This document shows positions 1 to 64,000 of a stretch of DNA of 64,000 nucleotides, piece by piece. The DNA is from Acidobacteriaceae bacterium. Its GTDB lineage: Bacteria > Acidobacteriota > Terriglobia > Terriglobales > Acidobacteriaceae. Where the stretch lies: assembly GCA_003170825.1 (NCBI GenBank), contig PMYL01000007.1, forward strand, positions 1-64,000, in the 5' to 3' direction. The notes beneath the pieces were generated by a model. The model did not search any database. It saw only the letters and a program-made list of their open reading frames with translations, and was not told the origin of the DNA. Position numbers and translations under genes: made by a program. Within the stretch, counting starts at the first letter, position 1. Every line of letters starts with the position of its first letter.

Positions 1-282
1 CATCGCCAGGGTGTCGGAATGAAGGTGAATCTACTGGTCAACTATGGCTGGGAATGGGATCTGGCCGGTCTTAAAAACGGCGGCCTGCGTTCAGGTGAGG
101 TTTCGCGTCTGGATTTGATCGTACGCTGGGGAGGAAGACGCCGATTAAGCGGTTTTCTTCCGGTACAATCGATTTATGCGGATTTCTATATCCGGGATGA
201 ATATTGGCCAGATTTCGATCTACAGCATTTTGAGCACGCACTCGCCTGGTTTAAAAACCAGGACCCGACACTCGGCGGGTAA
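1..282 (+). CDS. Hypothetical protein, probably the C-terminal part of a gene entering from the left
   Basis: The frame is open from base 1 to a TAA at 280-282, so the gene probably starts before the window; an internal ATG at 19 is the only visible start. The visible product is rich in Trp, Tyr and Asp and ends in a segment with aromatic and acidic residues followed by QDPTLGG. I do not recognise the family. No signal peptide or membrane segment is visible. The next gene starts about 130 bases downstream on the same strand. Sequence context gives no functional clue. Confidence 0.45.
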   Translation, partial: HRQGVGMKVNLLVNYGWEWDLAGLKNGGLRSGEVSRLDLIVRWGGRRRLSGFLPVQSIYADFYIRDEYWPDFDLQHFEHALAWFKNQDPTLGG

Positions 283-414
283 TAGAGTGTATAGTGGATG
301 CTGGTTTTAGGGCAATAGCCGGAAACGTTGGAAAAAGCTAATCCTATCGCATTGCCTTTTGGCCTTCACTCTGTACTACCCGTATGTGGAGCAGTTATCG
401 GCAAGGAGCGAAGC

Positions 415-915
415 ATGAAAAAGATAGCGGTAGTTGCAAGTGCGGTATTGATGTCGATGGGGCTTGGAATGGCCGGAGCGCAACAAACTTCGTCCGTCGA
501 ACAAAACAAAAAAGGAGTCGTTATGAAAGGTTTTGTGCAAGACATCGAGGATCTCGCAATTAAGAATGACGATTTTCGTCGGGTGCTTTACACGACAAAG
601 CAATGCCAACTCGTCGTCATGGCGTTAAAGCCCAAGGAAGAGATCGGGGCGGAATCCCACAAGTCCGACCAATTCTTTCGCGTGGAGGAGGGGACCGGTG
701 AGGCGGTTCTCGATGGCGTTCGGACGCCGATCCGCGCTGGCTCCGCAGTAGTAGTCCCGGGTGGGATGAATCACAACATCATCAATACCGGCAATGTCCC
801 AATGAAGCTCTATACGATCTATGCGCCGCCGAATCATCGGGACGGCGTCGTACACCATACCCGTGCCGCTGCGGAGGCCGACAACGAGCACTTCGACGGC
901 AAAACGACTGAATAG
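415..915 (+). CDS. Secreted cupin-domain protein
   Basis: The product is 166 residues. An N-terminal signal peptide (Lys-Lys, then a hydrophobic run ending Ala-Gly-Ala at about residue 22) predicts export. Residues about 65-150 form a single cupin barrel: the ESHKSDQFFRVEEGTGE and VVVPGGMNHNIINTG stretches match cupin motifs 1 and 2 with His and Glu metal ligands. The start at 415 is chosen because AAGGAG lies 7 bases upstream; the longer frame from 328 has no ribosome site. The substrate cannot be told; small exported cupins may be isomerases, dioxygenases or sugar-binding proteins. It stands alone. Confidence 0.85.
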   Translation: MKKIAVVASAVLMSMGLGMAGAQQTSSVEQNKKGVVMKGFVQDIEDLAIKNDDFRRVLYTTKQCQLVVMALKPKEEIGAESHKSDQFFRVEEGTGEAVLDGVRTPIRAGSAVVVPGGMNHNIINTGNVPMKLYTIYAPPNHRDGVVHHTRAAAEADNEHFDGKTTE

Positions 916-1035
916 AGAGTCGACTGCGCGCCGGGCCGATCGGGTAAGCCGGTTGTCGCGGCTGTATCTCGGGCGGTTCTTGGTTGTCTACATAAAGGCC
1001 TTCTTTCGGTGGCCTCCAGTGACAAGGAAACCACC

Positions 1036-1569
1036 TCACGCCCGATCCAGCTCCGCAAACATCTCGTTCAGCACCACGCGGATCGGCGTCTCCGGCACGG
1101 TGAGTTCGCCGGTCCGCACTTCTTCCAGTCCGGCAGAAGTATATCTATAGGCGATTCGCGGCTCCGGATCAATGATCCAGATATTCTGGACTCCAAAGCT
1201 CCGATACTCCGCGGCCTTCCCTTGCATGGCGCTGACCGAATCTTCCGGCGAAAGAATCTCGATAGCAATCAGCGGCGGATGCGTCACATAGCGTTCGAAT
1301 TTGTCCTGCGCCCGCATCACCAGCACATCCGGAACCCTGAAATTCCTCGGCTTGGTTTGTGTGCGAAGTTCGGGAAACACCTCGACTCCCCATTCCGCGC
1401 GCTTAAGCATGAAAAGAAACGTCAGATACCGCTGAACGATGGAGTGCTCTTTCTCGCCCAAGTTCCGCTCCTCGATCCGCCCATCCACAAACTCGCGGTC
1501 CGGGCTCCAACTCGTCCGCAGATATTCCCGCACGGTCCAGGGTTCTTCCGAATTGGGCAGAGTCGCCAT
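1036..1569 (-). CDS. Uma2-family (DUF820) putative restriction-endonuclease-like protein
   Basis: The product is about 177 residues. It has the features of the Uma2/DUF820 family: an N-terminal EEPWTVREYL segment, the invariant RVPDVLVM stretch (Asp at the catalytic position of a PD-(D/E)xK fold), then LIAIEILSPEDS (Glu) and the YRSFGVQNIWIIDP block. The fold is nuclease-like, but no biological role is established for most members. Start 1569 is preferred because a GATAAT hexamer lies 6 bases upstream; the frame can extend to 1605 with a weaker start. The gene lies alone on the minus strand. Confidence 0.85.
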   Translation of the reverse strand: MATLPNSEEPWTVREYLRTSWSPDREFVDGRIEERNLGEKEHSIVQRYLTFLFMLKRAEWGVEVFPELRTQTKPRNFRVPDVLVMRAQDKFERYVTHPPLIAIEILSPEDSVSAMQGKAAEYRSFGVQNIWIIDPEPRIAYRYTSAGLEEVRTGELTVPETPIRVVLNEMFAELDRA

Positions 1570-1629
1570 ACGCTGATTATCGCCCCAAACCAACAGTCCC
1601 GCCAACGGAATCCCCTCCGGCCGGCCAGG

Positions 1630-1932
1630 CTACTCTGTGTCCGACTCGGCCGCATTTTCCGCCTCGCCCTCGACGGCGATGCGCAACGAGTGGAGAAAGT
1701 GGAGATCGTTCTGGGTAAAGGACGCGGCCTCGCCGCCCTGCACCGTAACGGCCTCGGCGTCCTCCTTGGCGGCCACCTCGTTCAACCCGATCGTGGCCTC
1801 CAGCATCAGCAACACGTCGAAACCGTACTTGCGAATATCCTGCACCACCCCGGCGATCTGCTCGCTCTCGATGACCGACTCGTGGATGGCCTCGCCCAGT
1901 TGCTGAATCAGTTCGCGCAGACGGGATGTCAT
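1630..1932 (-). CDS. Small acidic hypothetical protein
   Basis: The product is 100 residues, acidic and predicted helical, starting MTSRLRELIQQLGEAIHESV and ending in an Ala/Glu/Asp-rich tail. GGAGGT sits just upstream of the ATG at 1932, which supports the start. There is no signal peptide, membrane segment or recognised catalytic motif. It lies upstream of the Uma2 gene on the same strand with a gap of about 60 bases, so co-transcription is possible. I do not recognise a named family. Confidence 0.65.
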   Translation of the reverse strand: MTSRLRELIQQLGEAIHESVIESEQIAGVVQDIRKYGFDVLLMLEATIGLNEVAAKEDAEAVTVQGGEAASFTQNDLHFLHSLRIAVEGEAENAAESDTE

Positions 1933-2090
1933 GGGTACCTCCAGTGGCGCGGCCAGCGCAGGAAAAGGGCGCGGGTTGCGGCGTAGGATTCCTCTACCTT
2001 ACTTCCATCGCCGTTCAGCGGCAACAGGGAAGCGGCCACAAACGGTGAAAAAGCGCCTCGGCGAGCGTCGCTGCTACCATCATAAACGGA

Positions 2091-2555
2091 ATGAAGCCTC
2101 ACTCCATCGGCCGCGCCCTGGGCATTGGCCTGCGCGTTGCCGGACGCATCGCCGGCCAGCGCGCCGCTGCCAATGCAAAAGCCGCCGTCAGTGCCCCCGC
2201 AACGGGTGTGTCCGCGGCCAACCTGCCCACCCGCCCGGTTGCCGGCACTGCCGCCCAAAGCCACGCCGCCGGTCAGGCTGCCGGCCACGCTGCCAGGGGC
2301 GTCGCACGCGGCGTGGGCGGCTTTTTGCGCCCCTTTCGCCGCGTAGGCGGCATCCTGTGGCTCGAAGTCACCGGCGTCTTCTTTTTCTTGCCCGTAGTCG
2401 TCTTTGCTCCAACCCTCTGGCGAACCAGAGCCAGCTACGCTCACAGCCAAGATGCTCTCGGCCACGATCACAGCACCTTCCTGCTCGCCGCCGGCGTCAT
2501 GGCGGTCTTTCTCTATCTGAGCGTCAGCTCGTTTTGGCGCGCGCGGAAGAAGTAA
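2091..2555 (+). CDS. Ala-rich membrane protein, two transmembrane segments
   Basis: The product is 154 residues. The first about 75 residues are low-complexity Ala/Gly/Arg/Thr sequence, followed by a hydrophobic segment (about residues 88-105, with VFFFLPVVVFAPTLW) and a second one near residues 130-147, ending in a basic RARKK tail. This is an inner-membrane protein of unknown role. TACCAT lies 10 bases before the ATG and there is no clear Shine-Dalgarno. It is divergent from the gene at 1932. Confidence 0.6.
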   Translation: MKPHSIGRALGIGLRVAGRIAGQRAAANAKAAVSAPATGVSAANLPTRPVAGTAAQSHAAGQAAGHAARGVARGVGGFLRPFRRVGGILWLEVTGVFFFLPVVVFAPTLWRTRASYAHSQDALGHDHSTFLLAAGVMAVFLYLSVSSFWRARKK

Positions 2556-2664
2556 ATTGTCGAGTGTCAGTTTCCAGCCGCCGCCGTCGCAGCCTTCTTC
2601 GCAGCAAAGGTGTGAGTGGAGAGTATTTGGCAGGTCCTGAGGAGTAAATGCTCGGGAAAACAGC

Positions 2665-2829
2665 TTAAAACCGGCGCCGTTTCCGCCGCCTGAGCGCCCA
2701 GATCACCACCACCGCGAGTACCACTCCGATCAGCAGCCAAACAATATCGTTGCCCCTGAAATTGCCGTGAAAAAACCTGGACCCGCGCCAGCACAGCAGC
2801 GCCAGCGCATTGCACATTGCGATCCCCAT
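2665..2829 (-). CDS. Small single-pass membrane protein
   Basis: The product is 54 residues, from the ATG at 2829, which has GGAGG 6 bases upstream; longer starts (2871) lack one. One hydrophobic helix near the C terminus (WLLIGVVLAVVVIWAL) is followed by a strongly basic tail (RRRKRRRF), giving an N-out/C-in topology. Function is unknown. The ribosome site and typical membrane-peptide architecture argue that it is real. Confidence 0.55.
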   Translation of the reverse strand: MGIAMCNALALLCWRGSRFFHGNFRGNDIVWLLIGVVLAVVVIWALRRRKRRRF

Positions 2830-2925
2830 CTCTTCCCTCCGCGTGCCGGTCTCAATGCCCGCCCGCTGCATCGGTAAGAACCCGGCGTTGCCTCGCGAGT
2901 TGCCCGCAAGGAAAATGTTGGCAGC

Positions 2926-3096
2926 TCACACCCGCCGCCGGTCCGCCTTCCGCGTCAGGTGCCACACCGCCAGCCCCAGCGCCGCCACCCCCAATCCATA
3001 CGCCATCCATGCATACAGCCCCGTGTGAATCTTCCATCCCCGCCACAGCGCAATCCCCGCCGCCGCCAGCATCAGGATCCCCCGAAAACGATTCAT
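2926..3096 (-). CDS. Small two-helix membrane protein
   Basis: The product is 56 residues and starts MNRFRGILMLAAAGIALW at 3096. Two hydrophobic helices (about residues 6-18 and 28-45) are separated by a short WKIHTG turn, and the tail is basic (TRKADRRRV). It shares its frame with a long antisense open frame across gcvT, which is an artefact of high GC. A purine-rich stretch precedes the ATG. It lies 95 bases upstream of the gene at 2829 on the same strand, so the two may be co-transcribed. The function is unknown. Confidence 0.5.
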   Translation of the reverse strand: MNRFRGILMLAAAGIALWRGWKIHTGLYAWMAYGLGVAALGLAVWHLTRKADRRRV

Positions 3097-3255
3097 GCTC
3101 GCACCCTTCCCACTTTCCCCAGTCCTCTGCCTCAGCTTCCATTCCGGTCCGGCGGTCCTCTTCATCCTAACCGCCATCCACCCCCGGTTTGACCCCGCCG
3201 CCGCCCAATCCCTATCGTGAGAAGGGTAGAGCAACAGTTGCTGAAAGGTATGCCC

Positions 3256-4476
3256 ATGAATTCCCCAGTCCAGTCCACTCCCGTCCTCCCCATCGCCCCC
3301 CTGCTCAGGAAAACCGCTCTCAACGCCACCCATCGTGCCCTGAAGGCCAAAATGGTGGACTTTGGCGGCTGGGATATGCCGGTCGAGTACCCCAGCTTCA
3401 CACCCCAGCGATCCGCCGCGGCGGAACCCGTCGCTGGGGGCCCCGGCCCCGGCGGCGGCGTCATCGCCGAGCATCTCGCCGTCCGCACCGGCGTGGGCCT
3501 GTTCGACGTCAGCCACATGGGCGAAATCCAGTTCCGCGGTCCCGGCGCTCTGGCCGCCGTCCAGCACATCGCCATGAACGACGCCTCGCGCCTCCAGGAC
3601 GGCCAGGCCCACTACTCCGCCCTGCTCACCTCCGAGGGCACATTCGTAGACGACATTCTGGTCCACCGGCTCGGCGAGAACGACTACCTCCTGGTGGTCA
3701 ACGCCGGCACCAAGGACAAGGACTACGCCTGGATTCGTAAGCAGGTAGGCACATGGCCCTCCATCCACCTCAGCGACTACTCCAGCTACTACTCGCAACT
3801 GGCCGTGCAGGGCCCGCGCGCCCTCGAAACGCTGCAAAAGCTGACCAAGGTCGATCTCGCCGCGATCAAAAACTATTGGTTCACCTGGGGCACGGTGGCC
3901 GGCGTGCCCAATGTGCTTATCGCGCGCACCGGTTACACAGGCGAGGACGGGTTCGAGGTCTACCTGCCCGCCGACGAGCCGACCACTGTGAAAATGTGGA
4001 ACGCGCTCATGGAAGCGGGCGCGGAGTTCGCCATCCGCCCCTGCGGCCTCGGCGCGCGCAACACCCTGCGCCTCGAAGCCGGCATGAGCCTCTACGGCCA
4101 CGAAATCTCCGATTCCATCAACGTGTTCGAGGGCGGACTCGACCGCTGGCTCAAGCTCGACAAGGGCGAGTTCATCGGCCGCGAAGCGTTGCTGGCCGTG
4201 CAAGCCGCCGGAGGCCCCAAGCGCAAGATCGTAGGCCTCGAAATGGTCGACCGCGGCATCGCCCGCGACGGGCACTCCGTGCTCTCACTTGACGGCGAAC
4301 CCATCGGTCAGATTACCTCCGGCTCACCCGCGCCCTTCCTCAAAACCAATATTGCCTTTGCGCTGCTCCCCGCGGCCGTAGCCGCCAGCGGCCAGGATGT
4401 ATTGGTCCAGGTCCGCGCGAATCAGGTTCGCGCGAAGCAGGTGCCGTTGCCGTTCTACAAGCGGGCGAAGAAGTAG
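3256..4476 (+). CDS. gcvT: Glycine cleavage system T protein (aminomethyltransferase)
   Basis: GcvT transfers the methylene group of aminomethyl-lipoyl-GcvH to tetrahydrofolate, releasing ammonia, in cytoplasmic glycine cleavage. The product is about 406 residues (family usually 360-375). It shows the N-terminal ALKAKMVDFGGWDMPVEY block, VGLFDVSHMGEI, the YTGEDGFEVY segment, GLGARNTLRLEAGMSLYGHE, and the C-terminal domain ending PFYKRAKK. Start 3256 has GAAAGG at 3242-3247; starts at 3217 (GTG) and 3250 are alternatives. An extra segment of about 20 residues after VEY is encoded by a palindrome (3403-3439). gcvH and gcvP are not in the window; glyA, lipA and lipB are. Confidence 0.96.
   Translation: MNSPVQSTPVLPIAPLLRKTALNATHRALKAKMVDFGGWDMPVEYPSFTPQRSAAAEPVAGGPGPGGGVIAEHLAVRTGVGLFDVSHMGEIQFRGPGALAAVQHIAMNDASRLQDGQAHYSALLTSEGTFVDDILVHRLGENDYLLVVNAGTKDKDYAWIRKQVGTWPSIHLSDYSSYYSQLAVQGPRALETLQKLTKVDLAAIKNYWFTWGTVAGVPNVLIARTGYTGEDGFEVYLPADEPTTVKMWNALMEAGAEFAIRPCGLGARNTLRLEAGMSLYGHEISDSINVFEGGLDRWLKLDKGEFIGREALLAVQAAGGPKRKIVGLEMVDRGIARDGHSVLSLDGEPIGQITSGSPAPFLKTNIAFALLPAAVAASGQDVLVQVRANQVRAKQVPLPFYKRAKK
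3403..3439. repeat. Palindrome inserted in frame in gcvT
   Basis: The arms CCCCAGCGA (3403-3411) and TCGCTGGGG (3431-3439) pair perfectly, with a second palindrome (TCCGCC/GGCGGA) in the loop. It encodes the extra residues between the conserved VEY and EHLAVR blocks of GcvT. The arm sequence resembles that of the element at 26025-26052 in pabBC, but the loop differs. Confidence 0.7.
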
Positions 4477-4548
4477 CATTGCGCGTCTCAGAATTCAGTC
4501 TCGAAATGGAGCATTGAAACCGCCGCCTTCCAGTGAAACAATGGGAGT

Positions 4549-4755
4549 ATGAATGCGATCCTGCGCAAGTACACGAGCTTCGATGAGATGAAGGCCGACG
4601 AGTATCGTTATTGGCAGAGCCGGCCCGTGCATGAGCGGATGGACGCGGTTGAGGAGATGATCCAGACCGCCTACGCGCTTAAAGGTTGGGAGATCGAGCC
4701 GAATGTACCAAGACTACAAAGACCTTTTGTCCGCCTTTCATGCCCATGGCGTTAG
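4549..4755 (+). CDS. Small protein paired with a nucleotidyltransferase (antitoxin-like)
   Basis: The product is 68 residues, starting MNAILRKYTSFDEMKADEYRY. It overlaps the start of the nucleotidyltransferase gene by 53 bases, which indicates translational coupling. Charged helical partners of this size commonly precede stand-alone nucleotidyltransferase genes in bacterial genomes. The last about 17 codons lie in the overlap and may be unconstrained. It could be the cognate antitoxin or a structural partner; neither is proven. Confidence 0.6.
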   Translation: MNAILRKYTSFDEMKADEYRYWQSRPVHERMDAVEEMIQTAYALKGWEIEPNVPRLQRPFVRLSCPWR

Positions 4756-5224
4756 ATACCTCATTGTGGGGGCATACGCGGTCATCTATCACGCACAGCC
4801 CCGCTTTACGAAGGACATCGACCTTTTCATCAAAGCAGACCCTGCTAACGCGCAAGCGGCGTACGCCGCGCTCTCCGCGTTCGGCGCACCGCTCCAGGGC
4901 ATTCGACCAGAGGACTTCGCCGAGCGTGGCAGTTTCTTTCGTTTTGGAAACGATCCGCACGGGTTCGATATTCTTCCCGATATTCCGGGCGTCGATTTTG
5001 AGGCGGCCTGGGGAAGGCGCGTTGAAGGCGTAATCGATCCGAAAAGCGGCCTCAAGGCGTTTTTCATCTCCGCTTCCGACCTCATCGCGTCGAAGCTGGC
5101 CGCTGGGAGGCCTCAGGACATCGCGGACGCGGAGGCTGTTCGTAGGGCCGCAGAAGCGCGGCCGAAGCAACCCGCGAAAAGGAACCGTCCAGCGGAGCCG
5201 GGTGAAGACGGTCCGAAGCAGTGA
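4703..5224 (+). CDS. Stand-alone nucleotidyltransferase (AbiEii/DUF6036-like)
   Basis: The product is 173 residues. The core reads VRYLIVGAYAVIYHAQPRFTKDIDLFI: the G-(G/A)-x-A motif followed by T-K-D-I-D-L is the nucleotidyltransferase signature with two metal-binding Asp residues. A later GFDILPDIPG gives the third acidic position. The C-terminal 30 residues are a Lys/Pro/Arg-rich tail. Proteins of this kind occur as toxins of type IV AbiE-like systems or as uncharacterised NTases. The 53-base overlap with the small upstream gene suggests a two-gene module. Confidence 0.8.
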   Translation: MYQDYKDLLSAFHAHGVRYLIVGAYAVIYHAQPRFTKDIDLFIKADPANAQAAYAALSAFGAPLQGIRPEDFAERGSFFRFGNDPHGFDILPDIPGVDFEAAWGRRVEGVIDPKSGLKAFFISASDLIASKLAAGRPQDIADAEAVRRAAEARPKQPAKRNRPAEPGEDGPKQ

Positions 5225-5315
5225 AATACGGTTAGGCTCGCGTCTCGACCGAAGAGCTGAACACCAACTGGGAAGTCTCCTGACAGACTCATGGAGGCGG
5301 GACCGGTGCTGATTC

Positions 5316-5903
5316 TCACACCTGCATCACTTCCGCTTCCTTCTTCCGCGAAAGCTCTTCCATGCGGCGGATTTCCTCGTCGGTCATCTTCTGGACTTCT
5401 TCCAGAGCTCGCTTCTCCTCGTCCTCGCTGATCTTTTTCTCCTTGGCCATCTTCTTCAAGGCTTCGTTGCCGTCGCGGCGGACATTCCGAACCGCCGTCC
5501 GGTGCTCCTCGAGCACGCGGTTCAGGTGCTTGCAGACCTCGCGGCGGCGCTCCTCGGTCATGGGCGGAACGGGCACGCGCAGCAGCTTGCCGTCCGATAT
5601 GGGATTGAAGCCCAGATCGGCGGTGCGCAGGGCCTTATCGATTTCCTTGATGACGCTGGGGTCCCAGGGAGCGATCAGGATCAGTTGCGCCTCGGGCGTG
5701 GAGACCTGCGCCAGTTGGCTGATGGGCGTGTGCGTGCCGTAGTAGTCCACCTTGACCTGGTCGAGCATGTGCACGTTGGCCCGGCCCGTCCGCGTGGAGG
5801 CCAGGCTGGCCTGGAATGTGGCCACTGCCTGGTCCATGCGCCGCTTCAGGTCGCCGGAGAGTTCTTTGAGCGCCGGAATTCCGGCCATTGTCGAGACTGC
5901 CAT
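5316..5903 (-). CDS. frr: Ribosome recycling factor
   Basis: RRF works with EF-G to split post-termination ribosomes. The product is about 195 residues (family about 185). It matches end to end: MDQAVATFQASLASTRTGRANVHMLD, the VDYYGTHTPISQLAQV loop, the PWDPSVIKEIDKAL segment and a long coiled C-terminal helix with KKISEDEEKRALEEVQKMTDEEI. The start at 5903 is favoured by GAGG 9 bases upstream; a longer start at 5927 lacks support. The usual partner pyrH is not adjacent, so the gene has left the common tsf-pyrH-frr order. Confidence 0.97.
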   Translation of the reverse strand: MAVSTMAGIPALKELSGDLKRRMDQAVATFQASLASTRTGRANVHMLDQVKVDYYGTHTPISQLAQVSTPEAQLILIAPWDPSVIKEIDKALRTADLGFNPISDGKLLRVPVPPMTEERRREVCKHLNRVLEEHRTAVRNVRRDGNEALKKMAKEKKISEDEEKRALEEVQKMTDEEIRRMEELSRKKEAEVMQV

Positions 5904-6010
5904 TGGGTTCGTCCTCGCTACGTCCAAAACACTATATTAGCGAATTACCCGCCGCGCAAAGGTACTCTACACGGAACGAACTGACGTTCAAGGAGCGATC
6001 TTCCGAATGA

Positions 6011-6039
6011 TTGCGTTCTGTGCGGCAATCCATTACAAT
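6011..6039 (+). promoter_or_regulatory. Probable sigma-70 promoter of the VapBC-like module
   Basis: TTGCGT (6011-6016) and TACAAT (6034-6039) are 17 bases apart, close to the -35/-10 consensus. The antitoxin ATG follows at 6058 with an AGGAGG ribosome site between, so the leader would be about 12 bases. Autoregulation by the antitoxin is usual in such modules. Confidence 0.55.
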
Positions 6040-6057
6040 GTCGTACAGGAGGCTCCC

Positions 6058-6351
6058 ATGCCAGTAGTCCGCCGCTCCCGCGTTTTCACCATCTCCATGC
6101 CGCCGGAAATGGCAGAAGGAGCCCAGTCTCTTGCCCGGAAGCAGAATCGTACCATGAGCGAACTCATGCGCGAGGCCTTCCGCGTCTACCAGAGGGACGA
6201 GATCAGTCGCCTGCTCGACGAGACGGCTGCCTATGCCGCAACACGGAATCCGCATGGATACACCGAAGAAGACATCCCCCGCTTGGTTGCTGAGGTACGG
6301 GCAGAGATGCGGGCGGAGAAGGAAGCCGCAGCAGTCCGGGCCCGCTTGTGA
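6058..6351 (+). CDS. Ribbon-helix-helix antitoxin (VapB/CopG-like)
   Basis: The product is 97 residues. Residues about 4-45 (RRSRVFTISMPPEMAEGAQ, then SLARKQNRTMSELMREAF) form a CopG-type ribbon-helix-helix DNA-binding domain, followed by an acidic helical tail that would wrap the toxin. The ATG at 6058 has a near-perfect AGGAGG 4 bases upstream; the frame extends to 6007 without one. It overlaps the PIN toxin by four bases (GTGA), a classic coupling. It is expected to neutralise the toxin and repress the operon. Confidence 0.88.
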   Translation: MPVVRRSRVFTISMPPEMAEGAQSLARKQNRTMSELMREAFRVYQRDEISRLLDETAAYAATRNPHGYTEEDIPRLVAEVRAEMRAEKEAAAVRARL

Positions 6352-6749
6352 TTCTTGTTATCGATACGAACGTGTGGGTCTCGGCCCTTCAGTTCGGTGG
6401 AAAGTACACCGCGCCTATCCGGTCGATCGAGAAGGCTCTGCGATGGCATACGCTCGCAACATCGTTGGAGATCAATGCAGAGATTCGGCGCATCCTGGTG
6501 GAGAAATTCCAGTGGTCTTCCGATGATGCTCAATGGCTGATCGCCGCATACCTCAAGAGAGCGATCCATGTCACCCTATCTGGCGCCACCCACGTTTGCC
6601 GCGACCCGAACGACGATATGGTGCTCGAATGTGCGGTGGTTGCCGGAGCGCAATTCATCGTTACTGGCGACAAGGACTTGCTGGTGCTCGATTCATATCA
6701 CGGAATACGGATTGTGACCCCGGCGGAGTTTCTCGCGCAAGACTCATAG
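6348..6749 (+). CDS. PIN-domain toxin (VapC-like ribonuclease)
   Basis: The product is 133 residues with GTG start at 6348. The PIN acidic residues are visible: Asp in VIDTNVWVSAL near the N terminus, Glu in LEINAEIRRIL, and Asp in CRDPNDDMVLECA and FIVTGDKDLL, matching the PIN family often annotated as a toxin component (COG1569-like). It probably cleaves RNA when released from its antitoxin. The gene converges on lipA with only three bases between the stops. Confidence 0.9.
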   Translation: MILVIDTNVWVSALQFGGKYTAPIRSIEKALRWHTLATSLEINAEIRRILVEKFQWSSDDAQWLIAAYLKRAIHVTLSGATHVCRDPNDDMVLECAVVAGAQFIVTGDKDLLVLDSYHGIRIVTPAEFLAQDS

Positions 6750-6752
6750 CCT

Positions 6753-7658
6753 CTACACCACCACCGTCAGCCCCATCGATGCCGCCTGCTCGTGCGCGTG
6801 ATAGCTCGACCGCACCAGCGGCCCCGATTCCACATGGCGGAAGCCCATCTTGAGCGCTTCGGCCTTCAACTCGGCAAACTCGCGCGGCGTGTAAAGCCGG
6901 GCCATCGGCAGGTGGTCGCGCGAGGGGCGCAGATACTGCCCGATGGTCAGAATGTCGCAATCGACCGCCGCCAGGTCGCGGAAGACCTCCAGCAGTTCGG
7001 CCGTCTCCTCGCCCAGGCCCACCATCACGCCGGATTTAGTCATTCCCCCCGGAGCAATCTCTTTTGAAAACTCCAGCAGCCGCAGAGTCCGTTCATACCG
7101 CGCTCCGGACCGCACCACCCGGTAGAGCCGCGGCACGGTCTCGGTGTTATGGTTCAGCACCTCGGGCCGGCCCTCAACCACAATCCGGATCGCTTCCTCG
7201 TTGCCCTGAAAGTCGGGGATCAGCACCTCAACCCGGCAGCCGGGAGCCTGGCGGCGAATCTCCTCGATGACCAGGGCGAAGGCACGCGCCCCGCCCAACA
7301 GGTCGTCGTCGCGGTTCACGCTGGTGATCACGGCATGTTGCAGCCCCAGCGTAGCTACCGCCTCAGCCACCCGGCGCGGTTCGTCGAAGTCGATAGGCGC
7401 GGGCCTTCCCTTGGGCACCGCGCAGAATCCGCAGCGCCGCGTGCACAGGTTGCCCAGCATCATGAAGGTCGCGGTCTTGTGGTGCCAGCACTCGCCGATG
7501 TTGGGGCACTGCGCACTCTCGCACACCGTGTTGAGCCCCAGCGACCGCGCCAGCCGCTTCAGGCCGTGGTAGTTTTCGCCCACCGGGGCGCGCGCCTTCA
7601 GCCACTCGGGCTTGGGCGCCGGAGTTCGCCGCGCCGATTCGATCTGCACCAGTTCCAT
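6753..7658 (-). CDS. lipA: Lipoyl synthase (radical SAM)
   Basis: LipA inserts two sulfurs into octanoyl chains on GcvH and E2 proteins. The product is about 301 residues. The auxiliary cluster cysteines are in CESAQCPNIGEC (near residues 46-57) and the radical-SAM cysteines in CTRRCGFC (near 72-79); HNTETVPRLY and the C-terminal SGPLVRSSYHAHEQ, which supplies the conserved Ser ligand, are present. TACAAT lies 9 bases before the ATG at 7658 (6 before an in-frame GTG at 7661), suggesting a leaderless mRNA. Its pathway partner lipB is about 31 kb away. Confidence 0.97.
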   Translation of the reverse strand: MELVQIESARRTPAPKPEWLKARAPVGENYHGLKRLARSLGLNTVCESAQCPNIGECWHHKTATFMMLGNLCTRRCGFCAVPKGRPAPIDFDEPRRVAEAVATLGLQHAVITSVNRDDDLLGGARAFALVIEEIRRQAPGCRVEVLIPDFQGNEEAIRIVVEGRPEVLNHNTETVPRLYRVVRSGARYERTLRLLEFSKEIAPGGMTKSGVMVGLGEETAELLEVFRDLAAVDCDILTIGQYLRPSRDHLPMARLYTPREFAELKAEALKMGFRHVESGPLVRSSYHAHEQAASMGLTVVV

Positions 7659-7733
7659 CACGCTTTCATTGTACCGGCAGCGGAATCCGCCGGCTGCGCC
7701 GGACTCATGCGGCGCGGGACAATCGCATGTACG

Positions 7734-7918
7734 TCAATTCGACGGGAGAAACAGGGTTTGGCACAGCCAGAGGCGGTTCTTGCCCTCGATGGATCGCCAA
7801 ACGATCTGAATCCAGCCGGCCTGAGCCAGGAAATGGAGTAAATCTCTCCGATCCACTCGACAACCCCTTCCAGGCTCGCATTGGGAAGCCGCCTGGTCAC
7901 GTTCCTCTCTTGGTACAT
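7734..7918 (-). pseudogene. Possible small gene broken by a frameshift
   Basis: An ATG at 7918, preceded by CAGGAATGAG, opens MYQERNVTRRLPNASLEG and continues VVEWIGEIYSI; shifting frame near 7840 gives FLAQAGWIQIVWRSIEGKN then RLWLCQTLFLPSN and a TGA at 7734. Both halves look protein-like and together suggest one gene of about 61 codons with a one-base indel. No family is recognised. It could also be coincidence in a GC-rich intergenic region of about 380 bases. Confidence 0.35.
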
Positions 7919-8039
7919 CTCATTCCTGCAAATGCCCTGGGAAGAGGTACTGATCACAATAATATATGTGGATGTGTACGGTATTTCCGGACCTCCACGA
8001 GACCCCAGGGAATTCTGAATCGGTCATAAGAGGTGATGC

Positions 8040-9764
8040 ATGGCATATCCCCCGGCCGGCGAGTCTGGCATCCTGCAGTTGGTTCGCAAGGCTCTCCTGC
8101 GCTCCATCGATGAACTATCCGTTCTTGCTGAAGACAACCAGTCCGAAGACTTGCGCGCGTCACTCGAAGCGCTCTCCGAGAAGTTGAAGAAGAATCGCTT
8201 CAATCTGGCTGTGTTGGGACAGACAAAGCGGGGCAAGAGCTCCTTTATCAATGCGCTGCTGGGCGCGAGGGTTCTGCCGACGGGAGTCCTGCCACTCACT
8301 TCCGTCATTACCAGGGTCACGTACGGAGAAACTCCCTCGGCGAAGATCTTCTACCGGACGGGTGAATCCGAGCAGATTGCAGTCGAATGCCTCTATGAGT
8401 ACATCACTGAAGCCGGCAACCCGGAGAACAGAAAGCAGGTCGCTTCCGCCGAGGTCGCGTACCCTTCGCAGTTCCTGAGCATGGGCGTGGACCTCATCGA
8501 CACGCCCGGAATCGGTTCCACTCGCCGGCATAACACCTCGACGACGGAGAATTATCTTGCGGAGGTGGATGCCGGCATTGCGGTTCTCTCCGTCGACCCG
8601 GCGATAACCGCCGTCGAGTCCGACTTTTTCCGGCGCCTTCGCCAGGATGTGCCCAAGCTTCTGTTCGTCGTCAACAAAACGGACATCGCCACGCCCGATG
8701 AAGTCGAAGCAGTCGTCTGGTTTCTTGAAAATGAGCTGCGAAACCATGTCGGCATCAAAAAACCAGAGGTGTTTCCGCTCTCCGCACGGCTGGTAATCAA
8801 AGAGCTGCTGGAAGAGATGCCCCCGGAGTCCAATGGCATGGATCGGCTCATGGCCCGTCTTCGCCACTTTGCCGTCGAGGAAAAGGAACAGGCGCTGTTT
8901 CAATCAGTGGCCATCGACTTGTTGCGCATTGCAGGCACACTGCGGTTTGTAGCCATGGTTGGGGAGCGCGCCCGATTCATGCGCGGCGAGGAGATGGCAT
9001 CGAGGAAGAGCGCCCTCGAAGAGGCACTGGCTCGAGCGGATCAGGAATTGAAGGACGTGCGCCATCTGCTGCGGCAGGATACCGCCACCCTCATTGCCCG
9101 CATCGAGAACGATCTGAAGGAGCACATTGCCTCGACTGCGCCGCGGGTGCGCAGCCGGTTGAACAAGCTCAGGAACCAGCAGCCGAGCAAGAACCGCCAA
9201 CAGCTTGGCGCGCTGCTCGACCGGTTCATGCTCGACGAGGTCGAAGCCGTCTTTGAGGACTGGCGGGCGCAGGAAGACGAGCGCATCCACATGGAACTGG
9301 CGGCGTTGTCGCGCCGGTTTGTGGAAAGAACGAACATTGTGCTGGAACGCTTGCAAAACGCCGCTGGTGGCTTGTTCGATGTTCCGGTCGCGCCTGTGGC
9401 TTTCACTTCATCCCTGTCTGTGGAGAGCCGGTTGCGCTATAGCACGGACCCCTTATTTCAACACCGGTATGACAAGCTGATCTTTGCCCTGCCGAAGTCT
9501 CTATTGCACAGGGTTGTCTTTGGCCGAATGATGGCCCGCATCGACGCGGAACTGAGCCGCAACGCAGACCGGATACACGACGACTATCTCGAGCGGCTGG
9601 AAAAGTCCGTTGCCACATTCGAGAAGGAACTCAAGGCAGCGGTTGCGATTGTCGCCGATAATCTCCGCTTCGTAGTGGAACCGCGGGCCAAGGACGCGAA
9701 GTATTCGCGATCGGTTGTTCCGCAAATTGCTCCGATCATCACCCAGTGCGCTGCGTTGGGCTGA
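8040..9764 (+). CDS. Dynamin-family GTPase
   Basis: The product is 574 residues. The GTPase motifs are clear: P-loop GQTKRGKS (about residues 60-67), switch Thr in PLTSVITRV, DTPG (154-157) and NKTD (212-215). The C-terminal half is long and helical with heptad-like charged segments, as in bacterial dynamin-like proteins that remodel or tether membranes; no transmembrane segment is obvious. An AAGAGGTGAT ribosome site precedes the ATG. The gene stands alone, without the tandem second dynamin gene seen in many bacteria. Roles in membrane repair, vesicle formation or stress are possible. Confidence 0.9.
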   Translation: MAYPPAGESGILQLVRKALLRSIDELSVLAEDNQSEDLRASLEALSEKLKKNRFNLAVLGQTKRGKSSFINALLGARVLPTGVLPLTSVITRVTYGETPSAKIFYRTGESEQIAVECLYEYITEAGNPENRKQVASAEVAYPSQFLSMGVDLIDTPGIGSTRRHNTSTTENYLAEVDAGIAVLSVDPAITAVESDFFRRLRQDVPKLLFVVNKTDIATPDEVEAVVWFLENELRNHVGIKKPEVFPLSARLVIKELLEEMPPESNGMDRLMARLRHFAVEEKEQALFQSVAIDLLRIAGTLRFVAMVGERARFMRGEEMASRKSALEEALARADQELKDVRHLLRQDTATLIARIENDLKEHIASTAPRVRSRLNKLRNQQPSKNRQQLGALLDRFMLDEVEAVFEDWRAQEDERIHMELAALSRRFVERTNIVLERLQNAAGGLFDVPVAPVAFTSSLSVESRLRYSTDPLFQHRYDKLIFALPKSLLHRVVFGRMMARIDAELSRNADRIHDDYLERLEKSVATFEKELKAAVAIVADNLRFVVEPRAKDAKYSRSVVPQIAPIITQCAALG

Positions 9765-9840
9765 TCGCGCCTCTCACGGCCGCAGTCCTCCAATGCTCCG
9801 ATCAGGCCGCCAACCGGCCAACCATTCACGGGCACTCTTG

Positions 9841-9999
9841 ACCCGCGGTTCCATCGTCGCGCTCACCTTTGACGATCTGCCTGCCTCCCGGCCAGAACCG
9901 CGCCAAAATCGCCACTGCCCTCGCCGCCGAGCTCAAGGCCAACCACATGGAGTGGAGGGCGCTTACGGATTTGTGAACATCCACAGGCTCGAAAACGAT
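9841..9999 (+). pseudogene. Remnant of a polysaccharide deacetylase (NodB-like) gene
   Basis: At 9841 one frame reads RGSIVALTFDDLPAS, the first NodB-homology motif with its catalytic and metal-binding Asp pair. The next frame continues LPPGQNRAKIATALAAELKA then NHME, and a third gives EGAYGFVNIHRLEND. Joined, these match the N-terminal 50 or so residues of a deacetylase, interrupted by two frameshifts; the rest of the gene is missing. It follows the dynamin gene directly. Confidence 0.7.
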
Positions 10000-10038
10000 T
10001 CCAAGGCGTGTCAGGCGCAAGCCATGCGCCCGGCTCCG

Positions 10039-10163
10039 GCAAGACGCAGGTCTTGCATTTGTCTTACGTCCGTAAGACGCCCGTCCACCGCCCGTAAGAC
10101 ACGTAAGACAAGGCGATTTTGCCCCCAAAACCCTCCCCGCACAACGTCTTACGCTGTCTTACG
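10039..10163. repeat. Cluster of six GTCTTACG/CGTAAGAC octamers
   Basis: Six exact copies of one 8-mer occur in about 100 bases: 10061-10068 and 10071-10078 (inverted, 2-base gap), 10093-10100 and 10102-10109 (direct), 10146-10153 and 10156-10163 (direct). A related inverted pair, GCAAGAC/GTCTTGC, lies at 10040-10057. The stretch holds no gene. Confidence 0.8.
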
Positions 10164-10202
10164 GAGGCCGCAAAAACGTTTGCCCAGGAATCCGGCAGCC
10201 CC

Positions 10203-10574
10203 CTACCGCAGCCGGCCGCGCACCTCGGTCCGCGCCAGGTAGAGAAAGAACACCAGGTTCAGCAGCCCCTGCACCAGGGCAGGCCCCTGATGGCGGCTGC
10301 TGAAGATCCACAGGTCGTAGGCCGCCAGCAGGAAAACCGCGGCCAGGGCCAGCGCCCAGGCCCAGCGCAACAGCAGCAGCAGCCCCGCGCTGGCGGCGAT
10401 GAGGGCGGCCGCAAAGATGAGAAACAGCGGCGGATAGTGCCCGCCCGCGGCCACGCCCAGAATGATCACCCCGGACAGAACGAGCAGGTAAAGGCTGATG
10501 GCCGCCAGACCCGGCAGCGGCAGCAACTCCCGCCGCGGCGGTTGAGTTTCGTCCTTCCTGTCTTCGCCGGTCAT
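10203..10574 (-). CDS. Integral membrane protein, about four transmembrane segments
   Basis: The product is 123 residues, starting MTGEDRKDETQPPRREL at 10574. Its ATG overlaps the stop of the cytochrome gene (ATGA), so the two are translationally coupled. Four hydrophobic segments (about residues 24-42, 46-62, 64-88 and 100-115) are visible, separated by short charged loops. The coupling suggests a role beside the c-type cytochrome, perhaps as a membrane partner, but no family is recognised. Confidence 0.75.
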   Translation of the reverse strand: MTGEDRKDETQPPRRELLPLPGLAAISLYLLVLSGVIILGVAAGGHYPPLFLIFAAALIAASAGLLLLLRWAWALALAAVFLLAAYDLWIFSSRHQGPALVQGLLNLVFFLYLARTEVRGRLR

Positions 10575-10948
10575 AGCGAGTGCAGATAGGCCAGCAGGTC
10601 GTCGAGCTGCTCGCTGGTCAGTTGCGTGGCGGGCATCATCTGCCGTCCGTGCAGGATGACCTGCGTGAGCCGCTCGTCGGTGGGCGGCGCACCCGAAGGC
10701 ATGGCCTTCAACTTGGTGAGCGCCTGCAGTCCCGGCCCGTGCAGCCCGCGCGTGGTGGTCGGGTAGTGACAATTGGCGCACTTCTGGCGATAGACCTCTG
10801 CCCCGCGCGCCTCCTCGATGGTCCACTGAGACTCCGGCTTGGAGGGCGGCAGCGAGCGGCAGCCGGCCAGTGCCCCCGCCAGCGCTCCGGCAAGGCCGAT
10901 CGCAAAGGTCCACAATCCAAGGGAAGCAGTAAGAGAACGGGTGCGCAT
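10571..10948 (-). CDS. Lipoprotein c-type cytochrome
   Basis: The product is 125 residues. A lipobox (LAGC, Cys about residue 30) follows a hydrophobic signal peptide, so the protein should be membrane-anchored outside the cytoplasm. CANCH near residue 58 is a single haem-c site, and the Met of GRQMMPATQLT is the likely sixth ligand, giving a small class I cytochrome. TATCAT lies 9 bases before the ATG. It is first in a two-gene unit with the coupled membrane protein. It probably passes electrons in the periplasm; the partner oxidoreductase is not in the window. Confidence 0.9.
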   Translation of the reverse strand: MRTRSLTASLGLWTFAIGLAGALAGALAGCRSLPPSKPESQWTIEEARGAEVYRQKCANCHYPTTTRGLHGPGLQALTKLKAMPSGAPPTDERLTQVILHGRQMMPATQLTSEQLDDLLAYLHSL

Positions 10949-10968
10949 CTGCCTCTGATGATACAGAA

Positions 10969-12660
10969 TTATTCCGCCGCCGCTATCGCTTCCGCGATGC
11001 GGTCGATGGCCTTCACTTCGGCTTCGCTCCCCGGCCTGTGGCCATTCACCAGGATCGAAAACGCCAGCGTCTTGCCGCTGGCCGCGGTCAGGTAGCCCGA
11101 GAGGGCGTTCACCTCATTCAGCGTGCCGGTCTTGGCCCACAGCCGGCCCCTGAGCGGCGAGTTCCTGAACCGGAGAGCCAGGGTGCCGTCTACCCCGGCC
11201 ACGGGAAGCGTCTCGCGCCAGGCCGCTCCCCACGGCTGCCGCGCGGCGTACGCCAGTAGTTGCGTGCAGGCGCGCGGGGCAATGCGGTCGTCGGGACTCA
11301 TGCCCGAGCCGTCGTAGAGGAAAAAGTCCCCGTCGTCCACGCCCGCGCCGGCCAGAAACTGCCGCACCACCCGGGTTCCCTGCGCAAAGCTGCCCTCCGT
11401 CCCATGGACCTTGCCCAGCAGGCGCAAGAGCAGCTCGGCGTGCAGATTCTGGCTCACCTTGTTGATGACTGCAATGTCCTCGGCCACCGGCACGGAGATA
11501 TGCGTGGCCAGCACCCTGCGGCCCTCCAGCGACGCGGCGATCGTCGCCAGCTCGGATCGGGCCAGCTTGATCGGCTGGGCGCGCTCGCCGGCAAAATCCC
11601 CCTTTCCATTCGGATCCATGTGCCGGGACGCAGCCTCGCCGGTGACCGTAACGCCGCGGCTCCTGAGCGCCTCCTTGAAGGCTGCCGCCGTAAACTCCGC
11701 GGCGTCCTCCACGGCCAGGCTGGCATGAAAGCCTTCGGCCCGCGCCGTGCCCCAGGCCCGCACCTGCATGGAGCCTGGCCGCCGGTCCAGGCCGGGATGG
11801 GGCGTTTCACCCGCGGCCGCCGGCGTCATGCTGTTGTCCAACGTGTAGTAGTCCACCTTCGGCGTCCACTCGGCGGCTGTCGTTCCGTGCGCGGCCGGGT
11901 CAGCCGTTACGGTCAACTCCGCCGTGTTCTCGTTGAAGCTCAGCGCGGAGACTGGCGCCCCGCCGCTCCATTGCAGGTCGTCCCATCCCCAGGCCTGGCC
12001 GTAAGGCTCGTCGAGAAAGAAGCTGTCGTCGCCCACCAGGCTGCCGTCCACCGTGCGCACGCCGGCCTGCTCCACCTGCTCGGCCAGCAACTCCAGCACT
12101 TCCATGGCGCTCGGCGGCCTCTCCGCCTCGTCCGCGGCGGAAGCGGTAGCAACCGGGCCTGCCGAAGCCGGGCTTGCGGCAGCCGGATTCGGCGCCTCCG
12201 GCGCCCGGTACGGATAACGCCGCGCGCTCAGCGTGGGGTCGCCCGCGCCCAGCAGGATCAGGTCGCCGTGCAGCACGCCCTCGCTGTCGATCTCGCCCTC
12301 GGCCACCACGTTCGTGGTCCAGGTCAGCGTGTCGACGGGCAGCAGGGCAAAGGCCGCGGCCGTGGTCGCCAGCTTGGCGTTCGAGGCCGGAGTAAACAGC
12401 CGCCCTTCGTTCAACCCATAGATCGACCGGCCCGGCCGCCCGTCCAGCGCGGCCACGCTGATGCCAAACTCCGCATGACTCAGCGCCGACTCGGCCAGAA
12501 TGGCCTGGATGCGGTTGCCAAGCGGTCCCTTCGCCGAAGCGGGGCGGGTCGTGGAATGCGCCACGGGCTTGGAGCTGCTTCGCGCAGGTGCCTGGGCAAA
12601 CAGCCCGGTGGAAGGAACCAAAGCTAAGAGAAGCGCCAGAACTCGCCGAAAAGCCATCAT
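10969..12660 (-). CDS. dacB: D-alanyl-D-alanine carboxypeptidase/endopeptidase, PBP4 type
   Basis: This periplasmic peptidoglycan hydrolase trims and cleaves peptide cross-links. The product is 563 residues with a signal peptide ending near FAQA. The catalytic S-x-x-K is in TPASNAKL (Ser about residue 93), the second motif is in YDGSGMS, and KTG is in [11 protein letters not shown] near the C terminus. A large insertion between the first two motifs is typical of class C PBPs and includes a Pro/Ala/Ser-rich linker. TAAACT lies exactly 6 bases before the ATG with no Shine-Dalgarno, so a leaderless transcript is likely. Confidence 0.95.
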
Positions 12661-12788
12661 GGACGGAGTTTAGCAGCCTTCGGCAATAGTATCTTCTCAA
12701 CAAACCGTGCACAGATGCCTCTTGCTTTAGCGGAGGATGAGCAGAGTAGGATTGGAGTCACCGGAAAGTAATATCGAGGGAAATAGCC

Positions 12789-13181
12789 TTGAGCATGAAT
12801 AGGAAGAAACACCGGACTCGGCGGCAGCTTATTCGGGATTATTCCCTGTACCTTCTGATCTCCGTTGCCATCGTGGCCGTTGCAATCTGGGCAGCAAAGA
12901 GGAGCGTGGCGGAAGAAACAATACACACATGGGGTTCGTTTGCTTTTGCAACTCCAATCCTCTTCGGATTTTTTGTTGCCGAATATCGCAGACTGTGGCG
13001 GAAGCGGCTCTTTTGGTTGGTGACATTTGCGCTCCTGGCCCTTCATTCTCTGGGCTATGCCGTCGTATTCGCCAGGGTCTCTCCCTGGAGAGGAAGTTGG
13101 ACTTTTATATTGACTCTCATCGAGGCGTTCATCTTTCTTCAGTGCCGCAACTGGCTATGGCCGCTTACGCCTGAGGAGTGA
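12789..13181 (+). CDS. Small integral membrane protein
   Basis: The product is about 130 residues with a basic N terminus (NRKKHRTRRQL) and three to four hydrophobic helices (about residues 17-35, 50-65, 78-95 and 104-118). A TTG at 12789 has GAGGG 8 bases upstream; the ATG at 12795 is the alternative. The stop overlaps a GTG in the folP frame, so coupling with folP is possible. No functional family is recognised. Confidence 0.65.
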   Translation: MSMNRKKHRTRRQLIRDYSLYLLISVAIVAVAIWAAKRSVAEETIHTWGSFAFATPILFGFFVAEYRRLWRKRLFWLVTFALLALHSLGYAVVFARVSPWRGSWTFILTLIEAFIFLQCRNWLWPLTPEE

Positions 13182-13225
13182 AGACCCGCGACACAATGAA
13201 TGACTTTGAGGGGTTCGGAAGAACA

Positions 13226-14164
13226 ATGACATCACAGCACCGCAACCATTGCGTTTGGCGGCTGCGCACCCGCACGCTCGAACTGGGCCGGCGCACGCTG
13301 GTCATGGGCGTGGTCAACATCACGCCCGACTCCTTCAGCGACGGGGGGCAGTTTTTCGATCCCCAGACGGCAATAGCCCACGGCCTCGCCCTGCTCGACG
13401 AAGGCGCGGACCTCCTCGACCTGGGCGCGGAGAGCACCCGGCCCGGTTCGCGCGCGGGCGGGGCTGCCGGGACCGCGCTGGCTCCGGCGGTAAGCGCCGA
13501 GGAAGAGCAGGCGCGGCTGCTGCCGGTCCTCGAAGGCATTCTCGCCGCGCGTCCCGAGACGATCGTCTCCGTGGACACCTACAAGGCCGCGACGGCGCGC
13601 GCGGCCCTCGCAGCCGGCGCTGAGATCGTCAACGACGTGAGCGGCTTCCAGTGGGACCCCGGGATCGCAGCCGTCTGCGCCGAGTTCAAGGCGGGCGTGG
13701 TGCTGATGCACACGCGCGGCCGGCCCGGGGAGTGGCGCGCCCAGCCGCAGTTGCCCCCCGATGAACTGCTGGCCACGGTGCGCACCGGCCTGACGGCAAG
13801 CCTGGCTGCGGCAGCCCAGGCGGGCATTCCGCCCCAGTCCATCGTGCTTGATCCCGGCTACGGCTTCGGCAAGCGTTTCGCCGAGAACTACGCCCTGCTG
13901 GCCCGCCAGGCGGAACTGCTCTCCCTCGGCCGGCCGCTTCTCGCCGGCGTCAGCCGCAAGTCTTTTCTGGGCCGCACGCTGGCCCCGCTCTTTGGAGGGA
14001 ACGATGCCCCGGTCGAGGCCCGCGAGACGGCCAGCCTGGCCGCCCTGGCCGCCGCCATACTCCACGGAGCCTCCATCGTCCGCGTCCACGCCGTCCGCCC
14101 CGCAGTCGAGGCCACCCTCATCGCGGACGCTGTCCTGGCGGCTGCTCGCGGTGGTCCAATGTGA
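13226..14164 (+). CDS. folP: Dihydropteroate synthase
   Basis: DHPS condenses p-aminobenzoate with hydroxymethyl-dihydropterin diphosphate in folate synthesis; pabBC at 25918-27891 supplies the p-aminobenzoate. The product is about 312 residues from 13226. Motifs: VMGVVNITPDSFSDGG, LLDLGAESTRPGS, IVSVDTYKAATA, IVNDVSGF, VLMHTRG, LDPGYGFGK and AGVSRKSFLG. An Ala/Gly-rich loop of about 15 residues after the ESTRPG motif is longer than usual. Starts at 13178 (GTG) and 13196 are possible but less like the family N terminus. Confidence 0.95.
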   Translation: MTSQHRNHCVWRLRTRTLELGRRTLVMGVVNITPDSFSDGGQFFDPQTAIAHGLALLDEGADLLDLGAESTRPGSRAGGAAGTALAPAVSAEEEQARLLPVLEGILAARPETIVSVDTYKAATARAALAAGAEIVNDVSGFQWDPGIAAVCAEFKAGVVLMHTRGRPGEWRAQPQLPPDELLATVRTGLTASLAAAAQAGIPPQSIVLDPGYGFGKRFAENYALLARQAELLSLGRPLLAGVSRKSFLGRTLAPLFGGNDAPVEARETASLAALAAAILHGASIVRVHAVRPAVEATLIADAVLAAARGGPM

Positions 14165-14274
14165 GCAGACATTGGCCTTAGCCGCTTCTAGGATGATACG
14201 TAGTGAAGGTGCGAGACGGTGGTTATAAAGGCCGGTCCAGCTTCCAGCAAGGCTCCCAGAAGGCTGCGTAATCC

Positions 14275-14478
14275 ATGCCCGCGAATGAGATTCTGCAAGA
14301 AGCCACGAAGCTCCACAAAGTGAGCGACAGTCTCGACGTGCTGGCGCAACAACATGCGCCCATCTCGGAAGCGCTCTCGATTCTCTCGGGAAGCGTTCGC
14401 AACTCCGCCACGCTGCTGGAGGTGGTGGTGGCGCTGAAGCTGCGGCCGGCCCCAGGGTTCGATCCGGCAATCAACTGA
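14275..14478 (+). CDS. Small hypothetical protein
   Basis: The product is 67 residues, starting MPANEILQEATKLHKVSDSL and continuing with two amphipathic helices, including SEALSILSGSVRNSATLLEVVVALK. Composition is soluble and helical with no motifs. The codon pattern is regular compared with nearby non-coding DNA. There is no strong ribosome site and no neighbour that suggests a role. Confidence 0.45.
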   Translation: MPANEILQEATKLHKVSDSLDVLAQQHAPISEALSILSGSVRNSATLLEVVVALKLRPAPGFDPAIN

Positions 14479-14835
14479 TTTCCACCCCGGTTGCCATCCC
14501 AGCGGCGAAGGCCTCGCCGCGGCGGGGCGGGGATCCCGGTTGCGTCTGGTGAAGGGCGAAAGTTCTCCAGTTCCGGAAATCGAGGCCCTTCGGCAAGCTC
14601 AGGGGCAGGCTCTGGGGCAGCCGGCCTCAATCGAGGGCGAGCGCTTCTTTCCCGGTTTGGGGTTAGTGCAAAGGCCATAAGTCTGTTGACGGTTGACATA
14701 AAATGGCAGTAACTTAACTCGCAGATATGTATCGAAAGAATCATAGGCTATGCGCGGATCCGCAAATAACGTGGAGTTTGCGGGGACAGGTCAAAGTAGC
14801 TCTGTAAATAACCGTGCGGCGCGTCACACTAAGGC
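14479..14835. other. Intergenic region without a recognisable gene
   Basis: About 350 bases. The first half is GC-rich, with a GGCCCTTCGGCAAGCTCAGG stretch of the kind seen in dispersed bacterial repeats. The second half (about 14680-14800) turns AT-richer and contains TTGACA at 14693-14698, but no convincing -10 box at the right distance. It leads into the His-rich peptide gene. Confidence 0.5.
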
Positions 14836-14976
14836 ATGAAAAAGATTTTGCTTGGACTGGTTCTCGTCTTCTGCTTCGCAATACCTTATGCGGCGCAGGC
14901 GCAGGTGGTCGTCGAAGTAGGCCACCACCACCATCACCACCATTACCGGCATCACCACCCCTATCGCATGCAGTAA
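14836..14976 (+). CDS. Secreted His-rich mini-protein
   Basis: The product is 46 residues. Residues 1-22 form a textbook signal peptide (MKKILLGLVLVFCFA, cleavage after Ala-Gln-Ala). The mature part is about 24 residues: QVVVEVG, then seven consecutive His, Tyr-Arg, three His and PYRMQ. Ten of 24 residues are His, which suggests periplasmic Ni, Zn, Cu or Co binding or haem contact. No strong ribosome site is seen. It may be a shortened relative of longer acidobacterial secreted proteins that begin with a similar valine-rich segment. Confidence 0.65.
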   Translation: MKKILLGLVLVFCFAIPYAAQAQVVVEVGHHHHHHHYRHHHPYRMQ

Positions 14977-15126
14977 GCGATGTGGATGGGAATCTACGAA
15001 CGCGCGAGTTGGCAGGTCGAAGTGAGATGTTAAGGGTCAAGCGCGCTACCTTCCGTATTCAAAGCGCCAGAAGACGGCATCTCGAACCTACCCCTACAGA
15101 TATTTCCCCCAGCCCATATTTTCGAT

Positions 15127-15306
15127 TCATAGGGACTTGCGCCAGTCTCCACGATGGAGCCGGTAGAGCACATAGCGCCGCGAGGCGTGGCCTTCAGGGA
15201 GGCGCGGATCGTCGAAGTCTGCGCCGGGATCGTGAACCATGCCGAGCTTCTTCATTACGCGGCGAGAGCGCAGGTATTGAGGAACGGTAAAGAAGACCTG
15301 TCTCAT
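15127..15306 (-). pseudogene. C-terminal remnant of a RimJ/RimL-type GNAT acetyltransferase
   Basis: This 59-codon frame reads FFTVPQYLRSRRVMKKLGM, then VHDPGADFDDPRLPEGHASR and RYVLYRLHRGDW. That is the last third of the GNAT fold, with the acetyl-CoA-binding helix (N/S-x-x-S-x-x-V-M-x-K-L-G-M) and the family-specific DFDHP-LPEGH-LYRL ending. The N-terminal two thirds, including the pyrophosphate loop, are not found upstream in any frame, so the gene is truncated. Confidence 0.75.
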
Positions 15307-15575
15307 TGGTCCGTGGGCGCGACGGCGGCGACCGGGAGTTCCGCCGCAAGCTCACGGGATGTCCCTCGTCCGCCTTGATTGAACGGCGCCAGTCTCAGGC
15401 CGCGGACGCCGCTTGTCAGAGCGGCGAATGCACCCAGGGTTTATCATCAAAAATGGCGTGGGCCGGTTGGCCGCGCCTTAGTTTTGCTGCCCAGGTGTTG
15501 CGTGCGCTTCATCAAAAGCCGTCGGCGCGCCGGGCTGTCTCTCTCTAAAAACGCGCTTCGGGGAATCGGATCGAC

Positions 15576-16892
15576 ATGCGAGCAAAGACGGCGGTAGTGC
15601 TGGGCGCCCAGTGGGGCGACGAGGGCAAAGGGAAGATAGTGGACGTGCTGAGCGAGCGGTTCAGCGCCGTGGCGCGGTACGCCGGCGGACATAACGCAGG
15701 ACACACGGTCATCATCTGCGGGCAGCGGTTCGTGCTGCAGTTGATTCCCTGCGGAATGCTGCGGCCGGGGTGCAAGGGCATCATCGGCAACGGGGTGGTG
15801 CTGGACCCGATCGCTTTCCTCAAAGAAGTGGCCAAGCTGCGGGCGCTGGGCGTGGGCGTGGATGAGCAGCTTTTTGTGTCGAACCGGGCGCAGGTGATTT
15901 TGCCGTACCACCGGATGATCGAGCTGGCGGAGGAAAGCGCGCCGGGGCGGAAGAAGATTGGGACGACGAGCCGGGGGATTGGGCCGGCATATGAGGACAA
16001 GATGGCGCGCAGCGGGCTGCGGGTGGTGGACCTGCTCAGGCCGGATCTGCTGAAGACGCACATCGAGGCGGCCTGCGGGGAGAAGAACGCCATTGCGCGG
16101 GCGCTGTTCGGGACCGATCCGCTGGACCCGGCGAAGATGTACGACGAGTATGCTGCGGCGGCGGAGCAGGTGAGGCCGTTTGTGGCGGATACGGGGCGGC
16201 TGCTGAACACGATCCTGGCCGAGGGCGGGAGCGTGATGTTCGAGGGGGCGCAGGGGACGATGCTGGACATCGACCACGGGACCTATCCGTTTGTGACTTC
16301 GTCGTCGGCGACGGCGGGCGGGGCGGCTACGGGAACCGGGGTGGGGCCGACGGCGATCGGCACGGTGATCTCAGTGACCAAGGCCTACGTGACGCGGGTA
16401 GGCGAGGGGCCGTTTCCGACCGAGATTCACGATGCGGCGGGCGAGGAGTTGCGGGCGCGGGGCAAGGAGTATGGCGCTGTGACCGGGCGGCCGCGGCGCT
16501 GCGGCTGGCTGGATATTCCACTGCTGCGCTACTCGAACCAGGTGAACGGGGCCGAGTGGCTGGTGGTCACCAAGCTGGACGTTCTGGACGAGTTGGCCGA
16601 GATCCCCATCTGCATCGGGTACGAGATCGGCGGGAAGGTGACGGACGAGATTCCGGCGGACGTGCAGGGGTTGGAGCAGATCAAGCCGCGGTATACGGCG
16701 CTGAAGGGTTGGCGGGAGCCCACCGAGGGGATTACGGAGTTTGAGAAGCTGCCGCTGGCGGCGCGGGAGTACTTGCGGTTTCAGGAGCGGGAGAGCGGAG
16801 CGCGGATCGGAATGGTCTCGACCGGCCCGGATCGGGACCAGACCATGGTGCTGCCGGAGTTTGCGGCGGCGCTGGATCGGATTCACGCATAA
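15576..16892 (+). CDS. purA: Adenylosuccinate synthetase
   Basis: PurA joins IMP and aspartate with GTP to form adenylosuccinate, the first committed step to AMP. The product is 438 residues, normal for the family. GAQWGDEGKGKIVD (residues about 9-22) is the GTP/IMP loop with catalytic Asp; AGGHNAGHT follows with catalytic His, then TTSRGIGPAYEDK, VMFEGAQGTMLDIDHGTYPFVTSS and the C-terminal TGPDRDQTM. The ATG at 15576 is preceded by GGGAA. It stands alone on the plus strand. Confidence 0.98.
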   Translation: MRAKTAVVLGAQWGDEGKGKIVDVLSERFSAVARYAGGHNAGHTVIICGQRFVLQLIPCGMLRPGCKGIIGNGVVLDPIAFLKEVAKLRALGVGVDEQLFVSNRAQVILPYHRMIELAEESAPGRKKIGTTSRGIGPAYEDKMARSGLRVVDLLRPDLLKTHIEAACGEKNAIARALFGTDPLDPAKMYDEYAAAAEQVRPFVADTGRLLNTILAEGGSVMFEGAQGTMLDIDHGTYPFVTSSSATAGGAATGTGVGPTAIGTVISVTKAYVTRVGEGPFPTEIHDAAGEELRARGKEYGAVTGRPRRCGWLDIPLLRYSNQVNGAEWLVVTKLDVLDELAEIPICIGYEIGGKVTDEIPADVQGLEQIKPRYTALKGWREPTEGITEFEKLPLAAREYLRFQERESGARIGMVSTGPDRDQTMVLPEFAAALDRIHA

Positions 16893-16955
16893 ACTTGAGA
16901 ACGTCTTGAGAATGGTCTGGGGCTTTGCTGCCCAGGCAGGAGAGAAGCCGATTCT

Positions 16956-17243
16956 ATGGTCAGCTTTATGGTTCGTCTGAAGTTTGCTTCTGAAGATCGC
17001 GCCGATGTGGCCGAAATCCTGCGCCAGTTGACCTTGGCCTCGCGCCGGGAGCCGGGATGCGTGAGCTACATCGCCCACCAGGTACACGGCGATCCGGACA
17101 CCGTGCTTATTTATGAGCAATACCAGGACCAGAGCGCGCTGGATGCGCACGCGAAGTCGGCGCACTTCAAGCAGTACGCCGTGGGGGGACTCTACCAGAA
17201 GATGCGGGAGCGGAGCCGGGAGGACCTGGTCGCTCTCGTTTGA
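16956..17243 (+). CDS. Antibiotic biosynthesis monooxygenase (ABM) domain protein
   Basis: The product is 95 residues and forms a single dimeric alpha/beta-barrel ABM domain: VRLKFASEDRADVAEILRQL, then SRREPGCVSYIAHQV, VLIYEQYQDQSALDAHAKSAHFKQY. The E-x-G-C-x-x-Y and Y-E-x-Y-x-x-x-x-A-x-x-x-H patterns match YgiN-like proteins, which act on quinols or are simply of unknown substrate. The gene lies 63 bases after purA on the same strand. Confidence 0.85.
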   Translation: MVSFMVRLKFASEDRADVAEILRQLTLASRREPGCVSYIAHQVHGDPDTVLIYEQYQDQSALDAHAKSAHFKQYAVGGLYQKMRERSREDLVALV

Positions 17244-17396
17244 ACCCTGCCCGAGTCCAACCGGCGGGGAGCCCGGCATGGGCAGTGGCGGCGACATTCG
17301 CGGAAAGTTGATTGAGCGGTGATGCGTGCCTTTCTGAAATCGATTGACCGGCGCGGCCTTGCGGGGCTACCATCCGTAACGATTATGCACGCAGCC

Positions 17397-17918
17397 ATGA
17401 TCAACCCCTCCAAGCCCCTCCGCCGCCGGCTGGCGCTCATTGCGACGTTCGCCGCGATGCTCGCCGCAGTACTCACGCAGGCGGCACTTGCCAATCCCCA
17501 GCATCCCGGAATGCCGCGCGGGCAAAGGCACGAGAGCCGGCACGAGATCTTCCAACTGGAAGAGACTTGGCGCGACGCCCTTCTGAAGGGAAACACCGCC
17601 GCGATGGACTCTCTGCTGGCGGACGACTACATGGCTATTACCGACTCCGGGATCCTGCAAACCAAGGAGCAGACCCTGGCCAACCTGCGCAGCGGCAAGG
17701 TGCGCTTAACGGCTCTCGATATTTCGGACCGCAAGGTGCGATTTTACGGGACAACGGCGCTGGTGACTTCGCTGGCCGAGGTGCAGGGCACGACACCCGA
17801 GGGAAACATCTCCGGCAGCTATCGCTTTACCCACGTCTATGCGCGCAATGCGCAGGGTAAGTGGAAGATTGTGAGCTTTGAAGCTAGCAAGATTCGGGAA
17901 CCCGGCGAACATAAGTAG
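17397..17918 (+). CDS. Secreted NTF2-like (DUF4440/SnoaL-type) protein
   Basis: The product is about 173 residues from the ATG at 17397 (the frame extends to 17319). A signal peptide with KPLRRR and a hydrophobic run ends near Ala-Leu-Ala. The mature part is an NTF2 cone: EIFQLEETWRDALLKGNT, AMDSLLADDYMAITDSG, then YRFTHVYARNAQGKWKIVSFE. Such domains bind or turn over small ligands; no catalytic set can be assigned. It precedes mutM by 17 bases. Remnants of another NTF2-like gene lie at 21689-21913. Confidence 0.8.
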   Translation: MINPSKPLRRRLALIATFAAMLAAVLTQAALANPQHPGMPRGQRHESRHEIFQLEETWRDALLKGNTAAMDSLLADDYMAITDSGILQTKEQTLANLRSGKVRLTALDISDRKVRFYGTTALVTSLAEVQGTTPEGNISGSYRFTHVYARNAQGKWKIVSFEASKIREPGEHK

Positions 17919-17935
17919 TCTTCTACAATGGATTG

Positions 17936-18787
17936 ATGCCTGAACTTCCTGAGGTCGAAACCATTGCCCGCGGCGTCCACGAGCGGGTGCGCGGCGACCG
18001 CATCGTTCAGGCTTGGTTTGGTTCCCATCGGCAACCCTTCAAGACGCCGCCGGCGCGACAGGCTAAGGGGCTTGAGGGGCGCGCGATTCTGGCCGTTCAT
18101 CGCGCGGGAAAGCACATCGTCTGCGAGTTGGGGCTTGCGGTGAGCGGGCTCGGTGCAGGCGGGCCGGACGGCGCGCCACAAGCCCAATGGATCGTGCATC
18201 TCGGGATGACCGGGCGGCTGCTCGTTACTACTCCCGATGGTCCCATTGCCCCCCATACGCACGCCCGCCTGAGCCTTGCCAGCGGCCGGGAGCTTCGCTT
18301 TGTGGACCCGCGGCGGTTTGGGCGGCTGGAGTTCCGCGATCTGCGCCGCAGCCCCGGCTTCAGCGCAGCGGGAGCCGACCCCCTGGCCGTGATGGCGCAG
18401 GCGTTTGCCGAGCTCTTCCGCGGCCGGCGGCTGGCCATCAAGGCTGCCCTGCTCAACCAGAAGCTGCTCTCCGGGGTGGGCAACATCTACGCCGACGAGA
18501 GCCTGTTTCGGGCCGGCATCCGTCCGCACAGGAGGGCGGGACGGCTGACCAGGGCGGAGCTTGAGCGGCTGCGGCTGGCGTTGCGCGAGGTTCTGGAGCA
18601 CGCCATCCGGCTGGGCGGCTCCTCGGTCTCCGATTATGTGGACGCCGACGGGGTGCGAGGGTTCTTTCAACTCGAACACCGCGTCTACCTGCGCACCGGG
18701 CTGCCCTGCCGCCATTGCCAGACTCCGATTCGGCGCATCGTGCTGGCCGGACGGGGGACGCATTACTGTCCGCAATGCCAGCGGTGA
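17936..18787 (+). CDS. mutM: Formamidopyrimidine-DNA glycosylase
   Basis: MutM removes 8-oxoguanine and FapyG and nicks the strand by beta,delta-elimination. The product is 283 residues. The N-terminal PELPEVE gives the catalytic Pro2 and Glu3; the Lys of RAGKHIV, the helix-two-turn-helix segment KAALLNQKLLSGVGNIYADE, and a C-terminal zinc finger (C-x2-C in CRHC and C-x2-C in CPQC) with GRGTHYC are present. TACAAT lies exactly 6 bases before the ATG with no Shine-Dalgarno, the clearest leaderless candidate in the window. Confidence 0.97.
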   Translation: MPELPEVETIARGVHERVRGDRIVQAWFGSHRQPFKTPPARQAKGLEGRAILAVHRAGKHIVCELGLAVSGLGAGGPDGAPQAQWIVHLGMTGRLLVTTPDGPIAPHTHARLSLASGRELRFVDPRRFGRLEFRDLRRSPGFSAAGADPLAVMAQAFAELFRGRRLAIKAALLNQKLLSGVGNIYADESLFRAGIRPHRRAGRLTRAELERLRLALREVLEHAIRLGGSSVSDYVDADGVRGFFQLEHRVYLRTGLPCRHCQTPIRRIVLAGRGTHYCPQCQR

Positions 18788-18792
18788 GGCAC

Positions 18793-18817
18793 ACTTCTAT
18801 GGTTTTTAGAAGTTTTC
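18793..18817 (+). terminator. Probable terminator after mutM
   Basis: ACTTCTA (18793-18799) and TAGAAGT (18807-18813) form a 7-base stem with a 7-base loop, followed by TTTC, five bases after the mutM stop. The stem is AU-rich, so termination may be partial. Confidence 0.5.
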
Positions 18818-18822
18818 TTGCA

Positions 18823-19017
18823 TTAGAAGTTCCATAATCCAGATATTTCCCGCCTTGCGAAATCCACAAGTCCTTGAAAAATAAAGAATGTATAAAATGG
18901 TACAGCAATTGCTGTTAAATAAGCGCCAGTGATGTTCCGGCTGCTGGAGAGAAATCCGGTCAGCCCAAAGAACAGCAGACACCCGGCAAGAGCAACCGCC
19001 AACGAAGCGGCCCTCAT
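18823..19017 (-). CDS. Possible small membrane protein
   Basis: The product is 64 residues from the ATG at 19017, in a frame open up to 19272. Two hydrophobic segments (AASLAVALAGCLLFFGLTGF and AYLTAIAVPFYTFFIFQGL) are separated by a polar SSSRNITG turn, and the tail is LVDFARREISGLWNF. The upstream part of the frame crosses a terminator-like hairpin and is unlikely to be coding. No ribosome site is clear. The function is unknown. Confidence 0.45.
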   Translation of the reverse strand: MRAASLAVALAGCLLFFGLTGFLSSSRNITGAYLTAIAVPFYTFFIFQGLVDFARREISGLWNF

Positions 19018-19115
19018 AAAAAGGGATGGACCGGTCGGGGAGTCTGCAGTAGGTACGGTGGAGACAACCACCGTCCACACGCTATTTGGGAGGCCAGTGA
19101 CCAGCGCAGAACAGC

Positions 19116-19147
19116 GAAACGCCACTCCATTTGGAGTGGCGTTTTCT
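19116..19147. terminator. Strong hairpin with flanking A and T runs, bidirectional terminator-like
   Basis: AAACGCCACTCC (19116-19127) and GGAGTGGCGTTT (19132-19143) pair perfectly over 12 bases with an ATTT loop, followed by TTC. Read on either strand it ends in a T run. No gene stops immediately beside it on the plus strand, so it may end an unseen transcript or insulate the region. Confidence 0.65.
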
Positions 19148-19746
19148 GCTTTTGGGGAATTTACGGGAGCCGATCGAAGATTCCGCGGGCAATCTGACCG
19201 AAAGTGGACTTGCCAGCCGGGATGCTTCGCTGTAGTATCGGAATTGCCTATCAAGCGGCTGACGCGGGCCACCCGAATGCGGGCAGAGCAAGCTCGCCGC
19301 CAAGCAAGGAAACTTCGCCGACCGGATCAATCCTTACCAGGCTGCACACGGCGAAAGCTCCCATAGGAAGGGCATCACCGGAGGAAAGCGCCGGCCGCGC
19401 TGTTTCAATCCCGGCAAAGGGCTCGGCAATGGGCCTGGCAGATGGGATGGATCGGCGGATGGAGCTCCAGCAAGGCTCCTGTGTATATGGCGGCAGATCT
19501 TCTGGGAATCATGGTAAGTTGCGCGCGGAGTTCCGCTCCGCGGCAGTTTGCCCGAAGCTCTCAAACGATTAGACCGCCAGCCGTCGTATTCCCCCCGTCC
19601 AAACCTGGACAGGCGGCAGGCAAACGGGAAGCTCGGCGCCAGCTTGCGGCTGGGCAGAAAAAGGCTGAGCCTGAAAGCGCGATGCAGAAGCGCAATACAC
19701 CAGGAAACGCAATGCACCGGATTGCAAAGTGCCAGGAAGTACACTC
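19148..19746. other. 600-base region without a recognised gene
   Basis: Several open frames of 60-145 codons overlap here on both strands, but none has a convincing start, a recognisable motif or protein-like composition. The last part leads into the 19747 gene. A long 5' leader or small RNA is possible; I could not identify a known riboswitch. Confidence 0.4.
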
Positions 19747-20664
19747 ATGACGACAGAATCGACGCAGCCCCAGACTGAACTGGGGCCGGCTCCGGCCAAT
19801 GGCCAGGGGCAGTCGCAAGGGCATCGGCGCCGGCGGCGCCGGCGTAAGAATAAGACCAGCCAGGCGGGCGCGCCCCAGGCGCAGCAGGCGCAACCTCAGG
19901 CGCAACGCCCGGCAGAACCGGCTCAGCCCAAGGCGGCGCCCGCGCGCCAGGCGCACCACAGCCACCAGGCGCAGCAGGGCCAGGGGCAGCCGCGGAAGAA
20001 GAAGAAATTCTTCCAGAAGGGTGCGGCCACGGCGGCGCAGCCCGGCAACAGCATTTCAGGTCCGCCGCAGGGCAAGCGCAAGGGCCGGCAAAAGGGGCCC
20101 AGGGAGTTTGTCGGTCCGATGGACCACAGCTACCGCGCCGTCAATGGCAACATATCCGACGGTCCGCCTTCCACCATTCAAATTATGAGCAACGGCCGCG
20201 GCAGCCATTACCAGGAGGCCTATGTGCCGGAGCCGGCGGTTCCGGTGCGGGAAGACGCCCCCACACGCATCTTCTGCTTCATCGAGGATCTGTTTTTCCA
20301 GGCCAAGATCCAGGAGACATCGCGGAAGCTGGGCGTGAAGGTGGAGTTCGTCAAGGGCGACAAGGAGTCCGTGGCAAGGCTCACCGATGTGCCGGACGCC
20401 GAACGGCCTACGCTGCTGGTGTTCGACCTGAACAACCTGAATGCCAAGCCGATGACGCTGATCCCCAAGTTCAAGGCCAAGCTGAAGAAGGCAACCTCGA
20501 TCATCGGCTTTCTGAATCATCTGCAGGGCGACCTGAAGATGAAGGCGATCGAGGCTGGGTGCGACACGGTGATGCCTCGGTCGGCTTTTTCACAGAGTCT
20601 GCCAAACCTGCTGCGCCGCTATGGGCTGGATGAGGAAGAAGAGTACGCCCAGCAGCCGATGTGA
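19747..20664 (+). CDS. Protein with disordered basic N terminus and receiver-like C-terminal domain
   Basis: The product is about 305 residues from the ATG at 19747 (AGGAAG 7 bases upstream). Residues about 1-150 are disordered, rich in Gln, Ala, Pro, Arg and Lys, with GHRRRRRRRKNK and RKKKKFF patches typical of RNA or ribosome binding. Residues about 178-295 look like a CheY-type alpha/beta fold: RIFCFIEDLFFQAKIQETS, LLVFDLNNLNAKPMTLI, SIIGFLNHLQGDLKMKAIEAGCDTVMPRSAF. The usual phospho-acceptor surroundings are altered (FDLNN in place of D at the strand end, FLNH for T/S-A), so it is probably a pseudo-receiver. Two terminators flank the gene. Confidence 0.75.
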   Translation: MTTESTQPQTELGPAPANGQGQSQGHRRRRRRRKNKTSQAGAPQAQQAQPQAQRPAEPAQPKAAPARQAHHSHQAQQGQGQPRKKKKFFQKGAATAAQPGNSISGPPQGKRKGRQKGPREFVGPMDHSYRAVNGNISDGPPSTIQIMSNGRGSHYQEAYVPEPAVPVREDAPTRIFCFIEDLFFQAKIQETSRKLGVKVEFVKGDKESVARLTDVPDAERPTLLVFDLNNLNAKPMTLIPKFKAKLKKATSIIGFLNHLQGDLKMKAIEAGCDTVMPRSAFSQSLPNLLRRYGLDEEEEYAQQPM

Positions 20665-20688
20665 GCCGGGCGGGATGAGGATGATCGG

Positions 20689-20722
20689 AAGAGGGCGTCC
20701 GCCGCGGCGGACGCCCTCTTTT
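20689..20722. terminator. Bidirectional intrinsic terminator
   Basis: AAGAGGGCGTCCGCC (20689-20703) and GGCGGACGCCCTCTT (20706-20720) pair nearly perfectly, followed by TTC and preceded by GGAA. It sits between the converging 19747 gene and the HIT gene, ending both transcripts. Confidence 0.85.
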
Positions 20723-20738
20723 CTTGCTACTGTCAACG

Positions 20739-21077
20739 CTATCCCGGTGGCCAGGTGAGCGGGCGGCCGCCGAGCAGGTGGACATGGAGATGATCGACGG
20801 TCTGGCCGCCGTCCGGGCCGGTGTTGACCACCACGCGATAGCCCTTGGGCAGGCCCTTGGCGCGGGCTATCTCCGCCGCTGCCCACAAGAGGTGACCGAG
20901 CAGCGCGCAATCGTCGGGATTGGTATCGGCCAGCGAGACGATGTGCTCGCGCGGCGCGATTAACACATGCACCGGTGCCTGCGGATGAATGTCCGCAAAG
21001 GCGTAACACTGGTCGTCCTGGTAGACGGCGGTGGAGGGAATGCTTCCATCAACGATCTTGCAAAAGAGGCAACTCAT
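20739..21077 (-). CDS. HIT-family protein (HINT-like hydrolase)
   Basis: The product is 112 residues, a full HIT domain: CLFCKIVDGSIPSTAVYQ with the Cys pair, CYAFADIHPQAPVHVLIAPREH, and the catalytic HLHVHLL triad (H-x-H-x-H) near residue 98. HINT-type enzymes hydrolyse nucleoside phosphoramidates such as AMP-lysine. TACACT lies 9 bases before the ATG with no Shine-Dalgarno. A tandem paralogue lies immediately upstream on the same strand. Confidence 0.93.
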   Translation of the reverse strand: MSCLFCKIVDGSIPSTAVYQDDQCYAFADIHPQAPVHVLIAPREHIVSLADTNPDDCALLGHLLWAAAEIARAKGLPKGYRVVVNTGPDGGQTVDHLHVHLLGGRPLTWPPG

Positions 21078-21194
21078 AGCGGAAACAGTGTACAGGAACG
21101 TGTCGCCTCATGGAAGCAACCAGTTCGACTCGCGACAGTTCAAACCGTGCGTTCCACCGGCGGATGCTGTCGAGCGGCCGGCAACGCGTCTCTC

Positions 21195-21608
21195 TCATGC
21201 CACAAGTGCGCGGCTCTCCGCCGCCTTGCTCTCTTGAGCGATGTCTATCGTCAATTGTGCCGGCGCCGACGCGGGGAAGCTGTCCTCTATCTGGCGGCCA
21301 CCGAGCAGGTGCAGGTGGAGTGTATCCGCGGTTTGACCGCCTTGCTCGCCGGCATTGACAACGATGCGGTAGCCGTCGGTTATTTTTTTGGCCCGGGCGA
21401 TCTCTGCCGCCGCCGACAGCAGGGGACCGAGCATCGGGAAATACTTCTTATCGGAATCGATGAGCCGGGGGATGTGTTCGCGGGGCACAATCAGCACGTG
21501 CACCGGCGCCTGGGAGTTGATGTCCGCAAAGGCGTAACCAGGCCCGTCCGAGTAGATGGCTGTGGAGGGAATGCTTGCTTCAATGATCTTGCAGCATTGG
21601 CAGCTCAT
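21195..21608 (-). CDS. Degenerate HIT-family paralogue
   Basis: The product is about 137 residues from the ATG at 21608. It aligns throughout with the gene at 20739 (CKIIEASIPSTAIY, GYAFADINSQAPVHVLIVPREH, AAAEIARAKKITDGYRIVVN), but the motif reads TLHLHLL, so the first of the three His is replaced by Thr; the central nucleophile His remains. A C-terminal tail of about 30 residues is unique. TACACT at the same 9-base distance precedes the ATG, so the promoter was duplicated with the gene. It may have a changed or reduced activity. Confidence 0.88.
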   Translation of the reverse strand: MSCQCCKIIEASIPSTAIYSDGPGYAFADINSQAPVHVLIVPREHIPRLIDSDKKYFPMLGPLLSAAAEIARAKKITDGYRIVVNAGEQGGQTADTLHLHLLGGRQIEDSFPASAPAQLTIDIAQESKAAESRALVA

Positions 21609-21688
21609 AATGTGACCAGTGTACAAGGGCATTTTTGCATCGGGGAACATTTGGATCGTAACGTCTGTGGTACGCCGATTTGCGGGTT

Positions 21689-21913
21689 TCATTTCGGGCC
21701 ACGCCGTTCCAAATTGGTGTGGTCGAGGATAATCTTCCAGCCTTGCGGCCCCTCGCGCCAGACCAGGGAAAGATGCCGTCGTCCTTCTTGGCCTCGCCTT
21801 TCGCGGCGCGTTCGAGGTGAAAGGCGCCGGTGTCTAAGGCAAACTCGACCTTGCCGCAGGAGGCGGGCAGCAGGCGGACTTCGAGATTGCTGAAGGTGAG
21901 TGTGCCGTCCCTG
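21689..21913 (-). pseudogene. Remnant of an NTF2-like (DUF4440) gene
   Basis: On the minus strand one frame reads [20 protein letters not shown], then [18 protein letters not shown] and KKDDGIF; a shift then gives LVWREGPQGWKIILDHTNLE and RRGPK with a TGA at 21689. This is the C-terminal half of an NTF2-like domain with one frameshift, and the N-terminal half is missing where the trpB promoter now lies. Confidence 0.7.
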
Positions 21914-21930
21914 CTGCTAGAATGTTGCGC

Positions 21931-23289
21931 ATGGAAACAATCCAGTACAACCTGCCGCAAAACCGCATCCCCCTTGCCTGGTACAACATTGCCGCCGATC
22001 TGCCCAAGCCGATGGCGCCGCCGCTGCACCCTGGGACGCTGAAACCGATCGGACCGGACGACCTGGCGCCGCTGTTTCCGATGAGCCTCATCATGCAAGA
22101 GGTGAGCACGGAGCGGGAGATCGAGATTCCCGGCGAAGTACGGCAGTTGTACGCGCAGTGGCGTCCCTCGCCTCTCTACCGGGCGCGGCGTCTGGAGAAG
22201 GCTCTGGATACGCCGGCGCACATTTACTACAAATACGAGGGCGTGAGCCCGGCCGGCTCGCACAAGCTCAACACCGCCGTGGCGCAGGCTTACTACAACA
22301 AGAAGGAAGGCACAAAGCACCTGTCAACGGAGACGGGGGCCGGCCAATGGGGATCGGCTCTGGCCATGGCCTGCGCGTTCTTCGGCTTGGATTGCAAGGT
22401 CTTCATGGTGCGGGTGAGTTATGACCAGAAGCCATACCGCCGCGCCCTGATGGAAGCCTTTGGAGCCTCCGTCACCGCCAGCCCGAGCACGGAGACGGAG
22501 TCGGGCCGCGCCATTTTGGCCGAACATCCGGGGACGAACGGTTCGCTGGGCATTGCGATTTCAGAGGCCGTGGAAGTGGCCGCCAAGGATCCAAACACCA
22601 AGTACGCGCTGGGCAGCGTGCTCAACCACGTGCTGCTGCACCAGACCGTCATCGGCCTCGAGGCCATCGAGCAGATGGCTCTGGCCGGCGACGAGCCAGA
22701 CGTGATTATCGCCTGCGCGGGCGGAGGATCGAACTTTGCCGGCCTGGCCATGCCCTATGTGGGCCGCAAGATCAAGGGCCAAAGCAAGGCGCGGATCGTT
22801 GCCGTGGAACCGGCGGCCTGCCCCAGCCTGACCAAGGGCAGATTCACCTACGACTTCGGAGACACCGGACATCTGACGCCGCTGGTGAAGATGCACACTC
22901 TGGGCAGCACCTTCATCCCTCCGGGAATTCATGCCGGCGGGTTGCGCTACCACGGCATGGGACCGCTGGTCTCGCACGTCAAGGACCTGGGCTTGATTGA
23001 AGCCGCCAGCGTGCAGCAGTTGGACGCCTTTGCCGCCGGGATTCAGTTTGCCCGCGCGGAAGGTATCGTTCCGGCGCCGGAAGCCAACCATGCCGTCGCC
23101 GAGGCCATCGCCGAAGCCCTGCGCGCCAAAGAAGAAGGAAAGCAGCGGACGATTCTCTTCAATCTCAGCGGGCATGGGCACTTCGACATGCAGTCGTACA
23201 TTGCCTACCAGGCGGGGAAGCTGGAGAACTACGACTATCCGGAAGAGGAGATCGCGATGGCGCTGGCTGGCTTGCCCGCGGTGGGGTGA
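21931..23289 (+). CDS. trpB: Tryptophan synthase beta-like protein, TrpB2 type
   Basis: The beta subunit condenses indole with serine through PLP. The product is about 452 residues, longer than TrpB1 (about 400), with the TrpB2-specific N-terminal extension. The PLP lysine is in GSHKLNTA, the phosphate loop in [10 protein letters not shown], and [10 protein letters not shown] is the COMM-domain-side motif; the C terminus has [15 protein letters not shown] lies 7 bases before the ATG at 21931, suggesting leaderless expression. trpA is absent nearby, as usual for TrpB2, which may salvage indole or use phosphoserine. Confidence 0.93.
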
Positions 23290-23294
23290 AGGCA

Positions 23295-23315
23295 GGGGTC
23301 AGGGGTCAGGGGCAG
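23295..23315. repeat. Heptanucleotide tandem repeat (GGGGTCA)
   Basis: Two exact GGGGTCA units (23295-23301, 23302-23308) are followed by GGGGCAG. The reverse complement, TGACCCC, is the same heptamer family as the array in lipB at 39243-39270. Confidence 0.6.
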
Positions 23316-23341
23316 TCCGGAGGATTGGGCTGCTTGGGGCT

Positions 23342-23376
23342 CCCACCCTTCCGCGATGAGGCTGCGGAAGGATGGG
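23342..23376. repeat. Palindromic repeat, CCCACCCTT family
   Basis: CCCACCCTTCCGC (23342-23354) pairs with GCGGAAGGATGGG (23364-23376) with one G-U pair. The same architecture, with a different stem, occurs at 38733-38777. It lies between trpB and the gene at 23415. Confidence 0.7.
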
Positions 23377-23414
23377 GCACCCGGCTCCATCTTGGGAGCA
23401 GAGTGAGGAAGTCC

Positions 23415-24095
23415 ATGGAAGAGGCTACTGAATCCGTAAAACATCCGAAGGAGCCGGTGCCGCCATCGCGAATCCGAAAGTCCAGCGGCAAGCCCCTGTG
23501 GTTGGACTATTTTGACACCTTCTCCAGGGTGGCTCTTGCCGTTATTGGTGCCTCTTGGGCGATCACAAGCTTCTACGCCCAAAGGGCGCAGAACGAGCAT
23601 ACGCTTCAAATCCAGATAGAGAGCCAACAGCGGGCGCTCGAGTCCCAGCGTGAGATTTCGGAAGCTCAATTGGCCGCCAATCTCATCCCACACATCAAAT
23701 GTGCCGATGACGAACAGAAGCTCATGGCACTGCTGATACTCGACTCAGCCTCGCCGCGTTCTGCGGCTTCGGTTGCGAACGCACTTCTGAAGTGTGAGCA
23801 GCCCCCCGCTGCAAAGAGTGCCGCGCAGAGCTTTGCTTTGGCCACGTCCTTGACAGAACTTCGCGCCAATTTCTTGCGCCAACTCTCTGACGCAAGACAG
23901 TATCGTAGATTTGGCTTAGATCAACAGGCTGCAGGAGAATACGAGAAGGCGTACAACATTTTGCCTGTTGCATTCAAGGCCGATGTTGATCACTCCGCAG
24001 CTACTAATGCACGCCTCGCGCTTGAATCTGCCCGGTTCGCCGAGGCAGCAGCTTGGTTCGAAGATGCGTTCAGGAAGATTCAGACCTCTCCATAG
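23415..24095 (+). CDS. Membrane-anchored protein with coiled coil and TPR-like tail
   Basis: The product is about 226 residues from the ATG at 23415, which has GAGGAAG upstream (the frame runs back to 23286). One transmembrane helix (VALAVIGASWAITSFYA, about residues 37-53) is followed by a Gln/Glu-rich coiled coil (HTLQIQIESQQRALESQ). The C-terminal about 70 residues resemble TPR-like helices (RFGLDQQAAGEYEKAYNIL, RLALESARFAEAAAWFEDA). It probably anchors a complex at the inner membrane. Codon use is less GC-rich than nearby genes. It is followed closely by the exported protein at 24113. Confidence 0.7.
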   Translation: MEEATESVKHPKEPVPPSRIRKSSGKPLWLDYFDTFSRVALAVIGASWAITSFYAQRAQNEHTLQIQIESQQRALESQREISEAQLAANLIPHIKCADDEQKLMALLILDSASPRSAASVANALLKCEQPPAAKSAAQSFALATSLTELRANFLRQLSDARQYRRFGLDQQAAGEYEKAYNILPVAFKADVDHSAATNARLALESARFAEAAAWFEDAFRKIQTSP

Positions 24096-24112
24096 TTGAA
24101 GGGAAGGACCCA

Positions 24113-24589
24113 ATGACTCCAATCACGAAGCTGAACAGCGTTCTACGCTCAGTCGCTATTGCATTTCTCGTGGGCACGAGTATGTCTCATCTGCTTGCCC
24201 AAGAAAAGTGCTCTGTTGAGATACTCACGCCACTGTCTGGCGTGACCGTGCAAGAAAACACCCAAGTAAAGGGCACTGCATCTTTCTCGCCAGGACGGTT
24301 TTTATGGGTGTTTGCACACCGGAAAGGCCTAGCCTTATGGTGGCCCCAAGGCGCTGGGTCGGCTGTCGTAACGAGTGGCAGGTGGGAGGTTATGGCAACG
24401 TTAGGTCAGGATCGAGATGTAGGTCGAGAATTCGAGATTGTGGCTGCAGTAGTCGATGCGAGCACCAACCAAGATCTACTAGCCTGGTTCAAAAGAGCTG
24501 AGGAATCGGGCAACAATCAGGGTATAAATCTCCCATCCACTGTGGGGGAATGTCGCATCGCGGCAACAACAGTGATGAAGACAAGATGA
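24113..24589 (+). CDS. Exported hypothetical protein
   Basis: The product is about 158 residues from the ATG at 24113 (GAAGGGAAGG upstream). A signal peptide ends near LLAQEKC. The mature region begins CSVEILTPLSGVTVQENTQV, followed by beta-rich sequence (FLWVFAHRKGLALWWPQGAG, WEVMATLGQDRDVG), consistent with an Ig-like or beta-sandwich fold. It follows the membrane-anchored 23415 gene by 17 bases, so the two form an operon. Its GC content is lower than its surroundings, which may indicate transfer. The function is unknown. Confidence 0.7.
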   Translation: MTPITKLNSVLRSVAIAFLVGTSMSHLLAQEKCSVEILTPLSGVTVQENTQVKGTASFSPGRFLWVFAHRKGLALWWPQGAGSAVVTSGRWEVMATLGQDRDVGREFEIVAAVVDASTNQDLLAWFKRAEESGNNQGINLPSTVGECRIAATTVMKTR

Positions 24590-24598
24590 TCATGGATC

Positions 24599-24629
24599 GG
24601 ACCCCGCCGAGAGAAAACCTCGGGGGGTC
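24599..24629 (+). terminator. Hairpin after the 24113 gene
   Basis: GACCCC-GCCGAG and CTCGGGGGGTC form a stem of 9-10 pairs with an AGAAAAC-type loop, ten bases after the stop. There is no T run after it, so it may be a rho-assisted or weak terminator. Confidence 0.4.
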
Positions 24630-24687
24630 GTGCGGCTTGGGTCAATGTTCCGAGACCTGTATTTCCAACCCTACGGCACAGTGGGCA

Positions 24688-24843
24688 TGACTCGATGTAG
24701 TCGAGGGCGGCGGGGTCTTGGCCGTCGGGGCTGCCTTCGACGCGGAGGATGTCGCCGGGGTTCAGGTCGATGTTGGGGATGGTGCGGCGGGTGGAGTTGT
24801 CGCCGTTGGGGCGGGGGTTGCCTGGTTGATAGACTGAGTTGTT
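24688..24843 (-). pseudogene. Possible C-terminal remnant of a carbohydrate-binding or glycosidase gene
   Basis: A minus-strand frame reads NSVYQPGNPRPNGDNSTRRT, then IPNIDLNPGDILRVEGSPDG and QDPAALDYIE. A strand, the LNPGD turn and a terminal LDY(V/I)E are typical of CBM6-like or hydrolase C-terminal domains. After this the frame degenerates, and nothing upstream continues it because tdh begins. The family assignment is tentative. Confidence 0.35.
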
Positions 24844-24871
24844 TGCTGAAGCGAGGAGGATTGCCCGCGAT

Positions 24872-25915
24872 ATGTCTGCCACCATGCAGGCGGTAGTAAA
24901 AGCTCACGCTGCGCCCGGCATCGAGTTGCGCGAGGTTCCGGTTCCTGCGCCCGGCCCCGGCGAGGTGCTGGTGCGGGTGCAGGCTGCCAGCGTTTGCGGG
25001 ACCGACCTGCATATCTTCAACTGGGACCCATGGGCGCAGGGGCGCATCCATCCGCCGCTGATTCCGGGCCACGAGTTCTCGGGCGCTGTGGCCGGAGTGG
25101 GTCGCGGCGTGACTACGGTGAAAGAGGGCGACCTGGTTTCGGCGGAGATGCACGTGGCCTGCGGCAAGTGCATGCAGTGCCGCATCGGCGAGGCGCACAT
25201 CTGCCAGCACGTGCGGATTCTGGGCGTGGATGCGGACGGGGCGTTCGCGAGCTACGCCATCATTCCCGAGAGCAACATCTGGAAGCTGTCGCCGTCGATT
25301 CCGCCCGAGTACGCCTCGCTGCTGGATCCGCTGGGGAATGCAGTGCATACGGTGCTGGCCGGGGCGATTGCGGCGCAGACTGTGGCCGTGACCGGCTGCG
25401 GGGCGATCGGACTGTTCTCGATTGCCGTGGCCAAGGCTTGCGGAGCGGCACGGGTGTTTGCAATCGAGGTGAATGCGCGCCGGAGGTCCGCGGCCGCCGC
25501 GATGGGCGCCGACCTTGTGCTGGACCCCGCGGTGGACAACGTGGAGAAGCAAATTCTGGAGGCTACAGGAGGCACCGGCGTGGACGTTCTGCTGGAGATG
25601 TCGGGCAGTCCCGAGGCCATACGGCTGGGCTTTGCGCTGTTGCGGACTGGCGGGCGCGCATCGCTGCTGGGCATTCCGTCTAGGCCCTTCGAGCTGGACT
25701 TTGCGCGCGACATTATCTTCAAGGGCGCCATTGTGCAGGGCATCAACGGGCGCAAGATGTTCGAGACGTGGTTCCAGATGGAGGCATTGCTGGCCACCGG
25801 CAAGCTGAATCTGGAGCCGGCGATTACCCACCGCCTGAAACTGAGCGAGTTTCCCCAGGCCATGGAATTGCTGCGGACGGGCGAGGCGATCAAGGTAGTA
25901 ATGCGGCCGGAGTAA
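24872..25915 (+). CDS. tdh: Threonine 3-dehydrogenase (zinc MDR family)
   Basis: Tdh oxidises L-threonine to 2-amino-3-ketobutyrate with NAD; Kbl at 29090-30304 then cleaves it to glycine and acetyl-CoA. The product is about 347 residues. The catalytic-zinc residues are in SVCGTDLHIFNWD and PGHEFSG, the structural-zinc cysteines in CGKCMQCRIGEAHIC, the NAD loop is VAVTGCGAIGLFSI, and the C-terminal GINGRKMFETWFQM is characteristic of Tdh. GAGGAGG lies 12 bases before the ATG. tdh and kbl are separated by two minus-strand genes rather than forming an operon. Confidence 0.93.
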   Translation: MSATMQAVVKAHAAPGIELREVPVPAPGPGEVLVRVQAASVCGTDLHIFNWDPWAQGRIHPPLIPGHEFSGAVAGVGRGVTTVKEGDLVSAEMHVACGKCMQCRIGEAHICQHVRILGVDADGAFASYAIIPESNIWKLSPSIPPEYASLLDPLGNAVHTVLAGAIAAQTVAVTGCGAIGLFSIAVAKACGAARVFAIEVNARRRSAAAAMGADLVLDPAVDNVEKQILEATGGTGVDVLLEMSGSPEAIRLGFALLRTGGRASLLGIPSRPFELDFARDIIFKGAIVQGINGRKMFETWFQMEALLATGKLNLEPAITHRLKLSEFPQAMELLRTGEAIKVVMRPE

Positions 25916-25917
25916 GG

Positions 25918-27891
25918 CTAGTCTTCCCAGTCGATGGCTACGGTGCGCAGGCCGCGGACGGCGTTCGATAGATAGACGGCGTCGGCCTGGCGGAGATCCT
26001 GGGGATAGAGCACTCTTTCTTGCACCCCAGCGACGAAGACCTGTCGCTGGGGACCCCGTTCTTCCACGTTAGGTTGCGTTTCCAAAATATGGCGGCGATG
26101 GACGCCTGCCAGCAACCCACACTCGATGGGCGGCGTGAACCAGCGGCCGTCTTTTTCCACGAAGATGTTGTTGATGGCGCCTTCGGTGACCTCGCCGCGC
26201 AAGTTGAGAAACAGCACATCGTCAAAACCGGCCTGGGTTGCGGCTTTGAGGGCCTCCGTGTAGAGGGGTCTATGCGTGGTTTTGTGGAAGAGCATGGGGT
26301 CCTGGGGATCGGTGCGCTGGGAGGCGATGCATGCGCGGAGCGGCTTGGCGTGGCCGTCGCTTGCGGGCAGGACTTCATCGCCGATGTGCAACGTGCCTTC
26401 ATGGTCGAGGAGCAGACGGACCTTGCGGGGCTGCTGATCCCCGAATGCTGCCGCGTAAGCGAGCAGCGCTGCCTTCGCCTCGGCGCGGTCGCATAGGAAC
26501 GCGAAGTAGCGCGCCGAATCTTCGAGCCGGTCGAGATGGAGTTCGATGAGCGGGAATTCGTGGCGCCAGAGCAAGGTTTCGATGAGGGAGAAGCTATTTG
26601 GGAAGTACTCCGGGGGCCGGGTGAGAAATTCGGCCTTCAAGAGACATTCGCGGAATTCCTCAGCCGGGTCGGAGTCGATGACGATGCCGCTGCCGATCCC
26701 CATTGTGCCGCACTCGCCGTCGAGCTCCCCGCTTTGTCCGTCCAACTCAAGCGTGCGAATGGCGACGTTGAAGACGGTGCGCTCTTTTGAGAAAAAGCCG
26801 ATGGCGCCGGTGTAGACGCCTCTCGGTTGCTCCTCGAGCTTTGCCAGAAGTTGCATGGCCCGGACCTTGGGCGCGCCGGTGACGGAGCCGCAGGGAAAGA
26901 GCGCGCGGAAGATCTGGTGGAAGCCGACTTCGGGGCGGAGTTCGCCGGTGACGGTGGAGGTCATCTGCCAGAGGGTCGGGTAGCGCTCGACGGCGAAGAG
27001 GTTTTCGGCGCGGACGCTGCCGAAGGCGCAAAGGCGGCCGAGGTCGTTGCGCAGCAGGTCGACGATCATCACGTTTTCGCTGCGATTCTTGGGGTCGTTG
27101 CGGAGCCACTCCGCCAACTCGCGATCTTCGCGGGTGGTGCGGCCGCGGGGCGCGGTTCCCTTCATGGGGCGGGTGGTGATGCGCCGCGTGGCGCCTTGCT
27201 CTTCCAGGCGGAAGAAGAGTTCGGGCGAAAAGGAAAGGATGCGGCGGTTGGGCTGCCAGTGGAGAAAGGCGCCGTAGTCCACTGGCTGGCGGCTGCGGAG
27301 GCGTCGATAGAGCGTGGCGGGGCTGCCTGCGGCATGTACGCGCAAGGGAACGGTGAAGTTGAGTTGATAGATATCGCCGGCGCGAATCCACTCGTGGATG
27401 GCGGCGATGCGCCCGGCGTATTGCGGTTCCGTGAGGCCGAAGGTGGTATCGAGCGGTAGCTCAGTTGCCGGCTCTTCGGCGGCGGCGCCGGAGGAGAGCT
27501 GGGCAAAGCCGGGAGGATCGCCGTCGAGGAAAGTTCCTGTCCGATGGTCGAAGAGCCAGGGATGGTCATAGATGCCGAACCAGGCCAGCGGCTGGCCGGG
27601 CCGGCTGGGCCGCAGGCCGGCCGTGGGTTCAAAGCAGTTGCCGCATTCGTAGGTAAAAAAGCCAGCGGCAAAGAGGCCGGCCGCGACGGCGGTCTCGACC
27701 TGTGCAAAGAGCCTTGGGAGTTCCGCTGATTCGTTGGCCACAACGACGCGCAGGGGAGCGGTGAAGAGGCGGGATAAGGAGTCGGTGTAAGACTCTGTTG
27801 CCCCGGGCTTTGCGCACTCCAACAGCACCGTCGCCGGCGCATGCTCCACCAGCGCGTACAGTTCCGGCGGAGGGGAATGCCAGCGGTTCAT
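25918..27891 (-). CDS. pabB: Aminodeoxychorismate synthase component I / aminodeoxychorismate lyase fusion (PabB-PabC)
   Basis: The 657-residue fusion makes p-aminobenzoate. Residues about 1-430 are PabB: GDIYQLNFTVPL, FSPELFFRLE, RPMKGTAPRGRTT, IVDLLRNDLGRL, GSVTGAPKVRAMQLL and YTGAIGFFS. Residues about 440-657 are a fold-IV PabC: LIETLLWRHEFPLIELHLDR, the PLP lysine in FHKTTHRPLYTEAL, VTEGAINNIFVEK and LLAGVHRRHIL. An extra about 14 residues (GPQRQVFVAGVQ) near the C terminus are encoded by a palindromic repeat. The product feeds FolP. A separate glutaminase (PabA) is not in the window. Confidence 0.95.
   Translation of the reverse strand: MNRWHSPPPELYALVEHAPATVLLECAKPGATESYTDSLSRLFTAPLRVVVANESAELPRLFAQVETAVAAGLFAAGFFTYECGNCFEPTAGLRPSRPGQPLAWFGIYDHPWLFDHRTGTFLDGDPPGFAQLSSGAAAEEPATELPLDTTFGLTEPQYAGRIAAIHEWIRAGDIYQLNFTVPLRVHAAGSPATLYRRLRSRQPVDYGAFLHWQPNRRILSFSPELFFRLEEQGATRRITTRPMKGTAPRGRTTREDRELAEWLRNDPKNRSENVMIVDLLRNDLGRLCAFGSVRAENLFAVERYPTLWQMTSTVTGELRPEVGFHQIFRALFPCGSVTGAPKVRAMQLLAKLEEQPRGVYTGAIGFFSKERTVFNVAIRTLELDGQSGELDGECGTMGIGSGIVIDSDPAEEFRECLLKAEFLTRPPEYFPNSFSLIETLLWRHEFPLIELHLDRLEDSARYFAFLCDRAEAKAALLAYAAAFGDQQPRKVRLLLDHEGTLHIGDEVLPASDGHAKPLRACIASQRTDPQDPMLFHKTTHRPLYTEALKAATQAGFDDVLFLNLRGEVTEGAINNIFVEKDGRWFTPPIECGLLAGVHRRHILETQPNVEERGPQRQVFVAGVQERVLYPQDLRQADAVYLSNAVRGLRTVAIDWED
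26025..26052. repeat. Palindromic repeat inserted in frame in pabBC
   Basis: CCCCAGCGAC (26025-26034) and GTCGCTGGGG (26043-26052) form a perfect 10-base stem with the loop GAAGACCT. The same loop, inverted, with a compensated stem, occurs after rnpB at 41696-41715. The insertion adds about 14 residues between NVEER and ERVLYP. Confidence 0.8.
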
Positions 27892-27901
27892 GCAGCCTGA
27901 A

Positions 27902-28876
27902 TCACTTGACCGTCAGCGCTATGGTGGTGTAATTCGTGATGGCGGTGACGCCGTTGCTGGACTGTGCGTAGACGTACACCGTGTAAGTACCCGCGGGGGT
28001 GGCGGGATTCGTAGGCGGGCCGTGGTTGTAGTAGTTGTAACGAGGATTGCAGGCCGTTGTGCCCAGCATGGTGACCAGGCCGACCAGGGCAAGCAGCGTG
28101 AGCCTGTTGAGCCAGGGGCGGCGGCGGACTCCCCAGGCGAGTCCGCCCAAACCCAGCGCGCCGGGCAGCAGAAACGCCCAGGCCACGAGATTGGAGCGGG
28201 GATGAGCCGCCGAGGCTGTCGCTTCCTGCGTGGTAATAACCATCAAACTGGTGATTGCGGTGGTGGCGTTGGGCAGGATCTCAACGTTTTCTGGGGTAAA
28301 GGTGCAGGAAGACTGATCGGGAAGGCCCGAGCAGGAGAGCGTTACAAACATCGGAGCCGTCAACGCGTCGCTGTTCTGCGGCGTGACGGAGGCCGTGACC
28401 GTTCCCGATTGGCCGGGGGTGAGAGAAAGGGTGGCCGGCGCGACGGAAACAAGAAAAGTGGGCGTGGAACTAGCCTGGACTTGCGCGCCGGATGCCTGGG
28501 AGGTTGAGCCCTGGTGAGTGGCGTCGCCGGCATAAACCGCGGTCAGTGAGTGATCGCCGGCTGGCAGGGCAAGCACAATGCTGGCCTGGCCCTGAGCGTT
28601 CAGCGCCGCACCGGCCAGTTGGCTGCCGTAGTCGCTGATGGCGACCGCGCCGGTTGCTGGAAGCCCATCCTCGCCGGTCACGGTCACGGCTATGGTGGCC
28701 TGCGTGCGCCCACCCTGATCGCGGGTCTCCACGGTCACCGCGGTCTGCGTGGCCAGGCGCTGCGAGTTCTCCGCGGCCATTGCCAACGTAGGCATCGCCA
28801 GCGCGACACCTAGTCCTGCAACCAACTCAAGCCGCAAACTGCGGCAGATTATGCCTCTCACGCGCACCTGCTCCAA
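27902..28876 (-). CDS. Secreted Ig-like-domain protein with C-terminal membrane anchor
   Basis: The product is 324 residues. A signal peptide ends near AMAAEN. Residues about 40-130 form one bacterial Ig-like domain (TGAVAISDYGSQLAG, LALPAGDHSLTAVYAGDA), and about 135-225 a second (SVAPATLSLTPGQSGTVTAS, FVTLSCSGLPDQSSCTFTP). Two hydrophobic helices (about 232-247 and 258-275) follow, the second ending in Thr-Ala-Cys; the tail TYTVYVYAQSSNGVTAI is beta-like. The architecture is common in acidobacteria and suggests an envelope protein involved in adhesion or surface display. Confidence 0.85.
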   Translation of the reverse strand: MEQVRVRGIICRSLRLELVAGLGVALAMPTLAMAAENSQRLATQTAVTVETRDQGGRTQATIAVTVTGEDGLPATGAVAISDYGSQLAGAALNAQGQASIVLALPAGDHSLTAVYAGDATHQGSTSQASGAQVQASSTPTFLVSVAPATLSLTPGQSGTVTASVTPQNSDALTAPMFVTLSCSGLPDQSSCTFTPENVEILPNATTAITSLMVITTQEATASAAHPRSNLVAWAFLLPGALGLGGLAWGVRRRPWLNRLTLLALVGLVTMLGTTACNPRYNYYNHGPPTNPATPAGTYTVYVYAQSSNGVTAITNYTTIALTVK

Positions 28877-29089
28877 GATTCAAGATCGTGGTTCGCCCAT
28901 TTGCCGCAGCGTAAAACCCTATTGTATCCGGCGGGGGCGCGCCGGAGCCATTGCCGGCACATTCTTTGGACGCAACGGAGGGGAGAATGGCGTCCTTTCG
29001 CCACCGAATTGAGGACCTGGAGCCGGTGGGGCCGGACCCTGGTTCCCCGGTCCTGGCCGCGCTATGCTCTTTCTTTGAGGTGCATCGCC

Positions 29090-30304
29090 ATGACCCAGGC
29101 CGCTATCCGCCCCCAGCTTGCCCACCTGACCGCCGCGCTCGATGACCTGCGCGCCAAGGGCACCTATTTCAAACTGCGCATTCTCGACGATCAGCAGGCG
29201 CCGGTCTGCCACTACGACGGCAAGCAGGTGATCAACCTGGCCAGCAACAACTACCTCGGACTGGCCAACCACCCCAAGCTGATTGAGGCGGCGCTGGCCG
29301 CGACGCGGAGGTTTGGCGTGGGCTCGGGCGCGGTGCGGACGATCGCCGGCACCATGCGCATCCACATGGACCTGGAGGAGAAGATCGCCCGCTTCAAGAA
29401 CGTCGAGGCTTGCGTGGTCTTCCAGAGCGGGTTCACGGCTAATGCGGGGACGGTGAGCTCGATTCTGGGCAAGGAAGACTTTATCCTCTCCGACGAGCTG
29501 AACCACGCCAGCATCATCGACGGCGCGCGCCTGTCACGAGCCAAGATCAAGGTCTTCCGCCACAAGGACGTGGACCACTGCGAAGAGCTGCTCAAGGAGG
29601 TGGCCAGCGAGCCGGGCCGCAAGCTGGTGATCACGGACGGCGTGTTCTCAATGGACGGCGACATCGGCCCGGTGGACAAGCTGGCCGCGCTGGCCGAAAA
29701 ATACGGCGCTATCATGATGGTGGACGACGCGCACGCTAGTGGTGTGCTGGGGCGCAACGGGCGCGGATCGGTGGATCATTTCGGCGTGCACGGCAAGGTG
29801 GATGTGCAGGTGGGCACGCTCTCCAAGGCCATTGGCGCGCTGGGGGGCTATGTCTGCGGGAGCCGCGATCTGATTGACTACCTCTACCACCGGGCGCGGC
29901 CGTTCCTGTTCTCCACCTCGCATCCGCCGAGTGTGGCGGCGACGTGCATTGCGGCGTTCGACATTCTGGAGGCTGAGCCGGAGCGGATTGAGCGGCTGTG
30001 GGCCAATACGCGCTACTTCCAGGGCGAACTCAAGCGGCTGGGATTCAACATCGGCGGCGTCACCACGCCGGCCACCGAGACGCCCATCACCCCCATCATC
30101 GTAGGCGAAGGCCGCGCGGCCATGGAGTTCTCACGGGCGCTCTTCGACGAGGGCGTGATGGGGACGGGGATAGCATTCCCGACGGTGCCGGAGGGGAAGG
30201 CGCGGATACGGCTGATGCTGACCAGCGAACACACGAAAGGGCAGTTGGACCAGGCGCTGGAAACATTTGAACGCGTCGCCAGGCGGCTGGGGATACTACA
30301 ATAG
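29090..30304 (+). CDS. kbl: 2-amino-3-ketobutyrate CoA ligase (glycine C-acetyltransferase)
   Basis: Kbl cleaves 2-amino-3-ketobutyrate with CoA to glycine and acetyl-CoA. The product is about 404 residues, an alpha-oxoamine synthase: NLASNNYLGLANHP, GSGAVRTIAGTMRIHMDLE, the VDDAHASGVLG Asp/His pair, PLP lysine in GTLSKAIGALGGY, and RPFLFSTSHPP. The ATG at 29090 has GAGG 9 bases upstream; the frame extends to 28901 without one. With tdh it degrades threonine. The alternative, 8-amino-7-oxononanoate synthase, is less likely given tdh nearby and the TIAGTMRIHMDLE block. Confidence 0.93.
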   Translation: MTQAAIRPQLAHLTAALDDLRAKGTYFKLRILDDQQAPVCHYDGKQVINLASNNYLGLANHPKLIEAALAATRRFGVGSGAVRTIAGTMRIHMDLEEKIARFKNVEACVVFQSGFTANAGTVSSILGKEDFILSDELNHASIIDGARLSRAKIKVFRHKDVDHCEELLKEVASEPGRKLVITDGVFSMDGDIGPVDKLAALAEKYGAIMMVDDAHASGVLGRNGRGSVDHFGVHGKVDVQVGTLSKAIGALGGYVCGSRDLIDYLYHRARPFLFSTSHPPSVAATCIAAFDILEAEPERIERLWANTRYFQGELKRLGFNIGGVTTPATETPITPIIVGEGRAAMEFSRALFDEGVMGTGIAFPTVPEGKARIRLMLTSEHTKGQLDQALETFERVARRLGILQ

Positions 30305-30310
30305 GGCACC

Positions 30311-30901
30311 ATGATCGCTCACCTGCGCGGAAAGCTCATCCACAAACAGCCCGGCCAGGCCATCGTCGAAGCCGCCGGGGTGGGCTACGACGTCACCATC
30401 TCGGTGCCTACCTTTACGGCGCTGCCCTCGGTGGGGCTCGAGGCGGCTCTGCACATTCACACCCAGGTCAGCGAGGATCAGATTGCGCTCTTCGGCTTTA
30501 TGGATCGCGAGGAAAAGCGGCTGTTTGAGCGGCTGATCACCGTCAGCGGTGTCGGCCCCAAGCTGGCTATCAAGATGCTGAGCGGGCTCTCGCCGGAGCG
30601 GACGGTGCAGGCGATTCGCGGCCAGGACCACGCGCAACTGACGCGCATTCCGGGCGTGGGCAAGAAGCTGGCCGAGCGGCTGGTTGTCGAACTCAAAGAC
30701 AAGCTGGATGATTTTGCCGCTCCCCCCGTGCAATCCGCCGTGCAAGGCCCTGCTGCCGAAGACGTGCTCTCCGCGCTGGTCAACCTGGGCTACCAGCGCA
30801 CCGCCGCCGAGAAGGCGATCCAGCAGGCCGTGGCCAAGGACAAGACCCTTGCCGCCGATTTCGACGGCCTCTTCCGCGGGGCGCTGAAGGTAATCCGCTG
30901 A
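30311..30901 (+). CDS. ruvA: Holliday junction DNA helicase subunit RuvA
   Basis: RuvA binds four-way junctions and loads RuvB. The product is 196 residues, normal length: the N-terminal OB fold (MIAHLRGKLI, GVGYDVTISVPTF), two helix-hairpin-helix motifs (VSGVGPKLAIKML and IPGVGKKLAERLV) and the C-terminal RuvB-interacting domain (EDVLSALVNLGYQRTAAEKAI). TACAAT lies 8 bases before the ATG, spanning the kbl stop. ruvB and ruvC are not adjacent. The 3' end is duplicated about 500 bases downstream. Confidence 0.97.
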   Translation: MIAHLRGKLIHKQPGQAIVEAAGVGYDVTISVPTFTALPSVGLEAALHIHTQVSEDQIALFGFMDREEKRLFERLITVSGVGPKLAIKMLSGLSPERTVQAIRGQDHAQLTRIPGVGKKLAERLVVELKDKLDDFAAPPVQSAVQGPAAEDVLSALVNLGYQRTAAEKAIQQAVAKDKTLAADFDGLFRGALKVIR

Positions 30902-30911
30902 TCGGAGGGAG

Positions 30912-30964
30912 CAGGGGCCTTCAGGCCCCTGAAGGACGTATGCGATAAGAGCGGCTTCAGCCGC
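30912..30964. repeat. Paired TTCA-loop hairpin repeat (REP-like)
   Basis: Two hairpins with TTCA loops lie 19 bases apart: CAGGGGCC/GGCCCCTG (30912-30931) and GCGGC/GCCGC (30951-30964). A second copy with a TTCA loop sits inside the HpnI-like gene at 45813-45868. Stems differ but loops are conserved, as in mobile REP elements. Confidence 0.75.
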
Positions 30965-31000
30965 GGGCTTTTCACCCATGCAGCCCACAAGAGGAACGCA

Positions 31001-31414
31001 ATGCTGAAATACGTTCGTGCGGTCATACCGATGCTGGTGTGCCTTGATGGCGCGGCGGAGATCGAATTCTGCAAAGCCGCGTTTGGCGCCGTCGAGCTGG
31101 CGCGCCGCTCAGGCCCGGATGGAAGCGTCGTCCATGCAACCCTGGCCATCGGCGAGGCGATGATCATGGTGCATGGAGAGGCCGAACACCTGGCGAGCCA
31201 TGCGCCGCGGCAGGACGGCAGTTCGCCGGTGGTGATCTACGTTTATTTGGAAGATGTAGACACCGTGATTGAGCGGGCGGTTGCTGCCGGAGCGAAGATT
31301 CTGCTCCCGGTTGAAAATGCTTTTTGGGGGGATCGCGTCGGACGGATTGTCGATCCATCGGGGCACGTTTGGAACGTTGCGAGCCGCGCCGAAGAGAGTT
31401 CGCCGGCGCGCTGA
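31001..31414 (+). CDS. VOC-superfamily (PhnB/glyoxalase-like) protein
   Basis: The product is 137 residues, a single VOC fold: VRAVIPMLVCLDGAAEIEFCKAAFGAVE, then ATLAIGEAMIMVHGE, PVVIYVYLEDVDTVIERAVAAGA and FWGDRVGRIVDPSGHVWNVA. These are the PhnB-like (COG2764) signatures; catalytic activity is not known. AGAGGAACGC precedes the ATG. The gene is bracketed by a duplicated ruvA 3' end and preceded by a REP-like element, so it was probably inserted here. Confidence 0.9.
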   Translation: MLKYVRAVIPMLVCLDGAAEIEFCKAAFGAVELARRSGPDGSVVHATLAIGEAMIMVHGEAEHLASHAPRQDGSSPVVIYVYLEDVDTVIERAVAAGAKILLPVENAFWGDRVGRIVDPSGHVWNVASRAEESSPAR

Positions 31415-31428
31415 AGGTGATCCGGTAG
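31399..31428 (+). repeat. Second copy of the ruvA 3' end
   Basis: One frame here reads FAGALKVIR and stop, against FRGALKVIR and stop at the end of ruvA. GCGCTGAAGGTRATCCG is shared in 16 of 17 bases between 30881-30897 and 31408-31424. The copy overlaps the stop of the VOC gene in another frame. Confidence 0.7.
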
Positions 31429-31590
31429 AGTGCAGGATCCCTTCAAACGAGCAAGAAGTGAGGATTCTTTACCTTGTGAATTTTCGCACGCAATTCAGTA
31501 TCTCGACTGGGATCTGAAACCTTTTGTCCGATCTGCCTGTCCTGATCAATAACGGTCGGTGGACCTCTATTTCTGAGTGATAGCCTTCAT

Positions 31591-32538
31591 ATGATGGTGT
31601 GTTTGCGTTTGATCGTCGCTCTTATCTGGCTAGGTCTTGCCACCAGCAGCCGCGCCCAGCCGGTGCAGCTTCCGGACGCACCGCAGCCGTCGGCCAGCCT
31701 GCTGGCCGCCGACGCTTCCGTGCCCGATTCCGGCGGATCTTCTTCCTCGACCGGCCTCACCGAGCCATCCGGCTTGACCTTCTCTCTAGACCTCGCGCAG
31801 ACCGGCCAGTCCGCGCAGGACGCCAACCGCGGCGACGCGCGCCCCAAGCCCAGCTCCAACGTTCCTCTCGACGCTAACGGCAATCCCATCCCCCTCGATC
31901 TTCGACAGCCGAAGCGCATTCTCGGCTTCATGCCCAACTTCCGCTCCGTCTCCGGCGGATCCGTCCCCCACCCGCCCGGCTGGAAATACAACTTCACCGT
32001 CGCCACCCACCAGGCCACCGATTATTCCAGCTTCATCTTTCTTGGTCTCACCTCCCTCACCGCCGAAGGCATGAACATGCACCCCGTCCTGGGCAAGGGC
32101 ATCGGCGGCTTTTACGCCTACACCTGGCGCGGCTTCCTCGATAAGACCGACGGCACCTATCTCTCCGCGTGGCTGTTGCCCAGCCTCCTCCACGAAGACA
32201 CCCGTTACTATGCCCTCGGCAAAGGTCACAGCATCGTGATCCGTTCTCTCTACGTGATCAGCCGGCAAGCCGTGGCCCGCACTTACGGCGGCCGCCAGAC
32301 GCCCAACATCGCCGGACTCGGGGGCAAGGTCCTCACCCAGGTGATCTCACGGAATTACTACCCCTCCAGCGCAACCACCTTCAGCGTCCTCGCCACCAAG
32401 TTCGGCTACTCCGCCATGCGCGACATAGCGTTCTCCGCCGTTCGCGAGTTCTATCCCGACATAGCCGCGCATTATGTTCGCAAGCATCGCGAGAAAGTAG
32501 CCCGGCTCGCCGCGCGGGACGCTGGTTCCGTTCCTTAG
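31591..32538 (+). CDS. Exported hypothetical protein
   Basis: The product is 315 residues. A signal peptide ends near SSRAQP. Residues about 25-95 are a low-complexity Ser/Pro/Asp-rich linker. The rest has conserved-looking segments: KRILGFMPNFRSVSGG, TDYSSFIFLGLTSLTAEG, YAYTWRGFLDKTDGTYLS, LPSLLHEDTRYYALGKG, and SRNYYPSSATTFSVLATKFG. This pattern is familiar from uncharacterised secreted acidobacterial proteins. No catalytic motif is evident. It stands alone. Confidence 0.75.
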   Translation: MMVCLRLIVALIWLGLATSSRAQPVQLPDAPQPSASLLAADASVPDSGGSSSSTGLTEPSGLTFSLDLAQTGQSAQDANRGDARPKPSSNVPLDANGNPIPLDLRQPKRILGFMPNFRSVSGGSVPHPPGWKYNFTVATHQATDYSSFIFLGLTSLTAEGMNMHPVLGKGIGGFYAYTWRGFLDKTDGTYLSAWLLPSLLHEDTRYYALGKGHSIVIRSLYVISRQAVARTYGGRQTPNIAGLGGKVLTQVISRNYYPSSATTFSVLATKFGYSAMRDIAFSAVREFYPDIAAHYVRKHREKVARLAARDAGSVP

Positions 32539-32607
32539 ACTGTCGGCTGGGTTGCCGGGGGATCGCACCGGGATTCGCTTGCCTGGGTCGAGGGAGATCG
32601 CGAAGGT

Positions 32608-32772
32608 TCATACAAGGACGAGTGGCTGAGTAGGAAGAATCGCCAACCAGCCAACAATCCGGACCCGATTTCGCAGCCGGCGATGCCGCAGATCGAAGCC
32701 CATCGCGGCAGCGATCAAGACCATAGAGACGAAAGGGATTCCGAGGCAAAAGGCAATCTCGCAAATGAGCAT
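32608..32772 (-). CDS. Possible small membrane protein
   Basis: The product is 54 residues from the ATG at 32772. Two hydrophobic segments (LICEIAFCLGIPFVSMVLIAAAMG is split here as residues 2-25, and WLAILPTQPLVLV at the end) flank a basic stretch (DLRHRRLRNRVRIVG). It could be real or the remnant of a larger protein. No ribosome site is convincing. Confidence 0.35.
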   Translation of the reverse strand: MLICEIAFCLGIPFVSMVLIAAAMGFDLRHRRLRNRVRIVGWLAILPTQPLVLV

Positions 32773-32846
32773 TGCCTGTTCGCCGCGCAAAGGCCCTGGC
32801 GCATTGAGCCCCTAAGATGAATTTTTTTTGCTAACCTTCCTACAGT

Positions 32847-33605
32847 ATGCCTCGTGCCGCAAAATCCGCTGTAACCGAATTCACCTCAGTCGCCCCCGCC
32901 GCCCACCTCCGCCCCGAAGGCCTCGCCTTTCTGCGCAACTTGGCCCGCAACAACGACCGCGAGTGGTTCACGCCGCGCAAGGCCGTCTTCGAGTCGGAGC
33001 TGAAGGAACCGATGCTGGCCATCATCCGCAAAGTCTCCGAGGCAATGGAGAGCTTCGCGCCGGCCTATGTGCGGCCCGCGGAGAAGTGCCTCTTCCGCAT
33101 CTATCGCGACACCCGCTTCAGCGCCAACAAGCTGCCCTATAAGACTCATGTAGCGGCGTGGTGGTCGCACCAGGGGCTGGAGAAGACCTCCGGGGCCGGC
33201 TACTACTTCCACGTCAGCGCCAAAGAGGTGGTGATTGCCGCAGGAGCCTACATGCCGGAGAAGGATCAGCTCACCGCCATCCGCCATTGGCTGCTCGACA
33301 ACCACGCGGCGTTCCGCAAGCTGCTCCAAAAGCCCGCCGTCCGCAGGACTTTTTCTGAGTTCGAAGGAAACTCGCTGATCCGCCCCCCCAAGGGCTTTTG
33401 CAGGGACCATCCGGCGATAGACCTAGTGCAATGCCGGCAGTGGGGGTTGAGCACGACGTTGCCGGCCGCGGCGGCTCTTGAACCGGACTTTGCCTCGACG
33501 CTGATTCGGCATTTCCGGCTGGCCGCGCCAGTTGTGGACGCACTGAACACGCCCATCGCCGCGGCTTTCACGCCCCGAAAAAAGGTGCTCTTCGGTCTGA
33601 AATAG
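32847..33605 (+). CDS. DUF2461-family protein
   Basis: The product is 252 residues and matches DUF2461 (TIGR02453): LRPEGLAFLRNLARNNDREWF, CLFRIYRDTRFSANKLPYKTH, GYYFHVSAKEVVIAAGAYMP, and the C-terminal PRKKVLFGLK. The family is widespread and soluble but of unknown function. An overlapping TACAGT directly abuts the ATG. It stands alone. Confidence 0.9.
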   Translation: MPRAAKSAVTEFTSVAPAAHLRPEGLAFLRNLARNNDREWFTPRKAVFESELKEPMLAIIRKVSEAMESFAPAYVRPAEKCLFRIYRDTRFSANKLPYKTHVAAWWSHQGLEKTSGAGYYFHVSAKEVVIAAGAYMPEKDQLTAIRHWLLDNHAAFRKLLQKPAVRRTFSEFEGNSLIRPPKGFCRDHPAIDLVQCRQWGLSTTLPAAAALEPDFASTLIRHFRLAAPVVDALNTPIAAAFTPRKKVLFGLK

Positions 33606-33939
33606 CCGGCTTCCTCGGTGGTCTCGTCCATAGATGTCGTGTGGGGGACGTGGGCCGGCTCGACCGGTCAAAACCGCCGAAACCGGGTGAAATCGGGCAA
33701 AAATCGGCAAAAATGGCACAAAATCCTAAGATATTTGTGGAAATCGGGCTTTTCCCATTGACTTTGTCTGCCCGGAAGCCGCATTGTAACCATCGAAGGG
33801 TTCTGCAGAACCCGCATGGATACAGGGGTTTCATGCAAGCGTTGTCCCGGTCGCATTCCCTCCATGCGGTACGCATTTCGCGGCGGAAGCCCCGGCAGCA
33901 CCGGCAGCCCCAAGGGCTCGCCCAAAAGGAGAACAGCAC
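33606..33939. other. Upstream region of the HU gene with A-rich repeats
   Basis: About 330 bases without a gene. From 33663 to 33760 short repeats of the form AAA(A)TCGG(G/C) and AAACCG(G/C) recur, giving an A-tract-rich, probably bent segment. A perfect 16-base palindrome lies at 33798-33813. TTGACT occurs at 33758-33763, but no -10 box is well placed. The region probably holds the HU promoter and its control sites. Confidence 0.5.
33798..33813. promoter_or_regulatory. Perfect 16-base palindrome upstream of the HU gene
   Basis: GGGTTCTGCAGAACCC is fully self-complementary and lies 126 bases before the HU start codon. It could be an operator for a dimeric regulator or part of the mRNA leader. 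Confidence 0.5.
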
Positions 33940-34236
33940 ATGGCAACTGGACTGACCAAAACCGCCCTGACGCGGCTACTGGCCGAGAAGCTGGAACTGA
34001 CCAACAAGCAAGTTGCGGCCTTCCTGGATCTTCTGGCGGATACCGCCATCAAGGAAACCAAGAAGAACGGCGTCTTCGTGATCCCCGGCATTGGCCGCCT
34101 CGTGAAGGCAGAGCGCAAGGCCCGCATTGGCCGCAACCCCCAGACCGGCGCGGCCATCAAGATCAAGGCCAAGACGGTGGTCAAGTTCCGCGTGGCCAAG
34201 GCCGCCAAGGACGTGATCGCCCCGGTTAAGAAGTAA
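33940..34236 (+). CDS. HU/IHF-family nucleoid protein
   Basis: The product is 98 residues and binds and bends DNA. The HU fold is complete: LTKTALTRLLAEKLELTNKQVAAFLDLL, VFVIPGIGRLVKAERKARIGRNPQTGAAIKIKAK spans the DNA-binding arms (shown by the GRNPQTG tip), then VKFRVAKAAKDVI. The Pro at the arm tip is conserved. AAAGGAG lies 9 bases before the ATG. A strong terminator follows, so it is monocistronic. Confidence 0.95.
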   Translation: MATGLTKTALTRLLAEKLELTNKQVAAFLDLLADTAIKETKKNGVFVIPGIGRLVKAERKARIGRNPQTGAAIKIKAKTVVKFRVAKAAKDVIAPVKK

Positions 34237-34253
34237 TTTCCCGGACTGCGGAC

Positions 34254-34287
34254 AAGAGGGGAGGAGCCCACGGCTCTTCCCCTTTGT
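34254..34287 (+). terminator. Intrinsic terminator of the HU gene
   Basis: AAGAGGGGAGGAGCC (34254-34268) and GGCTCTTCCCCTTT (34272-34285) form a long stem with a 3-base loop, followed by TGTTCTTG. It lies 18 bases after the HU stop. Confidence 0.75.
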
Positions 34288-34493
34288 TCTTGTCCAACTC
34301 ACGGGCCATTGCGCCTCGAAGTGTTTCGAGCGCCTTACTCCGCCGGAGCGGCTTCCTGCCGTGCGCCCGGCATCAGCACCCGCGCCACCAGCGAGATGAC
34401 GGAATAGAGTAACTTGCGCCCTGGCGCGGCGGGAGTAGAATTCTCTGCTGTCAGCGGCTTTGAGGCAGACCCTTTGCAAGTGAGGAGATGGCA

Positions 34494-34698
34494 ATGAAGA
34501 AAGTCCTTGGTTCAATCATCCTTCCGGCCATTCTCTTGTTGAGCCGGCGGCGGCCGGGTAGATATAGTGAAGCTGCTGCTGGACCGAGGCGCCCACATCG
34601 ACGCCAAAAGCAACGACGGGACCACGGCGCTCAAGCTCGCGGTCGGCAACGGCAAGCCCGAGGTGGCGGCGCTGCTCAGGGAGAGAGGCGCGTACTGA
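34494..34698 (+). pseudogene. Remnant of an exported ankyrin-repeat gene
   Basis: An ATG at 34494 opens a signal peptide (MKKVLGSIILPAILLL). One frame further on, from about 34546, the sequence reads RVDIVKLLLDRGAHIDAKSN, then DGTTALKLAVGNGKPEVAAL and LRERGAY with a TGA at 34696-34698. That is about one and a half ankyrin repeats and the C terminus. The parts are in different frames, so a deletion has fused the two ends of a former repeat protein. Confidence 0.75.
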
Positions 34699-34751
34699 GG
34701 CCTCCCCACCGGTATCCGGACCGGGCTCTGCCTCTACACTAATTCCAGCTT

Positions 34752-36167
34752 ATGGCTGGCCCAGAGACGAATACCGACACCATTGCCGCCATCTCCACGC
34801 CACCGGGCCGCGGCGGCATCGGAATCGTGCGGCTGAGCGGACCCGAGGCTGCGTCGATCGCCGCGCAACTGGTGCGCCTGCGCCAGCCGCTGGAACACGC
34901 GCGGGCGCGGCTGGCCGATGTGCTGGATGTACTCGATGCGCCGGACTCGGGCGTCGATGCGGGCCACGACAGTCTCGCCCGCATCGACGAGGCGCTGGTC
35001 ACCTTTTTTGCCGCGCCCCACTCCTACACCGCCGAGGATCTGGTGGAGATTGCAGCGCACGGGTCGCCGGTGGTGCTGGAGCTACTGCTGCGCCGGGCAC
35101 TCGATCTGGGCGCGCGGCTGGCCGAGCCCGGCGAGTTTACCCAGCGCGCCTTTCTGGCCGGCCGGCTCGACCTCACCCAGGCCGAGGCCGTCCGCGACCT
35201 GATCGAGGCGCAGACGCTCACCCAGGCCCGCCAGGCGGCCAGCCAGATGGGCGGCGCTCTCAGCCGGCGCGTGGGGCCCGTCAAGCAATCTCTTGTCGAA
35301 CTGATCGCCCTGCTTGAGGCCGGCATCGACTTTGCCGAGGACGACGTGGACGTGACGCCCGAGGCCGAGATCGCGCGCCGCATTGGCGAGTTGACGCCGC
35401 CGCTCAGCGCGCTCGAAGCCTCCTTTGCCCGCGGGCGCATCGTGCATGACGGGCTGACGCTGGCCATCGTGGGCCGCCCCAACGCCGGCAAGAGTTCGCT
35501 CTTCAACTGCCTGGTGGAACGCGAACGGGCCATCGTGACGGCGACGCCCGGCACAACCCGCGACACGGTCACAGAGCGCATCTCTCTGGACGGCATTCCG
35601 CTGGAGCTGGTGGACACGGCCGGCCTGCGCGAGACCTTCGAGGAGGTCGAGCAGTTGGGCGTCGCCCGCAGCCGCGAGGCGCTGGCAGACGCCGCCCTGG
35701 TGCTGGTGGTGCTGGACGCCACCCAACCGCTCAACGACGAGGAGCGCCGTCTGCTGACTGCCGTTGAGGGGCGTCCCGCGCTGGTGGCCGTGAACAAGAG
35801 CGATCTGGCCGGGGAGGGCTCGGCGGCACAGGAGGTCGCCGGTGTTTTGGCTGGTGTCCCGGCGCTGGCAACTTCAGCGCTGACGGGCGAGGGCATAGCC
35901 GCGCTGCGCGAGCGGATTCTGGCCCTGGCCACCGGCGGAGCCGCCTCAGAACCGGGCATGTTGACCAGCCTGCGCCACCACCAGGCCATTGAAACCGCTC
36001 TGGCGGCCCTGGCCGATGCTGCCCAGGCCAACTCGACCGCCATCCCCCACGAGATGATCCTGCTGGACCTCTACCGCGCGCTCGGGGCCCTCGACTCGCT
36101 GACCGGCCAGACCACTTCCGACGACATTCTGAATTTGATTTTTTCTACGTTCTGCATCGGAAAGTGA
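34752..36167 (+). CDS. mnmE: tRNA modification GTPase MnmE
   Basis: MnmE with MnmG installs cmnm5 groups on wobble uridine. The product is 471 residues: the N-terminal folate-binding domain (TIAAISTPPGRGGIGIVRLSG, AEPGEFTQRAFLAGRLDL), the embedded G domain with G1 GRPNAGKSS (about 241-249), TPGTTRDTV, DTAGLRET and NKSD, and the C-terminal FCIGK with the essential Cys. TACACT lies 11 bases before the ATG. Its partner mnmG is not in the window. Confidence 0.97.
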   Translation: MAGPETNTDTIAAISTPPGRGGIGIVRLSGPEAASIAAQLVRLRQPLEHARARLADVLDVLDAPDSGVDAGHDSLARIDEALVTFFAAPHSYTAEDLVEIAAHGSPVVLELLLRRALDLGARLAEPGEFTQRAFLAGRLDLTQAEAVRDLIEAQTLTQARQAASQMGGALSRRVGPVKQSLVELIALLEAGIDFAEDDVDVTPEAEIARRIGELTPPLSALEASFARGRIVHDGLTLAIVGRPNAGKSSLFNCLVERERAIVTATPGTTRDTVTERISLDGIPLELVDTAGLRETFEEVEQLGVARSREALADAALVLVVLDATQPLNDEERRLLTAVEGRPALVAVNKSDLAGEGSAAQEVAGVLAGVPALATSALTGEGIAALRERILALATGGAASEPGMLTSLRHHQAIETALAALADAAQANSTAIPHEMILLDLYRALGALDSLTGQTTSDDILNLIFSTFCIGK

Positions 36168-36192
36168 TGAAGGAAGAGGGAGCGAAGCAGAA

Positions 36193-37293
36193 CTAGCCGT
36201 GCGCAGGCGCTGCCTTGCTGCCGGCGGCTTCCATCAGAATGCAGAAGGACTGGCCTTCGGTCGAGGTGCCGGGGCGGTCGAAATCGGGCGCGCCGCAAAC
36301 GCCTTGGACGTAACCGTAGGCGTCCATCTTCTCGCGGGCGGCGGCGCGCATTCTGTCCGCGTGGGCCCGGTAGCTCGCCGGAAGCCACGCTCCCGCGACG
36401 CCTTCATAGACTGCAAAGGCCAGCATCTGCGCCAGGTTGGTTTCGACGAAGGTCGAAGGTTGGTCCACCACGTCGTGAAACAGCCCGTCGGCCCGCTGGT
36501 GCTGGAGGCAGCCGTCCACGATCTCCCGGGCAAAGGCGGCAAGGCGCTCGCGGTCCTGGCGGCGCTCGCGGGGCAGGCTGCGGATGACGCGCGCCAGGCC
36601 TGCGGCGGCCCAGCCGTTGCCGCCGCCCCAGAAGTTCCCGTCCTTGAACTGCCGCTTGCCGTCGTCCCAGATGTGCGCGAGGAGTTTCTTTTCCGGGTTC
36701 CACAGCCGCTGCCTGAATCCCTCGATCTGGGCCAGCGCCTCATCGTAGAAGCCCATCGCCGCCAGAAAGGGCGGAGCGCCATTGAAGCCGTCCGACCACA
36801 TCTCGGGCGCGCCGAAGACGTGATAGAGGACGCCGTCAGCATTGCGCGGCGCCTTGACGCGGATCCAGTCGAGCAGCTCATCGACAGCCAGCCGGATCTG
36901 CGGGTCTTTGGTCCATTCGGCGGCCTTGGCGTAAGCTGCGCCACCCATCGCCGGGTCGGTCGTCCCGCCAGACAGCACCACGCCCAGCCGCCCGTCAGGC
37001 GTGCGCTGCACAATGGCCGCCTTGGTGAGAAGAATGACCCGCTCGCGGTCGTTGGCTTCGAGCAGCGCTTGCGCCAGGATGCCTTGCTCCCAGTCGCGGC
37101 GCTGCATGGCCACGGCCGCCGCTGTGGCCTTCTCGATGCGCCGCGCGCTTTCGGATCGCGGATTGCTCTTGGAATTCTCACTGGCCGGGCCGCGCACCGC
37201 CTGGGCCAGCGCGCCTGGAATGGGAGCCAGGGGAGCCGCAACCAGCGGAGCGCTGAGCACTGCCGCCGTACGAAGGAAGGAGCGCCGATTCAC
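36193..37293 (-). CDS. Exported glycoside hydrolase, GH88/GH105-like
   Basis: The product is 366 residues. An RRSFLRTAAV Tat-type signal peptide leads to the periplasm. The catalytic region is an alpha/alpha barrel: AMGGAAYAKAAEWTKDPQ, FGAPEMWSDGFNGAPPFLAAMG with the conserved Asp, LLAHIWDDGKRQF, and GNFWGGGNGWAAAGLARVI. These fit unsaturated rhamnogalacturonyl or glucuronyl hydrolases that add water to 4,5-unsaturated uronic acids. It is likely to degrade pectin- or gum-derived oligosaccharides. It converges on mnmE. Confidence 0.85.
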   Translation of the reverse strand: MNRRSFLRTAAVLSAPLVAAPLAPIPGALAQAVRGPASENSKSNPRSESARRIEKATAAAVAMQRRDWEQGILAQALLEANDRERVILLTKAAIVQRTPDGRLGVVLSGGTTDPAMGGAAYAKAAEWTKDPQIRLAVDELLDWIRVKAPRNADGVLYHVFGAPEMWSDGFNGAPPFLAAMGFYDEALAQIEGFRQRLWNPEKKLLAHIWDDGKRQFKDGNFWGGGNGWAAAGLARVIRSLPRERRQDRERLAAFAREIVDGCLQHQRADGLFHDVVDQPSTFVETNLAQMLAFAVYEGVAGAWLPASYRAHADRMRAAAREKMDAYGYVQGVCGAPDFDRPGTSTEGQSFCILMEAAGSKAAPAHG

Positions 37294-37355
37294 AGGAAAG
37301 CCTCACAGGGAGAGGGAGAGTTAGAAGAGTTTCGGAAGCTCCTATAGATGCCCCC

Positions 37356-38612
37356 TCAGCCGATCTCTTTGTCCCACCCCTCCAGCGTCTTCTTCAACTC
37401 GCCCATGAACCTGCCCGCGTCCGCGCCGTCGATGGTGCGATGATCGAACCCCAGGCAGAAGTGCTGCATCGACCGGATCGCAATCGTGTCGTTGCCCTCG
37501 GCGTCCGTCAGCACCACCGCCTCCTTCTTCAAGCCGCCAATGGCCAAAATGGCAGATTCAGGCTGGTTGATGATCGGCGTGCCGAACTCATCGCCGAAGA
37601 TCCCGGAGTTGGTCAGCGTAAAGGTCGACCCCGAAGCCTCCTCCGGCTTGAGCTTCTTCGTCCGCGCGCGCTCGGCTAGGTCGGCAATGGCCCGCGCCAG
37701 TCCAGGGAAGCTTTGCTCCTCCGCCTCCTTCACCACCGGTACAATCAGCCCCCACTCCAGCGCCACGGCAATCCCCAGATGGATGTGCTCGTGGTACCTG
37801 ATGGAGCCGTTTGACCCATCCGGCCCTTTCTCCATTGCCGCGTTCACAATCGGAAATTTCCTGAGCGTCTCCACCACCGCCTTGGCGATGAACGGCATGT
37901 ACGTAAGCTTCACGCCGTTTTTTTGTTCGAACCTGCCCTTTTCCCGCTCGCGCAGCCGTGCAATGCGCGTCATGTCTACCTTGTAGACGGTATGTACGTG
38001 CGGGCTGATCGCCAGGCTCTCCACCATGCGCTGCGCAATAATCGCGCGCATTCTACTCAGCGGCGCCAATTCCCCAGATAACTTTGGACCAGCAGCCGCG
38101 GCGCTGCCCGGTCCATGCTCGCTCAGGTGGCGCAGCACATCTTCTTTCGTAATGCGCCCGTCCGAGCCCGTGCCGGCTATCAGGCCGAGGTCGAGGTTGT
38201 TGTCTTTGGCAATCCGCCGCACCAGCGGCGAGGAGCGGAGCCGCTCGCCGGCGTTGACCGGACCTGCAAGAACTGCTGAAGCAGGAGCTGCGTTCGCCGC
38301 CGGCGCAGAAACCGCCGCTGGAGCCGGAGCTGCCTGGCCTGCCTTGGCTGTTTTGGCCGGCCCTGCAAACGGAGCCGCGCCGCCAATCACCGCGACCACC
38401 GTATTGACCCCGACGGTTGCTCCTTCAGCCACCTTGATCTCGCTTAAGATCCCGGCCACGGGCGAAGGAATCTCCGCGTCCACCTTGTCGGTCGAGATCT
38501 CAAACAGCGGCTCGTCCTTCTCCACCGTGTCGCCGGCCTTCTTGAGCCATTTGGTAATGGTGCCCTCAACGATCGACTCGCCCATCTGGGGCATAACCAC
38601 GTCGGTTGGCAT
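37356..38612 (-). CDS. 2-oxo acid dehydrogenase E2 (dihydrolipoamide acyltransferase)
   Basis: The product is about 418 residues from the ATG at 38612 (GAGAGGG upstream; the longer frame to 38816 runs through a hairpin). Domains: lipoyl domain with EISTDKVDAE (Lys about residue 43), an Ala/Pro linker, a peripheral subunit-binding domain (SPLVRRIAKDNNLDLGLI, DGRITKEDVLRHL), and the catalytic domain with the HRTIDGADAGRFM His/Asp pair. Sequence does not decide between acetyl-, succinyl- and branched-chain substrates. E1 and E3 are not adjacent. LipB immediately upstream provides its octanoyl precursor. Confidence 0.92.
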   Translation of the reverse strand: MPTDVVMPQMGESIVEGTITKWLKKAGDTVEKDEPLFEISTDKVDAEIPSPVAGILSEIKVAEGATVGVNTVVAVIGGAAPFAGPAKTAKAGQAAPAPAAVSAPAANAAPASAVLAGPVNAGERLRSSPLVRRIAKDNNLDLGLIAGTGSDGRITKEDVLRHLSEHGPGSAAAAGPKLSGELAPLSRMRAIIAQRMVESLAISPHVHTVYKVDMTRIARLREREKGRFEQKNGVKLTYMPFIAKAVVETLRKFPIVNAAMEKGPDGSNGSIRYHEHIHLGIAVALEWGLIVPVVKEAEEQSFPGLARAIADLAERARTKKLKPEEASGSTFTLTNSGIFGDEFGTPIINQPESAILAIGGLKKEAVVLTDAEGNDTIAIRSMQHFCLGFDHRTIDGADAGRFMGELKKTLEGWDKEIG

Positions 38613-38732
38613 GGATCCCTCTCTCCGCGATTCGGTACTCAATTGCGCGCCCGGTTCCAGCCGGATTATAAATCGCGGCACATACGCCAGCCGAACAGGA
38701 ACGAACGAGCAGAAGCCGCAAATTACAAACTG

Positions 38733-38777
38733 GGTTTCCCATCCTTGCGACGTTCTTTGGCGCAAGGGTGGGAAACC
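38733..38777. repeat. Palindromic repeat, CCCATCCTT family
   Basis: GGTTTCCCATCCTTGCG (38733-38749) pairs with CGCAAGGGTGGGAAACC (38761-38777) over 17 positions with one G-U pair and an 11-base loop. A related copy is at 23342-23376. It separates lipB from the E2 gene and may act as a terminator or mRNA stabiliser. Confidence 0.75.
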
Positions 38778-38787
38778 ACGAACCCAT

Positions 38788-39702
38788 TCAGCAGACCCGA
38801 GCCGGCCTCGCGGCATTGCCCCTCAGACGTTCAACCTCGGCTGGAACCTGCATCGGCGTGTCTTCAGCAGGAAACTCCGCAGCGGGCAGAGCAGCCTCCG
38901 CCTCAGCCCGCAGCGCCGCCAGGCTCTCCACCGCCAGCACCTGCTGGTCGAAAACCACCCCGAACTGCCGTGCTGCCTGGTGCGCCACAGCCTCCAGCCT
39001 AGGCAACTCCCCCGGCCGTGCAATTCCACAATCCAAAGCGAGCTCCCGCTCCAGGCTGGTTACCGCGTGGTCGGGAATCCCGCAAGGAACGATCAGCTCA
39101 AAGTCGCGCAGGTCGGTCGTCACGTTGAAGGCAAACCCGTGCGAAGTAATGCCCCGCGAAACGTGGATGCCGATCGCGCCGATCTTGCGCTCCGTTCCAG
39201 CAGAGGCGGCCTGGTACCTCACGGTCTCCTCGGTCGGGTTGCTGACCCCTGATCCCTGATCCCTGATCCCTGTACTCACTCCGCACCACACCCCGGTCAG
39301 CCCGGCAATCCGTCCCGCCCGCACCCCAAACCCGCCGCACAGCCGGATCAGCGCCTCTTCCATCAGCCGCACAAAGTCCACCGGCCCCATCCGTCCGCCG
39401 TTCGGGTTCCGCAGGCTGCGCAGGTCGAAGATCGGGTAACCCACCAACTGCCCCGGCCCGTGATAGGTCACATCGCCGCCGCGATTGATCTCGTGCAGCG
39501 TCACGCCACGCCGCGCCAGCAGCTCGTCCGACGCCAGCACATTGGCCCGGTCCGCATTCCGCCCCAGCGTCAGCACCGGCGGATGCTCCAGCAGCAGCAG
39601 CACGTTCTGGACGCGGCCCTCCGCGAGCAGCCCGGCAATCTCCGCCTGCAAGCTCAGCCCCTCGTCGTAGCCCACCCGCCCGAGATAGAGATACTGGATC
39701 AT
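38788..39702 (-). CDS. lipB: Octanoyltransferase
   Basis: LipB moves octanoate from ACP to lipoyl domains. The product is 304 residues, longer than the usual 210-250. Motifs: LLLEHPPVLTLGRN, INRGGDVTYHGPGQLVGYPI, the Lys of RKIGAIGIHVSRGITSHGFA and the catalytic Cys in ELIVPCGI. About 25 extra residues (around TGIRDQGSGVSNPTE) before the Lys are encoded across a heptanucleotide array at 39243-39270, and about 60 extra residues follow the catalytic domain. It lies upstream of the E2 gene on the same strand. Confidence 0.94.
   Translation of the reverse strand: MIQYLYLGRVGYDEGLSLQAEIAGLLAEGRVQNVLLLLEHPPVLTLGRNADRANVLASDELLARRGVTLHEINRGGDVTYHGPGQLVGYPIFDLRSLRNPNGGRMGPVDFVRLMEEALIRLCGGFGVRAGRIAGLTGVWCGVSTGIRDQGSGVSNPTEETVRYQAASAGTERKIGAIGIHVSRGITSHGFAFNVTTDLRDFELIVPCGIPDHAVTSLERELALDCGIARPGELPRLEAVAHQAARQFGVVFDQQVLAVESLAALRAEAEAALPAAEFPAEDTPMQVPAEVERLRGNAARPARVC
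39243..39270. repeat. Heptanucleotide tandem repeat (TGATCCC) inside lipB
   Basis: TGACCCC (39243-39249) is followed by three exact TGATCCC units to 39270. Seven bases is not a multiple of three, so gain or loss of one unit would shift the lipB frame before the catalytic Lys and Cys. Confidence 0.75.
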
Positions 39703-39779
39703 CGTTAGCTTGATTGTAGCGACAGGGTTGGGCTGGAAGTTGTTTTGGGGGTATCATAAAAGGGTAGTGGGAGGGTACC

Positions 39780-40088
39780 GTGGCTACACAGATTGCCCGC
39801 ATCGGCGGCGCAGCTACCGTGGAGATTCCGGAGGAGTTGCTGCGGCGGGCAAATCTCGCTGTCGGCGATCCTGTCGAGTGGACATTGACCTCGGCAGGAG
39901 GTCTCTCGCTGCGCACACCGAGCAGCGCAGATGAGTCTGCCGTGGAAGACAGCTACGAGGAATGGAAGCTGGCGGAGATTCAGGCGGGTTTGGCTGAGGC
40001 GGAGGCCGGAGAAACAGTTTCTCACGAGAAGGTTGTCAGTTGGCTGCGCAGTTGGGGCACCGGAAATGAGCTGCCGCCGCCGCTATGA
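39780..40088 (+). CDS. Antitoxin with AbrB/MazE-like N terminus
   Basis: The product is 102 residues with a GTG start at 39780 preceded by GGGAGGG. Residues 1-47 (ARIGGAATVEIPEELLRRANLAVGDPVEW) form a swapped-hairpin AbrB/MazE DNA-binding domain. Residues about 55-95 (WKLAEIQAGLAEAEAGETVSHEKVVSWL) resemble the toxin-binding tail of ParD/RHH-type antitoxins. It overlaps the toxin start by four bases. The combination looks chimeric. It probably represses its own operon. Confidence 0.82.
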   Translation: MATQIARIGGAATVEIPEELLRRANLAVGDPVEWTLTSAGGLSLRTPSSADESAVEDSYEEWKLAEIQAGLAEAEAGETVSHEKVVSWLRSWGTGNELPPPL

Positions 40089-40369
40089 AGATTCGGTGGA
40101 CCAAACGGGCCATTCGCAGCCTCGCTTCGATTCATTCCTATATCTCCAAAGACAGTCCCGCCGCAGCTGCGCGGGTTGCCGCAGCCATTGTGGATGCTAC
40201 CGATCAGCTTGAGCAATTCCCGCAGAGCGGGCGAACGGGAAGGATCGAAGGAACCCGCGAACTGGTTGTCCCCGGACTGCCGTACATCATCCCCTACCGC
40301 GTCGTAGGCGATTTGATCGTGATTCTCTCCGTCATTCATACCAGCCGCAAATGGCTGGAGAAGTTGTAG
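40085..40369 (+). CDS. RelE/ParE-superfamily toxin
   Basis: The product is 94 residues: KIRWTKRAIRSLASIHSYISKDSP, AAIVDATDQLEQFPQSGRTGR, ELVVPGLPYIIPYRV and VIHTSRKWL. This is the ParE pattern (R-A-x-x-D/S-L-x-x-I-x-x-Y-I, F-P-x-S-G-R, Y-x-I-x-Y-R-V). ParE toxins inhibit gyrase; RelE relatives cleave mRNA on the ribosome. The 4-base overlap with the antitoxin ensures coupled translation. Confidence 0.9.
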   Translation: MKIRWTKRAIRSLASIHSYISKDSPAAAARVAAAIVDATDQLEQFPQSGRTGRIEGTRELVVPGLPYIIPYRVVGDLIVILSVIHTSRKWLEKL

Positions 40370-40402
40370 ATTTATAGATGAGAGGAAAGTCGAAACTCCG
40401 CA

Positions 40403-40693
40403 ATGCGACCGTCTGAGGTATTGCCGCAGCATCGGGAGACGATTCGCCAGCTTGTGCTCCAGGCGGGCATGGCGAATCCGCGTGTCTTCGGCTCGGTGCT
40501 CCACGGCGACGACCAGGACGGCAGCGACCTCGACCTGCTGGTGGACCCGGCGCCCAAGACCAGTCTGCTGGATGTGGTTCGCTTGCAACGAATGATAGAG
40601 ACGCTCGTGGAGGTACGTGTGGACCTCCTGACACCGGGGGACTTGCCGCCAAAGTTCCGAGACCGGGTGGTTGCCGAGGCATTGCCGATATGA
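40403..40693 (+). CDS. MNT-type nucleotidyltransferase (MntA-like antitoxin)
   Basis: The product is 96 residues. NPRVFGSVLHGDDQDGSDLDLLVD carries the GSx10(S/D)D-x-D nucleotidyltransferase motif with both metal-binding Asp residues. A third acidic position is in VEVRVDLLTPGD. In characterised MntA-HepT pairs, MntA AMPylates a Tyr of the HEPN toxin to silence it. The gene overlaps the HEPN gene by four bases and follows the ParE-like toxin by 33 bases, placing two toxin-antitoxin modules side by side. Confidence 0.9.
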   Translation: MRPSEVLPQHRETIRQLVLQAGMANPRVFGSVLHGDDQDGSDLDLLVDPAPKTSLLDVVRLQRMIETLVEVRVDLLTPGDLPPKFRDRVVAEALPI

Positions 40694-41073
40694 CGTCTGA
40701 GATCGACAAGTCCGATTTGCGCGCGCCGGATTATTTTGGGCACATGCTACAAGCGTGCGACAGAATCCTGCAATACACCGCGGAGATGACGCGCGACCGG
40801 TTCATGGCGGATTCATTGGTCCAGGACGCGGTGCTTCGGAACGTAGAAATCCTTGGCGAAGCAACGAATAACCTTTTCCAATGCGTACCCCAGTTGGAAT
40901 CCACCTATCCAGACGTTCCTTGGATCGATATATACGGCATGCGGAACCGAATCGCACACGGCTACTTCTTCATCAACCACGAACTCGTATGGACGGTTGC
41001 GGTTGAGCAAATTCCAGAACTACGGCGCCAGATTTTTCAAATCCTTGAATCTTTGAATACCAAATCCAAGTAG
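40690..41073 (+). CDS. HEPN-domain ribonuclease toxin (HepT-like, DUF86)
   Basis: The product is 127 residues, an all-alpha HEPN protein: DYFGHMLQACDRILQYTAEM, FMADSLVQDAVLRNVEILGEA, and the catalytic R-x4-6-H with the modifiable Tyr in MRNRIAHGYFFINHELVW. HepT cleaves RNA (tRNA in some studied cases) unless AMPylated by its partner. It is co-translated with the MNT gene. rnpB begins about 75 bases downstream on the same strand. Confidence 0.92.
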   Translation: MTSEIDKSDLRAPDYFGHMLQACDRILQYTAEMTRDRFMADSLVQDAVLRNVEILGEATNNLFQCVPQLESTYPDVPWIDIYGMRNRIAHGYFFINHELVWTVAVEQIPELRRQIFQILESLNTKSK

Positions 41074-41132
41074 GACAGATTCTGGTGTGAACGGTCTCTA
41101 CGTGGAGAAATCCGAGAAAACCGCGATGCGAG

Positions 41133-41138
41133 TAAAAT
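41133..41138 (+). promoter_or_regulatory. Probable -10 box of rnpB
   Basis: TAAAAT lies about 7-14 bases before the first bases of the RNase P RNA, in an AT-rich stretch within a GC-rich region. No good -35 hexamer is visible. Confidence 0.45.
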
Positions 41139-41151
41139 AAACCCTGGCAGG

Positions 41152-41628
41152 AGGACCGGGCGGTCGCTGCCGGAGGTCCGCTACGGCGGATCACCGGGGG
41201 AGGAAAGTCCGAACTCCGCAGGGCAGTGTGCCGGATAACGTCCGGGACGTGGGCCTCAAAACCCATGGACGGCCAGTGCCACAGAAAAGATACCGCCTCG
41301 GCTACCCCTCTTTCGGGAGGGCCGCCCTGGGCTACCGGAAGGGTTCGCCCGTCCGGCAAGGCCCAGCGCCGGGGTAAGGGTGAAATGGTGCGGTAAGAGC
41401 GCACCGCTCGGCCCGTAAGGGCCGGGGCAGGGTAAACCCCACACGGAGCAAGACCAAATAGGGAGGGAAGCGTCCGCCAAAGAGCCAGGCGGCGCTGCGC
41501 ACCGGCCCGGCGCGCCCAGGCGGCTCAAGCAAGTGCCGGAACCTCCGGGTAGGTCGCTGATGAGCGTCCGCGGCAACGCGGCGCCTAGAGGAATGACCGC
41601 ACACGACAGAATTCGGCTTACAGGTCCT
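41152..41628 (+). ncRNA. rnpB: RNase P RNA, bacterial type A
   Basis: This is the catalytic RNA that matures tRNA 5' ends. The 5' AGGACC (41152-41157) pairs with 3' GGTCCT (41623-41628) as helix P1. The universally conserved core is visible: GAGGAAAGTCCGAACTCC near 41200, the ACAGAAAAGATACCGCC-type segment near 41282, the CAAGACCAAATAGGGAGG block near 41449, CTAGAGGAATGACCGC near 41584 and ACAGAATTCGGCTTACAGG near 41606. The 3' strand of P4 and the L15-type GGTAAGGGTGAAA segment are present. It is followed by repeats and a terminator. Confidence 0.97.
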
Positions 41629-41641
41629 TTTGCCGAATACT

Positions 41642-41720
41642 GGGGTCCCCAACGACCGGGGTCCCCAAGAAGCGGATTTGGCTTCTTGGGGTGGTAACGA
41701 CAGGTCTTCGTCGTTGGGGT
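41642..41720. repeat. Nested palindromic repeats after rnpB
   Basis: Two GGGGTCCCC palindromes (41642-41650, 41658-41666) introduce nested stems: CCCCAACGAC (41647-41656) with GTCGTTGGGG (41710-41719), and CCCCAAGAAGC (41663-41673) with GCTTCTTGGGG (41681-41691). A third hairpin, AACGAC-AGGTCTTC-GTCGTT (41696-41715), has the same loop as the pabBC element read in reverse. Confidence 0.75.
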
Positions 41721-41730
41721 AGCAGACGAC

Positions 41731-41762
41731 AGCCCCGGCCGGGAATGTTCCCAGCCGGGGCT
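41731..41762 (+). terminator. Large hairpin, probable rnpB terminator
   Basis: AGCCCCGGC (41731-41739) pairs with GCCGGGGCT (41754-41762), with an inner GGGAA/TTCCC stem. It is followed by GACCATTTTC. It lies about 100 bases after mature rnpB, so the primary transcript may include the repeats. Confidence 0.6.
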
Positions 41763-41803
41763 GACCATTTTCTGGCGAACCCGTCCTGCGATACCATCAA
41801 TCC

Positions 41804-42238
41804 ATGCTCCGTGTAAAGCTGCTCGAACCCAGCGCCCGGCTCCCCGTGGTCGCCCACCCCGGCGAAGACCTGGGCTATGACCTGTTTGCGCTGGAAGCCA
41901 CGTCCCTGGCGCCCCATACCACGGTAAAAGTCCGCACCGGCATCGCCGTCGAGGCCCGCCATCCCGCCACCGGCGCCCCGCTCGGCCTCCTGGTCCGCGA
42001 CCGCTCCTCCATGGCCGCCAAAGGCATTGCCACCACCGCCGGGGTCATCGATGCCGGCTACCGGGGCGAGATTCTGGTGCTCATGACCAACCTCGGCCAG
42101 GCCGCCGTCGAGCTCAAGGCCGGCGAAAAGATTGCCCAGATGATTCCGGTTCCCGTACTCACCGGAGCCGTGGAGCAAGTGGTCAGCCTGGAAGACTCGG
42201 CCCGCGCGGAAAAGGGGTTTGGCAGCTCAGGACGGTAG
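41804..42238 (+). CDS. dut: dUTP diphosphatase
   Basis: Dut hydrolyses dUTP to dUMP, keeping uracil out of DNA and supplying thymidylate synthesis. The product is 144 residues with all trimeric dUTPase motifs: HPGEDLGYDLFA, VRDRSSMAAKG, TAGVIDAGYRGEI with the catalytic Asp and Tyr, the GEKIAQMI block and the C-terminal Arg/Gly-rich tail GFGSSGR. TACCAT lies exactly 6 bases before the ATG with no Shine-Dalgarno, so it is a leaderless candidate. Confidence 0.97.
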   Translation: MLRVKLLEPSARLPVVAHPGEDLGYDLFALEATSLAPHTTVKVRTGIAVEARHPATGAPLGLLVRDRSSMAAKGIATTAGVIDAGYRGEILVLMTNLGQAAVELKAGEKIAQMIPVPVLTGAVEQVVSLEDSARAEKGFGSSGR

Positions 42239-42584
42239 TTTGCCGCCGGATGCCACGCCGCTCTGCGGGTCGAAGCCTCTGTAAAATCGGCCCCGGCTCC
42301 GTTTCTCCGCGGACACCGCCAAGCTCCGGAACCGTCTGGCGCAATTCTGCGTATCAAAAGAGGCAAATCAGCTCCGGATTCGGCTGCTTTTCAACCCGGA
42401 ACGCGGCCTGAGGGGCCTGTGCTCCGTCAATAGGAATATCCATCCGGGAATCGCGGTCACCGGCGATTCCGTACACTAGGGGAACCGGGCAGGAGCCATG
42501 GAACGCTCCTGTCGGCGGAGGCGGCCTCGCGCGATCGTGCCGTGGTTGCGTGCTGATGCCGGTTCCGGCAACGAAAGCGAGACC

Positions 42585-43811
42585 ATGCAATTCACTGAGG
42601 CCATCAAACTCGCGCTGCAATCCCTGTGGGCCAACAAGATGCGCTCCATCCTCACGCTGCTCGGCATGGTCATTGGAGTTGCGTCTGTCATCACGGTCGT
42701 CACCCTGACCAACGGCGCCAAGCAATTTGTGACCACAAAGATCAACTCTTATGGCGCCAGCGTGGTCACCATCAGTAAAATGCCGCAAACCTTCATCACC
42801 ATCGACGAGTACCTCTCCTTCCAGAAACGAAGAGACGTTACGTTCGACGACTATAGGGCCATCGTTTCCGATTGCAAGTCCTGCGTGTCGGTCGGTGCGC
42901 GACGCAACACCACCGGCAAGATCGTCTACCAGACCAAGTCCACCACGGACACTGACATTCGCGGATGGACCTGGACCATGCCTCCGATTTCAAATCTCAA
43001 TATCGACGAAGGGCGCTCCTTCACTGAACTCGAGGACGAACATAGCACCCGCGTCGCCATCATCGGCTATGACGTTGTCGACAATGTGCTGGGCTCCGGC
43101 GACCCGCTCGGCAAGGAGATTCGCGTCGATGGATCTCCCTATACGGTGATTGGGGTTGGCGAGCGCCAGGGCAAGATGCTGGGCATGAGCATGGACAACT
43201 GGGTCGTTATTCCTCTCACCGCATTTCTCCATTCTTACGGCGCTCACGCCAGCATGGCCATCTATGTGGATGCCGGCGGGGGTGGCGAAGTCATGGACGA
43301 GGTTTCCGACCAGTTGCGCACCATTATGCGCGCGCGCCGCCATCTGGCGCCGGGCGCCCCGGATAGTTTCTCCATCGATACAAGCGCAACCTTCGGCAAC
43401 CTGCTGAGCAAGATACTCAATAACTTCGGAGCCGTGGTCGTAGCCATCGCCGGCATCTCCCTGGTGATCGGCGGCATTGTCATCATGAACATCATGCTCG
43501 TCTCCGTCACTGAGCGCACCCGGGAGATCGGCGTCCGCAAGGCCCTTGGCGCGCGCCGCAAAGACATCCTGCTTCAGTTCCTCATCGAGTCCGCAATCCT
43601 GGGGCTGCTGGGCGGCCTGATCGGCGTGATTTCAGGCATTAGCTTGGCCAAAATCATTACCCTGATCATCTCGTTCCCATCGGCGGTGGAACTCTGGTCG
43701 ATCATCGTCAGTTTGTTTGTCGCCATCGGCGTTGGCCTGTTTTTCGGCGTTTACCCGGCGGCCAAGGCTGCGCAACTCGATCCCATTGTTGCCCTGAGAT
43801 CGGAGCTATAG
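42585..43811 (+). CDS. MacB/FtsX-type ABC transporter permease
   Basis: The product is about 408 residues from the ATG at 42585. The N-terminal helix follows EAIKLALQSLWANKMRSILTLLGMVIGVASVI; a periplasmic MacB_PCD domain spans about residues 45-265; three C-terminal transmembrane helices surround VTERTREIGVRKALGARRKDILLQFLIE, which contacts the ATPase. The gap to the paralogous 43814 gene is two bases, so the two form an operon and probably a heterodimer. No ATP-binding subunit is adjacent. Such pairs export peptides, lipoproteins or macrolides with a periplasmic adaptor. Confidence 0.93.
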   Translation: MQFTEAIKLALQSLWANKMRSILTLLGMVIGVASVITVVTLTNGAKQFVTTKINSYGASVVTISKMPQTFITIDEYLSFQKRRDVTFDDYRAIVSDCKSCVSVGARRNTTGKIVYQTKSTTDTDIRGWTWTMPPISNLNIDEGRSFTELEDEHSTRVAIIGYDVVDNVLGSGDPLGKEIRVDGSPYTVIGVGERQGKMLGMSMDNWVVIPLTAFLHSYGAHASMAIYVDAGGGGEVMDEVSDQLRTIMRARRHLAPGAPDSFSIDTSATFGNLLSKILNNFGAVVVAIAGISLVIGGIVIMNIMLVSVTERTREIGVRKALGARRKDILLQFLIESAILGLLGGLIGVISGISLAKIITLIISFPSAVELWSIIVSLFVAIGVGLFFGVYPAAKAAQLDPIVALRSEL

Positions 43812-43813
43812 GC

Positions 43814-45070
43814 ATGAGGCTAAGCGACTCAAAAGAATCCGTGCTGTTGGCGCTCGATACGCTGCGCAAGAACAAATTGCGCTCCGGCCTCACCGTTCTC
43901 GGCATCGCCATCGGCATCGCCACGGTGATTCTCATCTCCTCGGCCATTAACGGACTCAATGGCAATATCGATCAGTTCATCAAATCTCTGGGCACCAACG
44001 ACCTGTGGGTCTTCCACTTTCAACCGTTCGGGAAGCGTCCCACCACCGAGGAACTCAATCGCAAACGGCTTACCTATGAGGACGGCATTGCCATGCGCAG
44101 CCTCCCGTATGTCGTTGCCGTCGATCCCGCTCTTACCTACCAGAATTGGCAGACGGGCCTCGGCAGCGTGTCTCTCAAGGCCGGCACGCACAAGATTCAG
44201 AACACCATTCTGAATGGCAGCTCTTCGGCGGTCAAAGAGACTCAGGATATCGAGCTGATCGAAGGCCGCATGTGGACGGATTCCGAGGAAGAGCGCAGCG
44301 CCAAAGTGGTTGTCCTGGGCCATGATGCCGCCGAAGATCTTTTTCCCGATGGGTCTCCTCTCGGCAAGGATATCGAATGTGAAGGCAGCATCTTTACGGT
44401 GATCGGCGTGCTCGATGTCCAGCCGCAGCCCTTCGGAAGCGGGCGCAACACGCAGGACAACTCCGCTTACTTCCCTCTTGAGACTTTCCGTAAGCTCCAT
44501 CCGGAGATCCTGGACTTCTGGATCACCTTGAAATATGACGATCCCGCCCACAAGGCGCTCGTCGTTGACGAAATTCGCGAGCTCCTCCGCCGCCGCCGCA
44601 ACGTTCGCCTGGAGCAGGACGACAACTTCGCCATCTTTGGCCCCGACTCGCTCACGCGTCTATGGAATTCGCTTACCGGCGGACTCTTTCTGTTTATGGT
44701 CGCCGTCTCTTCCGTTGGTCTCATGGTGGGCGGCGTCGGCGTCATGAATATCATGCTTGTCTCGGTGACTGAGCGCACCCGGGAAATTGGAGTCCGCAAG
44801 GCCATTGGCGCAACCAGGAAAAACATCCTTCTCCAGTTCACGTTGGAGGCCGTCACCCTTTGCGTGGTTGGCGGCCTGCTCGGCATCCTGGCTGGAGCTC
44901 TATTCACCCTGATTCTGCATTTTGCCGTATCGTACCTTCATGCTGCTCTTTCGCTCACCTGGGTTTTAATCGCCTTTGCGGTCTCCTGCGCCATCGGCTT
45001 GGTCTTCGGCATTTATCCCGCCTGGAAGGCAGCCTCCATGGACCCCATCGAGGCCCTCCGGTACGAGTGA
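43814..45070 (+). CDS. MacB/FtsX-type ABC transporter permease
   Basis: The product is 418 residues. It shows the same plan as its upstream paralogue: N-terminal SVLLALDTLRKNKLRSGLTVLGIAIGIA, a periplasmic domain, then VTERTREIGVRKAIGATRKNILLQF between the last transmembrane helices and a C-terminal ASMDPIEALRYE. The last motif (P-x-E-A-L-R-x-E) is typical of MacB permeases. It starts two bases after the upstream stop. A repeat-rich intergenic region follows. Confidence 0.93.
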   Translation: MRLSDSKESVLLALDTLRKNKLRSGLTVLGIAIGIATVILISSAINGLNGNIDQFIKSLGTNDLWVFHFQPFGKRPTTEELNRKRLTYEDGIAMRSLPYVVAVDPALTYQNWQTGLGSVSLKAGTHKIQNTILNGSSSAVKETQDIELIEGRMWTDSEEERSAKVVVLGHDAAEDLFPDGSPLGKDIECEGSIFTVIGVLDVQPQPFGSGRNTQDNSAYFPLETFRKLHPEILDFWITLKYDDPAHKALVVDEIRELLRRRRNVRLEQDDNFAIFGPDSLTRLWNSLTGGLFLFMVAVSSVGLMVGGVGVMNIMLVSVTERTREIGVRKAIGATRKNILLQFTLEAVTLCVVGGLLGILAGALFTLILHFAVSYLHAALSLTWVLIAFAVSCAIGLVFGIYPAWKAASMDPIEALRYE

Positions 45071-45123
45071 GACAGCTTCCAGCCTCTAGTACCGAGGCCG
45101 CGTGATTGTGGAATGTCAGGAAT

Positions 45124-45171
45124 GTAGCGCCGGTCTCCAGCCGGCTGTCGTGCGGGCGTCCGCGCCCGCAC
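45124..45171. repeat. Paired hairpin repeat
   Basis: GCCGG/CCGGC with a 7-base loop is followed by GTGCGGGC (45150-45157) pairing with GCCCGCAC (45164-45171). The element lies directly after the permease operon and may help terminate it. Confidence 0.6.
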
Positions 45172-45284
45172 TTGTCCAGGAGCAATTACCAAATTACACA
45201 GCCAAAGCACTAGCTGCTAGCCCACGGCATGAGCATGTCCTTATCGATCGTGTATCAGCGATTGACTGCTGCGCTCAAGAGGAG

Positions 45285-45312
45285 AGCTAAAAGCTAGAGG
45301 CTAGAAGCTGTA
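45285..45312. repeat. Degenerate heptanucleotide array (AGCTAGA)
   Basis: Four 7-base units, AGCTAAA, AGCTAGA, GGCTAGA and AGCTGTA, run up to 15 bases before the HpnI-like ATG. The last unit overlaps the TATTCT box, so repeat number could affect that promoter. Confidence 0.6.
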
Positions 45313-45326
45313 TTCTTACCCCTGTG

Positions 45327-46613
45327 ATGCCACATGTTTTAGCCCAATCCGTGGAGATTCTCGCCACGGTGCTGGCCGTGGCCGGCATGGGCTACTTTCT
45401 GGCGGCCATGGTTGCCGCGCGCGTCTTTTTAGCGGCCCGGCGCGCCCCGCTGGCGCCCTTTGCGCCCGGCGTCAGCATCCTCAAGTCACTCAAAGGACTT
45501 GACTTGGGAATGATCGACGCCTTCCGCAGCCACTGCCGCCAAATCTACGCCGGCGAGGTTGAACTGCTCTTCGGGGTTTCCTCGCTTACCGATCCTGCCG
45601 TGGCCGCCGTTGAACAGCTCAAACAAGAATTCCCCGCTCATTCCATTCAACTTATCCTATGTCCCGCTCGCCTTGGAACCAACGGCAAGGTCAGCGTCCT
45701 GGTCCAGCTTGCCGCCCACACCCGCCACGACTTTTTGCTCATCAACGACTCCGACATCACCGTCTCGCCCCGTTACCTGGAGCGGGTCATGGCTTGCTTC
45801 GCCAAGTGTCAGGGCACGACTTCAGTCGTGCCGCAAATGCAGCAAAATGAACCGGGGGCTTTAGCCCCTGAGGGTAAATCTGCCAATTCTTCCACGGGTA
45901 CATACTCCCCTAAGCCTCACCCGCAGATCGGTCTGGTGACCGCCCTTTATCGCGGCCGCGCCCACGGCACGCTCCCTTCGCGGCTTGAGGCGCTGGGCAT
46001 CGCCTCCGACTTCCAGGCCGGCGTCTTGCTCTCAAAGATGATTGAAGGCGGCCTTCATTTCGGCCTGGGCTCCACGCTGGCCGTAAGCCGCAATGCGCTC
46101 AACAAGATAGGGGGCCTCGCGCCGCTGGTGGACCACCTCGCCGACGACTACGAACTGGGCGCGCGCGTGGCCCAGGCCGGCTACCGCGTCGCGCTAAGCG
46201 CCGAAGTCGTCGAGACCGCCATTCCCGCCTACGGCTGGCGCGGCTTCGTCGATCACCAGCTCCGTTGGGCCCGCACCGTCCGCGACGCCCGCCCCTGGGG
46301 CTACGCCGGCCTGATCTTTACCCATGGGCTGGGCTGGGCTGTACTGAACGTGCTGGCCAGCGGGTTGAGCCCGTTGAGCTTATGGCTCCTGGGGTTGAGC
46401 TTCTTCCTGCGCCTGACCCTGGCCATGATGGTCGGCGCTGAAGTGCTCGGCGACCACCAGGTCCTCTCCGGCCTATGGCTCCTGCCGCTGCGCGACCTCG
46501 TCGCCATGGGCGTCTGGGTAGCCGGCTTCGCCGGAAACACCATCGTTTGGCGCGGCGAGCGCTTCCTGCTCAAAGACGGAAAGCTCGAAAAGGCCAGCGA
46601 GTCAGCAAAGTAG
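45327..46613 (+). CDS. HpnI-like family 2 glycosyltransferase
   Basis: The product is about 428 residues. An N-terminal transmembrane helix is followed by a GT2 (ceramide-glucosyltransferase-like) domain: FAPGVSILKSLKGLD, LLINDSDITVSPRYLERVMACF with the D-x-D region, GLVTALYRGRAHG, DHLADDYELGARVAQAGYRV and the HQLRWARTVRDARPWGYAG (Q-x-x-R-W) motif; three to four transmembrane helices end the protein. HpnI adds N-acetylglucosamine to bacteriohopanetetrol in hopanoid synthesis. About 40 residues between CFAK and PQIGLV are an insertion encoded by a REP-like element. Confidence 0.88.
   Translation: MPHVLAQSVEILATVLAVAGMGYFLAAMVAARVFLAARRAPLAPFAPGVSILKSLKGLDLGMIDAFRSHCRQIYAGEVELLFGVSSLTDPAVAAVEQLKQEFPAHSIQLILCPARLGTNGKVSVLVQLAAHTRHDFLLINDSDITVSPRYLERVMACFAKCQGTTSVVPQMQQNEPGALAPEGKSANSSTGTYSPKPHPQIGLVTALYRGRAHGTLPSRLEALGIASDFQAGVLLSKMIEGGLHFGLGSTLAVSRNALNKIGGLAPLVDHLADDYELGARVAQAGYRVALSAEVVETAIPAYGWRGFVDHQLRWARTVRDARPWGYAGLIFTHGLGWAVLNVLASGLSPLSLWLLGLSFFLRLTLAMMVGAEVLGDHQVLSGLWLLPLRDLVAMGVWVAGFAGNTIVWRGERFLLKDGKLEKASESAK
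45813..45868. repeat. TTCA-loop paired hairpin (REP-like) inside a glycosyltransferase gene
   Basis: GGCACGAC (45813-45820) and GTCGTGCC (45825-45832) form a perfect stem with a TTCA loop; 22 bases later GGGGCT/AGCCCC (45855-45868) follows. The element is read through in frame. A second copy is at 30912-30964. Confidence 0.8.
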
Positions 46614-46635
46614 CCTGGCGGAGCTAGAGTCTGCC

Positions 46636-49116
46636 CTAATTTCCCGTGGTCGCCGCCGCCGGATCCTGCGCGCTGATGGCCGCGCAGTCGATGGACAGGC
46701 AACTGCCCAGTTCGTTGAAGTTCTTCTCCCATTTCGGCCGGTCGTCCGCCGCCAGCGCGGTGAGCGCGTAGCTCGAGGTGCGCAGAATCTCATACCAGAT
46801 GTTCTGCGCCTGCCAGAGGTTCAGTTCGAAAGGCAACTCGACCAGGGTGCGGGCCAGCGCCAGCGCCCGGTCGAGCATCTCCAGCGACCCCGAGGACATC
46901 ACCAGTTCGATCATGGCGCGCTTCATGCGCAGGTCGGCAATATAAGAGAGGTTGGCCGTCTCGAGCGGAACCTGGTCCGCCTTGGCCAGCGACAGGAAAG
47001 ACCGCAACTGGGCCTGGTCGATGGAGTCGGCCTCCAGTGCCCGCCGCAGTCCCGCGTTGACGGCAAAGCCTGCGGCCAGGGTGAGCGCCGGCGGCTTGGG
47101 CAGACCGGCCTGAGAAAGATAGTGCAACAGGCTGGCGTGGTCCTCGTAGATCGTGGTCAGCGAGTTCTCAATGTCCTGGAGCGTCGAGTTGAGGATGACC
47201 TGCACAATGCGCCGCTGCTCGTCGGTAAAGAGCGAGGTCAGCGAATAGTCCACGCGGCCGTAATAGCGGTCGAGGAGGCGAATCACCTCAGGGAAGTAAG
47301 CACGCTGCACGTGTTCGGCGGCCTGTTTGGCAAAGGCTTCGAACTCGGCTGCATCGGCGTCGTTGTAAGCCTTTACGGCGGCGGTAATGTTCTGGTCGCC
47401 GAAGTGCAGAACCGCGAATGAGAAGCTCTGCTGGTGGCCGGTGATGGCGCTGGCGATGTGCGCCCGGCCCAGCGCCAGCCGTCCGCGGCCGGAGGTATAG
47501 ATGTCGTAGGAGATGCGGCGGACGTGGTAGCAAAACAGGTCGGTCTCCTCGGCAAACGAGGAGAAGACGGAGCTAATGGCGTAATGGGCCGCCACCTGTT
47601 CCAGGCCCAGTTCCATGGTGGCCACGCACTTTTTGTAAATCAGGGCGCCATCGCCGGCGCTGGCCACGTTGGAGCGGGCCTCTGCCAAGCGGGCCAGGAA
47701 CGCCGGTTCCAGCGGTTCGGCCTGCTGGCCAAAGAGTTCCCGCGCCAGTTGCAGCACTCGCGCGGCATAGGCGATGATCTGCACCGTCTCGATGCCCGAA
47801 ATATCATCGAAGAACCAGCCGCAACTGGTGTACATGAGCTGCGCGTGGCGCTGCATCTCCATCAGTTCCAGGGCGCGCACGCGCTCCGGTTCGGATAGAA
47901 TGTGGCTCTCATGCGCGCGGAAGAAGCGGTCCGCGGACTCGGTGCCGCGGTCCAGCACCACTTCGATGTAGCCGTTTCGGGCGGCCCACACGTCTTTGAA
48001 GAGCTTGCCGCCCTCCTGCTCCGTGAGCGGAGCCACGGCGTCGCGCAGCTCGTCCAGGGCCTGGCGCAATGGCGCCCGCCAAAGCTGGTTGAATCCCGGC
48101 TTGCCCCCGTTGCAGCCGCAGTTGGAGCGCCAGCGCTCCACTCCGTGTACGCAGCTCCATGAGGTGTTGTCGGCGATCTCAGCTTCGTACTCGGGCGGAA
48201 ACTGCTCCAGAAAGCCGCCATAATTGGCCAGCTTCACCGTCTTATCCGCTTCAAGCAGGCGCAGGGCGTAGGCCAGCGCCATTTCGCCGTGCTTGTGGTG
48301 GTGGCCATACGACTCGCCGTCGGTGGCCACATGGACCAACTGAGGCTGCGTGATGTCCTTGAAACCGGCTTTGAGCCGCGCGGCAAGGTTCTCGCCCGAG
48401 TTCAGCAGCCCCTCAAACGCGATCGCCCGCGAAGCGGCGCTGTTGTAAAAGAACACCGTAATCGAAACCCCGGAGTCGAAGCGCACCAGGTAGGGGCGGG
48501 TGGTGTCCATTGTGGCGCCGGGGGTGTCGGTCCAGCCCGCGCCGTCCTTCAAGGCCCGGATGCGCCTGCACTGGTGCGGCGCCAGCACCGTGAACTTGAT
48601 GCCGTGTTGAGCCAGCATCTCAAGCGAATCTGTATCGGCCGCGGTCTCCGCCAGCCACATGCCTTCCGGCGGCGCGCCGTAGTGGTGCTCATAGTCGGCA
48701 ATTCCCCAGCGGATCTGGGTGATGCGGTCGCGGGAGTTGGCCAGCGGCAGAATGATGTGGTTGTAAACCTGCGCCATGGCCGAGCTATGGCCGCGAAAGC
48801 TCTTGCGGCTGCGGCGCTCGCCGTCCAGAATCATGCGGTAGGCTTGCGGCGCGTTCTCCTTCAGCCAGCTCAACAGCGTGGGCCCGAAGTCGAAACTGAT
48901 GCGCGCGTAGTTGTTCACGATGCGCTGGATCTGGTTCTTGTTGTTCACGATCCGCGCCGCGCCGTTGGTGGCGTAGCACTCCGCGCAGATGCGCTCGTTC
49001 CAGTCGTGGTAGGGCGCGGCCGTGTCCTGTGTTTCCACCGTCTCCAGCCAGGGATTTTCGCGCGGCGGCTGGTAAAAGTGTCCATGAATGCAGACAAAAC
49101 GCAACCTTGCGGGCAT
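46636..49116 (-). CDS. Glycoside hydrolase family 57 protein with DUF3536
   Basis: The product is 826 residues. The N-terminal GH57 domain starts LRFVCIHGHFYQPPRENPWL and continues YHDWNERICAECYATNGAAR, NYARISFDFGPTLLSWL, GMWLAETAADTDSLEMLAQHG (Glu at the nucleophile region) and VHVATDGESYGHHHKHGEM with the likely acid Asp. The second half, from about residue 420 (LMYTSCGWFFDDISGIETVQ), is DUF3536. Members act on alpha-glucans such as glycogen, or are uncharacterised. It is cytoplasmic, with no signal peptide, and converges on the glycosyltransferase. Confidence 0.9.
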   Translation of the reverse strand: MPARLRFVCIHGHFYQPPRENPWLETVETQDTAAPYHDWNERICAECYATNGAARIVNNKNQIQRIVNNYARISFDFGPTLLSWLKENAPQAYRMILDGERRSRKSFRGHSSAMAQVYNHIILPLANSRDRITQIRWGIADYEHHYGAPPEGMWLAETAADTDSLEMLAQHGIKFTVLAPHQCRRIRALKDGAGWTDTPGATMDTTRPYLVRFDSGVSITVFFYNSAASRAIAFEGLLNSGENLAARLKAGFKDITQPQLVHVATDGESYGHHHKHGEMALAYALRLLEADKTVKLANYGGFLEQFPPEYEAEIADNTSWSCVHGVERWRSNCGCNGGKPGFNQLWRAPLRQALDELRDAVAPLTEQEGGKLFKDVWAARNGYIEVVLDRGTESADRFFRAHESHILSEPERVRALELMEMQRHAQLMYTSCGWFFDDISGIETVQIIAYAARVLQLARELFGQQAEPLEPAFLARLAEARSNVASAGDGALIYKKCVATMELGLEQVAAHYAISSVFSSFAEETDLFCYHVRRISYDIYTSGRGRLALGRAHIASAITGHQQSFSFAVLHFGDQNITAAVKAYNDADAAEFEAFAKQAAEHVQRAYFPEVIRLLDRYYGRVDYSLTSLFTDEQRRIVQVILNSTLQDIENSLTTIYEDHASLLHYLSQAGLPKPPALTLAAGFAVNAGLRRALEADSIDQAQLRSFLSLAKADQVPLETANLSYIADLRMKRAMIELVMSSGSLEMLDRALALARTLVELPFELNLWQAQNIWYEILRTSSYALTALAADDRPKWEKNFNELGSCLSIDCAAISAQDPAAATTGN

Positions 49117-49168
49117 GAGTTTTCCGATCTCGCACCGGCATTTCGTAATGATGGCCCGGCTGTCTTCG

Positions 49169-49873
49169 CTATTGTAGGCTCGTCCGTCCGGAGGGGGCTG
49201 TGGTTTTGGCCAGATCGCATGCCCGCCACAGGTACCAACTGGCCACGGAGCGGAACGGCGCCCAGCGTTTTCCCCTTTTGAGCAGCACCTCCGGCTGAGG
49301 CAGGTCTTTCGCGTCCAGCGGACGGGTCTTCGGGATTCTTTGAAATGTCAGCGCGAATCCCTTGCGCACGCCGTAGTCGGTCACCGGCAGCACATCGGGC
49401 CGGCCCATGCGAAAAATCAGCAGCATTTCCACCGTCCATGGGCCAATGCCGCGCACCGCCGTGAGCCGCTCAATAATCTCGGCGTCCGTCATCTTGCGAA
49501 TCGCCGCATGGGTTGGCACTGTACCGTCCAGGGTGCGGGCGGCCAGATCGCGTAGCGCCTTGATCTTGTTGCCGGAGACGCCAGCAGCGCGAAGCGGTTC
49601 ATTCGGGGTATCGAGCAGGGCCTGCGGCGCGGGATCGCCGCCGAAGTACTCGCGCACCCGGCGATGGATGGTGGCCGCGGCCTTGCCGTGCAACTGCTGG
49701 TAGAGAATCGACTCGACGAGCGACTCGAACGGCGAGGGCGAAGGATCGAGCCGCAGCGTGAACGCGCCCGCCCGCTCGATCAGCGCGCCCAGCTTGGCGT
49801 CGTTGGCCTTCAAGTGCGCCACCGCCTCGGCGGGGTCGAAGGGAAGTTTGCGGCTCCGGCCGTCGTGGATCAT
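49169..49873 (-). CDS. AlkA-like DNA-3-methyladenine glycosylase
   Basis: The product is about 234 residues from the ATG at 49873. It is a helix-hairpin-helix-GPD base-excision glycosylase: PFESLVESILYQQLHGKAAATIHRRV, the HhH segment LTAVRGIGPWTVEMLLIF and the catalytic Asp in DVLPVTDYGVRKGF. It lacks the N-terminal TBP-like domain of E. coli AlkA, like many bacterial short forms. TACACT lies 8 bases before the ATG, and its surroundings (TACACTGTTC) resemble those of the HIT gene at 21077. It removes alkylated purines. Confidence 0.92.
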   Translation of the reverse strand: MIHDGRSRKLPFDPAEAVAHLKANDAKLGALIERAGAFTLRLDPSPSPFESLVESILYQQLHGKAAATIHRRVREYFGGDPAPQALLDTPNEPLRAAGVSGNKIKALRDLAARTLDGTVPTHAAIRKMTDAEIIERLTAVRGIGPWTVEMLLIFRMGRPDVLPVTDYGVRKGFALTFQRIPKTRPLDAKDLPQPEVLLKRGKRWAPFRSVASWYLWRACDLAKTTAPSGRTSLQ

Positions 49874-49999
49874 AGGGGAACAGTGTACCGTGACGGGACT
49901 GGGTCGCGGCAGAGGCCGCCTGAAGCGGCAGAGAACCTGCCTACACTCGCCGCACCCTAGTAACATCAAGGGCAGATAAGCTCAAGGAGCGCCAACGCC

Positions 50000-51445
50000 A
50001 TGAAGATGCGGCCGGGAACGCAAACGGGATTTCTGTTGTGCGGCAAGGAGTGGATCGACGGCGAGTCGTTTGAAGTCCGCTCGCCCTGGGACCAGGGCCT
50101 CGTCGGCCGGGTCACCGTGGCCACCCGCGCCGACGCCCGCCAGGCCGTGAACCACGCCGCGGCGAGCCTGCGCCGCGCCCGCGCCCTGCCCCGCTGGAAG
50201 CGCCGCGAGATCCTCGAGGATGTAGCCGCCGCGCTGATCGAGCAAAAGGAGCGGTTTGCCCAACTCATCGTCGCCGAGGCCGGCAAGCCCGTCCGCCTTG
50301 CCCGCGCCGAGGTGGATCGCGCCGTCCTCACCTTCAAGACCGCCGCCGAAGAGGCCGCGCGGCTGGGCGGCGAAAGCCTTCCCCTGGACCTGACCGAGGG
50401 CAACGAAGGCCGCTGGGGACTGGTGCAGCGCTTCCCGGTCGGCCCGGTCCTGGCCATCACTCCGTTCAATTTTCCCTTGAACCTGGTGGCCCATAAGGTC
50501 GCTCCCGCGCTCGCCGCCGGTTGTCCGCTGATTCTCAAGCCCGCCCCGCAAACTCCCTTTACCGCGCTGGCCCTGGGCGAAGTGATTTTGAAGGCCGGCT
50601 GGCCGGGTGAAGCGCTGGCCGTTCTCCCGCTCAGCAATGCCGATACCGCATGGCTGGCCGAGAAGGAAGACCGCATCAAACTGGTGAGCTTTACCGGCTC
50701 GGCCAAAGTGGGTTGGGAGCTCAAGGCCCACTCCGGACGCAAGCGCGTGCTGCTCGAACTCGGAGGCAATGCCGCGCTCATCGTCCACAGCGACTGGCCC
50801 GACCTGGACGAGGCGGCTGTCCGCACCGCGCACGCTGCTTTCGGTTATGCGGGCCAGTCCTGCGTAAGTGTGCAGCGAGTGTTTGTGGAGCGCGGCGTCT
50901 TCCAGACATTCTTGTGGAAGGTGGTCGAGCACACGGCCAAGCTGGTCGCCGGAGACCCGTCCGATGAAGCGACTGAGGTGGGCCCGCTCATCCGGCTCAG
51001 CGAAGCTGAGCGCGTGGAGGCTTGGGTCAAGGAAGCGGTAGAGGGAGGCGCAAAGCTGATAGCCGGCGGAGAGCGCCGCGGCTCCGTGATCGCTCCGGTC
51101 ATTCTTACCGGAACCAAACCCGGCATGAAGGTGCGCGACGAAGAGGTCTTCGGCCCGGTGGTAGCCATCGAGCCCTACGACGATTTCGAGCAGGCGCTGG
51201 CCGATGTGAACCACTCGAAATATGGCCTGCAGGCCGGCCTGCTCACCCGCGACGCCGGACGCATCCTCACCGCCTACCGCGAACTCGAAGTGGGCGCGCT
51301 GATCGTCGGCGACACCCCTAGCTGGCGCCTCGACCCCATGCCGTACGGCGGCGTCAAGGACTCCGGCCTGGGCCGCGAAGGCGTCCGCTCCGCCATCCAG
51401 GAGATGACTGAGCCGCGCATGTTGGTGATGACCGGACTGAGCTAG
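50000..51445 (+). CDS. NAD(P)-dependent aldehyde dehydrogenase
   Basis: The product is 481 residues, a complete ALDH: VLAITPFNFPLNLVAHKVAPALAAG, LKPAPQTPFTALALGE, FTGSAKVGWELK, the general-base Glu in RVLLELGGNAALIV, catalytic Cys in YAGQSCVSVQRVFVE, and EEVFGPVVAIEPYDDF. Variant FTGSAKVG and the GQSCVSVQR context are like lactaldehyde or non-phosphorylating glyceraldehyde-3-phosphate dehydrogenases; substrate is uncertain. AAGGAG lies 11 bases before the ATG. It is divergent from the AlkA-like gene. Confidence 0.93.
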   Translation: MKMRPGTQTGFLLCGKEWIDGESFEVRSPWDQGLVGRVTVATRADARQAVNHAAASLRRARALPRWKRREILEDVAAALIEQKERFAQLIVAEAGKPVRLARAEVDRAVLTFKTAAEEAARLGGESLPLDLTEGNEGRWGLVQRFPVGPVLAITPFNFPLNLVAHKVAPALAAGCPLILKPAPQTPFTALALGEVILKAGWPGEALAVLPLSNADTAWLAEKEDRIKLVSFTGSAKVGWELKAHSGRKRVLLELGGNAALIVHSDWPDLDEAAVRTAHAAFGYAGQSCVSVQRVFVERGVFQTFLWKVVEHTAKLVAGDPSDEATEVGPLIRLSEAERVEAWVKEAVEGGAKLIAGGERRGSVIAPVILTGTKPGMKVRDEEVFGPVVAIEPYDDFEQALADVNHSKYGLQAGLLTRDAGRILTAYRELEVGALIVGDTPSWRLDPMPYGGVKDSGLGREGVRSAIQEMTEPRMLVMTGLS

Positions 51446-51468
51446 CAAATGCCGAAGACGGCATCTTC

Positions 51469-52194
51469 TTACTTTGCGATCATCTGGAGCATGGCTTTCA
51501 CATCGGCGGCGTGAGGGCCGTCGGGGGCGAGCGCCAGATACTTTTCCAGCGCCTCTCGCGTCTCGGGCGAGGCTATGACTTTGCCTTGTGAGTCTATAGG
51601 CGAATCGGCAAAGAGATCTGATCCGAGGATGAACCAGGCATTCGCTCTGGTGGGGTCCGCTTGCACGCACTTGCGGCAGGCCGCCGCCGAATCATGCGTG
51701 TTGCCGTTGTTGTAGAGCACGGCGCAGACATTGAAGTAAGCCAGCCCGGCATTGGACGCTAACCCGGCCGATTGGTTATACGCCTCGATCGCCTCTGTAG
51801 TGCGTTTGAGCTTGAGCAGCGCATTGCCCTTGCCGATGTAGATCTGTGCCAAGCTGTCTTTCCAGTCGTTCATTGGCTGGCCTTCGGCGGCCTTTTCCTT
51901 TTCCGCCGCGGCCAGGGCCTGGTCATAGGTCGCCAGGGCAGCATCCGCCGAGCCGGAGTAAAGCTGCGCATTCGCCAGCAACCTCAGGTTGAGAGAGGTT
52001 GCTTTGAGCGCTACCAGTTGCTGTGCGGTGGCGGCGGCGCGAGGCCACTCCTTTGCCTGCATGGCCTGGTTATATAGAGCAGTCAGTGCTTCTGAACTTT
52101 GTTCACCGGCGCTGTTGGACGTTTGCGAGGCGGCCGGCAAGACGAAGAGCAACGGCAACAGAGCCGCTGCAAGAATTGGAATGGACCTGTGTAT
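51469..52194 (-). CDS. Exported TPR-repeat protein, possibly with an ATA start codon
   Basis: The product is about 241 residues. After a signal peptide ending PAASQ, three or more TPR units are visible (ALYNQAMQAKEWPRAAATAQQL, AQIYIGKGNALLKLKRTTEAIEAYNQ, AYFNVCAVLYNNGNTHDSAAACRKC). The conventional start is a TTG at 52158, which cuts the signal peptide in half. An in-frame ATA at 52194 has GGAGG 6 bases upstream and gives a complete signal peptide (x-HRSIPILAAALLPLLF); a TAA lies further upstream and no ATG or GTG intervenes. It is probably a periplasmic scaffold. Confidence 0.8.
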   Translation of the reverse strand: MHRSIPILAAALLPLLFVLPAASQTSNSAGEQSSEALTALYNQAMQAKEWPRAAATAQQLVALKATSLNLRLLANAQLYSGSADAALATYDQALAAAEKEKAAEGQPMNDWKDSLAQIYIGKGNALLKLKRTTEAIEAYNQSAGLASNAGLAYFNVCAVLYNNGNTHDSAAACRKCVQADPTRANAWFILGSDLFADSPIDSQGKVIASPETREALEKYLALAPDGPHAADVKAMLQMIAK

Positions 52195-52612
52195 CGCGTA
52201 CCTCCGTTCATTGCAGACGCTTCGATTGCTGGCAACACATTAAACCCGAATGCGGCGGGTAGCAAGCCATTTCGGCAGGGAGTCTTTCCAAGGAAATGGT
52301 TGCGGCCTGATCCGGTTGGATTACCGCTGGCCATGCGCCATTGAGAGCGGATTGAGAGTAAGCCGCCCGGGTCAGGAGCCGGTCCTGGCGGAGCTTTCTT
52401 GAGAAGCCAGCCGGTTGGACGGCTTGCTCTGTCCATCAATCTACGAACGCATCGACAGATCGGTTATCGCATGGATGCGGCCTTGCATGCGCTGTGCCTG
52501 GTCCCGACACAACACCAGTGCGGCCGGATGGAAATCACTGAGCATTGCCATCCACCGGACCGGCCAACTCCTGCGGCCTTCAGCGCAATGAGAAAAGAAG
52601 GCGGTTAGTCGC
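52195..52612. other. Intergenic region without a recognised gene
   Basis: About 420 bases. Small open frames on both strands (for example 52441-52674 minus) lack motifs and starts. Inverted repeats such as CAGCCGGTTGGACGGCTTG near 52409 are short. Nothing further is supported. Confidence 0.4.
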
Positions 52613-52864
52613 TTACGCTTCCTTCTTGGCCTTGGCTTTCTGTGCGGCCCACCGCTTGCGCTGCGCATCGGCAATCCGCTTGCGCGCCTCGGGGCTCAAA
52701 ACACGTCTCTTCTTAGCCTTCGCTTTGGCCTTGGCCGGCGCCTTCTTGGTTTTGCTCTCAGTTACTTCGGCAGCGATGGTCTCGATGTTGGCAAGCAGGG
52801 AGCGTGCATGCGTCAGCGTTGCAATCTCCGCGTCGATTTGGGCAAGAATGGAATCAATAGACAT
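52613..52864 (-). CDS. Small basic Lys/Ala-rich protein
   Basis: The product is 83 residues. An N-terminal coiled helix (SIDSILAQIDAEIATLTHARSLL) is followed by a Lys/Ala repeat (KKAPAKAKAKAKKRR) and the motif LSPEARKRIADAQRKRWAAQKA, which recurs in many small bacterial proteins of unknown role. The basic half resembles histone H1-like tails and suggests nucleic-acid binding; rsfS at 59844 carries a similar tail. It is monocistronic. Confidence 0.75.
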   Translation of the reverse strand: MSIDSILAQIDAEIATLTHARSLLANIETIAAEVTESKTKKAPAKAKAKAKKRRVLSPEARKRIADAQRKRWAAQKAKAKKEA

Positions 52865-52946
52865 AAGTCAAGCATAACTCAGAATTCCGCTTTTGCGCGA
52901 TTTGGCTTGAAATTTTTCCGGCTTGCGAAAAAAGTTTTTGAGTATT

Positions 52947-54818
52947 TCACTCCGGCTTGCCCACCGTTTTCTCCAAATAAGCCTTCTGCAGAATGAAGAA
53001 CGCCTGCTTTTTCTGCCCCTGATCGGAGATAAGCCCCTTGCGATTGAACTCATCCTGGATGCCTGCCAGAGGCCGGTTGGGCGAATGGAAATCCATCAGT
53101 ATCCACGGGCTCATGCCTCTCAGTTGCGGTATCCGGTTGAGCATTCCGAATTGGTGGCGGTAGATACTGGCCTGATACTCCTCGGTCCAGCGCTCGTTTT
53201 CTCCGCCATGCAAACCGGCCTTGGCGTCGCCGCCAAACTCGCTCACAATCAGTGGCTTTTGGTAGGCGATGCGCCACTCGGTCGTATCCGCGTCCTCCGG
53301 GCGCTGCTCATACCAGCCGATGTATTCATTGAAGCCGATCACGTCCAGCGCCTTGCCCAGCGGATCGTCAATGATCTTGGTGTGTCCCTCTCCGCGCACC
53401 AGCAGCGCCGCGGTAATCAGCCGCGTGGGGTCAAGCTCCCGCGCGCGAGCGGCTTCGGTTTCAATGAAGCGCGTCCGCGCCTCGTAGCTAGGCGTCTCGT
53501 TGGCCATCGACCATAGGATGATGGCGGCGTGATTGCGCGAGGTTCCGATCTCCTCGTCCAACTGCTGCTCGGCCTTGGCCAGCACCTTGGGGTTGTCGAA
53601 CTGCAACGCCCAATAGACCGGATTCTCCGACCACACCAGCAATCCCATGCGGTCGGCGGCGCGCAGCATGGTTTCATCGTGGGGATAGTGCGCCAGGCGC
53701 ACAAAGTTGCAGCCCAGCTCCTGGGCCCATCCCAGCAGCGTCTCCGCGTCCTTGTCGGAGTAGGCGCGGCCGCCGCGAAAGGGCGCCTCGGCATGGATGG
53801 AGATGCCGCGCAGGAAGATCGGCTGGCCATTCAATAAAATCTCGGTTCCGCGCGTCTCCACGGTGCGGAAGCCCATCAACTCGTCGATGGAGTCCTGCCC
53901 GGCGCTTACGACGACTTTATAGAGCTTCGGCGTCTCCGGCGACCAGCGCTCCAGCCCCTTTACTTCAAGCCGGATCGCGGCGCGACCGTCCGGGCCAGCC
54001 GCCGCTGTTGCCTTTGCCCCTAACTCGGGAATATTCACCTCAACCATTGCGCCTGGCTGGCCGTCCTTTACGTGTACCCAGCCCTCAATGACGGAGCCTT
54101 CGCCGCGATCGAGATGCAGGTCGTATTGATCGATGAAGGCCTCGGAAACCTCGATCAGCGAGACTTCGCGGGTAAGGCCGCCATAGTTCCACCAATCGGT
54201 CTGCAAACCGGGAACGCCGTCTTCGAGGCGCGTATTATCCACCGCGGCCACCACAAAGTTGCCGCCGGGATGAACTGCCGCGGTGATCTCGCAATTGATC
54301 GCGGTGAAGCCGCCTTCGTGCTCGCAAACCTTCCGCCCGTTGACCCAGAACCAGGAGCGGTAGTTGGCCGCGCCCACATGGAGAAAGACGCGCGTGTGCT
54401 CCTTGGGCTGGTAAGTGAAGTCGCGCTCGTACCAGATGGGACCCTCGTAGTAAAGCAGCGACTCGCGCTGCATATTCCAGTCGCCGGGCACCTTCAGCTT
54501 CGGAGCCCTGGAAAAGTCGTACTCGTGGAGGACTGACTCGCCCGGCGTATACTTATTGTTCATGAACCAGCCGTCCTGCTTCTCATGATGATGAAAGCTG
54601 AACAGGCCGGAGAAGTAAGGATCGACGATCGCGGCCCAGTCCCCATTCAGCGAGGTGGCCGGTCGCCGGTCGGCGCCGGTGAGGATGATCGGCGTGGGCG
54701 CGGGCGCAGCCCAGGCAGCGGTGACGGCAAGCGGCGCGGCAGAGATTGCGGCGAGAACCATCCTGCGGGCGATCAGTGCGTTGGCGTGTGCAAACAGGCG
54801 GACAGACAGACGCTTCAT
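52947..54818 (-). CDS. Exported glycoside hydrolase family 2 (beta-glucuronidase or beta-galactosidase-like)
   Basis: The product is 623 residues. A signal peptide ends near TAAWA. The GH2 sugar-binding domain (LNGDWAAIVDPYFSG, PIWYERDFTYQP), the Ig-like sandwich, and the TIM barrel follow in order: ILLNGQPIFLRGISIHAEAP, NFVRLAHYPHDETMLRAADRMGLLVW, acid/base Glu in ILWSMANETPS and nucleophile Glu in PLIVSEFGGDAKAG. The NxH-type details and length fit beta-glucuronidases. With GH88/105 at 36193 and the TonB receptor it points to use of plant or fungal glycans. Confidence 0.9.
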   Translation of the reverse strand: MKRLSVRLFAHANALIARRMVLAAISAAPLAVTAAWAAPAPTPIILTGADRRPATSLNGDWAAIVDPYFSGLFSFHHHEKQDGWFMNNKYTPGESVLHEYDFSRAPKLKVPGDWNMQRESLLYYEGPIWYERDFTYQPKEHTRVFLHVGAANYRSWFWVNGRKVCEHEGGFTAINCEITAAVHPGGNFVVAAVDNTRLEDGVPGLQTDWWNYGGLTREVSLIEVSEAFIDQYDLHLDRGEGSVIEGWVHVKDGQPGAMVEVNIPELGAKATAAAGPDGRAAIRLEVKGLERWSPETPKLYKVVVSAGQDSIDELMGFRTVETRGTEILLNGQPIFLRGISIHAEAPFRGGRAYSDKDAETLLGWAQELGCNFVRLAHYPHDETMLRAADRMGLLVWSENPVYWALQFDNPKVLAKAEQQLDEEIGTSRNHAAIILWSMANETPSYEARTRFIETEAARARELDPTRLITAALLVRGEGHTKIIDDPLGKALDVIGFNEYIGWYEQRPEDADTTEWRIAYQKPLIVSEFGGDAKAGLHGGENERWTEEYQASIYRHQFGMLNRIPQLRGMSPWILMDFHSPNRPLAGIQDEFNRKGLISDQGQKKQAFFILQKAYLEKTVGKPE

Positions 54819-55010
54819 TCCAGAGCCTCGTGAATTTCAATTCGGATTGGAGTCCTCGCCGCTTTTCAACGTGCGCTGGCGGCGATTTCATGCGGACCGC
54901 CTATTCTATCGCTTTACTCGGTAGCATGTATATTCCCGCCTGCCGCGCGATCATTTTTCGAGTCGCGCTCCAGATGCCGGACTTACGCCGATCTCCCCAT
55001 AAGCGCCGTT

Positions 55011-56291
55011 CTAAATCCCTACGGCTGCCGGCGCGCGCCGCCAGGCATACAGCGGGAACCGGTTGGCCAGTTCGGCCACCTCGCCGCGAATCCGCTCCAA
55101 AAACGCATCGTCGTTGCGCTGCTCCAGGGCCTTCGTGATCCACACTGCAATCTGACGCATCTCCGGCTCCTTCATGCCGCGGGTGGTCAGCGCCGGCGTT
55201 CCGATGCGGATGCCCGAGGCTTTGAGCGGTGGATTGACGTCATACGGAATGGTGTTCTTGTTGACTGTGATCCCCGCCTTGCCCAGCGCCAGCTCTGCCT
55301 CGGAGCCCAGGATGCCCTTCTGGAAGACATCCACCAGCATCAGGTGATTGTCCGTGCCGCCCGAGACGATGCGGAATCCAGCCTCCTGCAAGGCCGTTGC
55401 CAGCACCTTCGCGTTGGCCACAATCTGTGCGGCGTAGCTCTTGAACTCCGGCCGCAGCGCCTCGCCAAGGGCCACCGCCTTGGCGGCGACGATATGCACC
55501 AGCGGACCGCCCTGCTGGCCCGGAAAGACCGCCTTGTCCACCGCCGCGGCCAGTTCCTGCCCGCAGATGATCAGCCCCGCGCGCGGCCCGCGCAGCGTCT
55601 TGTGGGTCGTGGTGGTAGTGATGTGCGCGTGGGGCACGGGCGAGGGATGCACGTCCCCTGCCACCAGCCCGGCTATATGCGCCATGTCGAAGATATAAAC
55701 CGCGCCCACCTTGTCGGCGATCTGCCTCATGCGGGCAAAATCCCACAGGCGCGGATAGGCGCTGGCGCCGCCGATGATCGCCTTGGGCTTCTCGCGCTCG
55801 GCGATGGCCTCCAGTTCGTCGTAGTCGATCAACTCCGTGTCGCGCCGCACGTGGTAAAACGTGGGCCGGTAAAGCTTGCCGCTGAAGCTCAATTTATGCC
55901 CGTGGGTCAGGTGCCCGCCGTGGGAGAGGTCGAGGCCCAGAATCGTGTCGCCGGCCTGCAAAACCGCCGCGTAGGCCGACGCGTTGGCCTGTGAGCCGGA
56001 GTGCGGCTGCACATTCACGTGCTCTCCGCCGAAAATCTGCTTTGCCCGGTCGCGGGCCAGGTTTTCAACCACGTCGGCAAACTCGCAGCCGCCGTAATAG
56101 CGCCGCCCAGGATAGCCCTCGGCGTATTTGTTGGTAAAGATCGAACCGGCCGCCTCCAGCACTGCCTCGGAGACGAAGTTTTCGCTGGCAATCATCTCCA
56201 GCCCCTCGTGCTGGCGGAGGGTTTCCTGGTCAAGAGCGGCGGCCACAGCGGGGTCGGCCTGGGCAAGGGAGAGAGACATGCGGTCGGTCAT
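55011..56291 (-). CDS. glyA: Serine hydroxymethyltransferase
   Basis: GlyA interconverts serine and glycine with tetrahydrofolate. The product is 426 residues: [75 protein letters not shown], the PLP lysine in [16 protein letters not shown], and the C-terminal [18 protein letters not shown] lies exactly 6 bases before the ATG with no Shine-Dalgarno, suggesting a leaderless transcript. It supplies glycine and one-carbon units linked to GcvT and the folate genes in the window. Confidence 0.98.
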
Positions 56292-56363
56292 AGTTGAATT
56301 TTAGCGCGGACGGGCCTGTCGCGCGCATCCGCGGTAGAGCAAGGGCAGGTATTCTTTCTCTTG

Positions 56364-57263
56364 ATGCGATTTCTCAATCTCCATGCGCCGGGCCAGTGGC
56401 TTGCTCCTTTTCTTTGCGTGCTGGCACTCTGGCTCACGCCAACCCTCGCTGGCTCTCAGTCCCCTGCCGTTTCGCTCAACCCAGCCGTGGTCGAGGCCGG
56501 TTCGCCGGAATTGATCCGCGTGGAGGCAAGCGGCGTCACCAAGATCGAGGGCGAATGGATGGGCCGCAAGCTGGAGTTCTTTCGCGGGCACGGTCGAGCT
56601 GAGTGGTTCGCGTTGGCGGGCGTAGACGTTGAGGCTCCCACTGGGCTTTCAATTTTAAAGATCACAGTTGAGGAAGACACTGCCGGGAATCTGGTCCAAA
56701 TGCAAATCCCGATCCATCCCGCTCATTACCGCACCGAATCGCTCAGCGTAGCGCCCGGGTTTGTCTCGCCCGGCCCCAAGGCGCTCAAGCAGATTGCGTC
56801 AGAAAACGAGTTCAAAGCGAAGGTCTTTGCCGTGAGCGCCCCTCAGCCGCTGTGGGCGGCCAGCTTTCGCGCGCCGGTTACCGCCCAGCCGACAGACAGC
56901 TTTGGCGTCCGCCGCATCTTCAACGGAAAGCTGGCCAGCATTCACAAGGGGATGGACTTTCGCGCCGCGAAGGGAACGCCGGTCCGGGCCGGCAATAGCG
57001 GAGTGGTGGTGCTCGCCCGGCCGCTCTACTACGAGGGCAACTGCGTGGCCATCGACCACGGGCTGGGCCTGTTCACGCTCTCCATGCACCTGAGCCGCAT
57101 CGACGTGCAGGAGGGTCAGCGCGTGGCCACGGGCGACCGCCTGGGGCTCAGCGGCGCCACCGGCCGCGTCACCGGGCCGCACCTGCACTGGGCCGTTCGC
57201 TGGCAGGGCGCTTATCTTGACCCCGCCAAACTGCTGCGGCTGGATCTGAGCGCCGTCCGCTAG
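56364..57263 (+). CDS. Exported M23-family peptidoglycan endopeptidase
   Basis: The product is about 299 residues. A signal peptide ends near TLAGSQ. An N-terminal beta domain (about 30-170) precedes a LytM/M23 domain: FGVRRIFNGKLASIHKGMDFRAAKGTPV with the H-x3-D zinc ligands, VAIDHGLGLFTLSMHLSRI and the TGPHLHWAV H-x-H. All zinc ligands are present, so it should cut peptide cross-links. TATTCT lies 8 bases before the ATG. Its stop overlaps that of the converging 58543 gene by four bases. Confidence 0.92.
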   Translation: MRFLNLHAPGQWLAPFLCVLALWLTPTLAGSQSPAVSLNPAVVEAGSPELIRVEASGVTKIEGEWMGRKLEFFRGHGRAEWFALAGVDVEAPTGLSILKITVEEDTAGNLVQMQIPIHPAHYRTESLSVAPGFVSPGPKALKQIASENEFKAKVFAVSAPQPLWAASFRAPVTAQPTDSFGVRRIFNGKLASIHKGMDFRAAKGTPVRAGNSGVVVLARPLYYEGNCVAIDHGLGLFTLSMHLSRIDVQEGQRVATGDRLGLSGATGRVTGPHLHWAVRWQGAYLDPAKLLRLDLSAVR

Positions 57264-58543
57264 CGGGATACGGCTTCCTCTTCCGCCTCGCGCGGAAGGA
57301 GAGCTGCCATCCTCAATCCATCTGCCTTCTCTTTCCGCAGAGCCTTGAACGCGCGATAGACAAACCAGCCAAGGTACCAGCCGTCGATGAACTTGTAGGG
57401 AGTTTCGCCCGTGGTGTAGTGGCCGCAGGGCAGCACCCGCAACTCGAAGTTGAGGCCATAGCGCCGGAACGCCTCGACCACCTGGAGCGAGTACTTCTTG
57501 GGGAAGGTCAGGTCGTAATTAGCGTAGACCATCAGCACCTTTTTCCCAGGTCCGCCGGCTTCCCGGCTGGCGATTTTGGGGTAATAGCTGCACGGGCTGA
57601 TGGCCGACCACAGGGCCCGCAGACGGTCCTGCGTAAGGCCGGCTTCCTCCAGCGCCTGCTTGACGTGGCGGGTGCTCTGACCGGCCCAGGTCACGTCCCC
57701 AAAAGCTGTAGATGCGTGGTTGAAGGCGTTCACCCGGATGCGCGGGTCGTGCGTACTGGCCAGAAAGGCGTAGCAGGAGCCGAGGCTGGTTCCCAGCACG
57801 CCGAAGTGCTCGTAACCCTGCTCCTCCAGCCAGTCCACGCAACAGCGAATATCCACCACCGCCTGCCTGCAGGCCATGATCGTCCGCCCGATGTTGGCGC
57901 TCCCCGCGTAGTCCGACCGTTCCAGTTCTGCTGGGCGGCGAATGTCGTGGTAGGGCATGGAGAGCCGCAGCGCCGAGATGCCCATGCGATTGAAGATCGT
58001 GCACAGCGAGTTGTGGCTGAAGCCGTCGGAATTCCAATGCGGCAGCACCACAATGGCCTGCTTGGGCCGTGCTGGGTCCTTGTGCGCCAGGGCTGGATAC
58101 CAGCGGGCGTTTACCTGGTCGTTCTCCGGGAAAGGCGTCCGCTCCGGCGAGGTAAAGCGCAGAAACTGCGCCGGCGGGATCTTCCCCTCTGCCGCCTGCT
58201 TGCGCAGCGCGGCGTCTTGCGCCAGGGTTTCCGGGCGCACATTGGTCGGGAACAGTTGCGGATGCCGTTCTTCCAGCCGGAAATCCGTTGGTCGCTGGTA
58301 CCCGAAGAACTGGTCGCTGTGGCGGATAAGAAGCTCGTTGATCCGCACCATGGCCGCTTCGGCCGCCGCGGCGTCTCGCACGACCTCCGGGCTCGGCGCC
58401 GCTGCGCCAAAACCGTGAGCCTCAAGAAACGGCTCGATCCACTCGAAGCCCCACTCCAGCGGGCGCACCACGCGGTTTTCGTCGCGCATGGTCAGCCGCG
58501 TCTCCCACTCGTACATCCAGCGCGCGTATCTCTCTTTGAACAT
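57260..58543 (-). CDS. Alpha/beta-hydrolase of unknown substrate
   Basis: The product is about 427 residues from the ATG at 58543 (TAAACT 11 bases upstream; the in-frame TTG at 58555 is too close to it). The hydrolase core includes AIVVLPHWNSDGFSHNSLCTIFNRMGI, the nucleophile elbow GVLGTSLGSCYAF, VLMVYANYDLTFP for the acid region and PCGHYTTGE with the catalytic His. The first about 150 residues have no recognised domain. It may be an esterase or peptidase of the acyl-peptide-hydrolase-like superfamily. No signal peptide is seen. Confidence 0.85.
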   Translation of the reverse strand: MFKERYARWMYEWETRLTMRDENRVVRPLEWGFEWIEPFLEAHGFGAAAPSPEVVRDAAAAEAAMVRINELLIRHSDQFFGYQRPTDFRLEERHPQLFPTNVRPETLAQDAALRKQAAEGKIPPAQFLRFTSPERTPFPENDQVNARWYPALAHKDPARPKQAIVVLPHWNSDGFSHNSLCTIFNRMGISALRLSMPYHDIRRPAELERSDYAGSANIGRTIMACRQAVVDIRCCVDWLEEQGYEHFGVLGTSLGSCYAFLASTHDPRIRVNAFNHASTAFGDVTWAGQSTRHVKQALEEAGLTQDRLRALWSAISPCSYYPKIASREAGGPGKKVLMVYANYDLTFPKKYSLQVVEAFRRYGLNFELRVLPCGHYTTGETPYKFIDGWYLGWFVYRAFKALRKEKADGLRMAALLPREAEEEAVSR

Positions 58544-58605
58544 GGTGTAGTTCAAGTTTATCAGCGCTGCATGAACGGCGTATCAAGCCGGAACGCCCGG
58601 CGCAC

Positions 58606-59025
58606 TCAGGCCGCGCGGCTGGCCCGCTTCAGCGCAATATATTCCTTCGCCAGCCATCCCAGGCTCAGCAGCGTAATCAGCGCGATGATTCCCTGCGAGA
58701 TGACGCAGTAGAGGCACCACACCTGCAAGGCGAATTCTTCGATAAAAGTCAGCCGCAGGGCAAAGCCGAGCCCAACCAGAGCGCCCACAAACAGCAAGAA
58801 CCGCTGCCGTGCCAGCGCCAGGCCCGCCAGCGCCAGATAACCGGCAATGCCGATCGCCGCCACGGGAATGTGCGCGACCTCCGCAAATGGGCTGTGATTC
58901 ACAATGCCGCAGTCCCACTTCTCGTTGATGGAGCAGGGCTGGGTATCGGTGCAGTAATGAACGTGCAGTGCCAGCGCGGAAACCACCACGCCGGCCAGGG
59001 CCAGAATTGCAATCAGATAGCGCAT
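58606..59025 (-). CDS. Vitamin K epoxide reductase (VKOR) family protein
   Basis: The product is 139 residues from the ATG at 59025. Four transmembrane helices are visible. The active-site pair is in the VWCLYCVISQG C-x-x-C, and the loop cysteines are in HYCTDTQPCSINEKWDCGIVNHSPFAE, with the conserved Ser/Asn. VKOR reoxidises DsbA-like thioredoxins using quinone and replaces DsbB in many bacteria. TAACAT lies 13 bases before the ATG. A fused or adjacent thioredoxin domain is absent here. Confidence 0.92.
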   Translation of the reverse strand: MRYLIAILALAGVVVSALALHVHYCTDTQPCSINEKWDCGIVNHSPFAEVAHIPVAAIGIAGYLALAGLALARQRFLLFVGALVGLGFALRLTFIEEFALQVWCLYCVISQGIIALITLLSLGWLAKEYIALKRASRAA

Positions 59026-59089
59026 CGTCTTGATTCCGATGTTACCAGAGCGCCGCATGACCCCGGCGTGTGCAAGATACGATAGACAG

Positions 59090-59815
59090 ATGGAACAGTT
59101 CCCATGCGGCCGTCGCGTCGCATTCTTCGGCGGCAGTTTCGACCCGCCCCATCTGGGCCATCTGGCCGTGGCGCGCGCTGCCCGCGCTGCCCTCGGCCTC
59201 GATACCGTGCTCTTCGCCCCGGTCGGCGCGCAGCCGCTCAAGCTGTATGGATCGACCGCCAGCTTTGAAGACCGCCTGGCCATGACCCGGCTGGCCATAG
59301 CCGGCGAGCCTGGTTTCGCGATCTCCCTGGCCGATGCGCCCAAGCCCTCGGGCGCGCCCAACTATACTCTGGAGACCCTCCAGAGCCTGCGCGCCGGGCT
59401 CCCGCCCGATGGCGCTCTGTTTTGCCTGATGGGCGCCGACTCGTTTGCCGGGCTGCGCCGCTGGCATCGTGCTGCGGATATTCCTTTTGTGGCGCCTTTG
59501 ATCGTCGCCTCACGGCCCTCCCAGTCTCGTTGGCGGCTGGACGGCCTCAAGGCCGCGCTGCCGGAGGGATTGGCGATTGAAGCAGCGGTGGAAGCCGGCG
59601 TAGCCGAGTCCGAAATCGAGGTTCGGCGCTGCCTGCTCCGCAACCCGGCGGGTGACAGCGCGCCGTTTTACCTGCTGCCGGGGCTGGAGGTCGAGATCAG
59701 CGCCTCTGAGATTCGGGAGCAGGTCCGCGCGGCTGCCGGAGGCCGGGCGCCGGTACGCGAACTGCTTCCCGCTCCCGTTTCGGCTTACATTCGCGCCCAC
59801 GGACTCTATCGCTGA
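59090..59815 (+). CDS. nadD: Nicotinate-nucleotide adenylyltransferase
   Basis: NadD adenylates nicotinate mononucleotide in NAD synthesis. The product is about 241 residues. The nucleotidyltransferase site is RVAFFGGSFDPPHLGHLAVAR with the H-x-G-H motif; then SGAPNYTLETLQSLR, FCLMGADSFAGLRRWHRA and the C-terminal ISASEIREQVRAA, a variant of I-S/S-T-x-I-R. TACGAT lies exactly 6 bases before the ATG at 59090; longer starts at 59030 would overlap it. It precedes rsfS, the common nadD-rsfS order. Confidence 0.96.
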   Translation: MEQFPCGRRVAFFGGSFDPPHLGHLAVARAARAALGLDTVLFAPVGAQPLKLYGSTASFEDRLAMTRLAIAGEPGFAISLADAPKPSGAPNYTLETLQSLRAGLPPDGALFCLMGADSFAGLRRWHRAADIPFVAPLIVASRPSQSRWRLDGLKAALPEGLAIEAAVEAGVAESEIEVRRCLLRNPAGDSAPFYLLPGLEVEISASEIREQVRAAAGGRAPVRELLPAPVSAYIRAHGLYR

Positions 59816-59843
59816 CTTGCTCCTGTCTGATTGAAGGGCTACG

Positions 59844-60509
59844 ATGAAGCTCGGAGAACTATCGCAACGAATGACGACCGAGACAAAGCAGCAAACCCGC
59901 ATCCTCGTGCAAGCCGCCGCCGCGGTCTGTGAAGACAAGAAGGGCGAAGACACCCGCATCCTCGAACTCGACCCCATCGACGCCGGCCTGTCCGACTTCT
60001 TCCTCGTTACTTCCGCCACTAACGACCGCCAGGCCGTCGCCATCGCCGATGAAATCGAGCACAAGCTCAAGAAGGAATTCGGCGCATACCCCAACTCCGT
60101 CGAGGGCCGCCGCCAGGGCGAATGGATCCTCCTCGACTATGTGGACTTTGTGGTCCACGTCTTTCTCACCGAGCGCCGCGCCTTCTACGACATCGAGCGG
60201 CTGCGCAAGTCCGCACGTCCGCTCACCCCGGCCGAGTTCGACGCCGAACTGAAGGCCGCCCTCGCCGCCCGGACCCGCGCCGCCCGTAGGAATGCCTCCG
60301 CCAAGGCCAGGCCGGTCGCCGCCAAAGTTGCGGTCGAATCCACGGCGAAGAAGTCCGCAAAGAAGGCGCCGGCGGCTGCCAAGTCCTCTGTTGCGAAGAA
60401 GGCGATGGCGAAGTCCGCCGCAAAGAAGGCCCCAGCACGAAAGTCCGCGCCAAAGAAAACTGCCGCGAAGAAGGCTGTTGCCACGAAGAAGACAAGCAAG
60501 AAGGATTGA
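59844..60509 (+). CDS. rsfS: Ribosomal silencing factor RsfS with histone H1-like tail
   Basis: RsfS binds ribosomal protein uL14 and blocks subunit joining under starvation. The product is 221 residues, about twice the usual length. Residues about 15-125 are the RsfS domain: DPIDAGLSDFFLVTSATNDRQAVAIADEIEH, EGRRQGEWILLDYVDFVVHVF, RAFYDIERLR. Residues about 140-221 are almost only Lys, Ala, Pro, Ser, with repeated AKKSAKKAPA-type units like histone H1. GAAGGG lies 5 bases before the ATG. It forms an operon with nadD (28-base gap) ending at a strong terminator. Confidence 0.95.
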   Translation: MKLGELSQRMTTETKQQTRILVQAAAAVCEDKKGEDTRILELDPIDAGLSDFFLVTSATNDRQAVAIADEIEHKLKKEFGAYPNSVEGRRQGEWILLDYVDFVVHVFLTERRAFYDIERLRKSARPLTPAEFDAELKAALAARTRAARRNASAKARPVAAKVAVESTAKKSAKKAPAAAKSSVAKKAMAKSAAKKAPARKSAPKKTAAKKAVATKKTSKKD

Positions 60510-60571
60510 CCGGTTCGCGGCTTCGGGTTTGTGCGGCAAGCCCTCCGGTTTTGAAGGAGTCAGAACAATAC

Positions 60572-60600
60572 AAAGGGCGCCCCGAGGGGCGCCCTTTTTG
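60572..60600. terminator. Strong bidirectional intrinsic terminator
   Basis: AAAGGGCGCCC (60572-60582) and GGGCGCCCTTT (60587-60597) form a perfect GC-rich stem with a 4-base loop, followed by TTG and preceded by ATACA. It lies between the converging rsfS and TonB-receptor genes. Confidence 0.9.
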
Positions 60601-60618
60601 TTGTGGCCTTCGATTCAA

Positions 60619-63600
60619 TTAGAAGACAAAGGTGCCCTTCAACTGGATCAGCCGTGGCGAGGCGTCGCCGCCAAGGAACGCGCCCAGGACCGAGGTTGGC
60701 GTGCTGGCCGCGCTGTAAAGGAGGCCATCGCTGGATCCGTCAGCCACGTCGGAAAGCGGAAGCTGGAAGTTCGTGTGGTTGAACAGATTGAAGAACTGCA
60801 CTGCAACCTTCAGCTTGGCCGTTTCCATTCTGGGGATCTTGAAGCCCTTGGACAGATCCAGATCAAAGTCCGTGTAGTTCGGCCCATACAGTTGGTTGCG
60901 CCGTTGCTGCCCGTAGTCGGTCGCGGGTACAAAGTGGGAGGCAAAGTCGCAAGGCGTGGTGGCATGCGCCTTGCCGCCGCAATGGTGGTTGAAGTTGTTG
61001 TCGAGCTGCATGGCGAGCGCACCAACTCCATAGGTAGGAGTAGTGGTTCCATCCGCCACCGAGAAGGGATAGCCGGAGTTGTGGAAGACGGTGCCGGCCA
61101 ACTCCCAGTTGTCTACCAGAATCCTCGGCCCGGCAAAATGCGGGATGTTGATGGTGTAGTTGGCGCTGATGTAGTGCCGCGTATCGTAATCCGCGTTGCC
61201 GTAGTTCTGGGCAAGGATGTGGGGATTGATCTGGCCGATGGGGTTGATGCCGAAGGCGTCGAAGCCGCCGTTGGAGCTGGTATCCAGCGCGTGGCCATAG
61301 ACGTAGTTGAACTGCAGGGTGATCCAGCTGAGGCGGCTGGTTGCGGTGACCTGCAATCCATTGTAGTTCGAGCTCGAGCCGCTGTAGAACTCGGTGACCG
61401 AGCCCAGCGAGGCGTTGGGCCGGGCAGCAGGCAGTGACGCGATCACACTGCTATACGCGTTTGGCATCCGTTGGACAGGCTGATGATAGGTGTGGTTGCC
61501 AACGTAGGTCACCGCAATCGCCGTGTTCTTGGCAACCTGGTGCTCGATGGCAAGACTCCACTCTTCATAGGTCGGCAAGGAAATCTTATGCGCCACCGAT
61601 ATGAAGGTCGGCCGGGTAAAGACTCCGCCGGATGTGTGACCGCCGGATGTGACGCCGCCGGTTGCGCAATAGATGCTGAGCGGATCCGGGCAGGTGCCGG
61701 CCGCATTCAGGTAATAGCCGCCTAAGGGAAACAGAGCCTGGAGCGCGTTGTTCGAGGTGACTGCGATGGCGTGGCCGCTTCCCGTCTGGGTGGGGCCAAG
61801 AGGAGTAGCAGTGCCCCCTGAACTATAAGAATAACCGGTGGCTGCGCTAAAAGCCGCACCCAGGACGGTAAACCGGTCTTCGTTGGGCACGTTTCCGACC
61901 AGGTCGCCCATGATCTGCGCGGGGAAGTAATCGGCAAACATGCCAAAGCCGCCGCGGACCGTGGTCTTGGAACCGGGTCCGCTGGGAAGATACGAGAAGC
62001 CCACGCGGGGTTCCCAGGCAATATTCTGCTGCTGGAAGAAGGCTTGCGACCGGCCGGAGGCGATCAGGCTGTTGTACGGGGTCGCTCTGCTGGTCGGCAG
62101 CGAACTGAAGTCCTGCGAGAAGTTCGAAACGCAGTTGGTGCGGCAGAGCGGGTTCGAGTTGTGCTCTACTCGCAATCCGGCAGTGATCGTCAAGTTCGGA
62201 ATTGGCTTCCATTGATCCTGGACATAGAAGCCCTCCACGTAGAGCGCAACCGGCTCGGAAAGACGCTGCGGGAAGCGCTCTAACCATTCATCGCCCCAGC
62301 CGGCAGCAAAGGAGCCCTGATCAAGGACTACGTTCTCGCCGCCGCCGAATTTGATGTTGTGCTCGCTATCCGTATAGTCGGTGATGTCGTCCCGGCGGAA
62401 GGCATAGCCGACCTTCCAGTTATTCTTGCCCTTGGTCCAGCTCAGATCGTCGGTGAACTGGTAACCGGTTACGTTGCGGCCCTGCGGGAAGGCATAGTCC
62501 GCGCCGCCGACCCAGTCGGAGGCACTCCCGGAGATGTCCCAATCGCCGCCGGTAGCATAACCTTCAGGGATCAGCGTGAAGGGAATGCTGGAGCTTCCCA
62601 AGGTGAGGCCATTTGTGTTGGTAAAGATCGCGCGGTAATAGCTCGCCGCGAACAGAAACTGGTTGGTGAGTTGCGGGGTGAAAGTGTGCGTCTCGTTCAA
62701 CTGTCCTTCATAGGAAGGCTGCGGGCTTGCCGCGTCGAAGATTGGATCCAGGAAGCTGGTTTGCGTCGGCTGCACGCCATGATCCACCTTCGAGTGGATA
62801 TAGATGTGATCGTTGGCGGAGAGATTCACATCCAGGCGGTCGTTTACAAGCCATTCCTGGGCGAAGTTGGTGGTCTGGCCGTTGAATATCCAGGTGTCGG
62901 GATCGGCAGTATCCTGGGACCCTGCAGAGTAGTTCCTAGCATTATTGTAGTAGCCGAAGATCTTCTGGTACATCCCGGATTCCGCGGAGAGGCCGTTGTA
63001 CGCAAGGTTACCGTAAGGTGCGTACGCGTTTGTGGCTGATGCGCCAAGAATAGCGGCCTGATAGTTGGGGCTGGGAGCATAGACAGGTCCCCGGACCGGA
63101 ATAATAACCCGGATCCCCTCCGTATCGATGAACCCGTATATCTTGTTCTTCTTGAGGGGCCCGCCCACCGCGGCGGCCCACTGGTTCGCGTTGTCAAAGT
63201 TGCGCGGCGAACCGTAGTACTTGTTGAACCAGCTGTTTGCGTTCATGGCGCGGCCGTTCCACAGGTAAAGAAGATTGCCGTGCCACTTGCTGCCGCCGGA
63301 GCGGGAGATTTCGTTCACCTGCGCCCCGCCCAGGCCGCCGAAGGCCGCGTCGTAGCTGTTGGTGGTAACCGTCACAGTCTCGACGTCGTTGGCGCCCAGC
63401 AGCAGGTTCGTCGCGCCTGAGTTGTTCAGGTTCAGGTAGGGATCGCCCTCGTACCCGCCGTTGACGGTAAAGGTATTCGAGGTACCCGGCAGACCGTTGG
63501 TGGAGAAGTTGCCGTAGCCGCCCTGGGTATTCATCACAGCGCCGGGAGTGGTCTGAGCCACGAAGGTCAGGTCGCCGCCGGGGTTGGGCAGGTTCTGGAG

Positions 63601-64000
63601 CTGCTGCAGGTCGAAGCTGGTGGAAAGCTGCGCGTCTTCCACGTGCAGAACCTGGATGGCGCCGCTGCTGACCTCAACCGTGGTGGAGGCCTTGCCGACT
63701 GTCAGCTTGACGCTCAGTTGGGTGACGACGCCTGCGGAAACGTTGGTTTCCTGGGTTGTCGTTTCGAATCCGGCTGCAGTGATCGATACCTTGTACCTGC
63801 CCGGCTCAAGCAACGATACGCGATAGTCACCGACCCTGTCGGTCGTTACAGTCTTGACCTGGTCATTCGCGTCGTTGGTGATTGTCACCTGGGCACCCGG
63901 CAGAATGGCGCCCGTCGCATCCGTCACGGTGCCGACAATGTCGCCGGAGATGTTTGATTGGGCGTAGGCAACCGGGGCTGTGGTATTCGCCACAAAACCG
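60619..64000 (-). CDS. Oar-like TonB-dependent outer-membrane receptor, N terminus beyond the window
   Basis: At least 1126 residues are visible; the frame is open through the right edge, where the end of a signal peptide (APVAYAQS) can be seen. The mature start is a carboxypeptidase-regulatory domain (GDIVGTVTDATGAILPGAQVTIT, GDYRVSLLEPGRYKVSITAAGF). A plug-like region (FSTNGLPGTSNTFTVNGGYEGD, VNEISRSGGSKWHGNLLYLWNG) and a large beta barrel follow, ending in an aromatic residue (LKGTFVF), as outer-membrane barrels do. Such receptors are expanded in acidobacteria and are thought to import oligosaccharides. A terminator lies after the stop. Confidence 0.93.
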   Translation of the reverse strand, partial: GFVANTTAPVAYAQSNISGDIVGTVTDATGAILPGAQVTITNDANDQVKTVTTDRVGDYRVSLLEPGRYKVSITAAGFETTTQETNVSAGVVTQLSVKLTVGKASTTVEVSSGAIQVLHVEDAQLSTSFDLQQLQNLPNPGGDLTFVAQTTPGAVMNTQGGYGNFSTNGLPGTSNTFTVNGGYEGDPYLNLNNSGATNLLLGANDVETVTVTTNSYDAAFGGLGGAQVNEISRSGGSKWHGNLLYLWNGRAMNANSWFNKYYGSPRNFDNANQWAAAVGGPLKKNKIYGFIDTEGIRVIIPVRGPVYAPSPNYQAAILGASATNAYAPYGNLAYNGLSAESGMYQKIFGYYNNARNYSAGSQDTADPDTWIFNGQTTNFAQEWLVNDRLDVNLSANDHIYIHSKVDHGVQPTQTSFLDPIFDAASPQPSYEGQLNETHTFTPQLTNQFLFAASYYRAIFTNTNGLTLGSSSIPFTLIPEGYATGGDWDISGSASDWVGGADYAFPQGRNVTGYQFTDDLSWTKGKNNWKVGYAFRRDDITDYTDSEHNIKFGGGENVVLDQGSFAAGWGDEWLERFPQRLSEPVALYVEGFYVQDQWKPIPNLTITAGLRVEHNSNPLCRTNCVSNFSQDFSSLPTSRATPYNSLIASGRSQAFFQQQNIAWEPRVGFSYLPSGPGSKTTVRGGFGMFADYFPAQIMGDLVGNVPNEDRFTVLGAAFSAATGYSYSSGGTATPLGPTQTGSGHAIAVTSNNALQALFPLGGYYLNAAGTCPDPLSIYCATGGVTSGGHTSGGVFTRPTFISVAHKISLPTYEEWSLAIEHQVAKNTAIAVTYVGNHTYHQPVQRMPNAYSSVIASLPAARPNASLGSVTEFYSGSSSNYNGLQVTATSRLSWITLQFNYVYGHALDTSSNGGFDAFGINPIGQINPHILAQNYGNADYDTRHYISANYTINIPHFAGPRILVDNWELAGTVFHNSGYPFSVADGTTTPTYGVGALAMQLDNNFNHHCGGKAHATTPCDFASHFVPATDYGQQRRNQLYGPNYTDFDLDLSKGFKIPRMETAKLKVAVQFFNLFNHTNFQLPLSDVADGSSDGLLYSAASTPTSVLGAFLGGDASPRLIQLKGTFVF

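Follow-up and report, generated by a model that had tools for sequence, protein, structure and literature searches.

The 64,000-nucleotide stretch of Acidobacteriaceae DNA analysed here, referred to as the window, raises the question of how a hairpin-forming repeat comes to lie, in an open reading frame, within the catalytic domain of an HpnI-type glycosyltransferase gene, and what this means for the protein. The answer that we hold with high confidence is that the repeat is a REP dimer linked to RAYT transposases, a member of a distinct Acidobacteriaceae family, which survives in genes where its frame is open and where it falls in a permissive loop.

The window HpnI passes the NCBIfam profile TIGR03472 despite the insert (318.8 bits; cut-off 310), and the hpnI frame is open throughout the 72-bp element, in agreement with the initial annotation, which had described a REP-like element read through in a gene of this type. 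Both hairpins named there, the first with a TTCA loop, are present at exactly the coordinates of Table 1. Hairpin 1 is composed of GGCACGAC-TTCA-GTCGTGCC and is separated by 22 bases from hairpin 2 (GGGGC-TTTA-GCCCC). The further copy reported after ruvA is also real, beginning just past the end of that gene at 30901. The window contains two hairpins centred on CTTNAG whose stem is 6 bp or longer (45813 and 30912), against a mean of 0.1 and a maximum of 1 in 20 second-order Markov controls. As RNA, positions 45800–45880 fold with −31.3 kcal/mol (z = −2.78; 1 of 200 shuffles as good), and as DNA with z = −2.08 (8 of 200 shuffles as good). A search of positions 45600–46100 against Rfam returned nothing near the gathering score of any family. 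Upstream, a 161-nt direct repeat (76%) occupies 43465–43625 and 44724–44884, its second copy lying inside a permease-like ORF (43814–45070).

Table 1. Positions in the window of the hpnI gene, the inserted element with its hairpins, and the second element copy.
Feature	Position	Strand	Details
hpnI-type glycosyltransferase gene	45324..46613	+	429 aa; NCBIfam TIGR03472 and Pfam Glyco_transf_21 matches
Double-hairpin REP-type element, in frame in hpnI	45805..45876	+	R1 71.2 bits, E 3.9e-18
Hairpin 1, GGCACGACTTCAGTCGTGCC	45813..45832	+	8-bp stem, TTCA loop
Hairpin 2, GGGGCTTTAGCCCC	45855..45868	+	5-bp stem, TTTA loop
Codons Q163–Q201, variable loop	45810..45926	+	between helix 151–163 and strand 202–213
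Second, diverged element copy	30904..30969	+	R1 42.5 bits; intergenic, between ruvA and a 137-aa ORF

The element belongs to a repeat family, R1, represented by a covariance model from 13 copies of the same genome, the window copy included. The seed places are aligned GGGGCTTNAGCCCC sites having an upstream hairpin; this motif occurs 18 times in the genome and the reversed control pattern not once. Searching the genome (3.49 Mb, 59 contigs) with R1 yielded 106 matches at E ≤ 0.1, among which the window copy ranks ninth, and 96 at E ≤ 1e-4, which provides the genome-wide copy count that had been proposed as a check. R1 elements span about 71–75 bp and contain two hairpins whose stems are unlike in sequence; the outer foot and stem 1 vary between subtypes, and conservation largely ends at the model limits, save for a few foot bases. 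Across 92 own copies the stems are paired in 94.8% of pair cells, compared with 70.7% in shuffles and 35–49% in slid versions, the alignment being fitted to the structure and thereby favoured over the slid versions. The covariation score is 0.570 versus 0.137, and both sides of a pair have changed in 257 cells versus 76.6; helix 2 contains one weak pair, unpaired in 44 of 75 cells. The flanks of R1 copies display no obvious target duplication, no empty site near enough to fix the exact ends or such a duplication was found, and no movement was seen. The counts of tags and reading frames below use 98 distinct matches, assembled manually from 131 listed rows; this set takes in three further rows of that listing and leaves out C22:1-66, cut by a contig end, and 10 matches weaker than 1e-4.

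In copy number and compensatory stem changes R1 behaves as expected of REP or REPIN sequences, and it also flanks transposase genes. The genome possesses three Y1_Tnp (PF01797) genes, and two of them (C42 and C23) are flanked by R1 on either side at distances of up to about 170 bp from the transposase domain, resembling the arrangement of REPs and RAYTs. The third (L119, C4) has no R1 nearby; it is surrounded by other repeat-like segments, encoding KGWxT when translated, and a similar peptide is found in the tsaD loop of genome G020 (L195). Under stricter filters for cross-genome counts, and with no more than 83 candidates scored per genome, all 36 genomes of the genus (own included) gave R1 matches, between 1 and at least 83 in each. 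Matches were also found in 1 of 14 genomes belonging to another family of the same order (none in the other 13) and in 3 of 10 genomes from other families of the class. In genome G055, from another family, a Y1_Tnp domain has R1 on both sides within about 85 bp. At the genome level the association is weak, since outside the genus Y1_Tnp occurs in 17 of 24 genomes and R1 in only 4 of 24, and since G023, a genus genome carrying R1, yielded no Y1_Tnp match. We set such presence counts aside as uninformative and used adjacency in their place.

Several known systems share features with R1. REPINs with RAYTs, the subject of PMC3116915, likewise have hairpins paired as a unit, a high copy number and flanked transposase genes; R1 differs in that its two hairpins are unlike in sequence and that many copies lie inside genes. 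According to the accessible part of PMC3733652, intragenic GTAG/CGTC REP dimers encode 20–30 residues and often lie in genes for repair or RNA modification, with pseudouridine-synthase genes also among the hosts; the insertions are argued to be possibly neutral in loops, the GTAG type is associated with RAYTs, intragenic REPs are listed in several species, and a same-site case in recB is given for two Xanthomonas species. In that same part, Acidobacteria are named for transposases with long terminal repeats and not for intragenic REPs. R1 resembles these dimers as a hairpin-pair element in genes, contributing about 24 residues to HpnI, with a RAYT-like link, and differs from them, as far as that text goes, by recurring in one loop in several genes, in up to 8 orthologues. 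The superfamily tags are mostly absent: of 98 R1 copies, 4 have GTAG near the left end, 2 have CGTC at the left end and 1 has CGTC at the right end. Class 3 Y1 transposases of Acidobacteria are described, in the accessible portion of PMC6006769, with CnGA-footed hairpins; 21 of 98 R1 copies show CGGA at the left foot, and the majority lack it. Finally, Rickettsia palindromic elements (RPEs; Ogata 2000 and 2002) are, in the accessible sections of the review PMC10969869, small palindromic elements of about 150 bp, located in frame in unrelated protein genes and thought to be compatible with function. R1 shares the in-frame location in unrelated genes and is set apart from RPEs, as these are described there, by its shorter length, its two short hairpins, its Acidobacteriaceae host and its Y1/RAYT-like gene neighbours.

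The phenomenon is wider than first noted, as many other genes carry the element and the hpnI site has been struck repeatedly. The 98 R1 matches were tested for covering reading frames, and 21 ORFs were scanned with Pfam, NCBIfam or both; they represent a subset of the ORFs over 190 aa, the remaining copies lying outside such ORFs or in unsupported or unscanned ones. Fifteen elements (11 sense, 4 antisense) are in frame in 14 conserved genes, counted where family matches stand on both sides of the element or one match spans it. Besides hpnI, the carriers encode TsaD, LpxB (the place of its second matched stretch being inferred from the profile part left unmatched), GpsA, RsmB, TruA, RimO, UvrC, TrpF, CarB, an MBL-fold hydrolase, TilS, a REase-ARP protein and a type ISP restriction protein. 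Outside this count remain rsmG, a UvrC-like ORF (L123) and a thyX-like one (L135), matched on one side only, as well as the scanned ORFs L150, L157, L159 and L160, and L114 by NCBIfam, in which no family was found. The type ISP restriction-like gene (L149/L151, C11) contains two in-frame elements that belong to different subtypes and whose starts are 96 bp apart. The carB gene (L121/L172, C23) carries its element in antisense and is close to a Y1 transposase gene ringed by three further R1. A thyX-like gene (L135 on C18, L125 on C11) is truncated where the contigs end, next to R1 elements.

Sense insertions use one frame in 13 of 14 cases, one-sided matches included. This bias stems mostly from stop avoidance, because the preferred frame is open in 66% of 86 full-length copies (the other two in 31% and 7%); being only modestly above that expectation, it was rejected as proof of adaptation. 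The element is often stop-free in one frame on each strand. The hpnI copy begins in a rarely open frame and, with 72 bases instead of the usual 71, owes to its extra base that it reaches the common GALAPEG frame at hairpin 2.

Within HpnI, the element lies about 20 residues past the DxD motif, inside the catalytic GT domain. An insertion of about 40 residues had been proposed; the loop does comprise 39 residues, of which only about 24 derive from the element, as delimited by the R1 match, and the other 16 or so resemble the native linker, 17 and 18 residues long in the two nearest orthologues. AlphaFold (39-row alignment) gave a mean pLDDT of 91.5, with values below 50 at residues 165–175 and 179–182, and predicts that the HpnI fold is kept and the element-encoded insert disordered. 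The position between conserved blocks, as first described, is confirmed, and an extra surface loop is its most likely form. From the GT-A topology, we assume that the helix-to-strand turn at this site faces away from the nucleotide site. The closest solved relatives by sequence are ceramide glucosyltransferases (26qs nearest); a Foldseek comparison with the PDB gave query TM-scores of 0.32–0.57 among the 50 matches listed, and so was used for fold class only.

Orthologues, whose alignment was likewise suggested at the outset, were searched for R1 in 97 loci. Duplicate orthologues were merged, and L085 (partial) and four loci with no complete hpnI frame and no R1 match (L010, L045, L058, L084) were dropped. 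The loop between the post-DxD helix and the VGLVT strand has 1–20 residues in 53 of 63 distinct orthologues, the window included. R1 is present in it in eight: four in sense (window, L033, L035, L038) and four in antisense (L015, L036, L046, L071). These eight distinct elements represent several subtypes, all share this one loop and all leave the frame open; the other R1 matches in the searched loci fall, by coordinates, outside hpnI. No orthologue examined has the sequence of the window loop without the hairpins, the finding that the initial annotation had named as refuting it. In L049 another palindrome stands at the same place. The loops of L062 and L080 run to 72–73 residues, and no palindrome of this kind turned up in them; extra length from other sources is therefore tolerated here too. 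On an hpnI tree from which the loop was excluded (27 of 60 inner branches open, support within the genus often low), R1 presence requires 5 changes (5–6 across bootstrap trees). Type and orientation together require 7, the same on 200 of 200 bootstrap trees; these changes may be gains, losses or replacements.

The same loops are used repeatedly in other genes. Among 30 tsaD loci, R1 fills the loop ahead of the SGGHT motif in the own genome, G004 (with a second R1 copy further on) and G012, and other repeats fill these loops in G003, G021 and G016. In 30 gpsA loci, R1 shares one loop in the own genome and G015, and three other species have long loops with no R1. In rsmB the same linker is occupied in the own genome, G016 and G010. 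Non-R1 repeat families in loops also used by R1 were noted in L193, L204 and L205 (tsaD) and L049 (hpnI), with encoded peptides of the types CHPERAKRVEGP and GAPGLASETW. Twenty R1 matches from 14 relatives, taken from the head of the match list and not at random, were also fetched. All ten scanned ORFs over these elements matched Pfam families (MnmE, AlaS, two Thy1, PrmC, two RsmB, a GDE-like protein, RecN and an ABC transporter), seven on both sides or spanning; the alaS carrier is genome G005. The Thy1-family ORFs with elements come from G015 (L264) and G018 (L273).

We propose that a non-autonomous element of the REP-dimer or REPIN type, probably moved by Y1/RAYT-like transposases, landed in hpnI and left its frame open. 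The segment would be translated as part of HpnI and tolerated because the linker into which it falls, between the post-DxD helix and the next strand of the GT domain, is disordered, leaving the enzyme presumably active and the insertion nearly neutral. The presence of squalene-hopene cyclase and HpnH in the genome speaks for this reading. The same filter may explain the persistence of elements in other conserved genes and the repeated use of the same loops across species.

The insertion might instead impair or kill HpnI and mark a gene on its way out, as the initial annotation had considered, given its place in the catalytic domain so soon after the DxD motif. The genomic context could be read in this direction: the genes for squalene-hopene cyclase (shc) and HpnH are adjacent on C44 and hpnI is apart from them, and the HpnK-like gene, at 185.3 bits, falls short of its 232.6 cut-off. 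As hpnI, hpnK and hpnJ go together in the studied Alphaproteobacteria with two exceptions, according to the accessible part of PMC12583986, the fate of the HpnI product here is uncertain. However, the window protein has no stop and retains the K-LKG, NGK, DSD, LADDY and RWAR motifs, its end branch measures 0.11 against a median of 0.2, and the frame is kept open in every element-bearing orthologue. Carriers do vary at some positions: an Asn that is invariant in A3 is Ser in L071, and RWAR is replaced in L033 (RWYR), L071 (RWLR) and L015 (RWLR), the exact string being absent from 33 of 64 rows overall. Judged from these sequences, impairment is not supported and appears improbable to us. Slightly harder still to credit is an element kept for a function in hpnI, either through RNA hairpins regulating translation or through the peptide. 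The stable RNA fold and the recurrence at one site would suit such a role, but carriers differ in subtype and orientation, so neither peptide nor strand is conserved in the loop, 55 of 63 orthologues lack R1 there, and unrelated genes carry it as well.

Recurrence could also reflect a DNA target preference of the transposase and not the tolerance of protein loops, and the same-loop matches in hpnI, tsaD, gpsA and rsmB are what it would produce. Both may act, yet we regard preference as a rather unlikely explanation: no strong common flank was found among 85 copies, beyond a few bases that resemble subtype feet, and other repeat families occupy the same loops. An artefact of metagenome assembly or binning, which the 59 contigs of the window genome and the thyX-like gene breaking off beside the element might suggest, deserves almost no weight, as the same type of insertion occurs in independent assemblies, for example in alaS of G005.

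Placed beside these alternatives, a transposase-linked REP dimer retained in permissive loops represents a kind of phenomenon already known, since intragenic REPs and RPEs are in print, as the accessible parts of PMC3733652 and PMC10969869 attest. Among the matches listed in our search for prior reports of such repeats in Acidobacteria or inside genes, which covered few subscription papers, PMC3733652 and PMC6006769 were relevant. As far as these searches show, two things are new: an Acidobacteriaceae family that mostly lacks the GTAG/CGTC tag, and recurrent occupation of the same loops across several genes. Rickettsia is the best-known source of protein-coding palindromes, and for other prokaryotes the accessible text of PMC10969869 goes no further than to call a similar route conceivable. 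More tentatively, and with somewhat less than even confidence, we speculate that a whole genus has transposase-linked palindromes repeatedly entering conserved proteins in frame, with separate repeat families filling the same permissive loops (hpnI, tsaD, gpsA, rsmB, thyX-like) and the sequence of the element shaped so as to keep one frame open on each strand. This soil group offers an adjacent transposase candidate, dozens of comparable genomes and repeated same-loop insertions, which makes two questions testable: whether such elements adapt to translation, and which protein loops accept foreign segments. In practice, an Acidobacteriaceae protein of outlying length should first be screened for these repeats, and only then considered for a new domain. 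If the broader proposal is true, the repeats would supply the whole lineage with new protein segments again and again, and would chart naturally which loops tolerate insertion.
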